A DNA stretch of 64,000 nucleotides, taken from the NCBI RefSeq assembly GCF_011745365.1, contig NW_024468914.1, positions 2,754,228 to 2,818,227 of the forward strand, read 5' to 3'. This stretch comes from Cryphonectria parasitica EP155 (lineage: Eukaryota > Ascomycota > Sordariomycetes > Diaporthales > Cryphonectriaceae). The notes beneath the pieces are model-generated. The model had not been told where the DNA came from, ran no database searches, and was given only the letters and a program-made list of their open reading frames with translations. Position numbers and translations under genes: made by a program. This document shows, one piece after another, positions 1 to 64,000 of the stretch (positions are counted from its first letter, which is position 1; every line of letters starts with the position of its first letter).

Positions 1-1143
1 AAATAGTTTCTAATATAAGAATAGAAATAAATTATTCAAATTATTAAAGAATCTAGTATTAGATTCAGAGAAGTTCTTGAAATAAGATATAATAATATAT
101 ATATTAAGTTATTAGCAAACAGCTTTCAAAACTATATTAATAATAAAACAAAATAATAACAATATTAAACAATTAATTATATTATTCATATAAATAATAA
201 AGTTTGCAATTAATATAATAAATAAGAAATTAGAAAGAAATATTAATATAAATAGCAATAAGCTAAAAAATTTATTTAAAAAGCAATATAATAAGCTTAG
301 ATTTTAAAAAAAAAAGATTATTTATAATAAAATTATAAATAATTAAAGCTTAAAAATTTCTATATATTATATATAATAGAAATAAAATATATATAAAATT
401 TAATATTTATATTTATAAAAATAAATATAAAGCTTTATTAAATAGCAATATTTAAAAAAACTTTATATTTTTTAGAATTATTAATAAAATATATATTAAT
501 TAATATTAAAAAAAAAATCTATAATCTTCTTATTATAAAAAAATAAATTATTATATATAATTAAGATATAATTAATATAAAAACTAATTATTTATTAATT
601 TTAATTTAAGATTATATAATATTTATTATTTTTAATATTATAAATATAATAAAATATAAATTAATTTTAAATATTTTTTAGCTTAAATAATATAATTTTT
701 AAATTAATTAAATTATTAGCTAAATTTCTTAAAAATAAGCTATATTTAATAGAATAATTATAATTAATAATATAGAATTAAATTTAATTATTAAAAAATA
801 TTTAAAAAAAAAAGCTTTAAATAAATTTATATATATTTTTAAATTAATAAAGCTAATAATAAAAGAAAAAAAATTTAATAAAAAGAATATTATTATTATA
901 TTAAAATTTTTATAAATTATAGAAATAAAAATATAAATATTAATATAAAATAATTAGTTTATATTAAAATAATATATTATAAATTAGAATAAAAAATAAA
1001 AATTATATTTTTAAGAAATTGCTTTAGCTTAAATTAATAAATAATAATTAAATAAAAAAAAAATAATAATTTCTTATATAATATAAGAAAAAAAGAATAT
1101 TTAATAATATTTATTATTTCTTTAGATAATAAAAATAGAATAT
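1..1143 (+). mobile_element. Family-1 Gypsy copy M, fragment (spacer and protease region)
   Basis: This forward fragment aligns base for base with copy E from about 18983 to 20120 but is much more AT-rich. It holds the end of the gag-protease spacer and the protease region. The protease site is readable near 425-445 as L-L-N-S-N, with the catalytic Asp changed to Asn. Most remaining cytosines lie in CpT or GpC steps, so AGCT and AAGCTT stand out. The left end lies outside the window; the right end is the insertion site of copy K (AATAT at 1139-1143). No frame is open for long. This is the most decayed copy here. Confidence 0.8.
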
Positions 1144-1590
1144 TGTAATGAGCACTGCAGCAATTCGAAGATTCCAAAGTATATAAAGAGATTTATGCTA
1201 ATAAGAGTAATATCAAAGTATTAAGTTCTTGAATACAGAACTATATAAGTTCTAATAAGCAATGCAAGTATTCACTGCTTTTGAAGCTACTTAGTATATA
1301 AGACTGAATACTTAGATTAATAACTGAAGAGCTATATACTAAATCTATATAATGATAATAAACAAGCTCTTATATATCTAGCTTTTCAGTTCTAGCTATC
1401 CTAACTATATTCCAATTCCTTATAATTATTTCTCCAAATATATTAACTATATTCATAGTTAACATAGTTGTGCTAGCAATCCTAATCCGAATTATATAAT
1501 TCTGCTTAGTATTTAATATTGAATTATAATATCTGATTTCTTAGTTAGTAGGGCTTATTCTGTAATCTGTATATTGGATAGATTATAATA
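1144..1590 (-). repeat. 3' LTR of copy K
   Basis: 447-bp LTR, reverse-oriented, running from TGTAATGAGCAC (rc of the conserved GTGCTCATTACA end) to the decayed rc of TGTTATAA. Its U3 core matches that of copy G (inverted CATAGTCAAC-type repeats) and differs from the other copies. The conserved inverted arm ACTGAAGAGC is at about 1320; its partner has decayed to AGCTTTTCAGT. Confidence 0.88.
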
Positions 1591-1682
1591 TTATCTTTCT
1601 TCTATTAGTTATTATTCTCAACAATCTTCTATAAATATTCTAGCAAGTCTTCTATATATATGATCTTGCTTTTCTGATTGAG

Positions 1683-2303
1683 ATATCGAACAGAATCAAC
1701 AAATCCTGTATTTGCAAACCTTTCTCTATTCCAAAAAGTATCCAAGATCGAAATCTTCTGATTTCCCGCTTCTTGAAGAACTTTATCGAAATGCTCATCT
1801 ATTCCTATTGCAAAAAGCGCAGTTTCGAATTCTGCAAGATATCTTCCAGAAACTCTTCTTGCTGCATCAAATGTATTCATCTGAATTGCTTTAAGTGCAA
1901 CATTATGAATTCCTTCTCTGAGAAGCTTTGCAATATTGCTATCCAATATTGAAAGTTGAAGGATGAAATTGAGAAGAGGGAAATTGAGCTTTTTTATTTG
2001 CATTAATAGAAGCGGATATAGTTTGAGAAGATAAAATGTACTCTGTATTGTAATATTACTTGTATGAAGGAATTGGATTGTATAAAAGCTAAGAAAGCTG
2101 AGGCTAAGAGAGTGCGTGTTGCTGCTGAAATGCAGGCTATAGTAGCTGAGGAATCTGCTGTTGTAGCTGAGAATTTTTCTTTTGAGAGTTTTGATTGGAA
2201 TTCTGTAGATTTGAGGAATTCTGTAGTAGATTAGTTGGATTTCCTAAAGAGTAAGATTTCCAAAGCTTCTGAATCTTGGTTTGGAGCGAAATAATTGTTC
2301 TAG
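1683..2303 (+). pseudogene. Antisense Cys-cluster/coiled-coil ORF of copy K
   Basis: 207 codons read in one uninterrupted frame apart from six stops, all explainable as transitions. The start ATG is now ATA, aligning with the ATG-L-N-R-I-N-K start of copies B and I. Visible order: N-terminal lead, Cys cluster at residues 43-72 (C-x2-R-x4-C-x8-CC-x2-C-x4-C), a Lys/Glu/Ala-rich helical stretch at about 90-160, and an acidic tail with F-D-W-N. It lies opposite to K pol, between pol and the 3' LTR, and its stop TAG shares the palindrome CTAG (2300-2303) with the pol stop. The function is unknown; a Zn-cluster DNA-binding protein is an inference. Arg at the second Cys position is not a C-to-T effect, so this subtype may lack that ligand. 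Confidence 0.7.
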
Positions 2304-5300
2304 ATGCTGATTTCTTTCCTTTTCCAGTACTCAGCTACTTTTTCCTAAGCATTTTTGATATTTTTCTGTAGTTTCCACGAATTTTTGCTTGCTGAATAAT
2401 CTTTCTATTTGATAAGATATTTCCTTGTATTATTTATGCTTCTATGCTTAAGAATCTTCTCTATCTTATATTCTAGCTTATTATTTTTCACTTCTACTAT
2501 ATTATCTATTAGTATTTTCTATGCTACTGATTCTAGTAGTAAAATGTAAAAAACTGAATATATTCTCATTTTATAAGATAATACTAATTTGTAATTAACT
2601 AGAGAAATTTGTTGCAAGATCTTAAATAGTTCTAACTTCTTGTAATCGAGTTTGTTGCTAGATCTGATTATTTTAATATTTCTTCAAAGTAGATAAATCT
2701 TATCTCTCTTCTATAGGATTAGTTTTTCAATCCTTTTAGAGTTTGCATATTATATTATTTATTTCTGAATAAATTGTAATTCTAACTGAAATTCTTTCTG
2801 AATTTTCTTAATCTTTTTAATCCTTTTATCTATAGCTTCTGCATTTGCTTTCAGCAATGCTTTGTAATAAGCTATTAGATTATATCTATAGAATATAAAG
2901 AATAGTAATTTCTTTATTATGCTTATATTTATGCTATTATAAGCAAACTGTATAAGAAGTAATAGATTAATTCAATTATTCTATTTCTGATTAATATAAT
3001 ATCGAAGATATTATTTAATAATTTAATTTATTCTTTTCATCTGTTTATCTATTTATAAGTAAAATGCTATAGATATTCTATAGTATATTTTAAGCTGTTT
3101 TATAAGCAAAGTTCAAAATTTTGAATTAAACTTTCTATTTCTGTTAGAGATTACTTCTTCTAGCATGCTGTAATTAGCAATAATTATTCTGAGAAATGTA
3201 TATACAAGTTTCTCTGCTATACTGCTTTCCTTATAGAAGAGAAAGTAAGCATACTTGCTTAGTTTGCAAATTATTACTAGAATGCTATTATATTGCACTT
3301 TAGTTAAGGATTCTCATAAGAGAAATAGCTTGATAATGAAGTTTAGATTAATGAATTGCTAAATAGTTATAAGTATTAGTAAGAAGTGCAGTAATTTATA
3401 AAGCTTATATCTTTCTGCTTTATTCTTCTTATAGCTATTACATTATTATAAGATATTCTCAATTCTTCTTCTAAAGCTTAATAAGTTTTAATATTTTCTA
3501 ATATATTCATAGATTGCTTTAACTTTCTAATATTCATATATTAGTATATTATATATATTCTTGATATAATTATCTTATTTATCTAAAGTTATTAATTTTA
3601 GATTTTTTTCTAAGAATTCAATTCTAAAGATAGCATTTAGCTCTTTATATATATTAATAAGATTTTCTAACTTATCTTGAATAAAGATGTTCTGTATATT
3701 CGAGAAATCTGCATTTTAATAGTCTAATTTTCTGCTAAGAGCATCTGCTTATTCATTTTCTAAGCTTTTGCAGTATATAATTCTAAAATCAAATTATAAG
3801 AAGAATTCTGCTTATTTAACTTATTGCTTATTCAAGATTTTGATTATTATGAATATAATCAGATTCTTATGATCTGAGTAAACTATAATCGAGTATTATA
3901 TACTGATAAGATAGTATTGCTATTCCTTGAAAGCTTTTACTATTGCTATAAGTTCCTAATTAGAGATTTTATAGTTAACTTCTAAGCTATTCAACTTTTT
4001 TGAAAAATTGCTTACAATCTTTAGATGCTCTTAGTTGTTTCGTTAATCAAGTTATCCCCCGAGTATATATCTCAATGCATCAGTTTCAACTTCAAAGAGT
4101 TTGTAGGAATCTGCTTCATACAGAATTAGCTCTAATGTAATATGCCTGATAATCTTATCAAAAGCTTCTTGCTTTTTAATAATTCATTCGAAAAGCTGCT
4201 TCTTCTTAATAAGATTTGTAAGAGAATATGTAATCTAACTATAGTTCTTAATAAACTATCTGTAGAAATTAATATATCTAAGAAAAGATCTAATATTTCT
4301 AATATTCCTAGGAATTAGCTAGTTTCTAATAGCTTCTATCTTATCTTTCTGTAGCTTGATGCATTCTAGCTTAATTATGAATTCGAGATAATTAATTTTC
4401 TATATATAAAAGTAACTCTTTGCGAATTCTATAAGAAGTTTCGTATTTTGAAGCATTTGCAATACTATTTCCATATATTCCTTATATTTCTTCAGTATTC
4501 AAGAGTAAATAAGAATATTATTAAAATAGATAATAATAAACTAATTCAGATGCTTATATAGAATATAATTAATTATTTTTTGAAATAAAGCTAAAGCATT
4601 CATTAAACTGAAGAATATAATCAAATATTTGTAATATCTGTAATATATTCTGAAAGCAGTCTTTCATTCTTTTTCTTTCTTTATTCTGATTAGATTATAA
4701 GCTTCTTTCAGATCTAGAGCTATAAATTACTATACTTCTTACAATCTATCTTATAATTTCTTAATAAGTAGTAATAAATATTAGTTCTTAATTGTAATAT
4801 TATTAAATTACTTATAATTAATATATAATTTAAGCTTATTATTTTTTTTAAATATAAATAGAATGAAGTATTCTGCTAATAATTGCAATAATTATATATA
4901 TTCCTTTTTAAAGTTCTTATTAAAATACTTTCTAAGTATTTCTAGTTATACTTTATTTAGTTTATAGATAGAGAAGAACTTAAGCTATTTTTCTTCTTGT
5001 AGTAGAATCTTGTAATTATATAAGCTGTATTCTAATAATTCTGTATTCAGTTCCTTCTGGAATAATTTCTTGAATTTATAATATTTCTGTAATATGCTTG
5101 CAAGTATTGATTCTAATTTATATGCTGTTTCTGCTATCTGGAGGAATAGTAGATATTGTTAAGCATGCTTTTTTTCGTTTATTGTTTTTGATAGCGCTTT
5201 TGAAAGCGTTTTTGGAAGCTTTGAGCATCCGCTCTGAGCTGGATTGAGCGCTTGAGAGTCTGATTTCGAGGTTTTTCTTGTATGGATTTACAATTCATAT

Positions 5301-5960
5301 TCTGAAGCTTTTCCTTGTTATTCCGGAGCGAACTAACTTGCTAAGAATCTTACTTCTGTTATTTTGCTAATCTGTTAGCATTCTAGCACTATTTGGGTTT
5401 GCTTATTACTAAGTCTTTATTCTTAAGCTGCTAGCTCTGCTAGCTTGAAGATATCTGTAAAATCGTTTAAAGCTTCTTTTTCTAAGTATTCTTCAATAAC
5501 TAACTTCTATTCTGTATTATTAATTGCAATTATCTCTCTGAGTATAGCTTATTCTTATAAGATCTAGCTAGTAGTTCAATTGATTCGAGAATTATACTTC
5601 TTGAGCTATAAAAGCTTTATAATTAGCTTATATTGTATTATATTTGTAATGTTAAAGGAAATCTTGGTTATATATTCTTGAATCAAGATGAGTAGATAAT
5701 TAGTTTTCTTATTGATTACTTCTTGATTATATACAATAGATTATTCTTCTATGATGCTGAGAGTATATAGCTGCTTCTTTCATTTCTACTGTAGTTGTGC
5801 CTGATTCATAATATATAGGAATATGAAATTTCTCTAAGCGTTATTATTTAATAGTATGCTATATTTATATTCTTAAATATATATATTAAGCTTGATATAA
5901 ATATAATTTATTTTAAAAACTCTATATAGAAACTGTTCCAGTCTAATTATCTGTAGTTCC
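2300..5960 (-). pseudogene. pol: pol of copy K (protease to chromodomain)
   Basis: Minus-strand decayed polyprotein. Chromodomain remnant at about 2380-2500, integrase core at about 3110-3560 (L-S-K-Y-A-Y-F with the I-S-N-R-N-R-K-F motif), RNase H at about 3700-4200, RT at about 4250-4950, protease at about 5300-5960. The RT Y-x-D-D box reads Y-F-N-N (4517-4528) and the protease D-S-G reads N-N-N (near 5840-5854). Stops and lost catalytic Asp residues mean it cannot work. A chromodomain at the integrase C terminus is the mark of the chromovirus branch, which targets integration to histone-modified chromatin. Confidence 0.85.
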
Positions 5961-7739
5961 TTTACAGGCAATTCTAGCTTTTTGGGATTGCTGAGAGCTG
6001 CTTGCTCTTCTAAGCTTGCTTTGCTGCTTCTTGAGCAAGCTTTCTAGCTTGCTTTTGCTTATATTGTTATTATTTCTGATCTTTTCTTTGTTAATGCTAG
6101 TTATAGACTTTATCATTAATATGAATCATATAGAGCATTATCTTGCATTGCTATCACTTTATCTTCTTATTTATGCATTGCTTAGAACAGTTATCTAATA
6201 GCTTAATATATGCATTATTATGCTATCTGTTAAAGATTTCTCTGAAGCGAAGTTCTTATTTCTTAACAGTTTGAAGGATTTGTTTTGCTTTTCTAATGGA
6301 AAACTATTTATGCTACATCTTGTTCGAGAAATGCATTCTGCAGCTGTAATAAGCATAAGAGATCTATGCTAGCTTATAATATAGATTGTAAAGTAAGCTG
6401 ATTCGAGGATTCTTGCCTTGTTATGCTTCGATATTCTGCAAGAGAATGCTGATAAAGAGCTTTTCTAGTTCTATTTCATAGATGAGATATTCAATTCATA
6501 TTGTTTTCTTATTCTATTCAATGCTGAAGAGAAATCTTCCTTTCTGAACTTCTATAAAGCTATCGGATTCATTATTCACGGAAGACTCTGATAGATTGCT
6601 AGATTATTTATTCTAGCTTGATTCTTCTATTGCTTAAGAGATATTTCTAATATTGTTTAGATATTTGTACTAATAGCTAAGAGAATATCATTTCTTATTT
6701 ATATCTCTAATTATGATATTTAGCATAGATGATGAGAAATAATAAAGAATATTATTGCTAAGCTCTTCCTTCAATGCTTAAATGCTCTATTCAGTAATAT
6801 TAGAGCAGTTCAAGTTGTTGCTGCTCATAATTGTGCTGAGCATATACTCTTGCTCTGCTATTGCTATCTGCTTGTAATGCTTAAGTTTCTAAGGGAACTA
6901 TTCTAAGTCTTTCTTATTCAAGAAGTATATTAAGCAGTTGTTATTATAGCAGAATATTTAGCTAAGACTTCTGTAATTAATAGAATTCGATACTTGCTTC
7001 AAGAGAATGTTTTTGCTTAGTTGATTGAGTTTCTATTAGCAAGCGATATTCACTTAGCATTCTTTCTAAACTGGTTGCTATTTATTCTTTTAGAATTAAT
7101 AGTAGTTATATGCTATATATTCTTATTTGTTGCAGTTATAGCAAGTAATACTGCTTTACTTGCTATACTGCTTATTAGCTATATCAAGCTTTATGGAATC
7201 AGCATATATAGTGCTGCTCTGAGCTATACTGCTCTATTAATTGCTATTTTTGTACTAAAGTTTCTTGCTTATATTAGCTGGAAATCTCTAAGTCTAGCTT
7301 TCTTTCTTCTTGAATTTCTCTATTTATTATTCGTATAGATGATTATTGATGCAGATTGCTTGATTGGAGAATATTGCAAAGTTCTTTAGCTAATTCTGTT
7401 TGAAGATTTTGTTCTTAATATTGTTCTTAAATCTCTTGTAATAGTATTCTATAAGATTCTTATCTTTCTATGAAAGCTTTGCTAAGAGCTGCTTAAACTT
7501 GATTATATAAGCAGAAGCTGATTTGATCTGCTTGAGATTCATAAGTTGCTAAGCTATAATATATTCTTTGTTAGAATTATTAAAAGTTTTCTTAAAAGCT
7601 TTTTCAAAGCTTTCAAAGGAATTAAATCTATTTTTGATATTCTGGATATATACATTGGGATCATTCTAATGCTTCAAGTAGTTGTATAGAAAAGGCTTAT
7701 ACTAGATAAAAGCATTCTTTTCGAAATGAATCTCTGCAA
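5961..7739 (-). pseudogene. gag: gag and gag-protease spacer of copy K, truncated
   Basis: Minus-strand gag remnant. The CCHC knuckle is recognisable near 7103-7144 with its His codon turned to Tyr. The Gag motif preceding the knuckle is in the same order as in copy I. The N-terminal part, with the Gln-rich segment seen in copy G, is absent because the sequence stops at the 7739 junction. The interval of about 5961-6900 is the spacer found in every family-1 copy. Confidence 0.75.
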
Positions 7740-7759
7740 AGATCCAAACCTGTACACCG

Positions 7760-9880
7760 ACATCAGAGCAAATTATCAACTGCTCTGCTTACATAACATC
7801 ATCTTCCTCAACAGATCCTCTGGCTAAAGCTGCATTCTTCTCTACCTTTCTTCCTCAGTCAACACCCTCTCAGTCCCTTAACTTTACACCTTTGCAAACC
7901 CCTCTCGCAATTGCTTACCTTCCGACAAAACTGTTCTTCTCTTTTCACTTTCCTTTCAACTCAGCAGCAATAGCCGAATTCAAGTACTCTCTGTTCCCAT
8001 CTGTCCAGTATAGCTAAGGGAACTGGATGATTAAAGCTTACTGCTTTCGAACTGTTTTTTCCAAAGCGCTATACCCAACTGAAGTAATCAAGAGTCATCC
8101 GCTCTACTTCAGTCTAAGGAATGAAGAAAATTATCTAGCAGCAGAACTTGTTGAGAAATACTTCTCAGAGTTATCTCCTTGCAAGTTATACTTGCTTACA
8201 ATCTTTAGCGCTAATTCTTCCAGATATCTTCTCGATATTTATAATCTGGTTGGATTCTTAGATATAGAAATCTTTTAAGATATTAGTTTGCAGCATGCTA
8301 TAGCTACTTTTTGTTATTATGCTTAGTACAATTAACAAGATATATTCTTGATAGAATACTTTTATATTCTATCAATAATCTATTCATCTAGCTCTTTTAA
8401 TATTCTCAATAAGCAGGATCTGCTTAGATATAAAGCTAAATAGAGATGTTTATAGATTCTCTTCTTAGTTAATATAGCAACTTTAGCTTATACTCTGTCT
8501 TAGCTCGATATAAAGATTAAAAAAGGATTTTATATTGCTATATACAAATCCAGCGATATTCTACTAGCTTATACAAGCAAGCACTATCTGAACAATCAGC
8601 TCAGAAGTGCTAAAGCTAATTAGAATTGGGATTTCAAGAATGTTCCAACTATGCTGCTAAATAATAATTCGAATGCAGCTCTGCTCTATGCAATCGAACT
8701 ATTTCGCCTTCGAATTCTGAAATCTACTGATTTCTACTAATTATCTAGTAGCTGTTCAGACTGAAGGCAAGCTCTCTATCTTAATTATAGAGAGACTATA
8801 CAAAATGTGAAAGAATAAAGTGCAGAGATAGCTATAATAAGCTTGTACTATTAAGCTTTCTTCTATAAGCTGAGATATAGCAACTATACATGATATCCTA
8901 ATTAGCTATTAAGAAGAAGTGCTTTATTTTAAGAATATAAGGCTGTATAAGTAGAAGCTGATAGAATACTAAATATAATCTATAAGCTGAATATTATCTT
9001 CTTTGTAAAAGGAGTTGCAGACTTGCTTGAACTATTTATTAAAAGCGATCTCAATAGAATAAGAAGGAATATATCAGCCTTTGCTCTAGAGAATTTCAGA
9101 GCAAGTAGAGCATTCAGCCTAATTCCGTTAAAACAATAGTCCTAAGAGAGCATAGCTCCAGCTAGCCTAATCTTGCATTCATTAAGAGAATATAGTATCA
9201 GCTCAGAATTAAGTTAACTCTTATCCGGAACTCCTACTAATCCTTACTTCTCTTTACCTCAAGAAATGTTTATTAATTCAGAACTAATAATCAATCTATT
9301 AATGCAGCAAATAGCTAGGCCTGAATATGCTACTGAAGCTTTATTGCATCAGAGACTGAGAAGCAGCAATATCATGCTTTCCAGTTTTCCTAATAAACCT
9401 CAGAAGCCTTATATACTTCTATAGAATAAGCTTTATAGCCTTAATCCTATCAGGCTCTCAATAGGTTCTCCGAACTGGATAGGATTCGATCATGCTATTA
9501 AGATGGATATATATAAAGCGAACTGCAAAAGAATCCATCGAATGAGAATGCAGAATCAGAAGAAAACTGCTGCTGCTACTACTGCTCAAGCAGAGTTTGA
9601 GAGCAGATGAGAATAAAGAAGAGATCAGCATTAGAATCTATTCAGATTGTATCCGTATTACAAATAAACTGAAAATGAATACTAATACTTCTGCATTAAT
9701 TTAAATAATAGCTTAAGCAATAGAAAGAAGTATAAGAATTGAATTGGAAGAATAGTTTAGTTTGCAGTATTTCCTTTAGCAGTTTGCAATAAATTCTTTA
9801 TTTCTTTACTTTATCTCTCTCTAATTAGATCTAGCATACCATTAGACTTATTGCAACTTTGAAAGAAAGTTGCTAAGAGA
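7760..9880 (+). pseudogene. Unrecognised post-pol ORF of family 2 (copy J')
   Basis: One frame runs for about 700 codons with scattered stops. At 8275-8280 a TAA stands where copy J keeps CAA (S-Q-D-I-S), which proves that the frame was coding and was closed by a C-to-T change. The best preserved part is 8027-8278 (P-T-E-V-I-K, N-Y-L-A-A-E-L-V-E-K). Upstream from about 7760 is a Ser/Thr/Pro-rich, Phe-rich lead. I see no polymerase, transposase, membrane or Cys-cluster motif. It sits in the position of env in retroviruses, but nothing envelope-like such as a signal peptide or anchor is visible. Function unknown. Confidence 0.55.
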
Positions 9881-9884
9881 GAAC

Positions 9885-10203
9885 TGTTATAGTAGCCAGA
9901 GTAGTAGTCCGTAAAATATGAAGTACAGTGGATCAAGGATCCTCATACATATAAAGAATATCATCCACTTTTCAAATTCTTTAGCTATAAGCAACAATGA
10001 AGCATTCTTTCTCTTCTTTTCAATTTTGAACCCTTTGAACAGGTCTAAGACAGGTTTTTCACCCTGTTCTTGCGCCCGTATAGCCTTAGTTTGCTGTTCT
10101 CATCTGTACAGGCACGCTTGGGTTGCACGAGCCCTTGCTCATTGCTTCAGCAGCTGTTTGTCCCTTTTTCTTTCGAGGGCGACAGCGCCCTAGTTCTGGT
10201 TCA
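9885..10203 (+). repeat. Candidate LTR of J'
   Basis: 319-bp segment starting TGTTATAGTAGCC and ending GTTCTGGTTCA, equal in length and sequence to the reverse complement of 46866-47184. TG...CA ends and a purine-rich run (AAGAGAGAA) just upstream fit an LTR and polypurine tract. The second LTR of either copy is not in the window, so the call rests on two single ends. Confidence 0.5.
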
Positions 10204-11069
10204 TTACTTATATCAAGCATTATAACTAGAGATATGAATAAGGAATGATATCTTCTTAGCTATTAGTATAAGCATCTAAATAATATCGAAAATACTTCTC
10301 AGACAATAGAAGAATTAAGCTAGAATAAATAATCTAGCAATTTACTAGAATCTTTTGTAAATAATAAATTCAACAGCTCTATAAAAGCTTGGAAAGGAAG
10401 GTTTCTCTTTAGCATTGAGTGGAATAAGAAAATAATATAGATTGAATATCTTGTTTATAAGATAGAGCTAGAAAAGCTTTTTATCAATATTTCTTTGCAA
10501 AATATTAAAGCATAATAAGATAAGAACTCTCGAATTAGCTTATTTTATTATCTATACTACAAGCTAGCATAGATCTTCTATACTTATTATAGCTGCAGAA
10601 TGCATTTCTCGGAAAAAGTATAATATAAATAGTTTTTTATCAGAAAATCAGAATAAATTCTTTAAGCTGTTAAGAAGTAAGAACTTTGCTTTAGAAAAAT
10701 TCTTAACAAGCAGCATAATAATGCATATATTAGGCTATCAAACAATTATTCCAAGTAATATATAAATAAGAAAGTAGAATAATAGCAATATAGAATGATA
10801 TTCTGTATAATTTATATTAATAATAAGATTTGCAATTAGCATTAATAGAAAAGAAATCAGGAATAATAACAATATAAGCAAAAGCAAGCTAAAAAGCTTG
10901 CTTAAAAAGCAGCAAAGCAGGCTTAAAAGAAGAGCAAGCAGCTTTTAATAATTTCAAAAAGCTAGAATCGCTTATAAAAAAACTATAAATAATTAGACTG
11001 AAACAATCTTTATATAAAGCTTTTAAAGCAAACTATGCTTATATTAAGCTCAATATATATATTTAAGAA

Positions 11070-14000
11070 TATAAGTATAGCGTACTATTAAATAGTAATA
11101 TTTAAGAAAACTTTATATTTCCATATATTATTAATCAAATATAACTATAATGGAAATGGAAGAAGCAGCTATACATTCTTAGTATTATAAAAGAATAATC
11201 TATTACATATAACCAAGAAATAATTAATAAAAAAACTAATTATCTATTTATTTTAATCCAAGAATATATAATCAGAGTTTTCTTTAATATTACGAATATA
11301 GCATAGCATAAGCTGATTATAAAGCTTCTATAGCTTAAGAAGTATAATTCTTGAATCAATTGAACTACTAGCTAGATCTTATAAGAACAAGCTATATTCA
11401 GAGAAATAATTGCAATCAACAGCGTAGAATGAAAGTTAGTTATTAAAGAATACTCAGAAAAAGAAGCTTCAAACAACTTTATATATATCTTCAAATCAGC
11501 AGAGCTAGCAGTTCAAGAAGAAGAATCTAGTAACAAGCAAACTCAAACAATATCAGAATGCTAATAGATTAGCAAAATAATAGAAGCAAGATCCTTAGCA
11601 AGTCAGTTCGCTTCAGAGCAATAAGGAAAAGCTTCAGAATGTAGATTATAAGTCTATATAAGAAAAACCTTGAAACTAAGCTCTTAAGCGCTCGATTCAG
11701 CTTGAAGCAAATGCTCAAAGCTTTCAAAAACGCCATTAGAAAAGAAGCACGCTTAACAGTACTTACTATTCCTTCAGATAGCAGAAATAGTATATAAATC
11801 AGAATCAATACTTGCAAGCATATTATAGGAATATTACAAATTCAAGAAATTATTTCAGAAAGAATTGAAAACAGAATTACTAGAATATAGCTCATACAAT
11901 TATAAGATTCTATTATAAGAAGGAAAATAGCTTAAATTCTTTTCTATTTATAAACTAAATAAAGTATAATTAGAAATACTTAAGAAATATTTCAATAAGA
12001 ATTTTAAAAAGAAATATATATAATTATTATAATTATTAATAGAATATTCTATTCTATTTATATCTAAGAAAAATAGCAAGCTTAGATTATATATTGATTA
12101 TAAGCAATTTAATAATATTATAATTAAAAACTAATATTTATTACTATTTATTAAGAAATTATAGAATAGATTGCAAGGAATATAATAGTTTATAGCTTTA
12201 AATCTAAAAAAAGCTTACAATCTAATCAGAATAAAAAAAGAAGAAGAATGAAAGATTATTTTTAGAATATGCTATAAATACTACAAATATTTAGTTATAT
12301 TCTTTAGTTTAATAAATATCTCAGCTTTATTCTAAGAAATAATTAATTATATTCTATATAAGTATCTAAATTAATTTATTATTATATATTTTAATAATAT
12401 TCTTATTTATTCTTAAATACTAAAGAAATATAGAGAATATATGAAAATAGTATTATAAATGCTTTAGAATATGAAACTTTTTATAGAATTTGCAAAGAAT
12501 TATTTTTATATACAAAAAATTAATTACTTCGGATTCATAATCGAATCAGAATATATTAAGCTATAGAAAGATAAGATAGAAGCTATTAGAAATTAGCTAA
12601 TTCCTAGAAATATTAGAAATATTAGATCTTTTCTCAGATATATCAACTTCTATAAATAGTTCATTAAGAATTATAGCTGAATTATATATTCTTTTACAAA
12701 TCTTACTAAGAAAAAGCAGCTTTTCGAATAAATCATTAAGATATAAGAAGCTTTCAATAAAATCATTAAGTATATCATTTTAGAGCTAATTCTATATAAA
12801 GCAAATTCTTATAAACTCTTTAAAATTGAAATTGATATATTAGAATATATATTCAGAAAACAACTTAGTTAGCAAGATAATTAAGAATATTTAAGAATTA
12901 TAAGCAATTTTTCAAAAAAGTTGAATAGCTTAGAAATCAATTATAAAATCTCTAATTAGAAGCTTATAGCAATAATAAAAGCTTTCGAAAAATAGCAATA
13001 TTTTTTTATTAATATATAATATCTGATTATAATTTATTCGGATTATAAGAATCTAATTACATTTATAACAATCAAAATCTTAAATAAGCAATAAATCAGA
13101 TAAGCAGAATTCCTTTTATAGTTTAACTTCAGAATTATGCACTATAAAAGCTTAGAAAATGAATAAGCAGATGCTCTTAGTAGAAGATTGGATTATCGAA
13201 ATATAGATTTCTTAGATATATAAAACATCTTTGCTCAAGATGAATTAGAGAATCTTGTTAATGCTTATAAAAAGCTGAATGCTGCTTTTAGAATTGAACT
13301 TTCAGAGAAAGATTTAGAATTAATAATTTCAGATAAATAAGATAATTATATTAAGAATATATACAGTATATTAGTATATAAATACTAGAAAGTTAGAGCA
13401 ATCTATAAATGCATTAAAAAATACTAGAATCTATTAAGCTTTAGAAAAAGAATTGAAAATATTCTGCAATAATATAATAGCTATAAGAAAAATAAAGCAG
13501 AAAGATATAAATCTTATAAACTATTGTATTTCTTACTAATATTTATAACTATTTAGCAATTCATTAGTTTAGATTTTATTATTAAGCTATTTCTCTTATA
13601 AGAACTCTTAACTAAAATGCAATATAATAACATTCTAATAATAATTTGCAAATTAAGCAAGTATACTTATTTTCTCTCTTATAAGAAAAGCAATATAGCA
13701 GAAAAACTTGTATATATATTCCTTAGAATGATTATTGCTAATTATAGCATACTAGAAGAAGTAATCTCTAATAGAAATAGAAAGTTTAATTTAAAGTTTT
13801 GAACTTTACTTATAAAACAACTTAAAATACATTATAAGATATTTATAGCATTTTACTTGCAAATAGATAAATAAATAGAAAGAATAAATTAGATTATTAA
13901 ATAATATCTTTAATACTATATTAATTAGAAACAAAATAATTAAATTAACTTATTACTTCTTATATAGTTTGCTTATAATAGCACAGATATAAGCATAATA

Positions 14001-14615
14001 AAGAAATTATTATTCTTTATACTCTATAGATATAATCTAATAGCTTATTATAAAGTATTGCTAGAAGCAAATATAGAAGCTATAGATAAAAGAATTAGAA
14101 AGATTAAGAAGATTCAGAAAGAACTTTAATTAGAATTACAATTTATCTAGAAATGAATAATATAGTATACAAACTCTAAGAGAATTGAGAAATCAATCCT
14201 ACAGAAAGAAGATAAGATCTATCTATTTCGGAAAAATATCAAAATAATAAGATTTAGCAACAAACTTGATTATAAGAAATTAGAACTATTCAAAATCTTG
14301 CAGCAGATTTTCCTAGTTAATTATAAATTAGTATTATCTTATAGAATAAGAATATATTCAGTTTTTTATATCTTATTGCTGAAATCAGCAATACAGAAAA
14401 TACTAGCGAATAATATAGCAGAAGTAGAAAATAATAAACTAGAGTATAAGATAGAGAAGATTCTCAAGCATAGAAGCACAGATAGCACAAGGGAATATCT
14501 TATCAAATAAAAAGATTATTCAGCAAGCGAAAATTCGTAAAAGCTATGAAAAAACATCAAAAATACTCAGAAGAAAATAGCTGAGTATTGGAAAAGGAAA
14601 GAAATCAGCACCTAG
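11070..14615 (+). pseudogene. pol: pol of copy L
   Basis: Order: protease at about 11080-11480 (active site L-L-N-S-N), RT at about 12000-12680 with Y-F-N-N at 12387-12398 in place of Y-x-D-D, RNase H at about 12830-13240, integrase at about 13430-14270 with an open stretch at 13617-13802, and chromodomain at about 14440-14540 (R-E-Y-L-I-K). The interval 10204-11070 is the gag-protease spacer. Pol ends at TAG in the CTAG at 14612-14615, shared with the antisense stop. Numerous TAA/TAG/TGA codons; not functional. Confidence 0.85.
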
Positions 14616-15271
14616 AACGATTGCTCTGCCCCAAACCGAAACTCAGAAGCTTCAGAAATCTCACTCTTCATAAGATTCTCCAACTTAGAACAAACCTCTC
14701 GAGCACCAGAAAGATCTTCATCATCCCCAATACCATCTACATCGCTTAAAAAGGAATAGTTCAACATACTATTAGAAAACTAGAAAGGCTCTCTCGAAAC
14801 CAAAGCAGAAAACCTCTCAGAAAGAAAACTAACAGAAATGCAAGCTTGCTGCTCCTTCGCCAGCTCCTCCGCCTTCATACAATCAAGCTTCTCAATCATA
14901 TTCAGGCTATAGCGCACTATATATGCTATTTTCTTAGCTTACAGCTTGCATTATTTCCGCAATCAACGCATCTTAGCTATAGTACGCTCTAGCTCCTCTT
15001 CTGCATTATTAAGAGCAGCTTCAGCAGCGAAATGCTAAGCTATAATCTTTTCTATCTGCAATAGCAATAAACTATGTATATTGCAATTCTCACGCTTATG
15101 CTTAATGCATTTCATATAGCATAACAAATCCTCCTTAGAAGCAAAGCAGCGAGTTTTGCAGCTTTTGCAGAAAGAATATATCAGCATCTCAATGCAATGA
15201 GAAAGAGCAATAAGCCAGAGAGAGGTAGACTATTCTATCTTTTTATAACAAGCTTTATTAATTCTATTCAT
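14612..15271 (-). pseudogene. Antisense Cys-cluster/coiled-coil ORF of copy L (subtype shared with I)
   Basis: About 220 codons on the minus strand, closely related throughout to the ORF of copy I. The cluster reads C-x2-C-x3-C-x9-(Y)-x2-C-x7-C, with one Cys lost to Tyr. A helical Glu/Ala/Leu/Lys-rich segment follows, then an acidic Ser/Asp/Gly tail ending F-G-A-E. The stops visible are Trp or Gln codons changed by transitions. Copy L also shares the U3 core of copy I, so ORF subtype and LTR type travel together here. Unknown function. Confidence 0.65.
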
Positions 15272-15364
15272 TATCCGGATTAGAAAAGCAAGATTATATA
15301 TGGAAAATTTATCAGAATACTTACAGAAGATTGTTGGGAATAACAACTGATAAAAGGGAAATAA

Positions 15365-15836
15365 TATTATAATTCATCTAACATGCAAATCATGAAACAG
15401 ATTACAAGCAAATAAGAACCAGATATTATAACTCAATATCAGACAAACTAACAAGGATTATATAATTCAGAATTAGGATTACAAGCTATAATCAATCAGA
15501 AGAGAACTAGAGCAGTTAACAATCAGTTCTTGCAGTTCAGGCAGTAAACTGCAATAATCAACCACCAACTCTTGCAGTTCATACTGAAGAGCTGAATATA
15601 TAACCATACATTTATTATCATTAGATAGATTTAGTATATAGCTCTTCAGTTATTAATCTAAGTATTAGTCTAAGTATCAGATTATTCTCTTATTCTGATA
15701 GTTTTAAAAGCAGTGAATATTTGCACAGTTATTCAGTTGTATTTCTGTATTCAAAGCTTGTACTTAGCACTGCTCTTATTAGCATAAAATCCTTTGCATA
15801 CTTTGGAATCTTCGGATTACTGCAGTGCTCATTACA
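15365..15836 (+). repeat. 3' LTR of copy L
   Basis: 472-bp LTR from the decayed TGTTATAA start to ...TGCTCATTACA. The U3 core contains the AGGCAGTAAACTGCA segment also seen in copy I. The inverted arms ACTGAAGAGC and GCTCTTCAGT flank the promoter region (about 15593-15655). Confidence 0.88.
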
Positions 15837-15841
15837 AAGCA

Positions 15842-17798
15842 GTTTATTAAGAACTACAGCTAAATTATACATTCTCTTATAAATCTTACTAAGAAGAAGC
15901 AGCTTTTCGAATAAATCTTCAAAGCATAAGAAGCTTTCAATAAGATTATTAGATATATCATCTTAGAACCAATTCTGTATAAAGCAAACTCTTACAAACT
16001 CTTTGAAATTAAAACTAATGTATCAGAATATATATTCAGAGAATAACTTAGTTAATAAAATGATTAAGAGCATTTAAGAATTATAAGCAACTTTTCAAAA
16101 AAGTTGAATAGCTCAGAAATCAACTACAGAATTCTCAATCAGAAGCTTATAGCAATAATAAAAGCTTTTGAAAAATAATAATATTATTTTATTAGCATAT
16201 AGCATTTAATTATAATTTATTCGAATTATAAGAACTTAATTATATTTATAATAATCAAAGTCTTAAACAAGCAATAAATTAAATAAGCAGAATTTCTCTT
16301 ATAGTTTGATTTCAGAATTATATATTGCAAAAGCTTAGAAAATGAATAAGCAGATGCTCTTAATAGAAGATTGGATTATCAAAATGCAGATTCCTCAGAT
16401 ATATAGAATATCTTTGCTTAAAATAAATCAGAGAATCTTATTAATGCATACAGAAAGCTGAATGCTGTTTTCAGAATTGAACTCTTAGAAAAGAATTCAG
16501 AATTAATAACTTTAAATGAATAAGATAATTATATTAAGAATATATATAATATACTAATATATAAATATTAGAGAATTAGAATAATTTATGAATATATTAG
16601 AAAATATTGAAACTTATTAAATCTTAGAAAAAGAATTAAGAATATCTTATAATAATATAATAGCTATAAGAAAAATAAAGCAGAAAAATATAAGCTTTAC
16701 AAACTATTACATTCTTTACTAATATTTATAATTATTTAGCAATTTATTAATTTAAACTTTATTATTAAGCTATCTTTCTTATAAGAACTCTTAATTAAAG
16801 TATAATATAATAATATTCTAATAATAATTTGTAAACTAAGCAAATATGCTTACTTTCTCTCTTATAAGAAAAGCAGTATAGCAGAAGAACTTATATATAC
16901 ATTTCTTAGAATAATTATTGCTAATTATAGCATACTAGAAGAAATAATTTCTAATAAAAATAGAAAGTTTAATTCAAAGTTTTAAATTTTGCTTATAAAA
17001 TAGCTTAGAATATATTATAGAATATGTATAGCATTTTATTTGCAAATAAATAAATAAATAAAAAGAATAAATTAGATTATTAAATAGTATTTTTAATACT
17101 ATATTAATCAAAAATAAAATAATTAAGTTAATTTATTACTTCTTATATAATTTGCTTATAATAATATAAATATAAATATAATAAAGAAGTTATTATTCTT
17201 TATACTCTATAAATATAATCTAATAGCTTATTATAAAGTATTATTAGAAATAGATACAAAAGCTATAAATAAAAGAATTAAAAAGATTAAGAAGATTTAG
17301 AAAGAATTTTAGTTAGAATTACAATTTGTTCAGAAACAAATAATGCAATATATAAACTTCAGAAGAATTGAGAAACTAATTCTATAAAAAGAAGATAAAA
17401 TCTATCTATTTCGAAAAAATATTAAAATAACTAGATCTTGCAATAAATTTAATTATAAGAAATTAGAATTATTCAAGATCTTATAATAGATTTTCTTAAT
17501 TAATTACAAGTTAGTATTATTTTATAGAATAAGAATATACTTAGTTTTTCATATTTTATTACTAAAACTAGTAATATAGGAAATATTAGTGAATAATATA
17601 GCAGAAATAGAAAATAATAAACTAGAGTATAAAATGAAAAAAATTCTTAAGTATAGAAGTATAGATAGCATAAGAGAATATCTTATTAAATAGAAAGATT
17701 ATTTAGCAAGCGAAAATTCATAAGAATTATAGAGAAATATCAAGAATATTCAGAAAAAGATAGCTGAATATTGGAAAAAGAAAGAAACTAGTATCTAG
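15842..17798 (+). pseudogene. pol: pol of copy N, C-terminal half
   Basis: Contains the end of RT, RNase H (about 15990-16400, with the A-D-A-L box near 16350), integrase (about 16580-17440) and chromodomain (about 17620-17720). The first integrase Asp reads Asn (L-N-F-I near 16750). Pol ends at TAG in CTAG 17795-17798. Stops are frequent. Confidence 0.82.
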
Positions 17799-18411
17799 AA
17801 TAATTACTCTATCCCAAACTGAAACTTAGAAGCTTCAGAAATCTCACTCTTCAGAAAATCCAACCAATCTACTACTAAATTCTCTATATTTACAGAATTC
17901 CAATCAAAATTCTCAAAGGAAGAATCTCTAGCAGCAATAGCAGACTTCTCTGCAATCATGGAACGAATCCCAGCAGCAATGCAAGCTCGCTCCTTCTCAG
18001 CCTTCTTACGCTCTAGCTTCTCTATGCTGAAAAAGCTTTAGCAAATAGCCTTTATTATCCTTTCGAATCACAAACGCTTTTGCTTCTGCAAACATTCTAT
18101 CTCTGCAGCAGTATTGCGCAGCTGCTCCTCAGCATTCTCAAATTGATTCTCCAAATATTAATATTAAATGCTTATTCAACAAATTTCCATTATACTCAGC
18201 TTCTAAACATTATACTAAGAGCAGCTTAAGCGAATATATTCAGCGCAACAGAAGGAATTCTTAACAGAGACTTAACAAAACTGAATACTATAATCCTTGC
18301 AGAAAGAATAGAAAAGTATAGCAATAGCGTTTATAAGAATCAAAGAAAGAAGAGAATCCTTTTGTTTAATCTTCTCAGCATAAGAACAAGATTTGTTGAT
18401 TCTATTCAATA
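17795..18411 (-). pseudogene. Antisense Cys-cluster/coiled-coil ORF of copy N
   Basis: About 205 codons on the minus strand, start ATG decayed to ATA. Cluster C-x2-(D-Y)...C-x8-CC-x2-(Y)-x4-C, where Tyr residues replace Cys by G-to-A. A coiled-coil-like Glu/Gln/Leu segment and the tail F-D-W-N-S-V then D-W-L-D-F-L-K-S-E are well preserved and close to those of copies A and K. The stop overlaps the pol stop. Function unknown. Confidence 0.62.
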
Positions 18412-18504
18412 TCTCAATTAGAAAAGCAAAATCATGCATATGAAAGACTTGCTAGAATACTTATAGAAGATTGTTGGGAATAATAACTGATAGGAGGGAG
18501 ATGA

Positions 18505-18951
18505 TATTATAATCCATTCAATATGCAGATTACGAAATAGATTATAAGCAAACAAGAATCAGATATTAAGAACTTAACATTCTAATAAAGCATTAATTAC
18601 GAAATTCAGAGTTAGGATTACAAGCATTGCTAATCAGAAAGGATAGCTTTGAATATATATTATTCAGAGCTAGCAGAATAACTTGGATATATTGCTATCT
18701 AACATATTTACACTAAAGAGCTGAATATATAAGAACACGTTTATTATCATTAGATAGATTCAATATATAGCTCTTCAGTTATCAATCTAAGTATCAGATT
18801 ACTTTCTACTCTGATAGCTTCAAAAGCAGTAAACACTTGCACGATTACTCAGTTGTATTTCCGTATTCAAAGCCTGTACTTAGCACTGCTCTTGTTAGCA
18901 TAAACCCCTTGTGTACTTTGGAATCTTCGGATTGCTGCAGTGCTCATTATA
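18505..18951 (+). repeat. 3' LTR of copy N
   Basis: 447-bp LTR, TGTTATAA-type start (now TATTATAA) and ...GCTCATTATA end, the last C changed to T. Its U3 core is not shared with any other copy in the window; the outer parts align with all of them. Confidence 0.87.
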
Positions 18952-19379
18952 CTATACTTTTCGGAAAAGATTAAAAACGAATAGTTTCCAGTATAAGAAT
19001 AAAGATAGATTATTCAAGTTATTAAGAAATCTAGCATTAGATTTAGAGAAGTTCTTGAAACAAAGCATAATAATGCATATATTAGGCTACTGATGAATAG
19101 CTCTCAAAGCTATATTGAAAATAGAACAAAATAATAGCAGTATTAAATAACTAACTGCATTATTTATATAAGCAATAAAGTCTGCAACTAGCATAATAAG
19201 CAAGAAGCTAGAAAGAGATATTAATATGAATAGCAATAAGCTAGAAAGCTTGCTTAGAGAGCAGTATAATAAGCTCAGACTTTAAAAGAGAAGGATTATC
19301 TATAATGAAATTATAAATAATTAGAGTTTAAAGATTCCTATATACTGCATATAGTAGAAATAAAGTGTATATAAAACTT

Positions 19380-22300
19380 GATATTTATATTTACGGAAAT
19401 AAATATAAAGCTTTATTAAATAGCAGTATTTAAGAAAATTTCATATTCTTTAGAATTATTAACAAAGTATATATTAATTAGCATTAGAAGAAGAAAACTT
19501 ATAATCTTCTTATTATAAAGGAATAAACTATTATATATAATTAAGATATAATTAATATAAAAACTAATTATTTATTAGTTTTAATTTAAGATTATATAAT
19601 ATTTATTGCTTTTAATATTATAGATATAGCAAAATATAAATTAATTCTAAGCATTTCTTAGCTTAAATAGTATAATTCTCGAATTAATTAAACTATTAGC
19701 TAAATCTCTTAAAAATAAGCTATACTTAATAGAATAATTGCAATTAATAGTATAGAATTGAATTTAGTTATTAAAGAATATTCAAGAAAAGAAGCTTCAA
19801 ATAGATTTATATATATCTTCAGATCAGCAGAGCTAATAATAGAAGGAGAAGAATCTAGCAAAAAGAATGCTATTATTATGCTAGAATTCTTGCAGATTAT
19901 AGAAATAAGAATATAAGCATTAATACGAAATAACTAATTCGCATTAGAGTAATATATTATAAGTTAGAATAGAAAATAGAAATTATATTCTAAAGAGATT
20001 GCTTCAGCTCGAATTAGCAAATAGCAATTCAGCAAAAGAAAGAAAGCAATAGTTCTCTATATAATATAAGAAAGAAAGAATATTTAATAATATCTATTAT
20101 TTCTTTAGATAGTAGAAATAGAATATAAATTAGAATTAATATTTATAAGCATATTATAAGAATATTATAAGTTTAAGAAATTATTTCAAGAAGAATTGAA
20201 TACAGAATTATTAAAATATAGCTCTTATAATTATAAGATTCTACTATAAGAAGAAAAATAATCCAAGTTTTTCCTTATTTATAAACTAAATAAAATATAA
20301 TTCGAAGCATTTAGAAAATATCTTAATAAGAATCTTAAAAAAGAATATATATAATTATTGCAATTATTAGCAGAATATTCTATTCTATTTATATTTAAGA
20401 AGAATAATAAGCTTAAGCTATATATTAATTATAAATAATTTAATAATATTATAATTAAAAATTAGTATTTATTACTATTTATTAAGAAATTATAAGATAG
20501 ATTGCAAGAAATATAGTAATTTATAGCTTTAAATTTTAAAGAAGCTTATAATCTAATCAGAATAAAGAAAAAAGAGAAATAAAAAACTCTTTTCAGAATA
20601 TATTATAGATATTATAAATATTTAATTATACTTTTTAATTTAATAAATACTTTAGCTTTATTCTAAGAAATAATTAATTATATTCTATATAAGTATTTTA
20701 ATTAGTTTATTATTATATATTTTAATAATATTCTTATTTACTCTTAAATATTAAAAGAATATAAGAAATATATAGAAATAATATTATAAATACTTTAGAA
20801 TATAAAACTTCTTATAGAATTTATAAAGAATTATTTTTATATATAGAAAATTAATTATTTCAGATTTATAATAAAGCTAGAATATATTAAGCTATAGAAA
20901 AATAAGATAAAAGTTATTAAAAACTAATTAATTTCTAAAAATATTAGAAATATTAAATCTTTTCTTAAATATATTAATTTTTATAAGCAGTTTATTAAGA
21001 ATTATAGCTGAATTATATATTCTCTTATAAATCTTATTAAAAAGAAATAATTTTTTAAATAAACTTTTAAGATATAGAAAGCTTTTAATAAGATTATTAA
21101 ATATATTATCTCAGAGCTAATTCTATATAAAGCAGACTTTTACAAATTATTTGAAATTAAAACTAAGATATTAGAATATATACTTAGAGAATAACTTAAT
21201 TAATAAAATAATTAAGAATATTTAAAAATTATAAGCAATTTTTCAAGAAAGTTAAATAGCTTAGAAATTAATTATAGAATTCTAGATTAGAAACTTATAA
21301 TAATAATAAAAGCTTTTAAAGAATAGCAATATTATTTTATTAGTATATAATATCTAATTATAATTTATTCAAATTATAAGAATCTAATTATATTTATAAT
21401 AATTAAAATCTTGAATAAGCAATAAATTAAATAAGTAGAATTTCTCTTATAGTTCGATTTCAGAATTATATACTGCAAAAGCTTAGAAAATGAATAAGTA
21501 GATATTTTTAGCAGAAAATCAGATTATTAAGATACAAATTCCTTAAATATATAAAACATTTTTATTTAGAATGAATTAGAAAATCTTATTAATATATATA
21601 AAAAGCTAAATACTATCTTCAGAATCAAATCTTTAGAAAAGAATTCAGAATTAATAACTTTAAATAAACAAAATAGCTATATTAGAAATATATATAGCAT
21701 ATTAATATATAAATACTAAGAAATTAAAGCAATCTATAAATGCATTAGAAGATATTGAAGCTTATTAAATCTTAGAAAAAGAATTAAGAATATTCTATAA
21801 TAATATAATAGCTGCAAGAAAAATAAAGTAGAAAGATATAAGCTTTACAAACTATTATACTTCTTATTAGTATTTATAATTATTTAGCAATTTATTAATT
21901 TAAACTTTATTATTAAGCTATCTTTCTTATAAGAACTCTTAACTAAAATATAATATAATAATATTCTAATAATAATTTGCAAACTGAGCAAATATGCTTA
22001 TTTTCTTTCCTATAAGAAAAGCAGTATAGCAGAAGAACTTATATATACATTTCTTAGAATAATTATTGCTAATTATAATATACTAAAAGAAATAATTTCT
22101 AATAGAAATAGAAAGTTTAACTTAAAATTCTAAACTTTGCTTATAAAATAGCTTAAAATATATTATAGAATATTTATAGCATTTTATTTATAAATAGATA
22201 AATAAATAAAAAGAATAAATTAAATTATTAAATAATATTTTTAATATTATATTAATTAGAAATAAAATAATTAAATTAATCTATTATTTCTTATATAGTT

Positions 22301-22943
22301 TGCTTATAATAGTATAAATATAAGTATAATAAAGAAATTATTATTCTTTATACTCTATAAATATAATTCAATAGCTTATTATAAAGTATTATTAGAAGCA
22401 GATATAAAAATTATAAATAAAAGAATTAAAAAGATTAAGAAAGTTTAGAAAGAATTTTAATTAAAATTATAATTCATTCAGAAATAAATAATATAATATA
22501 TAAATTCTAAAAGAATTAAGAAATTAATTCTATAGAAAGAAAATAAAGCTTATCTATTTTGAAAAAATATTAAAATAATTAAGCTTAATAATAAACTTAA
22601 TTATAAAAAGTTAGAATTATTTAAAATCTTGCAATAAATTTCTCTAATTAATTACAAATTAATACTATTTTATAAAATAAGAATATATTCAATTTTTTAT
22701 ATCTTATTACTAAAATTAGCAATATAAGAAATATTTATAGATAATATAGCAGAAGTAGAGAATAATAAATTAGAATATAAAATTGAAAAGATTTTTAAGC
22801 ATAGAAGTATAAATAATATATAAGAATATCTTATTAAATAAAAGAATTATTTAGCAAATAAGAATTTATAAGAATTATAAAAAAATATTGAAAATACTTA
22901 GAAAAAGATAGCTGAGTATTAGAAGAAGAAAACTAATATCTAA
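19380..22943 (+). pseudogene. pol: pol of copy E
   Basis: Protease L-L-N-S-S at 19413-19427, RT at about 20330-21060 with Y-F-N-N at 20718-20729, RNase H at about 21150-21560, integrase at about 21760-22620 (I-S-N-R-N-R-K-F), chromodomain at about 22770-22870, and stop in CTAA 22940-22943. The interval 18952-19380 is spacer. It is strongly AT-enriched and full of stops. Confidence 0.83.
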
Positions 22944-23244
22944 GATAATTATTCTATTTCAAACCGAAATCCAGAAGCTTTAGAAATCTTACTCTTCAAA
23001 AAATCAAATCAGTTTACTATAGAATCTCTTATATCTACAGAATTCTAATCAAAACTCTCAAAGAAAGAATCTCCAGCTATTATAGCAGCCTTCTCAAAAG
23101 CTATCTCCTGTATAGCTATAGCAGCACAGCAATGCTTCTTTTCAGCTTTAATATATTCCAACTTTTTTACATTGTTAATGCTGCAACGAACAGCTTGTAT
23201 CATCTTCTCGTATTACATCTGCTTCTGTTTTCAAAAGCGAAGAA
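22940..23244 (-). pseudogene. Antisense ORF of copy E, C-terminal part
   Basis: Minus-strand C-terminal half of the antisense ORF. The acidic tail region near 22975-23075 and the helical part at about 23100-23240 are readable. Element C interrupts it; the coiled-coil N-terminal side lies at 43939-44060. Confidence 0.6.
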
Positions 23245-23458
23245 TGTCAGGTGGAAAGGTTGCAAAGGCAATGTGGCGAGGTCTTTTCTCTCTTTCAGGG
23301 GTATACAACCAGAATAACATTGAAGCCTAAGGAGCTAAGTTCTGCTCAGCAGTGCTGACGTGGCTAGAAAGCCGCTTTATAGCCGCATATTGCTTAGTCA
23401 TCCGTAATCCAGCTGGCTTAGCTGGCCCTGATCCTTGCTGGCACAATCAGCCCTGACA
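23245..23458 (+). repeat. 5' LTR of C
   Basis: 214 bp, TGTCAGGTGGAAAGG to ...CCCTGACA. A 7-bp inverted end (TGTCAGG/CCTGACA). Nearly identical to the LTRs of D. Confidence 0.93.
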
Positions 23459-24561
23459 GATTGTCCCTCCTTATCAGGCCTTGTTCTCAAGGCCTTTGAG
23501 GCTTCCAAGCTTTTGTTGCTTCCAGGCTTCCGTTGCTCCCAGGCTTCCGTTGCTTCCAGGCTTTCGCTGCTTCCTAGCTGCTCCTACGCCTTCTCAATGC
23601 TTCAGGCTCTTAAGATCTCTCAGTGTTTCAGGCTTCTCAAAGCTTCTCAAGATCCCTCAGTGCTTCAGGTTTCTCAAAGCCTTTCAAGATCTCTCAGTGC
23701 TTCAGGCCTCTCAAGGCCTCTCAAGGTCTCTCAGTGCCTCAGGCCTCTCAAGGCCTCTCAAGGTCCCTCAGTGCCTCAGGCCTCTCAAGGCTTCTCAAGA
23801 TCTCTCAGTGCTTCAGGTTTCTCAAGGCTTCTCAAGATCTCTCAGTGCTTCAGGCCTCTCAAGGCCTCTCAAGGTCTCTCAGTGCCTCAGGCCTCTCAAG
23901 GCCTCTCAAGGTCTCTCAGTGCCTCAGGCCTCTCAAGGCCTCTCAAGGTCCCTCAGTGCCTCAGGCTTCTCAAGGCCTCTCAAGGTCCCTCAGTGCCTCA
24001 GGCTTTTAAGCCACTCAAGGTCTCTCAGTGCTTCAGGCTTCTCAAAGCCTCTCAGAGTCTCAGGCTTCTCAAAGCTTCTCAAGATCTCTCAGTGCCTCAG
24101 GCCTCTCAAGGCTTCTCAACCATCTCCCTCCTTCTCTTCTAGCTTCATCCCCGAAGCCTGTGAAAAAAAAATCTCTTTTTAATCACATTCCAGACGTAAG
24201 TCTTCCGAATGCAATACTCGCGCTATATACACTGCTCAGTTGCTACTCCTTCAGCGCTTTATTCAGGCATTCTTCAGAACTTAAAGCTGTTTGATATAGA
24301 TTGCAAGCTTTTTATTAAAAACTTAGTTTGCAGCTAAAAAGCTTAATATCTAGAATAGCATCTCTGCAGTTATAATAGATAATTATAGCTTTTTATCTTA
24401 AAAATTGCTTTTTAGCAATTCTAAAGCTATTACTATACTTCATTCTACTGCTAAATACAGAAGAGTAATTAGTTTACAATCTAATATTTAAGCAACTTTA
24501 GTTGCTAAGCAGATATTCCACTTCAGCTCTACATTCTCGCTTGAATAGCAAAGAGCATACT
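23459..24561 (+). repeat. Left internal part of C: 17-bp and 37-bp tandem arrays plus unique segment
   Basis: Short 17-bp-like repeats (CTTCCGTTGCTCCCAGG) lie at about 23510-23575. The 37-bp array fills about 23600-24115, roughly 14 units. 24116-24561 is the non-repetitive middle also present in D, ending in the first 73-bp unit where B inserted. Long ORFs in all three forward frames are produced by the repeat and are not genes. Confidence 0.88.
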
Positions 24562-25024
24562 TGTAATGAGCACTGCAGCAATCCGAAGATTCCAAAGTAC
24601 ACAAAAGGGGTTTATGCTAACAAAAGCGATATCAAAATGCCAAGTCCTTGAATACGGAACCGTACAAGTCTCAATAAGCAATGCAAGTATTCACTGCCTT
24701 TGGGGCTATCAGAATAGAGAGTAATCTGATACTTAGATTGACAACTGAAGAGCTATGTACGAGATCTATCTAATGGGAATGAACGTGTTCTTATATATCC
24801 AGCTCTTCAGTCCTGTTGGTGGTGTTGGTTGTTGGATCCCTTGGATTATCTGAGTGATCCAACTGATCCGGATTACCATGGATCAGCTACTGATCCATTC
24901 TAATCCTGTAATCCTAATTCTTGCTTATATAAGCCTTAGTTCTTAAGATGTTGAATTCTTGTTTTTCCGAACAGTTGTTCCGGATATTCTAGCTAGTAAT
25001 CTGCATATTGGATGAGTTATAATA
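24562..25024 (-). repeat. 3' LTR of B (left end)
   Basis: 463 bp, TGTAATGAGCAC... to ...GATGAGTTATAATA. Private U3 core with GTTGGATC/GATCCAAC inverted arms and a CCATGG centre. TTATATAAG at about 24928 could act as a TATA element in either direction and lies about 185 bp before the antisense ORF start. Confidence 0.92.
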
Positions 25025-25116
25025 TCATCTTCCTTCTATTGATTGTTGTTTCTAATGATCTTCTGTAAGTATTCTAGCAAGTTATTTGCATACATGATTA
25101 TGCCTTTCTAATCGAG

Positions 25117-25760
25117 ATGTTGAACAGAATCAACAAATTGTATTCTAATCATTCGATGAAAACTCAAGAGCGCTATCATCTTGCTGAGCTTATTTCTGCT
25201 TTTGGTATTGAAATGCCTGCTTGTGCTTATTGTTGAGAAACGGAGGCTTTCTGTTATTTCGCTGAAAACTCTTCTTGTTGTAAAAAGTATATTTCTCTGG
25301 ATCAAAGCTGTGATACTAGTTGTTTTTCAGCTTCTGCTGATTAGTTTCTTCATTCCTTGGTATTTTCTATAGTTACTGATTTTCTTCTTCAGCAGAACGT
25401 TTGATTCATGAAAAGCGCAAGATTTTGAGCGAGAAAGCTGAAGCGGAGTTAGCAAATGCTGCTGCTCTACAAGCCTTACTAGCATTGCAGGCTTGTCTTG
25501 ATCGTATACGGAAATAGCGAAGGCTGTTGGAGAAATGTGCTGCAGAAATGATTTGTTGTAGTTTCAATTCCTTGGAAGGGTTTGCTGATGAGAAGGATTG
25601 CAGTTTTCGTGAAGAGGAGACTCGTCTGATGTCTCAGGAACATCTTGAGATTATCGACTGGAATTTCTTAGCTTTTGATTCTAGCGTGTCTGGTTGGCCT
25701 TTCCTTCTGGAGAGTGAAACTGCAGCGCCTGATTCTCGTTCCGGGGCGGAGAGGTCTTAA
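25117..25760 (+). pseudogene. Antisense Zn2Cys6-like ORF of copy B
   Basis: Opens with ATG-L-N-R-I-N-K. Residues 36-65 read C-x2-C-x6-C-x8-C-x2-(Y)-x6-C-D; if Tyr58 (TAT) was Cys (TGT), this is the exact spacing of a fungal Zn2Cys6 binuclear cluster. The second part, in a shifted frame from about 25390, has an Ala/Glu/Leu-rich helix with a Cys pair (25527-25760 is fully open) and an acidic tail with I-I-D-W-N and G-W-P-F-L-L, ending S-G-A-E-R-S. A frame change near 25370-25390 and stops break it. Stop TAA lies in TTAA 25757-25760, shared with the pol stop on the other strand. A Gal4-type regulator is inferred, not shown. Confidence 0.68.
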
Positions 25761-26197
25761 GTGGTTTTCTTTTTCAATATTCAGCTATCTTTTCCTAAGC
25801 GTTTTTAACGTTTTTCTTTGGTTTCTAAGAATTTTCGCTTGCTGGATAGCCTTTCCATTTGATGAGATATTTCCTTGTATTGTCTGTACTTCTGTGCTTG
25901 AGGATCTTCTCTATCTCATACTCTGGTTTATTGTTTTCTACTTTCGCTGTGTTGTCTGTTAGTGTTTCCTGTGCTGCTGGTTCCAGCAGTGAGATATGGA
26001 AAACCGAGTGTATTCTTATCCTATGAGATAATGCTAACTTGTAGTTAACTAAGGAAATCTGTTGCAAGATTTTGAATAGTTCCAACTTCTTATGGTTGAG
26101 TTTGTTGCTGAGTCTGGTTGTTTTGATGTTTTTTTTTCGAAATAGATAGATCTTATCTTCTTTCTGTAGAATTGATTTCTCAATTCTTTTGGAGTTT
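25757..26197 (-). pseudogene. pol: pol of B, C-terminal end (chromodomain, end of integrase)
   Basis: Minus-strand chromodomain (about 25825-25960: E-Y-E-I-E-K-I-L, R-K-Y-L-I-K-W-K-G-Y-P) is among the best preserved here, with the aromatic and K-W-K-G-Y-P features intact. The integrase C terminus extends to 26197, where A inserted in AGTTT. Confidence 0.85.
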
Positions 26198-26640
26198 TGT
26201 TATGACCCATCCAACATGCAGGTCACAGAACAGGTCATGAGTAACAGGGACCAGGTGTCAAGGATTCAACGTCCTAACAAAGCATTGATTACATGATCCA
26301 GGGTTAGGGTTATTAGCGGATAGATACAGTCAACGTTTATCCCGTCGATGAGGAAATCGATGGAGTTAACATCGATCCTATCTATCCGAACTGAAGAACC
26401 AAGTATATAAAGGTTTACATTTCCTACTATTAGATAGATTTCCTTCAGATAGTTCTTCAGTTATCAATCTAAATATTCAGTTTCATATACTAAGTAGCTT
26501 CAAAAGCAGTAAACACTTGCATCACTTATTAGAACTTGTACAGTTCCGTATTCAAGAACTTAATACTTTAATACCGCTCTTGTTAGCATAAATCCCTTCG
26601 TATACTTAGGAATCTTCGAATTGCTGCAGTACTCATTACA
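26198..26640 (+). repeat. 5' LTR of A
   Basis: 443 bp, TGTTATGACCC to ...ACTCATTACA. The left half is almost unmutated compared with the 3' LTR, whereas the right half is more mutated than in the 3' LTR, so the decay is patchy. The U3 core is private, with CGGATAGATA and TATCTATCCG arms. Confidence 0.95.
26404..26411 (+). promoter_or_regulatory. TATA box of A 5' LTR
   Basis: TATATAAA between the inverted arms ACTGAAGAAC (26390-26399) and GTTCTTCAGT (26452-26461). Equivalent to TATATAAG in copies I and G. Likely RNA polymerase II promoter of the element; the start should fall some 25-40 bp downstream. Confidence 0.6.
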
Positions 26641-26689
26641 TTTTGATAATTCTTATTCAAGAATAGTTTAGTATTATCCCTTGAGCAAT

Positions 26690-27792
26690 ACGGAATACAA
26701 TAGCTCCTCCAGGAATCCCTTCATCCTTGCACGCTCTTACTTAGAAAGAACTAGTTAATCAGATGTATCAGCTTATCCAGCATATCCAGAATCTGCACAA
26801 ACAATAGCAGGCCCAAAGCGCTACTATTGCTAACCAACAGGCTCAGCTAGCTCAACAGGCTCAGCTAGCCCAACAGGCTCAGCAGGCGCAGTTCATTCCT
26901 GCAACCACTAGTAGCACTGGAAAAGCATATAAGATAGATAAGCTTGCTATGTATAACAGCAACTAAAAGATGCTGTATGAATTCCTTACTTACTGCAGAG
27001 CGTATTTCCTGCATTACGAGACTCAGTTTACTAAGAAATCTGAGAAAGTTATTCTTGCAGGAACTCGTTTCGAAAAGAATACTCTTATTTAATATAAGCT
27101 TTCTCTATGCAACTACTTGAAATATCAGAATAATTCCAACATGCATATCCAGGATATTAAGAATATATTTGATTCTTTTGAAAGCTTTGAGAAAGCTCTC
27201 AAGGAAACCTTTAATAATCTTAATGAAAAATATACTATAGCTCAGCAGCTTATAAATCTCAAGCAGACCAAGTTAGCTTCTGCTTATATAATTAGATTTA
27301 AGCAACTTTCAGCATAATTCCTGTAAGAAAATAAGAATCTTATAGAATACTATTATAAGAGATTTAAGAATAATATTAAAAATAAAATCTTCAAACAGAA
27401 TTAGCTAAAGAACTTTGCAATATTCTTCAATCAAGCTATCTGCATTGATAATCATCTGTATGAATGATGGATGGAGAAGTCTAAGAAGAAAGAAAGCTAA
27501 ATTTGGAGATTTCCAGCTAATATAAGCAAGAAACTTCAAAATAAGAATAGCAGTTGATATAGCAATACAGCTCAGAGCAGCATTATGCATACTGATTCTA
27601 TAGAACTTGATGCTACTAATAAGCAGTATAATAAGAGAAATAGCATTACTTGCTACAACTGTAACAAATAAGAATATATTGCATGCAATTGCTATTAATC
27701 CTAAAAGAATAAATAATAATTAGTTTAGAAAGAATACTAGGTGAATATTGCTTAGCGATAGGAATTCAATCAACTGAGCAAAAATACTTTCT
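26690..27792 (+). pseudogene. gag: gag of A
   Basis: Gag with a Gln/Ala-rich N-terminal segment (about 26800-26895), core at about 26930-27320 (open at 27117-27317: F-E-K-A-L-K-E-T-F, Q-Q-L-I-N-L-K-Q-T) and a CCHC knuckle at 27651-27692, where His is Tyr and a stop sits inside. The family role is capsid formation and RNA packaging. At least ten in-frame stops; the ATG seen in copy G is ATA here. Confidence 0.82.
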
Positions 27793-28879
27793 TAAAGCAA
27801 GTATTGAACTCTGTTAATCACGGAAGTTTTAGCTGAATATTCTGCTATAATAATAACTGCTTAATATATCTCTCGAGTAAGAAAGATTCAGAATGATTTC
27901 CTTAGAAATCTAGGCGCTCTAAGCAAATAGCAATAGCAGAGCGAGGATATATGCTTAGTATAACTATAAGCAGCAACAATTCGAACTGCTTCGATGTTAC
28001 TGAATGAAGCATTTAAGCGCTGAAGGAAGGGCTTAATAATAATGCTCTTTGCTATTCCTCATTACCTATATCAGATATTATAACTAGAGAAATGAATAAA
28101 GGATAGTACTCTCTTAGTTATTGATATAAATACTTAAATAATACTGAAAATGCTTTTCAAGCAATGAAAAGATTAAGCTAGAGCGAACGATCTAATGATT
28201 TACTGGAGTTTCCTGTGAATAATAAATCAAAGAAGCTTATAGAAAGATTTCTCTTTAGCATTGAATGGAACAAGGAAACAATATAAATTGAATATCTCGT
28301 TTATAGGATAGGATTAGAAAAGCTCTTTATCTGTATCTTCTTGCAAAGCATCGAGGTATAACAAGATAAAGATCTTCGGATCAGTTTACTTTATAACTTA
28401 TATTACAAACTAGCTTGAATCTCCTATATCTATTATAGCTGCAGAATGTACTTCTTAGATAAAATGCAATATAAATAGTTCTCTATTAGAGAATCAGAGC
28501 AAATCCTTCAGGCTGTTAAAGAATAGAAACTCCGCTTCAGAGAGATTCTCAACAAATAATATTATAATGCATATATTGAGCTATCAGATGATTGCTTCAT
28601 GCAATATATAAATAAAAAGATAGAATGATGATAATGCAGAACAATACTCTGTACAATTCATATTAATAATAAAGTTTGCAACTAGCATTAACAGAAGAAA
28701 GACTAGGAATAACAATGATATAAGCAAAAGCAAGCTAAGAAGCTTGCTTAAGAAGTAGCGAAGCAAGCTTAGAAGAACAAGCAGTTCTCAACAAATCTAA
28801 AAGAACAGAATCGCTTGTAAAGAGACTGCAGACAATCAGACTAGAATAATTCCTATATAGAGTTTTCAAGGCAGATTAC
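27793..28879 (+). other. gag-protease spacer of A
   Basis: About 1.1 kb between the knuckle and the protease, present in every family-1 copy. In the gag-pol direction it has interrupted coding character (conserved blocks such as T-R-E-M-N-K and S-C-R-M that align between copies) but no domain I can name. Plus-strand stops dominate; a small minus-strand open stretch at 28584-28766 is a shadow. Confidence 0.55.
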
Positions 28880-29110
28880 GCTTATATCAAGTTCGATATA
28901 TATATTCAAGAATACAAATACAGCATACTATTGAATAGTAGTGCTCAGAGAAACTTCATATCCCTATATATCATTAATCAGGTATAATTACAATGGAGAT
29001 GGAAGAGATACTTATACACTCTTAGCACTATAGAAGGATAATCTGTTGCATATAATCAAGAAGTAATCGATAAGAAGACTGATTATCTATTTATCTTGAT
29101 TCAAGAATGC
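28880..29110 (+). pseudogene. pol: Protease of A, N-terminal part
   Basis: Retropepsin region with the active-site triad read as N-S-S within L-L-N-S-S-A-Q at 28928-28948 (family form D-S-G/D-S-A). D inserted just downstream; AATGC at 29106-29110 is the left TSD copy. Confidence 0.82.
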
Positions 29111-29324
29111 TGTCAGATGGAAAGGTTGCAAAGGCAATGTGGCGAGGTCTTTTCTCTCTTTCAGGGGTATACAACCAGAATAACATTGAGGCCTAAGGAG
29201 CTAAGTTCTGCTCAGCAGTGCTGACGTGGCTAGAAAGCCGCTTTATAGCCGCATATTGCTTAGTCATCCGTAATCCAGCTGGCTTAGCTGGCCCTGAGCC
29301 TTGCTGGCACAATCGGCCCTGACA
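29111..29324 (+). repeat. 5' LTR of D
   Basis: 214 bp, TGTCAGATGG...CGGCCCTGACA. Confidence 0.95.
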
Positions 29325-29477
29325 GATTGTCCCCCCTTATCAGGCCTTGTCCTCAAGGCCTTTGAGGCTTCCGAGCTTTCGTTGCTTCCAGGCTTCCGTT
29401 GCTCCCAAGCTTCCGTTGCTCCCAAGCTTCCGTTGCTTCCAGGCTTTCGCTGCTTCCTAGCTGCTCCTACGCCTTCT
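29325..29477 (+). repeat. 17-bp repeats and lead of D
   Basis: About three to four units of CTTCCGTTGCTCCCAAG at about 29392-29450, following a short unique lead after the LTR. Confidence 0.8.
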
Positions 29478-30335
29478 CAATGCTTCAGGCTCTTAAGATC
29501 TCTCAGTGCTTCAGGCTTCTCAAAGCTTCTCAAGATCCCTCAGTGCCTCAGGTTTCTCAAAGCCTCTCAAGATCTCTCAGTGCCTCAGGCTTCTCAAGGC
29601 CTCTCAAGGTCTCTCAGTGCCTCAGGCTTCTCAAGGCCTCTCAAGATCTCTCAGTGCCTCAGGTTCCTCAAGGCCTCTCAAGATCTCTCAGTGCTTCAGG
29701 TTTCTCAAAGCCTCTCAAGATCTCTCAGTGCTTCAGGCCTCTCAAGGCCTCTCAAGGTCTCTCAGTGCCTCAGGCCTCTCAAGGCCTCTCAAGGTCTCTC
29801 AGTGCCTCAGGCCTCTCAAGGCTTCTCAAGATCTCTCAGTGCCTCAGGCTTCTAAGCCACTCAAGGTCTCTCAAGATCTCTCAGTGCCTCAGGCCTCTCA
29901 AGGCCTCTCAAGGTCTCTCAGTGCTTCAGGCCTCTCAAGGCCTCTCAAGATCTCTCAGTGCCTCAGGCTTCTAGGCCACTCAAGGTCTCTCAAGATCTCT
30001 CAGTGCCTCAGGCCTCTCAAGATCTCTCAGTGCTTCAGGTTTCTCAAAGCCTCTCAAGATCTCTCAGTGCTTCAGGCCTCTCAAGGCCTCTCAAGGTCTC
30101 TCAGTGCCTCAGGCCTCTCAAGGCCTCTCAGTGCCTCAGGCCTCTCAAGGCTTCTCAAGATCTCTCAGTGCCTCAGGTTCCTCAAGGCCTCTCAAGGTCT
30201 CTCAGTGCCTCAGGCCTCTCAAGGCCTCTCAAGGTCTCTCAGTGCCTCAGGCCTCTCAAGGCTTCTCAAGATCTCTCAGTGCCTCAGGTTCCTCAAGGCC
30301 TCTCAAGGTCTCTCAGTGCCTCAGGCCTCTCCACC
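29478..30335 (+). repeat. 37-bp minisatellite of D
   Basis: Roughly 23 units. Each unit is 10+10+10+7: CTCAAGGCCT, CTCAAGGTCT, CTCAGTGCCT, CAGGCCT, so it derives from a 10-bp motif. Variants differ at few bases and a minority of units are longer. Since 37 is not a multiple of 3 and no frame of the unit has a stop, all three forward frames give the same 37-residue cyclic peptide. These are not genes. Confidence 0.93.
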
Positions 30336-30770
30336 ATCTCCCTCCTTCTCTTCTGGCTTCGTCCCCGAAGCCTGTGAAAAAAAAATCTCTTTTTAATCAC
30401 ATTCCAAACGTAAGTCTTCCGAGTGCAATACCCGCGCCATATACGCTGCTCAGTCGCTGCTCCCTCAGCGCTTTATCCAGGCACTCTTCAGAACTTAAAG
30501 CTGTTTGATGTAGGTTGCAAGCCTTCCACCAGGGACTTGGTTTGCAGCCAAGGAGCCCAGCATCCAGAACAGCGTCCCTGCAGCTATAACGGATAATTAT
30601 AGCTTTCCGTCTTGAGAGTTGCTCTCTAGCAACTCTGAAGCCGTTGCCACGCTTCGCTCCACCGCTAGGCGCAGAAGGGTAATTGGTTCGCAACTTAATA
30701 CCCAAGCAACTTCAGTTGCCAAGCGAACACTCCGCTTCAGCTCTGCGCTCTCGCTCGAATAGCGAAGAGC
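30336..30770 (+). other. Unique segment of D
   Basis: The only non-repetitive interior part, shared with C at 24116-24550. It has an A-run followed by TCTCTTTTTAATCAC near 30377. A 102-codon minus-strand frame (30397-30705) exists but is closed by mutations in C and resembles nothing I know, so I do not call it a gene. Confidence 0.6.
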
Positions 30771-30995
30771 ACACTCTCGAAAACAGAAGATACTCAGATC
30801 TACTGCTTGCTCACTCTGCTCTCTCGCTCAAATAGCGAAGAACACACTCTCGAAAACAGAAGATACTCAGATCTACTGCTTGCTCACTCTGCTCTCTCGC
30901 TCGAATAGCGAAGAACACACTCTCGAAAACAGAAGATACTCAGATCTACTGCTTGCTTACTCTGCTCTCTCGCTCGAATAGCGAAGAGCACACTT
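30771..30995 (+). repeat. 73-bp tandem array of D
   Basis: Three units; CTCGAAAACAG recurs at 30776, 30849 and 30922, exactly 73 bp apart. Confidence 0.93.
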
Positions 30996-31695
30996 TGTTC
31001 TAGCTTAGCAACTCGAATGCTCTGAATCTCTTCTGAACGCTTCTCGTACGCTGCTTGCATACTGCTTGCTCGCTGTTTGCTCTAGCTTAGCGACTCGAAT
31101 GCTCTGAATCTCTTCTGAACGCTTCTCGCACGCTGCTTGCATACTGCTTGCTCGCTGTTTGCTCTAGCTTAGCGACTCGAATGCTCTGAATCTCTTCTGA
31201 ACGCTTCTCGCACGCTGCTTGCACACTGCTTGCTCGCTGTTTGCTCTAGCTTAGCGACTCGAATGCTCTGAATCTCTTCTGAACGCTTCTCGTACGCTGC
31301 TTGCATACTGCTTGCTTGCTGTTTGCTCTAGCTTAGCGACTCGAATGCTCTGAATCTCTTCTGAACGCTTCTCGCACGCTGCTTGCATACTGCTTGCTCG
31401 ACACTGCTTGCTCGCTGTATGCTCTAGCTTAGCGACTCGAATGCTCTGAATCTCTTCTGAACGCTTCTCGCACGCTGCTTGCATACTGCTTGCTCGACAC
31501 TGCTTGCTCGCTGTATGCTCTAGCTTAGCGACTCGAATGCTCTGAATCTCTTCTGAACGCTTCTCGCACGCTGCTTGCATACTGCTTGCTCGCTGTTTGC
31601 TCTAGCTTAGCGACTCGAATGCTCTGAATCTCTTCTGAACGCTTCTCGCACGCTGCTTGCATACTGCTTGCTCGGCACTGCTTGCTCGCTGTATT
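30996..31695 (+). repeat. 82/96-bp tandem array of D
   Basis: Eight units; CTAGCTTAG recurs at 31000, 31082, 31164, 31246, 31328, 31424, 31520 and 31602. Spacing is 82 bp, or 96 bp where a 14-bp piece (CGACACTGCTTGCT) is duplicated. The 96-bp units are in frame, making an apparent 32-residue repeat peptide on the minus strand (31251-31580), which is an artefact. Confidence 0.93.
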
Positions 31696-31903
31696 CAAGG
31701 CTCGAAAGCTCGAAAATCGAAGGCTCGAAGGTCAAAGGCTCGAAGGTTAAAGGCTCGAAGGTCAAAGGCTCGAAGGTTCGAAAAGAATAGTGGTCTGATC
31801 GTTTGCTCTGCTCCTGCTCAGTGTTAGCGCTGCTCCTAGGGAAGAAAAAAAAAGATAGAAAGCCTCGCCGGATTGCCTCCTTTAAAAGGGCCAGGCCTCA
31901 AAC
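31696..31903 (+). repeat. 15-bp repeats and polypurine region of D
   Basis: Four to five units of GGCTCGAAGGTCAAA at about 31720-31780, then a purine run (GGGAAGAAAAAAAAAGATAG, about 31838-31857) some 45 bp before the 3' LTR that might serve as polypurine tract. Confidence 0.75.
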
Positions 31904-32117
31904 TGTCAGGTGGAAAGGTTGCAAAGGCAATGTGGCGAGGTCTTTTCTCTCTTTCAGGGGTATACAACCAGAATAACATTGAGGCCTAAGGAGCTAAGTT
32001 CTGCTCAGCAGTGCTGACGTGGCTAGAAAGCCGCTTTATAGCCGCATATTGCTTAGTCATCCGTAATCCAGCTGGCTTAGCTGGCCCTGAGCCTTGCTGG
32101 CACAATCGGCCCTGACA
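31904..32117 (+). repeat. 3' LTR of D
   Basis: 214 bp, TGTCAGGTGG...CGGCCCTGACA, one difference from the 5' LTR. Confidence 0.95.
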
Positions 32118-32122
32118 AATGC

Positions 32123-35100
32123 ACAACTAGAGCTTTTTTTAATATCATGGATATAGCATAGCATGAGCTGATTATAGAGCTTCCATAGCTTAAGGAGCAC
32201 AATTCTCGAATTGATTGAGCTAATAGCTAGCTCTCATGGGAATAAGCTGTATCCAGAGAGATAGTTATAATCAACAGTGCAGAATTGAAGCTAGTAGTTG
32301 AAGAATACTTAGGAAAAGAAGCTTTATACAACTTCATACATATTTTCAAGTTAGCAGAGCTAGCAGTTCAAGAAGAAGAATCTAGTAATAAGCAAATCCA
32401 AATAGTGCTAGGATGCTAATAGGTTAGCAAAACAATGGAAGCAAGATTCTCAGCAAGTCGGTTTGCTCCGGAGCAACAAGAAAAGACTTCAGAATGTAAA
32501 TTGTAAATCTATATAGGAAAAATCTCGAAACCAGGCTTTTAAGCAGCTGCTCCAGCTCGGAATAAATGCTTAAGACTCTCAAAAACGTTATCAAAAACAA
32601 TGAATGAAAAGAAGCATGCTTAATAGTACTTACTATTCCTCCAGATAGCAGAAACAGCATAAGAATCAGAACTAATACTTGCAAATATACTATAAGAATA
32701 TTACAAGTTCAAGAAACTATTTCAGAAAGAATTGGATATAGAATTGCTAGAATATAGCTTATACAATCATAAGATCCTACTACAAGAAAGGAAATAGCTC
32801 AAATTCTTTCCTATTTATAAATTAGATAAAGCATAACTAGAAATACTTAGAAAGTATCTTAATAAGAATCTTAAGAAAGAATATATATAATTATTGCAAT
32901 TATTAGCAGAATATTCTATTCTATTTATATTTAAGAAAAACAGCAAGCTTAAGCTATATATTAATTATAAGCAATTTAATAATATTATAATCAAGAACTA
33001 ATATTTGTTACTACTTATTAAGAAACTACAAAACAAGTTGCAAGAAGTATAGTAATTCACAGTTCTAAACCTAAAAGAAGCTTACAATCTAATCAGAATA
33101 AAAAAAGAAAAAGAATGGAAAACTGCTTTCAGAATACGCTATAAATACTACAAATATTTGATTATACTCTTTAGTTTAACAAATATCTCAGCTTTATTCC
33201 AGAAAATGATTAATTATATTCTATGCAAGCATCTGAATCAGTTCATCATTGCTTATCTCAATAATATTCTTATCTACTCTCGAATATCTGAAGAATATAA
33301 GAAATATGTGGAAACAGTATTGCAAATGCTTCAAGATGCAAAACTCCTTGTAGAATCTGCAAAGAATCACTTTTACATACAAAAGATTAACTATCTCGGA
33401 TTTATAATCAAGCTAGAATGCATTAAGCTATAGAAAGATAAAATAGAAGCTATTAGGAATTAGCTAATTCTTAGAAATATCAGAGATATTAGGTTTTTTC
33501 TCGAATATATTAACTTCTATAAGCAGTTCATCAAGAACTACAGCTGGATTGCATATTCTCTTACAAATCTTATTAAAAAAGAATAGCTTTTCAAATAAAT
33601 CTCCAAGATACAAGAAGCTTTTAATGAAATTATTAAGTACATTACCTTAGAACTAGTTCTATATAAAGTAGATCCTTACAAACCCTTTGAAGTTAAGATT
33701 AATATATCAGAATATATATTCGAAGAATAACTTGATTAGCGAGATAACTAAGAACGTTTAAGGATTATAAGCAACTTTTCAAAGAAGTTGAATAGCTTAG
33801 AAATTAATTATAGAATCCCTAATTAGAAACTTATAGCAATAATAAAAGCTTTCAAGGAATAGCAATACTATCTTATTAGCATATAATATTCAATTATAAT
33901 TCACTCGAATTACAAAAATCTAACTATATTCATAATAATCAAGGTTTTAAATAAGCAATAAATTAGATAAGCAGAATTCCTCTTACAGTTCAATTTTAAG
34001 ATTATATACTGCAAAAGCTTAGAGAACGGATAAGCAGATGCTCTTAGCAAAAGATTAAACTATCGAAATGCAGATTCCTCGGATATACAGAACATCTTCG
34101 CTCAAAACGAATTAGAGAATCTTATTAATGCATACAGAGAACTGAATGCTATTTTCAAGATTAAATTCTTAGAAAAGAATTCAGAATTGATAATTCTAGA
34201 TAAATAAGATAACTATATCAAGAATATATATAGTGCATCAGCATATAAGCATTAGAGAATCAGAGCAATCTACGAATGCATTAAAAGATACTAAAATCCA
34301 TCAGATCTTAGAAAAAGAATTGAGAATATCTTATAATAATGCAATAGCTGCAAGAAAAATAAAGTAGAAAAATATAAGCTTTACAAACTACTGCATTCCT
34401 TATTAATACTTACAACTATTTAGCAATTCATCAGTCTAAACTTCATTATCAAGCTATCTTTCTTATAAGAACTCTTAATTAAGATGCAATATAATAGCAT
34501 TCTAGTAATAGTTTGCAAACTGAGCAAGTATGCTTATTTTCTCCCTTATAAGGAAAGCAGTATAGCAGAAAAACTTGCATATGCATTCCTCAGAATAATT
34601 ATTGCTAATTATAATATGCTAAAGAAAGTAATCTCTGATAGAAATAGAAAGTTCAACTCAAAGTTTTGGATTTCGCTTATAAAACAGCTCGGAATACACT
34701 ATAGAATGTTTACAGCATTTCATCTACAGATAGATGAATAAACAGAAAAAATAAATCAGATTATTGAATAGTATCTTCAATACTATATTAACTAGAAATA
34801 AAACAACTAAGTTGATTTATTATTTCTTGCACAGTTTGCTTATAACAGCATAGATATAAGTATAACAAAGAAGTTACTATTCTTCATATTCTATAAATAC
34901 AATTCAATAGCTTATTATAAAGTATTGCTAGAAGCAGATGCAGAAGCTGCAGATAAAAGAGTTAAGAAGATTAAAAAAGTTCAGAAGGAATTCCGATTAG
35001 AACTACAATTTATTCAGAAACGAATAGTATAATATGCAAACTCTAAAAGAATTGAGAAACTAATCCTATAGAAGGAAGATAAGGTTTATCTACTTCGGAA

Positions 35101-35479
35101 AAACATTAAAATAATCAGATCTAGCAACAAACTCGATCATAAGAAGCTAGAACTATTCAAAATCTTGCAACAGATTTTCCCAGTTAATTACAAATTAGCA
35201 TTATCTCATGAAATGAGAATATACTCAGTTTTCCACATTTCACTGCTGAAACTAGCAGCACAGGAAATATTAGCAGATAATATAGTAGAAGTGGAAAATA
35301 ATGAATCAGAATATGAAGTAGAGAAGATTCTTAAGCATAGAAGCACAGATAATATAAGAGAATATCTCATTAAATGGAAAAATTACTTAGCAAGCGAAAA
35401 TTCTTAGGAACTGCAGAAAAATGTTAAAAATACTCAGGAAAAGATAGCTGAATATTGGAAAAGAAAAGCTAGCATCTAA
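32123..35479 (+). pseudogene. pol: pol of A, main part (protease end to chromodomain)
   Basis: Protease end (H-E-L-I-I-E-L-P box, about 32160-32190), RT at about 32870-33560 (open at 33158-33433; Y-L-N-N at 33254-33265), RNase H at about 33660-34100 (A-D-A-L-S-K-R), integrase at about 34300-34960 (open at 34484-34741). In integrase the first Asp is Asn (34439-34441), the second is kept as S-D-R-N (34637-34639) and the Glu of T-E-K-I-N-Q is kept (34745-34747). Chromodomain at 35309-35410: E-Y-E-V-E-K-I-L, E-Y-L-I-K-W-K-N-Y. Ends in CTAA 35476-35479. The best preserved integrase in the window, still inactive. Confidence 0.88.
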
Positions 35480-36101
35480 AATAATCGCTTCGCCCCGAAT
35501 CAAGATCCAAAAGCCTCAGAAACCTCGCTCTTCAGAAAACCCAACCAATCCATTACTGCATTCCTCACATTTACAGAATTCCAGTCAAAACCCTCAAAAG
35601 AAGAATCTTCAGTAATTACAGCAGATTTCTCTGCAACTACAGAACGAACCCTGGCAGCAATGCAAGCCTGCTCCTCTGCCTCCATCCTTTCCAACTCCTC
35701 TACATTATCAATTTCCCAACGAACAGCGCACATCATCTTTTCATATCACATCCTTTTCTGCTTGCACAGCTTAAGAAGTTTAGCATTCAGCTCAGCAGCC
35801 TTCTTTTTAATCATCTCCATCTCCATCTTCAAACAATAATATTAAGCAGTCACACAATTCAATTATACAAGCATTAGGCTACAAACATTGCAATTTAACA
35901 AACTCAGATATATGCAGATTTAATAGCAGGAAGATTCGGATTTAGCAATCTTGCATTCAGCTAAAAGATTATAATCTTCACAGTATAAGCAAAGCATAAG
36001 CAAAAGAGAACCGAAAGTAGCTATAGCAGAAAGAAGGAACGATTTCTGCAAAGAACGAGAATAAGGCTTAGCAATACAACGAGAACTGACTCTGTTCAAT
36101 A
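35476..36101 (-). pseudogene. Antisense Cys-cluster/coiled-coil ORF of copy A
   Basis: About 208 codons, start ATG decayed to ATA. Residues about 37-65 hold C-x2-C-x8-C-x8-C-(Y)-x2-C and further Cys. A Met/Glu/Lys-rich helix (M-E-M-E-M-I-K-K-K) follows, then 35500-35736 is fully open: E-E-L-E-R-M-E-A-E-E, F-D-W-N-S-V and D-W-L-G-F-L-K-S-E-V. A TGA (from CGA) precedes the final F-G-A-K. Opposite to pol, ending at the shared CTAA, and starting about 90 bp from the 3' LTR. Function unknown. Confidence 0.68.
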
Positions 36102-36192
36102 TCTCGATTAGAAAAGCAAAATCACGGATGGAAGATTTGCTAGAATACTTACAAAAGATTATTAGAAATAATAACTAATAGGAAGAAGATAA

Positions 36193-36635
36193 TATTATAA
36201 TCCATCCAATATGCAGATCACAAAATAGATCATGAATAACAGAGACTAGATATCAAGAATTCAATATCCTAATAAAGCATCGATTATATAATCCAAGATT
36301 AGAATTATTAGCAGATAAATATAGTTGATATCTATCCCATCAATAAGAAAATTAATGGAATCGATATCAATCCTATCTATCCGAACTAAAGAACTAAGTA
36401 TATAAAGGTTTACATTTCCTACTATTAGATAGATTTCCTTTAGATAGTTCTTCAGTTATCAATCTAAGTATTCAGTTTCATATACTGAGTAGCCCCAAAG
36501 GCAGTAAACACTTGCATCGCTTATTAGGACTTGTACGGTTCCGTATTCAAGAACTTAACACTTTAATACCGCTCTTGTTAGCATAAACCCCTTCGTATAC
36601 TTAGGAATCTTCGGATTGCTACAGTGCTCATTACA
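36193..36635 (+). repeat. 3' LTR of A
   Basis: 443 bp, TATTATAATCC to ...TGCTCATTACA, preceded by the purine tract GGAAGAAGATAA. Left half heavily mutated, right half well preserved. Confidence 0.94.
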
Positions 36636-36640
36636 AGTTT

Positions 36641-39600
36641 GCATACTGTATTATTCATTCTTGAATGAATTGTAATTCTGATCGGAGTTCTTTTTGAACT
36701 TTCTTAATCTTTTTAATCTTTTTATCTGCAGCTTCTATATCTGCTTCTAGCAGTGCTTTGTAATAAGCTGTTGGATTATATCTGTAGAGTATGAAGAATA
36801 GTAACTTCTTTGTTATACTTATATCTGCATTGTTATAAGCGAATTATGCAAGAAGCAATAGATCAATCCAGTTGTTCTGTTTCTGATTAATATAGTATTG
36901 AAGATATTGTTTAATAATCTGATTTATTCTTTCTATCTGTTTATTTGTTTGTAAGTAAAATATTATAGATATTTTGTAGTATATTCTGAGCTGTTTTATA
37001 AGTAAAGTTCAAAATTTTGAGTTGAACTTTCTATCTTTATTAGAGATTATTTCTTCTAGTATGCTATAATTAGCAATGATTATTCTGAGAAATGCATATG
37101 CAAGTTCTTCTGCTATATTGCTTTCTTTATAAGAAAGAAAATAAGCATACTTGCTTAGTTTGCAAACTATTATTAGAATGCTATTATATTGTATCTTAGT
37201 TAAGGATTTTTGTAAGAAAGATAGCTTAATAATGAAGTTTAGATTGATGGATTGCTAAATAGTTGTAAGTATTAGTAAGAAGTGCAGTAGTTTGTAAAGC
37301 TTGTATTTTTCTGCTTTATTCTTCTTGTAGCTATTGCATTATTATAGAATGCTTTCAATTCTTTTCCTAAGATCTGATAGATTCTAGTATCTTTTGATAC
37401 ATTCATAGATTACTTTAATTCCCTGGTATTCGTATGCTGGTATATTATATATATTTTTGATATAGTTATTTTATTCATTCGGAGTTATTAATTCTGAATC
37501 TCTTTCTGAAGATTTGATTCTAAGAGCAATATTTAGTTCTCTATGTATATTAACAAGATTTTCTGATTTATCTTGAGTAAAGATATTCTATATATTCGAA
37601 GAATCTATATTTCAATAGTCTGATTTTCTACTAAGAGCATTTGCTTGTTCGTTTTCTAAGCTTTTGCAGTATATAATCTTGAAATTGAATTATAAGAGGA
37701 ATTCTGCTTATCTAACTTATTGCTTATTCAAAATCTTAGTTATTATAAATATAGTTAGATTCTTATAATCTGAGTGAATTATGATCGAATATTGTATGCT
37801 AATAAGGTAGTATTGCTACTTCTTAAAAGCTTTTATTATTGCTATAAGTTCCTAATTAAGAATTCTGTAGTTGATTTCTAAGCTATTCAACTTCTTTGAG
37901 AAGTTGCTTATAATTCTTAAATGCTCTTAGTTATCTTGTTAATCAAGTTGTTTCTCGAATGCATATTTCAATATATTGGTTTCAATTTCAAAGGGTTTAT
38001 AGAAATCTGCTTTATATAGAATTAGCTCTGAAGTAATATGCTTAATAATCTTATTAAAAGCTTCTTATGCTTTGAGATTTCATTTAAAGAATTATTCTTT
38101 CTTAATAAGATTTATAAGAGAATATGCAATTTAGCTGTAGTTCTTAATAAACTGCTTATAGAAGTTAATGTATTCAAGAAAAAATCTAATATTTCTAATA
38201 TTTCTGGAAACTAGCTAATTTCTAATAGCTTCTATTTTGTTTTTCTGTAGCTTAATATATTCTAGCTTGATTGTAAATCCGAGGTAGTTAACTTTTTATA
38301 TATGAAAGTGATTCTTTGCAGATTCTATAAAGAGTTTTGCATCTTGAAGCGTTTGTAATACTATTTTCATATATTTCTTGTATTCTTCAAGTATTCGAGA
38401 ATAGATAAGAATGTTATTGAGATAGGTAATGATGAACTGATTCAGATGCTTGTATAGAATATAATTGATTATTTCCTGGAATGAAGCTAGAGCATTTATT
38501 AAACTAAAGAGTATAATCAAATATTCGTAATATTCGTAGCATGTTCTAAAAGCAGTTTTCCATTCCTTTTCTTTCTTTATTCTGATTAGATTATAAGCTC
38601 TTTTTAGATTTAGAGCTGTAAACTATTATACTTCTTGCAATCTATCTCGTAGTTCCTTAATAAGTAGTAATAAATATTAGTTCTTGATTATAATATTATT
38701 AAGTTGCTTATAATTAATATATAGCCTAAGCTTGCTGTTTTTCTTAGATACAAACAGAATAAGATATTCTGCTAATAATTATAATAATTATATATATTCC
38801 TTCTTAAAGTTCTTATCGAAATACTCTCTGAGTATTTCTAATTATACTTAATTTAGTTTATAGATAAGGAAGAATTTGAGCTATTTCTCTTCTTGTAGCA
38901 GGATCTTATGATTATATAAGCTATATTTTAGCAATTCTATATTCAATTCTTTCTGAAATAGTTTCTTAAACTTATGATATTCTTGTAGTATATTTGCAAG
39001 TATTGATTCTGATCTATATACTGTTTCTGCTATCTGGAGAAATAGTAGGTATTGTTAAGCGTGCTTCTTTTTATTCGTTGTTTTTGGTAATGTTTTTGAA
39101 AGCTTTGAGCGTTTGCTCCAAGCTGAACTGAGCGCTCAAAAGCTTGATTTCGAAGTTTTTCCTGTATAAGTTTACAATTCACTTTCTAAAGCTTATTCTT
39201 GTTGCTTTGGAGCGAATTAATATACTGAGAGTTTTGCTTGCATTATTTTATTAATCTGCTAGCGCTCTAGCATTATTTAGATTTACTTATTACTAGATTT
39301 TTTTCCTTAAACTGCCAGCTCTGCTAACTTGAAGATATACGTGAAGTTGTGTGAAGCTTCTTTTTCTGAGTATTCTTCAATTACTAGCTTCAATTCTGTG
39401 CTGTTGATTGTAACTATCTCTCTGGATACAGCTTATTCTCATGAGATCTAGCTAGTAGTTCAATTGATTTGAGGATTATACTTCTTGAGCTATGAAAGTC
39501 TTACAATCAGCTTATGCTATGCTATATTCATAATATTAAAGAAAGCTCTGATTATATATTCTTGGATTAAGATAAATAGATAATCAGTTTTCTTATTAAT

Positions 39601-39800
39601 TACTTCTTAGTTGTATGTAATAGATTGTTCTTTTATGATGCTGAGAGTATATAAGCATTTCTTTCATCTCTATTGTAGTTATGCTTAATTGATGATGTAT
39701 GAAGATATGAAGTTTCTTTGAGCGCTACTGTTTAATAGTGTGCTGTATTTGTATTTTTGAATGTATATATTAAACTTAATATAAGTATAATCTGTTCTAG
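36641..39800 (-). pseudogene. pol: pol of B, main part (protease to integrase)
   Basis: Continues B after A. Integrase at about 36641-37480, RNase H at about 37620-38080, RT at about 38100-38760 with Y-L-N-N at 38413-38424, protease near 39150-39790 with L-L-N-S-S-A at 39723-39740. An RT stretch at 38296-38520 is open. All catalytic Asp pairs read Asn. Confidence 0.86.
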
Positions 39801-42005
39801 AAGCTTTATATAGGAACTGTTTTAGTCTGATTATCTGCAATTTCTTTATAAGCAATCTTATTCTTTTAAGTTTACTAAGAACTGCTTATTCTTCTAAGCT
39901 TGCTTTGCTGCTTCTTAAGCAAGCTTTTTAGCTTACTTTTGCTTATATTGTTATTATTTCTGATTTTTCTTCTATTAATACTAGTTGCAAATCTTATTAT
40001 TGATGTAAATTGTACAGAATATCATTTTGTACTACTATTATTTTATCTTCTTATTTATATATTGCATAAGATAGTTATCTAATAGCTCGATATATATATT
40101 GTAATGCTATCTATTAAGAACTTCTCTGAAGCGGAATTTCTTTTTCTTAATAGTCTAAAGGATTTATTCTAGTTTTCTAATGGGAAACTATTCGTATTAT
40201 ACCTTTTCCGAGAAATGCATTCTGCAGCTATAATAAATGCAGAAGATTCAAGCTAATTCGTAGTATAGATTATGAAGTAAGCTGATTCAAGAATTCTTAT
40301 CTTTTCATGCTTCAATATTCTGCAAGGGGATGCAGATGAAGAGCTTCTCTAATCCTATCCTATAAACAAGATATTCAATCTATATTATTTCCTTGTTTCA
40401 TTCAATGCTAAAGAAGAATCTTTCTATAAGCTTCTTAGATTCATTGTTTATAAGAGATTCTGATGAACTGTTGAATCGCTTATTCTAGCTTAGTCTTTCT
40501 ATTGCTTGAAAAGCGTTTTCGGTATTATTTAGATACTTATACTAATAACTAAGAAAGTATTATTTCTTATTCATATCTCTGATTATAATACTTAGTATAA
40601 ATAATGAAGAATAATGAAGAGTATTATTGCTAAGCTCTTCTTTCAACGTCTGAATACTCTGTTCTGCAATATTAGAGCAGTTCGGATTGCTACTTGTGAG
40701 GATGCTAAGCATGCATTCTCGTTCTGCTATTATTATTTGCTTGCAGCGCCTAGATTTCTAAGGAAATCATTCTGAATCTTCCTTACTCGAGAAATGTATT
40801 AAGCAGTTATTATTATAGCAGAATATTTAGCTGAAACTTCTATAATTAATAGAGTCTGATACTTGCTCTAAGGGAGTATTTTTGCTTAGTTGATTAGATT
40901 TCTATTGCTAAGCAATATTTATCTAGTATTCTTTCTAAACTAATTGCTATTTATTCTTTCAGAATTAATAGCAGTTGCATATAATGTATTCTTATTTGTT
41001 GCAGTTATAGCAAGTAATGCTATTCTTTTTGCTATACTGCTTATTAGCAGCATTAAGTTTCATGGAATCAGTATGCATAGTGCTGCTCTGAGCTGTACTG
41101 CTATATTGATTGCTATTCTTATTTTAGAGTTTCTTGCTTATATTAGCTGGAAATCTCCAAATCTAGCTTTCTTCCTTCTTGAACTTCTTTATTCATTATT
41201 CATATAGATAATTATTAATGCGAATAGCTTAATTAGAGAATATTGCAAAATTCTCCAGCTAATTCTGCTTAGAGATTTTATCTTTAATATCGTTCTTAAG
41301 TTTCTTGTAATAATATTTCATAAGATTCTTATTTTTTTATAAGAGTTGTGCTAAGAATTATTTGAATCTAATTATATAAGCAGAAGCTGATTTAGTCTAT
41401 TTGAGATTTATAAGCTGCTAAGCTATAATGCATTCTTTGTTGAGATTATTAAAGGTTTTTTTAAGAGCTTTCTTAAAGCTTTTAAAGAAATTGAATATAT
41501 TCTTAGTATTCTGAGTATGTATATTGGAATTGTTCTGATGCTTTAAGTGATTGTATAGAGAAGATTTGTACTAAATAAGAGTATTCTTTTCGAAATAAGT
41601 TTCTATAAGAATAATCTTTTTAGATTTCTTAGTAAACTAAGTTTTGTAATACAGAAAATATGCTCTGCAGTAGATAAGGAATTTATGCAGCATCTTTTGA
41701 TTGCTGTTATATATAACAAGCTTATTCATCTTATATACTTTTTCAGCGCTATTAGTAATTGCAGAGATAAACTGTGCTTGTTAAGCTTATTAAGCTAGCT
41801 AAGCTTATTAGTTAGCAATAATAGCGCTCTAAGCTTGCTATTATTCGCACAGATTCTAGATATGCTAAATAAGCTGATATATCTAATTAATCAGTTCTTC
41901 CTGAGTAGAAGTATATAAGAATGAAGGAGTTTCTAGGAAAGCTATCGTATTCCGTATTGCTCAAGAGGGTAATACTGAACTGTTCTTGAATAAGAGTTAT
42001 CAAAA
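39801..42005 (-). pseudogene. gag: gag and gag-protease spacer of B
   Basis: Minus strand. Gag at about 40900-41970, with a CCHC knuckle near 40980-41030 (His to Tyr), preceded in the coding direction by the conserved Gag core and the Gln-rich N terminus. 39801-40900 is the spacer of about 1.1 kb without a domain I recognise. Open stretches on the plus strand here (39900-40082, 40944-41207) are hydrophobic shadows of this gene. Confidence 0.78.
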
Positions 42006-42468
42006 TATAATAAGCACTGCAGCAATCTGAAGATTCCAAAGTATATAAAGAGAGTTTATGCTAATAAGAGCGGTATTAAAATGCTAAATTCTTGAATACG
42101 GAACTGTATAAGTCTTAATAAGCAATGCAAGTATTTACTATTTTTGGAGCTATTAGAGTAGAGAGTAATCTGATACTTAGATTGATAACTGAAGAGCTAT
42201 ATACGAGATTTATCTAATGGGAATGAATGTATTCTTATATATTCAGCTCTTTAGTTCTGTTAGTAGTATTAGTTGTTGGATTTCTTGGATTATCTGAGTG
42301 ATCCAACTGATTCGGATTACCATGGATCAGCTACTGATTCATCCTGATCCTGTAATCCTAACTCTTGCTTATATAAGCCTTAGTCCTTAAGATGTTGAAT
42401 CCTTGTCTTTCCGGACAGTTGTTCCGGGTGTTCTGGCTGGTGACCTGCATGTTGGATGAGTTATAACA
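42006..42468 (-). repeat. 5' LTR of B (right end)
   Basis: 463 bp, same length and U3 core as the left LTR, with many transition differences. The CCATGG-centred U3 and the TTATATAAG motif are kept. Confidence 0.92.
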
Positions 42469-43724
42469 ATACTCTTGAAAACAGAAAATACTCAAATCTA
42501 CTGCTTGCTTACTCTGCTCTCTCGCTTGAATAGCAAAGAATATACTCTCGAAAATAGAAAATACTCAGATCTACTGCTTACTTACTCTGCTCTCTTGCTC
42601 GAATAGCAAAGAATATACTCTCGAAAACAGAAGATACTTAGATCTACTGCTTGCTTATTCTGCTCTCTCGCTCGAATAGCAAAAGATATACTCTCGAAAA
42701 CAGAAAATACTCAGATCTGCTGCTTGCTTACTCTGCTCTCTTGCTCGAATAGCAAAGAGTATACTTTATTCTAGCTTAGCAACTTGAATATTCTAAATCT
42801 CTTCTAAATACTTCTTATATACTGCTTGTATACTGCTTGCTTGCTGTTTGCTTTAGCTTAGCAACTCAAATGCTCTGAATCTCTTCTAAATACTTCTTAT
42901 ATACTGCTTGCATACTGCTTACTTGCTATTTGCTCTAGCTTAGCAACTTGAATGCTCTAAATCTCTTCTAAATGCTTCTTGTATGCTGCTTATATACTGC
43001 TTGCTTGCTATTTGCTCTAGCTTAGCAACTCGAATGCTCTAAATCTCTTCTGAATGCTTCTTATATGCTGCTTGCATACTGCTTGCTCGCTATTTACTTT
43101 AGCTTAGCAACTCGAATGCTCTAAATCTCTTCTGAATACTTCTTGCATACTGCTTGCATACTGCTTGCTTGCTATTTGCTCTAGCTTAGCAACTCGAATG
43201 CTCTAAATCTCTTCTAAATGCTTCTTACATGCTGCTTGCATACTGCTTATTCGCTGTTTGCTCTAGCTTAGCAACTCGAATGCTCTGAATCTCTTCTGAA
43301 TGCTTCTTGCATACTGCTTGCATACTGCTTGCTTGCTGTTTGCTCTAGCTTAGCAACTCGAATGCTCTGAATCTCTTCTGAACGCTTCTTGCATGCTGCT
43401 TGCATACTGCTTGCTCAATACTGCTTGCTTGCTGTATGCTTTAGCTTAGCAACTCGAATACTCTGAATCTCTTCTGAATGCTTCTTGCATGCTGCTTGCA
43501 TACTGCTTGCTTAATACTGCTTGCTCGCTGTATTCAAGGCTTGAAAGCTCGAAAATCGAAGGCTCGAAGATTAAAAGCTTGAAGATTAAAAGCTCGAAGA
43601 TTCGAAAAGAATAGTAGTCTGATCGTTTGCTCTGCTTCTGCTCAGTATTAGCGCTGCTTCTAGGGAAAAAAAAAGATAGAAAGCCTCGCCGGATTGCTTC
43701 CTTTAAAAGAGCCAGATCTCAAAC
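42469..43724 (+). repeat. Right internal part of C: 73-bp, 82/96-bp and 15-bp tandem arrays
   Basis: About four 73-bp units (42474-42770), about nine 82-bp-type units (about 42775-43520), and a short run of GGCTCGAAGATTAAA-like 15-mers near 43540-43600. Compared with D, C has many CA-to-TA and CG-to-TG/CA changes. It begins with ATACT, the right TSD copy of B. Confidence 0.88.
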
Positions 43725-43938
43725 TATCAGATGGAAAGGTTGCAAAGGCAATATAATGAGGTCTTTTCTCTCTTTCAGAGGTATACAATCAGAATAACAT
43801 TGAGGCCTAAGGAGCTAAGTTCTGCTCAGCAGTGCTGATGTGGCTAGAAAGCTGCTTTATAGCTGCATATTGCTTAGTCATCCGTAATCCAGCTGGCTTA
43901 GCTGGCCCTAATCCTTGCTGGCACAATCGGCTCTGACA
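43725..43938 (+). repeat. 3' LTR of C
   Basis: 214 bp starting TATCAGATGG (from TGTCAGGTGG) and ending CTCTGACA. Against the 3' LTR of D, the differences I saw are nearly all transitions. Confidence 0.92.
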
Positions 43939-44086
43939 AAGAAGCTTAGCATTTAGAATAGCAGCCTTCTTCTCAGTAGCTTCTATCTCAGCTTTCAAGC
44001 AGCAATGCTAAGCAGTTATTCAGTTTAGTTAAGCAGAAGTTAAGCTATGAATATTACAATTCAATAAGTTAAGCTGAATGCATTTA
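43939..44086 (-). pseudogene. Antisense ORF of copy E, resumed segment
   Basis: After the second AAGAA, the minus strand encodes the M-K-A-E-I-E-A-T-E-K-K-A-A segment, which aligns with the helical part of the ORF in copy A near 35790-35830. This short open stretch appears fused to the LTR of element C, but that fusion is an insertion artefact. Element F cuts the copy at 44087. Confidence 0.6.
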
Positions 44087-44580
44087 TGTAATAAGCACTG
44101 CAGCAATCCGAAGATTCCAAAGTATATAAGGAGTTTATGCTAATAAGAGCGATATCAAAATATCAAGTTCTTAAATACGAAACTATACAAGTCTTGATAA
44201 GCAATGCAAGTATTCACTGCCTTTGAAGCTATTCAGTATATAAGACTGAATACTTAGATTAATAACTAAAGAGCTATATACTGAAGCTATTTAATGATAA
44301 TGATTGTATGATTATATATTCAGCTCTTCAGTATGAATTGCTGGGATTGCTAGCGAATCTAGCGATTCAAGATGTAAAGCTTGCTAGAATCGCTAGCAAG
44401 TTTAGCAATCCGAGGTATAAAGCTTGCTGGGATTGCTAACGAGTCTAGCAATTCTCTTTTCTTTATAATTCTAATCCTGGATTATATAATTAATGCTTTG
44501 TTAGAATATTAAGTTCTTAATATCTAGTTCTTATTACTTATAATCTATTTTATAATCTGCATGTTGAATAGATTATAATA
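44087..44580 (-). repeat. 3' LTR of F
   Basis: 494 bp, the longest family-1 LTR here. The extra length is in a private U3 core of repeated GCTAGCGAATC/GATTGCTAGC-type elements in both orientations. Confidence 0.85.
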
Positions 44581-44672
44581 TTATCTTTTTTCTATTAGTT
44601 GTTATTCTTAACAATCTTCTATAAGTATTCTAGCAAGTTTTCTATATATATAATCTTGCTTTTCTAATCGAG

Positions 44673-45143
44673 ATGAATAATAAAGTTGCAAAACTAAAAT
44701 CTTCGAATTCTTATTCTAATAAGAAGAAGCAGAAAAGCTTTCTTCTTCAGTTTATTCTTTCAAACAGTCTTGATATGCATCTCTGTTTCTATTGCGATGA
44801 TTAGGGTTTGAAGTTGTGTATTGTTTCTTCTTATAATTCATTCTGTTATTCGGAGTATATTTCTCAGAATTGTACTAAGTATGATATTCTGAAACTAATG
44901 AATGCTACTGAATTTCTTCTTATTTCTACTTAATATCAAAAACTGAAAAATAAGATAGAAGAGTTAAAGCTAAAGTTGATTAAGCTGTGCTAATAAAAGA
45001 AGATGTGATATGAAAGAATGTTTCAGGCTATCTGTTGAGATCTTAAGAATCTTGAAGAGCTTGAGAAGAAGAAAGCTGAGAAGGCTAAAGCTAAGAGAGT
45101 ATATATTGCTGCTGAAGTATAAGCTATGATAATTGAAGAATCT
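44673..45143 (+). pseudogene. Antisense Cys-cluster/coiled-coil ORF of copy F
   Basis: Begins M-N-N-K-V-A-K-L-K. Residues 38-71 read C-x2-C-x7-C-x8-C-(Y)-x2-(Y)-x4-C-x3-D, with two Tyr where Cys is expected. A long Lys/Leu/Glu heptad-like segment follows (K-L-K-N-K-I-E-E-L-K-L-K-L; L-E-E-L-E-K-K-K-A-E-K). Four or five stops. The C-terminal tail is cut off by copy G at 45144. Its N terminus lacks the M-L-N-R-I-N-K form of the other copies. Confidence 0.65.
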
Positions 45144-45589
45144 TGTTATAACTCATCCAACATGCAGATCACAGGATAAGCTCCACCAACCAAGGAACCA
45201 GGTATCACAACCCAACGTCGGATACCAATCAGGATTACATAATCCAGGTTAGAATTGCTAGCGCAGCTATGTTGACTATGAACATAGTCAACATATTTAA
45301 GAAACAACTATGAGAAATTGAAACATAGTTGGGATAGTCAGAACTGAAGAGCTGGATATATAAGAGCACATTCATTATCATTAGATAGATTCAGTATATA
45401 GCTCTTCAGTTGTTAATCTAAGTATTTAGTTTCATATACTGAGTAGCTCCAAAAGCAGTGAATACTTGCATTGCTTATTAGAACTTGTACAGTTCCGTAT
45501 TCAAGAACTTGATACTTTAATACTGCTCTTGTTAGCATAAATCTCTTCATATACTTAGGAATCTTCGGATTGCTGCAGTACTCATTACA
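45144..45589 (+). repeat. 5' LTR of G
   Basis: 446 bp, TGTTATAACTC to ...CTCATTACA. U3 has a perfect inverted repeat TGTTGACTATG/CATAGTCAACA (45270-45293) and a U3 type shared with K. TATATAAG and the ACTGAAGAGC/GCTCTTCAGT arms are present. Confidence 0.92.
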
Positions 45590-45646
45590 TTTTGATAATT
45601 CTTGTTCAAGAACGGTTCAGTATTATCTTCTTGAGTAATATGGAAT

Positions 45647-46865
45647 ATGATAGCTTTTCCAGGAATCTCTTTGTTCTTGTATGCTCTTATTCAGAAAGAA
45701 CTGATTAATCAGATATACTAGCTTACTTAGTATATTCAGAATCTGTGCAAATAACAGCAAGCTTAAAACGCTACTATTGCTAACTAATAAGCTTAGCTGG
45801 CTTAATAAGCTTAATAGATGCAGTTTATCTCTATAGCTATTAATAGTGCTGAAAAGGCATATAAGATGAATAAGCTTGCTATGTATAATAGCAATTAGAA
45901 AATGCTGCATAAATTCCTTACTCACTGCAAGGCATATTTCTTGCATTATGCAACTCAGTTTATTATGAAATCTAAAAAGATTATTCTTGCAGGAACTTAT
46001 CTCGAAAAAGATGCTTTTATTTAATATAAGCCTTCTCTGTACAACTACTTGGAGCATTAGAATAATTCTAATATATATATTCAGAGTATTAAGAATATAT
46101 TTAATTTCTTTGAAAGCTTTAAGAAAGCTTTCAAAGAAATCTTTAATAATTCTAATAAAGAATATATTACAGCTTAGCAGCTTATAAATCTTAAGCAGAC
46201 TAAATCAGCTTCTGCTTATATAATCAGATTCAAGCAATTCTTAGCGCAACTTCCGTAGAAAGATAAGAATCTTATAGAGTATTATTATAAGAGACTCAAG
46301 GATAATATTAAAGATGAAATCTTCAAGCAGGATTGGCTGAAAGACTTTGCAATATTCTCTAATCAAGCTATCTGCATTAACAACTGTCTATATGAATGAT
46401 AGATAGAGAAGTTCAAGAAAGGAGGAAGCTAGACTTGGAGGTTTCCGGCTAATACGAGCAAGAAATTCCAAAACAAGAATAGTAGTTAATATGGCAGTAT
46501 AGCTTAGAGCAGTATTATACATGCTGGTTCTATGGAACTCGATGCAGCTAATAAGCAGTATAGCAAGAGGAATAGTATTATTTGCTATAACTGCAATAAA
46601 CAAGAATACATTATATGCAACTGCTATTAATTCCGGAAGAACAAATAGCAATCAGTTTAGGAAGAATGCTAAGTGAATGTTGCTCAGCAACAGGAATCCA
46701 ATCAACTGAGCAAAACCCCCTCGGAGCAAGTATTGAACTCTGTTGATTACAGAAGTCTCAGCTGAATATTCTGCTACAATAATAACTGCTTAATATATCT
46801 CTCAAGTAAGGAAGGTTCAGGATGGTTTCCTCAGAAACCTAGGCGCTACAAGCAGATAGCGATAG
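45647..46865 (+). pseudogene. gag: gag of G
   Basis: Starts at ATG 45647 (M-I-A-F-P-G). Gln/Ala-rich N-terminal region (about 45740-45830, stops replacing Gln), Gag core at about 45850-46260, and CCHC knuckle at 46583-46624 with His to Tyr. It keeps the start codon that A has lost. Truncated by J. The longest minus-strand open stretches here (45623-46057, 46388-46651) are shadows. Confidence 0.8.
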
Positions 46866-47184
46866 TGAACCAGAACTAGGGCGCTGTCGCCCTCGAAAGA
46901 AAAAGGGACAAACAGCTGCTGAAGCAATGAGCAAGGGCTTATGCAATCCAAGCATGCCTATGCAGATGAGAACAGCAAACTAAGGCTACACGGGCACAAG
47001 AACAGGGTGAAAAACCTGTCTTAGACCTATTCAAAGGATTCAAAATTGAAAAGAAGAGAAAGAATGCTTCATTATTGCTTATAGCTAAAGAATTTGAAAA
47101 GTAGGTGGTATTCTTTATATGTATGAGAATCCTTGATCCACTATACTCCATGTTCTACAAACTACTACTCTAGCCACTACAACA
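46866..47184 (-). repeat. Candidate 3' LTR of J
   Basis: 319 bp, on the minus strand TGTTGTAGTGGC...GTTCTGGTTCA, matching 9885-10203. GC-richer than its flanks at 46866-46960. The partner LTR would be beyond 64000. Confidence 0.5.
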
Positions 47185-47199
47185 GTTCTTCTCTAGCAA

Positions 47200-49310
47200 C
47201 TTTCTTCCAAAGTTGCAACAAGTTCAATAGTATGCTAGATTTGATCAGAAGAAGATGAAGTAAAGAAATAAAGAATTTATTACAAACTGCTAAAGGAAAT
47301 ACTACAAACCAAACTATCTTTCCAATTCAATCCTTATACTTTTTCCTATTGCTTAAGCTATTATTCAAATCAATGCAGAAGTATTAGTATTTATCTTTAG
47401 TTCATTTATAATATAAGCATAATCTGGATAGATCCTAATACTAATCTCTTCTTTGTTTCTATCTGCTCTCAAACTCTGCTCAAGTAGCAGCAGCAGCAGC
47501 AGTTCTCTCCTAATTCTGTATTCTTACTTAACAGATTCTTTTGCAGTTCGCTTCATATATATTCATCTTAATAGCATAATCGAACTCTATTCAGTTCGGA
47601 GAACTTACTAAGAGCTTGATAGGATTAAGGCTATAAAGCTTATTTTATAAAAGTATACAAAGCTTCTGAGATTTATTAGGAAAACTGAGAAGCATAATAT
47701 TGCTGCTTCTTAGTTTCTGATGCAATAGAGCTTCAGTAGCATGTTCAGGCTTAGCTGTTTGCTGCATTAATAGATTAATTGTTAGTTCTGAATTAACAGA
47801 CATTTCTCGAGATGAAGAGAAGTAAGGATCAGTAGAAATTCTGAATGGGAATCAACTTAATTCTGAGCTGATACTACATTCTCTTGATAAATGCAAGATT
47901 GGGCTAGCTGAAGCTGTACTCTTTTGAAATTGTTATCTTAATGGAACTAGGCTGGATGCTCTACTCGCTCTGAAATTCTCTAGAGCAAAGGCTGATATAT
48001 CCTTTCTTATTCTGTTGAGATTGCTTTCAATAAACAGTTTAAGCAAGTTTGCAACTTTTTCTATAAAGAAAGTAATATTTAGCTTATAGATTATATTCAG
48101 TATTCTACTAGCTTCTACTTATATAGCTTTGTATTCTTGAAGTAAAGCATTTCTTTTTAATAGCTAATCAGGATATCATATATAGTTGCTATATTCTAGC
48201 TTATAAGAAAAAGCTTAGTAGTATAAGCTTATTATAGCTATCTCTGCACTTCATTTTTTCACATTTTGTATAATCTCTCTATAATTAAGATAAAGAGCTT
48301 GCTTCCAGTCTAAACAATTACTAGATGATTGATAGAAATCAGTAGATTTCAGAATTCGAAAGCAAAATAGTTCGATTGTATAGAGCAGAGCTATATTCGA
48401 ATCATTATCCAGCAGCATAGTTGGAACATTCTCGAAATCTCAACCTTGATTAGCTTCAGCACTTCTGAGCTAACTGTTTAGATAATGCTTGCTTGTATAA
48501 GCTAGTAGAATATTGCTAAATTTGTATATAGCAATGTAAAATCCTTTTTTAATCTTTATATCGAGCTAAAACAGAGTATAAGCTGAAGTTGCTATATTAA
48601 CTAAGAAGAGAACTTATAAGCGCTTTTGTTTAGCTTTATGTTTGAGCAGATCCTGCTTATTGAGAATATTAGAAAAGCTAGATGAATAAGCTATTAATAG
48701 AACATAAAAGCATTCCATCAAGAATACATCTTATTAGTTATACTGAGCATAATAATGAAAAGCAGCTATAGCATGCTGCAGACTAATATCTTGAGAAATT
48801 CCTATATTTAAGAATTTAATCAGATCATAAATATCAAGAAGATATCTGAAAGAATTAGCGCTAAAGATTGTAAGCAAGTATAACTTGCAAAAGAGTAATT
48901 CTAAGAAGTACTTCTCAACGAGTTCTGCTGCTAGATGATTTTCTTTATTCCTTAGACTGAAGTAGAGCGGATAATTCTTGATCACTTCAGTTGGATATAG
49001 CGCTCTAAGAAAAACAGTTCGAAAGCAGTAGGCCTTAGTTATCCAGTTTTCTCAGCTATACTGAACAGATAGGAACAGAGAGTACTTGAATTCAGCTATT
49101 GCTGCTAAGTTGAAAGGAAAGTGAAAAGGAAAGAATAGCTTTATTGAAAGATAAGCAATTGCAAGAAGGGTTTGCAAAGATATAAAGTTAAGGGATTAAG
49201 AGGGTATTGATTGAGAAAGAAAGATAGAGAAGAATGCAGCTTCAGCTTGAGAATTTATTAAGAAAGATAATGTTATATAAATAGAGTAGTTGATAATTTG
49301 CTCTAATGTT
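47200..49310 (-). pseudogene. Unrecognised post-pol sense ORF of J
   Basis: Homolog of the J' ORF, with the segment 48734-48985 open and CAA kept at the codon that is TAA in J'. Conserved blocks between the two copies include A-A-E-L-V-E-K-Y-F and S-R/F-Y-L-L-D-I-Y. Same strand as J pol, downstream of it. No known domain seen. Confidence 0.55.
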
Positions 49311-49755
49311 AGTATATAAGTTTGGAGCAGCATTGATAAGAAAGAAAAAGGATATATATATACTTGAGAAAGATAATTATAAAGAGATTGAAGAAGGAAG
49401 AAGAATAGCTGGTTGCAAGTATGAATGAAATAGCTAATTTATCTTATCTAGCAACTATTCAAGTAATTTACTGCTTTCCATTTATTACAAAACAAACAGC
49501 TTCACTCTTAGCTAAATAGAAGCTATTCAGCAACAGATTGAATAGAAAATATAATAATTCAGTTGGATATATTTATTATCCATTGCTATCTTATCAATTT
49601 TTAGCAAACTATTCAATAATCTCTCTCTCAGTTCATCTTGCTTTTCAATTTATTCTTTGTATAACAACTTCTCCTTCTATCAATCTTTCTTTGCTTAGCT
49701 CTGCAATATACTCAAGATATCTCGAATTATTATTAATGCTGTTTTCTCTTTGCAG

Positions 49756-50671
49756 ATAAATATTACTTCTCAAGAGATTAACAAGATTTAGATCTGATTT
49801 TCTTCTTCAGTTTCTTCTTCTTAGAGCAGCAACTATTACTAGCTTAAGGATATTTATATTAATTTTCTTGATATTACAAACTTCAATATTATTAAGGGAA
49901 ATCTTAGCTTAATATATGCTTCTTAGGATATTCAAAGCAATATCATGTTTTGAAACAACTTACTGCTAAGCTCTAGCTTTGCTGCTTATTTCGCAAGGCT
50001 GAATAATAAGGATTCTATCAAACTGAATCCTATTGTGATATATAAAGCTGGTTAGAAGCTCTTTAGCGAATATCTTACTCGCATCTTCTCCTGCTCTAAG
50101 CGAATAAATTCCCTTCTTATTCAGTCCTATAGTTAGCATAATCTAGTTCCTTGCAATTGCTGCTCTCATTAGTATGCTACTGCTTGCATGCTTATACAGG
50201 AATAGCAGATTAATATTAACTAATTTTTTCTAGAATGCATTTCAATAAAGAGCTTCTTCAATAGGAAGTGCAACAACTGCATTTATTATATAGAGTCTGA
50301 GTATAATTATACTAAAAACTTTTCTTGTATCAAAGAGCACAGTATATAAGTAAGATTCCTATTCTAATATCTTTAATCAGATTTAAGCATATATTAATCA
50401 TTGTTTTTCTTGCAGCATTAGCATTTATTTTACTAATTCAGCTTTCAACATATAATCAAGATAGATTCTCAAGTTAACTCCAATGCCAATATCGAGCGTA
50501 TTATCAAAGCTCAATACAAGCTTATGCAGAATAAAGATATTGCATATAATTAAATTAAATGAATTCCTCTTATGCTAAGAAAATAATATTTACAGAATAC
50601 TATAAGTCTTATAATCAACTATAATTGCAATGCTCAAGAAGATTACTGCTAACTTTATCTGTATAGATCAG
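49756..50671 (+). pseudogene. Antisense Cys-cluster ORF of J, first part
   Basis: Plus-strand frame opposite to J pol, start probably ATG now ATA at 49756. Around 50149-50310 it reads C-x2-C-x7-C, a linker of some 30 residues, then C-x2-C-x7-(Y)-N, like a fungal Zn-cluster with an expanded loop. Stops are mostly at Gln/Trp/Arg positions. The frame changes near 50560. Copy I interrupts at 50671 (ATCAG). The region 49311-49755 has an open plus-strand stretch (49538-49759) of unclear meaning. Confidence 0.55.
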
Positions 50672-51134
50672 TGTTATAACTCATTCAACATGCAGATCAC
50701 AAAACAGATCACAAGTAACAAGAACCAGGTATCATGATTCAACAACGAACAACCAGCAAGGATTACATAATCCAGGGATAGGATTATGAGTTGTGGCCAA
50801 TCAGGAAGGAACCGGAGCAGTCGACAATCAGTTCTCACGGTTCAGGCAGTAGACTGCAACAACTAACCTCCGACTCTTGCAATCCATACTGAAGAGCTGA
50901 GTATATAAGAACACATTCATTACTATTAGATAGACTCAGTATATAGCTCTTCAGTTATTAATCTAAGTATTCAGTTTTATATACTAAGTAGCTCTAAAAG
51001 CAGTAAATATTTGCATTGCTTATTAGAACTTGTACAGTTCCGTATTCAAGAACTTGATACTTTGATATCGCTCTTGTTAGTATAAATCTCTTTGTATACT
51101 TAGAAATCTTCAGATTGCTATAATACTTATTATA
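50672..51134 (+). repeat. 5' LTR of I
   Basis: 463 bp, TGTTATAACTC to the decayed ...TTATTATA. U3 core CCGGAGCAGTCGAC...GTAGACTGC...CCTCCGAC is shared with L. Arms ACTGAAGAGC at 50888-50897 and GCTCTTCAGT at 50946-50955. Confidence 0.94.
50902..50909 (+). promoter_or_regulatory. TATA box of I 5' LTR
   Basis: TATATAAG directly after the left inverted arm; the same relative position in all LTRs examined. Confidence 0.6.
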
Positions 51135-51179
51135 TTTTAGCAACTCTTGTTCAAGAACAGTTCAGTATTATCCCTTGAG

Positions 51180-52260
51180 CAATATAGAATATAATAGCTT
51201 CTTCAGGAACTTCTTTATTCTTATGCGCTCCTATTTAGGAAGAACTGATCAATCAGATATACTAGCTTATTCAGTATATCTAGAATCTGTACGAATAATA
51301 GCAGGCTCAGAGCGCTACTATCGCTAACCAGCAGGCTTAGTTAGCTCAACAAGCTCAGCAGGCGCAGTTCATCTCTACAGTCACCAGTAGTGCTGGAAAA
51401 GCATATAAGATGAACAAGCTTACTATATATAATAGCAATCAGAAAATACTGCATAGATTCCTTATTCACTGCAGAATATATTTCTTGTATTATGCAACTC
51501 AGTTCATTATAAAGTCTGAAAAGATTATTCTTGCAGAGATTCATCTCAAGAAAGATACTCTTATCTAGTATAAATCTTCTCTATGCAACTACTTAGAATA
51601 TCAGAACAATTCCAATATACGTATCCAGAGTATTAAGAATATATTTAATTCCTTTGAAAGCTTTGAAAAAGCTCTTAAAGAAATCTTTAATAATCCTAAC
51701 AAAGAATATACTACAGCTTAGCAGCTTATAAATCTCAAGTAGATCAAATCAGCTTCTGCTTATACAATTAGATTCAAGCAACTCTTAGTATAATTTCTGT
51801 AAGAAGATAAGAATCTTATAAAATACTATTATAAGGGACTTAAGAATAATATTAAAGATGAAATCTTTAAGCAGAATTAGCTGGAGAACTTTGCAATGTT
51901 TTTCAATCAAGCTATTCATATTAATAACTATCTGTATGAACAATAAGTAAAGAAGTTCAAGAAGAAAGGAAGTTAAACTTGAAGATTTCCAGCTAATACA
52001 AGCAAGAAATTCCAAAATAAGAATAGCAGCTAATATAGCAGCACAGCTCAGAGCAGCATTACACATGCTGATTTCATAAAACTCGATGCTACTAACAGAT
52101 AGTATAGCAAGAGAAACAGCATTACTTGCTATAATTGCAATAAACAAGAATACATTGTATACAACTGCTATTAACTCTGAAAGAATAAATAGCAACTAGT
52201 TCAGAAAGAATATTAGATGAATATTGCTTGATAATAGAAATCTAATCAACTAAGCAAAAA
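51180..52260 (+). pseudogene. gag: gag of I
   Basis: Gag core with the order of copy G. CCHC knuckle at 52127-52168 (C-Y-N-C...Y...C), His changed to Tyr by CAC to TAC. Many TAA/TAG. The gag-protease spacer follows at about 52260-53330, with aligned but unrecognised coding blocks and no open frame. Confidence 0.8.
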
Positions 52261-53339
52261 CATTTCCTTAGAGCAAGTATCAGATTCTATTGATTATAGA
52301 AGTCTTAGCTGAATATTCTGCTATAATAATAACTGCTTAATATATCTCTTGAGTAAGAAAGGTTCAGAATGATTCCCTCAGAAATCTAAGCGCTGCAGAT
52401 AAATAGCAACAGCAGAACAAGAGTGCATGCCTAGCATTTCCATAAGTAGCAACTTGAACTGCTCTGATATTGTAGAACAGAGCATTCAGATGTTGAAAGA
52501 AGAGCTTAGTAACAATATTCTTTAATATTCTTTATCGCTTATGCTAAGCACTATAACTAGAGAAATGAATAAAGAATGATACTCTCTTGATTATTAGTAT
52601 AAATATCTAAACAATACCGAAAATGCTTTTTAAATAACAGAAAGATCAAGCTAGAATGAATGATCTAACGATTTACTAGAATCTTTCATAAATAATAAAT
52701 TCAAGAAGCTTACAGAAAAGTTCCTCTTTAGTATTGAGTAGAATAAGGAAATAATATGAATCGAATATCTCGTTTATAGAATAAAGCTGAAAGAGCTCTT
52801 TATCTACATTTCCTTGCAAAACATTAAGATATAAGAAGATAAAAATCCTTAGATTAGCTTACTTTACAACCTATATTATAAACTAGCTTAGATTTTCTGC
52901 ATCTATTATAGCTGCAGAATGCATTTCTCAGAGAAAATGCAATACGAATAATTCTTTATTAGAGAATCAGAACAAATTCTTTAGGCTGTTGAAGAACAGA
53001 AATTCCGCTTTAGAGAGATTCTTAATAAGCAATATTATAATACATATATCAGACTACTAAATGATTGCTTCATGCAATATATAGATAAAAAGATAGAATA
53101 GTAGTAATGCAAAACAATACTCTGCATAATTCATATTAGTAATAAGATTTGCAATTAATATTAACAGAAGAAGAACTAGGAATAATGCTAATATGAGCAA
53201 AAGCAAGCTAAGAAGCTTGCTTAAAAAGTAGCAAAACGAGCTCAGAAGAACAAATAGTTCTCAATAAACCTAAAAGAACAGAATTGCTTGTAAAGAAATT
53301 GCAGATGATTAGACTGAAACAGTTTCTATATAAAGCTTT

Positions 53340-56300
53340 CAGAACAGATTATACTTATATCAAGTTCAATATATACATTCAAGAATACAAATACTATACA
53401 CTATTGAATAGTAGCACTTAGAGAAACTTCATATCTCTATACATTATCAATCAGGCACAATTATAATAGAAATGAAAGAGATGCTTATACACTCTCAGCA
53501 CTATAAAAGAATAATCTATTACATACAACTAAGGAGTAATCAATAAGAAGACTGATTATCTATTTATTTTAATCCAAGAATGTATAATCAGAGCTTTCTT
53601 TAATATTACAGATATAGCATAGCATAAGCTGATTATAGAGCTTCTATAGCTTAAGAAGCACAATCCTTGAATCAATTAGATTACTAGCTAGATCTCATAA
53701 GAACAAGCTATACCTAGAGAAATAGTTATAATCAATAGCGCAGAATCGAAGCTAGTAATTAAAGAATATTCAGAAAAAGAAGCTTTATACAACTTCATAT
53801 ATACCTCCAAGTCAGCAGAGCTAGCAGTTCAAGAAGAAGAACCTAGTAACAAGCAAACCCAAATAATGCTAAAGCGCTAACAGATTAGCAAAACAATAGA
53901 AGCGGGATCCTCAGCAAGTTAGTTCGCTTCGGAGCAGCAAGGAAAAGCTTCAGAATATGAATTATAAACCTATACGAGAAAAACCTCGAAACCAAGCTCT
54001 CAAGCGCTCAATCCAGCCCGAAGCGAACGCTTAAGGCTCTTGAAAACGCCATCAGAAAAGAAGCATGCTCAACAGTACTTACTATTCCTCCAGATAGCAG
54101 AAACAGTACAAGAACCAGAATCAATACTTGCGAATATACTACGAGAATACTATAAGTTTAAGAAACTATTCCAGGAAGAATTGGATACAGAATTGCTAGA
54201 ATACAGCTTATATAACTACAAAATCCTGCTACAGAAAGGAAAACAGCCCAAATTCTTCCCTATCTACAAACTAGATAAAGCATAGCTAGAAGCATTTAGA
54301 GAGTATCTCGATAAGAATCTTAAAAAAGAATATATACAATCATTGCAATTATTAGCAGAATATCTTATTCTGTTTATACCTAAAAAGAATAGCAAGCTCA
54401 GGCTATATATTAATTATAAACAACTCAATAATATCATAATTAAGAACTAATACTCATTATTACTTATTAAGAAACTATAAGATAAGCTATAAGAAGCATA
54501 GTAGTTTATAATTCTAAATCTAAAAGAAGCTTACAATCTAATCAGAGTTAAGAAAGAAAAAGAATGAAAAACTGCTTTCAGAATATACTATAAATACTAT
54601 AAATATTTGATTATGCTTTTTGATTTAACAAATACTTCAGCTTTATTCTAGAAAATAATTAATTATATTCTATACAAGCATCTGAATTAGTTCATTATTG
54701 CTTATCTTAATAACATTCTTATTTATTCTCAAATATTGAAAGAATACAAGGAATATATGAAAATAGTATTGTAAATGCTCCAAGATGCAAAACTCCTTGT
54801 AAAACCTACAAAAAGTTACTTTTATATATAAAAAGTTAACTATCTCGAATTCACAATCAAGCCAGAATGCATTAAGCTATAGAAAGATAAGATAGAAGCT
54901 ATCAGAAATTAGCTAATTCCTAGGAATATCAGAGATATTAGATCTTTCCTTGAATACATCAACTTCTACAAGCAGTTCATTAAGAACTACAGCTGGATTG
55001 CACACTTTCTTACAAATCTTATTAAAAAAGAACAGCCTTTCAAATGAATCTCTAAGATATAAGAAGCTTTCAATAAGATTATCAAATATATTACCTTAGA
55101 ATTAATTCTGTATAAAGCAGATCTCTATAAACCCTTTAAAATTAAGACTGATGCATTAGAATATGCACTCGGAAAACAACTTGATTAATAAGATAATCAA
55201 GAGCATCTAAGAATTATAAGCAACTTCTCAAAAAAGTTGAATAATCCGGAAATTAACTACAGAATCTCTAATTAGAAACTTATAGCAATAGTAAAAGCTT
55301 TCGAGAAGTAGCAATATTATCTTATTAATGCATAATACTTAATTATAGTTTATTCGGATTACAAGAATCTAACTACATTTATAATAACTAAGATTTTGAA
55401 TAAGCAACAAGTTAGATAAGCAGAATTTCTTTTATAATTCGATTTCAAAATTGTATACTGCAAAAGCTTGGAAAACAGATAAGCAGATGCTCTTAGCAGA
55501 AGATCAAACTATCGAAATGCAGACTCTTCGAATATATAGAACATCTTTGCTCAAGATGAATCAGAAAATCTCATTAATATATATAGAAAACTGAATGCTG
55601 CTCTCAGAATCGAATTCTTAGAAAGAGATTCAGAATCAATAATTCCAGATGAATAAAACAATTATATTAGAAATATATATAGTATATCAGTATACGGATA
55701 TCAGAGAGTTAGAGCAATTTATAAATGCATTAAAAAATACTAAAACTTATCAGATCTTAGAAAAAGAATTAAGAATATCCTATAATAATACAATAGCTGC
55801 AAAAAGAATAAAGCAGAAAGATATAAGCCTTATGAATTATTATATCTTTTATCAGTACTTATAATTATTTAGCAATCTATCAGTCTAAACTTTATTATTA
55901 AGCTATTTTTTTTATAAGAATTCTTAATTAAAGTATAATATGATAGCATTCTAGTAGTAGTTTGCAAACTGAGTAAGTATGCTTATTTTCTTCTCTATAA
56001 GGAAAGCAGTATAGCAGAGGAACTTGCATATGCATTCCTCAGAACAATCATCGCTAACTACAGCATATCAGAAGAAATAATCTCCAATAGAAACAGAAAG
56101 TTCAATTCAAAGTTTTAAACTTTGCTTATAAAACAGCTTGAAACATATTATAGAATATCTATAGCATTTCACTCGCAAATAGATGAATAGATAGAAAGAA
56201 TAAATCAGATTATCAAATAGTATCTTTAATACTATATCAGCTAAGAATAGAATAACTGGATTAATTTATTGCTTCTTATACAGTTCGCTTATAATAGCGC

Positions 56301-56931
56301 AGATACAAGTATAACAAAGAAGTTATTATTCTTTGCACTCTATAGATATAATCCAACAGCTTACTATAAAGCATTACTGAAAATAGATACAGAAGCTGCA
56401 GATAAAAGGATTAAGAAGATTAAGAAAGTTTAGAAGGAATTCTGATCAGAACTACAATTTGTTTAGGAACGAATGATACAATATGCAAACTCTAAGAGGA
56501 TTGAGAGACTAATTCTACAGAAAGGAGATAAAGTCTATCTACTTCGAAAAAACATCAAAATAACAAGATTTAGCAATAAACTCAATTATAAGAAGTTAGA
56601 ACTATTCAAAATCTTATAATAAATCTTCCTAGTTAACTACAAGTTAGTATTATCTCATAGGATGAGGATATACTCAGTTTTCCACATCTTACTACTGGAA
56701 CCAGCAGCACAGAAAATACTAACAGACAACACAGCAGAAATGGAAAACAATGAATCAGAGTATAAAGTAGAAAAAATTCTTAAATACAGAGGCACAGACA
56801 AAACAAGGAAATATCTCATCAAATGAAAAGGCTACTCAGCAAGCGAAAACTCATGGGAACCATGGAAGAACATTGAGAACGCTTAAGAAAGAGTAGCTGA
56901 ATATTGGAAAAGAAAGGAAACCAGTACCTAA
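53340..56931 (+). pseudogene. pol: pol of I
   Basis: Protease L-L-N-S-S at 53401-53415, RT at about 54290-54990 with Y-L-N-N at 54703-54714, RNase H at about 55080-55560, integrase at about 55730-56620 (first Asp as L-N-F-I near 55890; second as I-S-N-R-N), chromodomain at about 56755-56875 with K-G-Y-S-A-S-E-N-S-W-E-P best preserved. Ends at TAA 56929-56931, overlapping the antisense stop. The region after integrase is GC-rich and almost intact, whereas RT is broken throughout. Confidence 0.87.
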
Positions 56932-57587
56932 GATAATCGCTCCGCCCCGAACCGAAGCCCAGAAGCTCCAGAAACCTCACTCCTCAAATCTTCCAACTCA
57001 GAACGAACCTCTCAAGCACCAGAAGAACTTCCATCACCCTCAATACCACCTACATCACCTAAAAAGGAATAGTCCAACATACTACCAGGAGACCAGGAGA
57101 GTTCTCCCGAGACCAAAGCTGAAAATCTCTCAGGAAGGGAATCAGCAGGAACACAAGCCTACTGCTCCTTTGCCAGCTCCTCCGCCTCCACACGATCAAG
57201 CTCCTCAATCATATCCAAACCACAGCGCACCGCACACGCCATTTTCTCAGCCCACAGCTTGCGCTGCTTCCGCAGCCAACGCACCTTGGCCATAGCACGC
57301 TCCAGCTCCTCCTCCACATCATCGAGAGCAGCCTCAGCAGCGGAATACTGAGCTACAATCTTTTCCACCTGCAACAGCAACAAACCATGCATATCACAAT
57401 TCCCACGCTTATATTTGATACACTCTGTACAGCATAACGAATTCTCCTCGGAAGCAAGGCAGCAAGCTTTGCAACCCTTGCAGAAAGAATACATCAGCAT
57501 CTCAATGCAACGGGAAAGAGCAATAAGCTAGAGAAAGGTAGACTGTTCTATCTTTTTGTAACAAGATTTGTTGATTCTATTCAGCAT
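56928..57587 (-). pseudogene. Antisense Cys-cluster/coiled-coil ORF of copy I (best copy)
   Basis: 220 codons in one frame from ATG 57587 (M-L-N-R-I-N-K-S) to TAG at 56928, with only three internal stops (residue 20, one near 57156, one in the tail), each a single transition from Gln or Arg. Residues 36-65: C-x2-C-x3-C-x9-C-x2-C-x7-C-D. Residues about 75-145 are a charged helix (A-A-E-A-A-L-D-D-V-E-E-E-L) likely to form a coiled coil. The tail is acidic and Ser/Gly-rich (F-L-G-D-V-G-G-I-E-G-D-G). Zn cluster, coiled coil and acidic tail is the layout of Gal4-type factors, but the spacing between Cys 2 and 3 is short, so this is tentative. It starts 91 bp from the 3' LTR, suggesting antisense transcription from U3. 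Confidence 0.75.
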
Positions 57588-57665
57588 CTCAATTAGAAAA
57601 GCAAGATTATAAACACGGAAACTTGCTAGAATACTTATAAAAGATTGTTGGAAATAACAATTAAT

Positions 57666-57678
57666 AGAAGGAAGATGA
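57666..57678 (+). promoter_or_regulatory. Polypurine tract of I
   Basis: AGAAGGAAGATGA directly before the 3' LTR; the same motif precedes the LTR in A (GGAAGAAGATAA) and, on the minus strand, in B. Plus-strand primer site in reverse transcription. Confidence 0.65.
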
Positions 57679-58141
57679 TGTTATAACCCATCCAATATGC
57701 AGATCACAAAACAGATTACAAGTAACAAGAACCAGGTATTATAATTCAACAACGAACAACTAGCAAGGATTACATAACTCAGGAATAGAGTTATAGGTTG
57801 TAGCTAATCAGGAAGAAACCGGAGCAGTTGATGATCAGTTCTCACGATCCAAGCAGTAGACTGCAACAACCAACCTCCAACTCTTGCAGTTCATACTGAA
57901 GAGCTGAGTATATAAGAACACATTCATTACCATCAGATAGACTCAGTATATAGCTCTTCAGTTATCAATCTAAGTATTCAGTTTCATATACTGAGTAGCC
58001 CCAAAGGCAGTGAACACTTGCATCGCTTATTAGGACTTGTACGGTTCCGTATTCAAGAACTTAATACTTTGATACCGCTCTTGTTAGTATAAACCCCTTC
58101 GTGTACTTAGGAATCTTCGGATTGCTGCAGTGCTCATTACA
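57679..58141 (+). repeat. 3' LTR of I
   Basis: 463 bp, TGTTATAACCC to ...TGCTCATTACA. Less mutated than the 5' LTR, particularly in the right half. Confidence 0.94.
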
Positions 58142-58146
58142 ATCAG

Positions 58147-58440
58147 CAAGAAGAATACTACTCCTTCTGCTTCCAAGAAGAAAGTATCTGAGTCTGGGCA
58201 GGCAGCTTCATAACCTGTATCTTGCAGCAAGAATAAAGGCAAGAGCAAGACTGTAGTAGGATCTCGTATCGAGAAATGAGCTAAATCTGTTCAGTCTCAA
58301 GATTCTTTCTCTGTTTTTGATAATGATTCTTCAGCGAATAATATGAATAATATGAATCTGAATAGGACAAGAAGAAAGCTATCAGATGATATTTACAAAT
58401 ATTCTGATAATGAGAATAATGTATAAAAGTAAGAGATCTT
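58147..58440 (+). pseudogene. Antisense ORF of J, C-terminal part
   Basis: Continues after I and the second ATCAG. Ser/Lys-rich (S-A-S-K-K-K-V-S-E-S) then Asp/Asn-rich (F-D-N-D-S-S-A-N-N-M) tail with three to four stops. It converges on the end of J pol, leaving a few hundred bases (58440-58780) in which I see nothing. Confidence 0.55.
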
Positions 58441-58779
58441 CATAGATTGCAGTATTTCTTCAATGCTCTGCATTTTTTATGCATTGCATTCCAATATATT
58501 GCAATTTTTGAATAATGAAAATAGCTTCAGAGCTGGTTAACATGCTTTGTACTGGATACTTTGAAATTTTTAGGTAGGTTTACAGTATTCTGTAGCAAGT
58601 GATAGCAGATAATACTTTATCTCTTCTCTTTTAGCAAAATATATGAGATGAAATAGAAAAGATAAAAAGAAAATGTATTTTGCAAATAAAAAGGAAATAT
58701 GAATAGAAAGAAATCAATCTTCTTTACAAGCTAGAAATGCTGATTTAGTTAAGATTGATATAAATATCTCATTTCTATC

Positions 58780-61700
58780 TGCTTTCTCCTATTCTTATCT
58801 CTTCTTTTTTGCTGCTTATATAAAATATTCATCATTACTAACTTCATTTCCATTCTCAGTATTATTATCCGCTTTAGTTGCTAGATTGATAATCTCTGAA
58901 TCAGAACTGGTCTAGCTAAGCATAGAGTTATACTTAATGATATCTGGAATTCAGAATGTAGCATCATTGCTTGAATCTGCTTTCTAAACTTCGAGAATAT
59001 TATTATCTGATTCTTCTTACTAGAGAGCTCTTATCAAATCCAGCTTTTCTGCTAATGATTAGCCAGATTGAAGCTCAATATCTTCTTTCCAGAGCATAAG
59101 CATCTCGAATTTCCAAATGCTATTCATATTCTATACAAACTTTTTGAGATTAGTAGCTGAATATATGCTTTTTAGCAAAACTCCATCTGTAGTCTTGAGC
59201 TTATAAGTATATTTATCTAGAATCTAAGCAATTAGATATAAACTCTTCCATTTATAAGAAATCTTAGTATTATGCAAATAGCTTATTTTCCGAATATAAT
59301 TATAGATAAGCATAAGATCTCTAATATTTAGTTAAGATTTTCGTATTAGATTCTGCATTTAACTTTTAGCTGCAATCTTTTAATAGTATGCCTAAACAGC
59401 TTTAATTGCCTTCTGCATATTATCTTTCTTAGCTATAATTATTCTTAACTATATTTCAAATACTTTCTAAAGAAATTAGTCTTTGATTTATATAAGAACT
59501 CTTTACATTAGAATTTCAGTTTCAATTGGAATAAGCAGCTTTTAATCGAAAATCAAATAGAAGAAGCTATATTTATATAATTAGCAAATTATAATTCTTT
59601 TAGCAAAGAGTATAAGTTTCAAGTATTGCTTTCATCTTTAGAATTAAGCATTAGCTAGCTTAGCAAGAGTACTTGCTAAGGAAAGATAATCAGCTTTTAC
59701 TTATTCTTAAGTATGAAGATTGTAACTAGAGATCTGAACAAGCAGAATCCCAAGAGCTCTAATAGTCTTAGCTATCTTAGTCTTGTTTTCTAATTCTCTA
59801 TTAACAGTAATTTTGAAAGAGCATCTGAATATAAGAATAATCTCTTTCAAAATAAACTTTCTCATTTCTACAGCTATAGCTTTCTTAAGAAATCTTGCAA
59901 GTATATAGCTAATCAGATTACAGCAAGCTTTTGCAAGATATCTATAACTGCTATTCTCAGCTATGTATTGAATATTGATGCTGATTCTTGTAAAGAGTTG
60001 ATTTGGAAGGATTGGGATTACTTCTTTCTTCTATATTTTTGAATCGAACTTTATATATTTCTTGCAATTCAAGATAGTATTAGCTATATCTATTTAGAGA
60101 TTTCTTTAATAGTAGAGTTGCTTAATATAAGCTATTATAGAATCTTAATCTTGATATTCAAACTTAGTATAATATTCTCTAATAATTTAGCAATAAAGAT
60201 CAGAATTATTTACTATTTATTAGCATAGGAGTTTCGTATTAGTATAGTGCTACAGAGCTTAATCAAGTACTTAATGCTTTAATGCTTCTACTATAAAGTT
60301 CTTATAATCTCTTTTGAAGAGTTTTAATAGAATAATTCTATAGCATAAGAACTTTATATATTATTTCAACTATTTCATTTATTAAAAAGTTAGATTTAAT
60401 AGTAATACTAGATTAGCTTTATCTAAATTTATGCTATTAAGCTAAGCATTATACTAGTTTTCAATATTGCTATCTTTATTTTTCTTAAATAGTATTAAGT
60501 ATGAAGATTGAGAAAGAGTATTAGCTATAGAATTCTTTGATCTAGAAATATATTTAATAATAAAATTAAATATCTTGATTACTGCTATTCATCTGTTTAG
60601 GAGAGCACTAAGTATATCGTTTATTTCTCTATTGAATTGATTTACTAGAATATAAGCATTAATTTCTAAAATGAAATAGCAATTATAAAAATGCTGCTAA
60701 AGAGACTGTAGAATATAGAGAATAGTGCAATACTTCCTCTTAGTAGCATTATATTTCTATGCTGCAATTATTCAGATTCTGCTAATGAAATATGCTAGCT
60801 TTCGTTTATTCTTTACTATCTACATTAGTATAGCGCCTCAGCTTAATAGGCTTGCATTTACTATAAGAATAATCTTCTTAGTATTAGTGCTATAATTAAT
60901 TAAAATAATGATTGGATAAGATGTAAGTATCTGAATAAGTATAGCAACAGCTTCTTTCTATTCCTTCTTCCATTTCTATACAGTATCTTTCTTAAGAAGA
61001 TTGTAGAGTAGTTGAGCAATGATTGCAAAGTTTCAAATCTAAGCTGCATAATAAACAATTAGTTCAATGAAAAAGCAGATATTCTTAATATTCTTGCATT
61101 CTGTTCAAGCTAGAAGCTTTTCTATCTTCCTGTTCTGAGGTTGTTGTTCGCTGAAACTGATGATATAATTAATTATATCAATTTTTATTTAGCATTATTC
61201 TAACTTAAATGCTGAGATTATAGCTTTAGCTAGCTCTGCATTTATAAGAATCTTGTTAAGATTTCTGATATACTTAGCAATGTATCTATGTACTCCGGAA
61301 AGGCTTAGAATCTCTTTATTCTCATAGATTGTTGTAGAACTACAAACAGAAATATTGTTAAGAAAAGGCTAGCATATATAAGAAATAAGATTATATAGAA
61401 GTCTAATTATTATTCTTATAAACTGAGCAACAGAATTAGTAGTATTCTGAGATAGAGTATATATTCTGAATAAGCTTAAGAGTATTGAGAAGATTATTAT
61501 ATCTCTGCTATTAGAATGCAATTGCATTTAGTTATATCTGGAAAAGAAGTTAAGCAGTAAAAGAATCTTGTATATAGCAAACTTTTTCAAGAATTCATCT
61601 AAGGCAGATAGCATAAAGGCATTCTTGAAGCTATGCTTATTATACTTTTGAGTATTATTGATTAGATATAAGCTATTATTCTTTTTGATAATCAGAAATT

Positions 61701-62540
61701 AGTTATTTCTATATAATATATAGCTTTTCTTAATAATCTTCTGCTTAATATATTGTTTCAGAAGCTCTATTAATTTTAGCTTAAGAGCATTAAGGATTGG
61801 AATATACTTCGCTTGAAAGATCTTGTAGAATACAGTTCTGATTTCTTACAAGAAAGCTATTTTCTCAATGATCTTTCCAATCTTAGTAAAGTTCTATATA
61901 AGAGCTTTAATTCTGTTTCTCAATATGTATTTGAATATTTCCTTCTTAGCTTTAGAAAACTCTTTATAGTTTTTCTCTTGTATAGCAGCTTACTAGTTAG
62001 GTTTTAAGTGCTAATTAGAATTCAGATTGCTGAACTTGGATTCAATTTACTTATTATACTTGATAAGCTTTGTAGATTGCTAAGCTCGTTTCATCTTCTC
62101 AATCTTAGCAAGCTTCTATCCGATTATCCCTTCTGATACTAAACTATCAAGCTGAGAATTATTAATTAGCTTGATCTTCTTATTTTTAAGCTTATAAAGA
62201 GTATTGATTAAGCTTAAAATATCTTTTCTTTCCTTCCTTATACAATATAGCTAGCATGAATAGCGCTAGCTGCTATGTATTTTATACAAGCAAGATTCTC
62301 GAATTGCTCCTTTCTTATTTACTATAAAGCAACTCTTCTTCAACTTCCTTCCCATCAGTTCTACTATTAACTTGTTCATAACAGCTGCAATATCTTATTT
62401 AGATATAAACATTACAGCTGTATCTCTCTTCTCTAACAATATCCACTCTGGAATAACTTCTCTGCTAACAGCTCTGCATTCCTCAGAATAGCTGCTAGCA
62501 CTTAGTTTTTTGGTATGATTCTATATAAATCCTTCCTTTC
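58780..62540 (-). pseudogene. pol: pol of family-2 element J (RT to integrase)
   Basis: Minus strand. RT at about 61150-62100: L-x-F-F-S-R-Y-N-Q, then P-F-L-N-N-I-S-V, the polymerase Asp pair changed to Asn-Asn (61354-61359). RNase H at about 60500-60850 (V-N-A-S, N-A-T-K-R-K-Y). Integrase at about 59640-60250: S-I-N-I-Q and T-V-N-R-E-L-E-N, where related elements have Asp (G-I-D and T-V-D-G-G-P-E-N), then V-Q-I-S-S-Y-N. C-terminal domain at about 59130-59340 (L-V/M-L-I-Y, T-Y-K-L-K-T-T-D-G) and an acidic tail to about 58790. No chromodomain. Differs from family 1 in RT and integrase sequence. Many stops. Confidence 0.8.
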
Positions 62541-62549
62541 AAGGAGTTT

Positions 62550-62910
62550 CTAATTGCTAATTGTAATGATTAGTTGTACTCCTTCAAAGGCGAAGCTTGT
62601 ATAAAGAAATCCGGAAATGAAGTAATTAAAGGAAAGCTTGATCTGCATTATAAATAGCATTTCTAATAATATAGAATAATTTAGCAATATTAATCTATTA
62701 TTAATAATATAGAATATTATCTGTTTAGAGAAGCTGCTATAGAAAATATTAGTTTTAAGAATTCTAATAAGCGCTATATTTAATTCATTATATATATATA
62801 AGATAATATTCAATATTAGCATATAAGATAAGCATATGCTTAAATACAGAAAGAGAGCTATTAAGCTCATTTTAGCACCTGTATTCAGCATTGCTTATAC
62901 AGATTCATTC
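62550..62910 (-). pseudogene. pol: Protease of J
   Basis: The longest open minus frame in J (62550-62891) contains M-L-N-T-G-A-K-M-S-L-I, a retropepsin site with D-T-G changed to N-T-G, followed by the hydrophobic strand pattern usual for these proteases (I-I-N-N-R-L-I-L-L-N-Y-S-I-L-L near its C-terminal flap side). Inactive as it stands. Confidence 0.72.
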
Positions 62911-62919
62911 TCTTTATCT

Positions 62920-64000
62920 CTCAGCTGCAGAGGGATATATGCTACTAGAGCAATGCTCCTATCTCAGATACTGCTAAGAGCAGTTATAAAAGCTATTACA
63001 GAAGAAAATAAGAATTTATTGAAAGCTTGAATCATATTAACAGTAGGCTTAATATAGCTAGATTCAGCAACAAGAAACAAAGCTTGAACTGCAAATAGTT
63101 AAGCCAGTTTTGAAAAATATTTAATAATATCCTGAGTATTGATAATCTAACTATTAATAAGCTCTTCAAGCTGGAAAAGTATTGAGATTCCGAGTTTATA
63201 CTGCAATAAATTAGCTAATCCAGCAGTATCTATCTTATGCAGATTCGAGCTGGTTTGATTATCAAAATCAACAACTTTTCAAGCTTTAGAGCTAACTTCT
63301 TGAAGACTGTAAATCAGATAAGCTTCCTATTCTGATAATATAACTATTATCTCCCAGCCTAAGATCTTCAATAAGTAGTCTAGAAACTGATTCAGGAGCT
63401 TATTACTAATAGCCTGAATTGTTAGCTTTCTATTCAAACTGTTGAATTGCTTGTTGGATTTCTCTAGTTCAATATTTCCGAAATATATAAGAATCTCAAC
63501 AGTTCTTATACTTGCATCTCCTTTAACCTTACTATCATTATATCTAGCTTCTCCAATACAGCGCTTCTTTGCTTCACCCGCATTTACCTGAGCTTGAATA
63601 AGCTCAATACTTACAGCATTAATGCTGGAAAGCTTTAGTAGATACAGTTCAGCTTGAACTAGAGTAAGATATAACTTTCCTACTTGAATCTTATCAGCAT
63701 TGCTAAGAATCTTAATATTATTAATTCTATACTAATTATTGCATCTAAGAACAGGATCAGTCTCTTTCTATAGTATTTTATTCTTAGCTATCTCAGAATC
63801 TTTATACTATTTCTCATTCTCTTAAATCAAGCTAATATATCGAAAGATCTAAGAATTCTCAACACTCTTTAGCTGCTAATTCTTATAGAAACTGAGAATC
63901 AGATGAATTATATCGCCTTTAGAATTATCTCAAGCGAATATAATCTAGCTATATAATACTGATTTTAATCTAAAGTTTAGAAACTTCAAGCAATTACCAA
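62920..64000 (-). pseudogene. gag-like upstream region of J, partial
   Basis: Minus-strand frame with few stops for about 330 codons (for example Y-L-T-L-V-Q-A-E-L-Y-L-L-K-L and E-L-E-K-S-N-K-Q-F-N-S-L). Helical, with no zinc knuckle seen in the part present. By position it should be gag. The start is outside the window. Confidence 0.5.

What the first reader, a model, noticed from the sequence alone, without database searches (positions are those of the whole stretch)
56928..57587. Antisense Zn-cluster/coiled-coil ORF carried by every family-1 retrotransposon copy whose 3' part is visible
Copies K, L, N, E, B, A, F and I all carry, opposite to pol and between pol and the 3' LTR, an ORF of about 205-220 codons with the same layout: M-L-N-R-I-N-K-type start, Cys cluster, charged helix, acidic tail. 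In B the cluster is C-x2-C-x6-C-x8-C-x2-(Y from C)-x6-C, which matches the Zn2Cys6 spacing; in I it is C-x2-C-x3-C-x9-C-x2-C-x7-C. Interrupting stops are nearly all single transitions, so the frame was open when the copies inserted. A retrotransposon that encodes its own Gal4-like regulator on the antisense strand would be unusual; I do not know a described example. The homology and frame are seen; the regulator role is inferred.
Basis: partly seen in the sequence, partly recalled or inferred. Interest (0 to 1): 0.9.

Follow-up and report, generated by a model that had tools for sequence, protein, structure and literature searches.

The report
Jumping gene with matched regulator cassettes
A family of fungal jumping genes carries, on its reverse strand, a gene for a protein that looks like a gene switch, and the DNA-binding half of that protein changes in step with a stretch of the element's own control region, as if each sub-type carried a switch matched to its own lock.

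Summary
The antisense ORF at 57587-56928(-) is real. It lies opposite to pol, between pol and the 3' LTR, in a chromodomain Ty3/Gypsy element of Cryphonectria parasitica. At least 150 copies exist; most are broken, but six long ones have no stop, and relatives occur in many ascomycetes. The protein has six near-invariant cysteines in Zn2Cys6-like spacing, a long coiled coil and an acidic, aromatic tail: a Gal4-like layout, though the Zn2Cys6 homology is weak. Antisense accessory genes are known (Boty brtn; plant Retand/Grande), without a known function.

New here: in 30 of 36 copies with one and the same pol cluster, nine different Zn-cluster+coil modules occur, and each goes with its own U3 segment. 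Of 30 copies in which that segment could be anchored, 29 pair module with segment (26 of 27 in the types with two or more copies); pol does not follow type. Nor do the ~95 bp between the two islands. In six of nine types the U3 segment is significantly rich in palindromes. I infer a self-specific dimeric regulator of the LTR promoter. Binding, and whether it activates or represses, are not shown; between types, closer modules do not have closer U3 segments.

The parts
56928..57587 (-). antisense accessory ORF, 220 codons with stop, three internal stops (type 1 module)
57396..57491 (-). six-cysteine Zn-cluster-like segment (residues 33-64; residue 33 is Tyr here)
   Evidence: positions counted from the translation
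57153..57377 (-). predicted long helices / coiled coil (residues 71-145)
   Evidence: model of the intact copy L021, same residue numbering
56931..57152 (-). C-terminal tail, acidic and aromatic in relatives
57588..57678 (.). stretch between ORF start and 3' LTR: purine-rich tract next to the LTR; antisense-strand intron-like signals (RTAAGT, CTAAT)
57679..58139 (+). 3' LTR
57792..57897 (.). U3 island (about -205 to -310 from the ORF start), type-specific segment
   Evidence: this copy itself lacks the anchor motif, so its island is placed by distance
57860..57890 (.). inverted repeat, 7-bp arms, 17-bp spacer, inside the U3 island
   Evidence: type 1 islands are not significantly palindrome-rich
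50672..51132 (+). 5' LTR of the same copy
54505..56823 (+). pol, reverse transcriptase to integrase matches (broken)
14843..15268 (-). second type 1 ORF copy, several stops
17963..18406 (-). type 6 ORF copy, several stops
35653..36096 (-). type 3 ORF copy, several stops
1683..2246 (+). type 5 ORF copy, several stops
44679..45128 (+). type 4 ORF copy (start from the match; end estimated from module length)

Best explanation
The ORF is an accessory gene of a Boty-like chromodomain Ty3/Gypsy family. It encodes a roughly 200-residue protein: a Zn2Cys6-like DNA-binding head, a coiled coil that dimerises it, and an acidic aromatic tail that acts on transcription. It is read from the antisense strand, starting on the 3' LTR side. 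The dimer binds type-specific, often palindromic sites in U3 and so regulates its own LTR promoter and little of its siblings'; I think activation more likely than repression. Head, coil and U3 segment form a matched cassette, of which many versions are carried on one common backbone (U5, pol, tail). Shown: ORF, conservation, cassette co-variation, palindromes in six of nine types. Inferred: zinc, dimer, binding, direction of control.
Confidence: 0.62

Rival explanations
1. Linked haplotypes only: U3 and the module travel together because both lie at the 3' end of the RNA that seeds the new U3 (retroelement biology, recalled). The protein acts elsewhere, for example on nucleic acid packaging or on host chromatin.
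For: Short distance; U5, which comes from the other RNA end, does not follow type in the low-damage set (within 0.880, between 0.873, p 0.32); no graded module-island relation.
Against: The stretch between the two islands does not follow type: ARI 0.07 in 30 copies, and inside type 5 two copies have one version and two the other, while all four keep the same module and island (0 diagnostic and 14 cross-cutting columns of 94). Linkage alone does not predict palindromes. Strong constraint on that stretch could still mask linkage.
Confidence: 0.22
2. A self-specific repressor or copy-number control, like a phage immunity repressor, not an activator.
For: Two antisense-convergent units, sites next to a TATA-like sequence in types 4, 5 and 6, many exchangeable specificities on one backbone.
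Against: Acidic aromatic tails resemble activation domains (resemblance recalled); the tail is conserved apart from the head.
Confidence: 0.25
3. An anti-silencing factor like Arabidopsis VANC: it binds its own non-coding motifs and lifts silencing.
For: VANC proteins have variable regions and co-evolve with motifs in related elements (abstract and discussion of PMC5735166).
Against: No shared sequence was looked for; host and element class differ; many copies here look RIP-mutated (GC of pol about 0.27 in the window copy), so no protection is visible.
Confidence: 0.1
4. Chance or by-product ORF on the strand opposite to coding or repeat sequence.
For: Most copies have stops.
Against: Conserved in 199 proteins from three searches; transversion fractions by codon position 0.249, 0.180, 0.308; other frames of six stop-free copies hold 1-14 stops save one frame of one copy.
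Confidence: 0.01

Closest known systems
brtn, antisense gene of Boty-like elements in Botrytis cinerea (Zhao et al. 2011)
   Same: Antisense additional gene in a Ty3/Gypsy element with a chromodomain; [quoted passage not shown]
   Different: The original paper is not held and its protein was not compared. No matched U3 cassette is mentioned in the passages seen.
Plant antisense ORFs of Retand (TRP28), Grande, RIRE2
   Same: Antisense, between pol and 3' LTR, present in most copies; DNA binding proposed for TRP28 (abstract and discussion; passages).
   Different: Plant elements, another protein domain, much longer pol-3' LTR region; no paired U3 types in what I read.
VANC proteins of VANDAL transposons, Arabidopsis
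   Same: Element-encoded sequence-specific DNA-binding proteins that evolve together with motifs in their own non-coding DNA (abstract and discussion).
   Different: DNA transposons in plants, anti-silencing role shown by experiment, tandem repeats, not exchangeable cassettes on one backbone.
Zn2Cys6 (Gal4-type) factors: HAP1, PUT3, LAC9
   Same: Six cysteines in similar spacing, then a coiled coil; weak structural rows.
   Different: Little similarity beyond the cysteines; the basic residues next to the second and third cysteine are not a family feature here.
Phage repressor/operator immunity modules (recalled)
   Same: Exchangeable matched regulator and site on a shared backbone.
   Different: Prokaryotic viruses; there binding and repression are proven.

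Membership tests
Zn2Cys6 binuclear cluster (PF00172) | six cysteines, CX2CX6CX5-12CX2CX6-8C (spacing recalled) | tested here: met
   96 of 119 relatives fit a slightly wider pattern, 161 of 199; commonest spacing 2-7-9-2-7, so the second gap is often 7, not 6
Zn2Cys6 binuclear cluster (PF00172) | profile match at Pfam's cut-off | tested here: inconclusive
   none for L021 or the window stretch; 19 of 90 members of A3 and 45 of 68 of A6 at E<=10; P0103 passes, 21.8 against 21, but with a shifted register
Zn2Cys6 binuclear cluster (PF00172) | sequence similarity beyond the cysteines, including basic residues between cysteines 2 and 3 | tested here: inconclusive
   hhalign 26.7; 3 of 60 controls keeping cysteine columns score higher, 0 of 60 with all columns permuted; typed reference set of 5
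Zn2Cys6 binuclear cluster (PF00172) | same fold | tested here: inconclusive
Zn2Cys6 binuclear cluster (PF00172) | binds two zinc ions and DNA | not testable with these tools
   needs protein
antisense accessory ORF between pol and 3' LTR (brtn, Retand kind) | antisense, between pol and 3' LTR | tested here: met
   window copy; opposite to integrase in the 5 stop-free loci L029-L033 and L021
antisense accessory ORF between pol and 3' LTR (brtn, Retand kind) | homology to BRTN | not tested
   no BRTN sequence was available
Ty3/Gypsy chromodomain element | RT, RNase H, integrase, chromodomain | tested here: met
   RVT_1; RT_RNaseH, Chromo above cut-off; rve 29.7, below its cut-off 32.6
self-specific regulator with matched sites | regulator and target types co-vary | tested here: met
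   the graded test between types is null
self-specific regulator with matched sites | binding to the matched site | not testable with these tools
   needs protein and DNA

The most novel reading that the evidence does not exclude
LTR retrotransposons of ascomycetes carry exchangeable self-recognition cassettes, an antisense Zn-cluster regulator plus its matching U3 sites, much as phages carry immunity modules. Many specificities, some shared between species, sit on one common backbone and keep sibling elements from controlling each other.
Probability: 0.5. Interest if true: 0.93.

Novelty: new variant of a known kind. Interest (0 to 1): 0.85.

Why it matters
[quoted passage not shown] A head that co-varies with a U3 segment next to the promoter gives a direct hypothesis and a simple test: does the head bind its own U3 and not its sibling's? 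If so, selfish elements within one genome have private control channels, swapped as cassettes, and fungal genomes hold a large natural set of protein-DNA specificity pairs.

Tried and rejected
Pfam on the full window ORF failed because of its stops; the open stretch and the intact copy L021 gave no Zn_clus. PDB sequence search gave no Zn2Cys6 factor, for one sequence or for the profile. Foldseek against PDB: nothing significant.

A fixed palindrome geometry (8-bp arms, 9-bp spacer), seen by eye in types 3, 4, 5 and 6, did not hold for all. In one search two such dyads appear in L030, L029, L032, L033, L049 and L054, one in L053, L052, L055, L051 and L023:7914, none in L050, L024:6690, L031 or any of the 4 type 1 and 2 type 2 copies. 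I therefore use the spacer-free statistics (63 axes against 19.2 expected over 20 chosen, non-independent copies; nine representatives). The copies were my choice of the least damaged ones; L055 (type 3), L024:6690 (type 7), L026 and L027 (type 2), L025, L023 and L004 (type 1), among others, are not significant alone.

I expected related modules to have related islands: not so, apart from types 1 and 2. dN/dS by NG86 (0.24-0.58 over nine pairs) is not corrected for RIP and I do not lean on it. The 3' splice site of the intron-like stretch is unclear: the AG (or AA) test just before the start was met in 16 of 40. Single-linkage clusters of heads chain together (77 in one), so I use the trees instead (36 of 40 chosen sequences could be split and used for the head tree).

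Papers: searches. None of the listings showed an LTR element with a Zn-cluster antisense gene matched to U3; this covers open-licence papers only, and subscription work is mostly missing.

Full report
What is there. The window lies in a 43.8-Mb assembly. Proteins with NCBI names on contigs of the same lengths identify it as Cryphonectria parasitica EP155. The ORF 57587-56928(-) is in a copy with LTRs 50672-51132 and 57679-58139 and pol matches from 54505 to 56823. In less damaged relatives pol ends in a chromodomain (PF00385); in L032 the stop codons of pol and of the antisense ORF overlap, so the two genes run tail to tail.

Conservation. Three searches gave 199 proteins, among them proteins named from Pyricularia, Colletotrichum, Cordyceps, Metarhizium, Fusarium, Gaeumannomyces and Cytospora and Pseudogymnoascus, nearly all hypothetical. 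Their genome context was not available, so whether each sits antisense to pol is untested. In C. parasitica 150 matches were scored of 286 candidates; six long ones have no stop. All six (L021, L029-L033) lie next to integrase on the opposite strand. Between nine representative modules, transversions are 0.249, 0.180 and 0.308 at codon positions 1, 2 and 3.

Modules. Heads (Zn+coil) and tails do not share a history. In C. parasitica L029 and L030 are 92% alike in the head and 26% in the tail. Nine copies with the common tail are one side of a branch in the tail tree (support 70), but in the head tree holding them together is rejected (AU p 0.00013). There, type 3 heads (L036, L037) join P0010 and P0031 (98), type 4 (L032, L033) joins P0046 (94) and type 6 (L041, L042) joins P0011 (99), although P0010, P0031 and P0046 share another tail. 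Colletotrichum orbiculare P0072 and Pyricularia oryzae P0071 are 80% alike in the head and 34% in the tail. So head types look older than the species' tails. The sources of the metagenome proteins are unnamed.

Cassette and U3. Over 13 less damaged loci, and with permutation over 11, identity within and between types is 0.886 and 0.622 in U3, 0.893 and 0.541 in Zn, 0.915 and 0.605 in the coil, but 0.880 and 0.873 in U5, 0.785 and 0.763 in the tail, 0.804 and 0.810 in pol. Counting only transversions, which RIP does not make, a sliding view of 8 copies of 4 types shows pol equal within and between types (0.99-1.00) and two islands: about -350 to -110 from the ORF start (between-type minimum 0.61) and about +20 to +480. 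One search gives the column counts.

All copies. From 44 places I dropped four (L021 and L022, which lack the LTR there, and two fragments of L028), leaving 40. Clustering module and U3 apart gives ARI 0.80, module and pol 0.03 (36 copies); L003, L010, L018 and the three type 7 copies do not fit. A CCCTAACCC-like motif lies in 30 of 40 copies, 28 of them at -193 to -208 (6 of 36 pol and 0 of 40 module segments have it). Using it as anchor, the 110 bp before it fall into nine groups matching nine module types in 29 of 30 copies; three types have one copy each, so 26 of 27 is the fair count. The exception, L010, pairs a type 1 module with a type 2 island; types 1 and 2 are the pair closest in both. 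The other ten copies, the window's 57138- among them, had no anchor and were left out; the window copy groups with its type. Thirty of 36 copies share one pol cluster across nine module types.

Linkage or function. The stretch between the islands is shared: 27 of 30 copies of eight types fall in one cluster (ARI 0.07), and inside type 5 two versions occur while module and island stay the same. Exchange has thus happened between them, at least once, without breaking the pair. This favours selection for matching, but strong constraint on that stretch, which holds the purine tract and intron-like signals (RTAAGT in 31 of 40, CTRAY in 33 of 40, GTAAGT in 0 of 532 control windows), remains possible. 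The null graded test is the main result against a simple recognition code, though islands of different types may be too far diverged to show one.

Sites. The aligned islands hold inverted repeats that differ by type. Nine representatives: six significant by two statistics, types 1, 2 and 3 not. In types 4, 5 and 6 a TATATA lies at about -305 to -320 in low-damage copies, beside the island, on the side of the sense transcription unit; the promoter itself is inferred.

Known kinds. brtn of Boty is the nearest relative in layout; I saw it in a reference list and methods passages, review passages and a passage on a Boty-like copy with chromodomain; the original is not held. Plant Retand elements (abstract, discussion) and VANC (abstract, discussion) are analogues.

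Verdict. An ordinary-looking accessory ORF turns out to be one half of a cassette. I give 0.62 to the self-specific regulator, 0.22 to linkage alone (the rivals overlap, so these do not add to one).

Noticed in passing
L021:5296-6984(-) and L022:2990-4684(+): Two ORF copies lie directly behind a DUF7924 ORF (PF25545, 41.2 bits, cut-off 27) with the same junction and no 3' LTR in between; 21 DUF7924 matches in the genome. Perhaps a captured or duplicated segment.
   Followed up: partly
L031, stretch before the ORF; all types, about -70 to -50: A small inverted repeat (CGTTG..CAACG; in L031 CTTTCG..CGAAAG) before the GTAAGT, apparently kept through changes on both sides; seen in the alignment, not tested.
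   Followed up: no
C. parasitica U3, about -205 from the ORF start: Telomere-like CCCTAACCC motif at a near-constant place in 28 of 40 copies of different types; perhaps a site of a general regulatory factor.
   Followed up: partly
window 23435-24182 and 29301-30396: Long frames made of a short tandem peptide repeat (SRSLSASG-like), open in more than one frame.
   Followed up: no
window 57001-57400: The ORF core has GC 0.52 while pol of the same copy is about 0.27; in L021 the values are 0.55 and about 0.38, so the ORF seems less changed by RIP.
   Followed up: no
public proteins P0009, P0010, P0031, P0046, P0003, P0005, P0085: An unnamed source shows the same picture as C. parasitica: one tail cluster with four head clusters.
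   Followed up: partly
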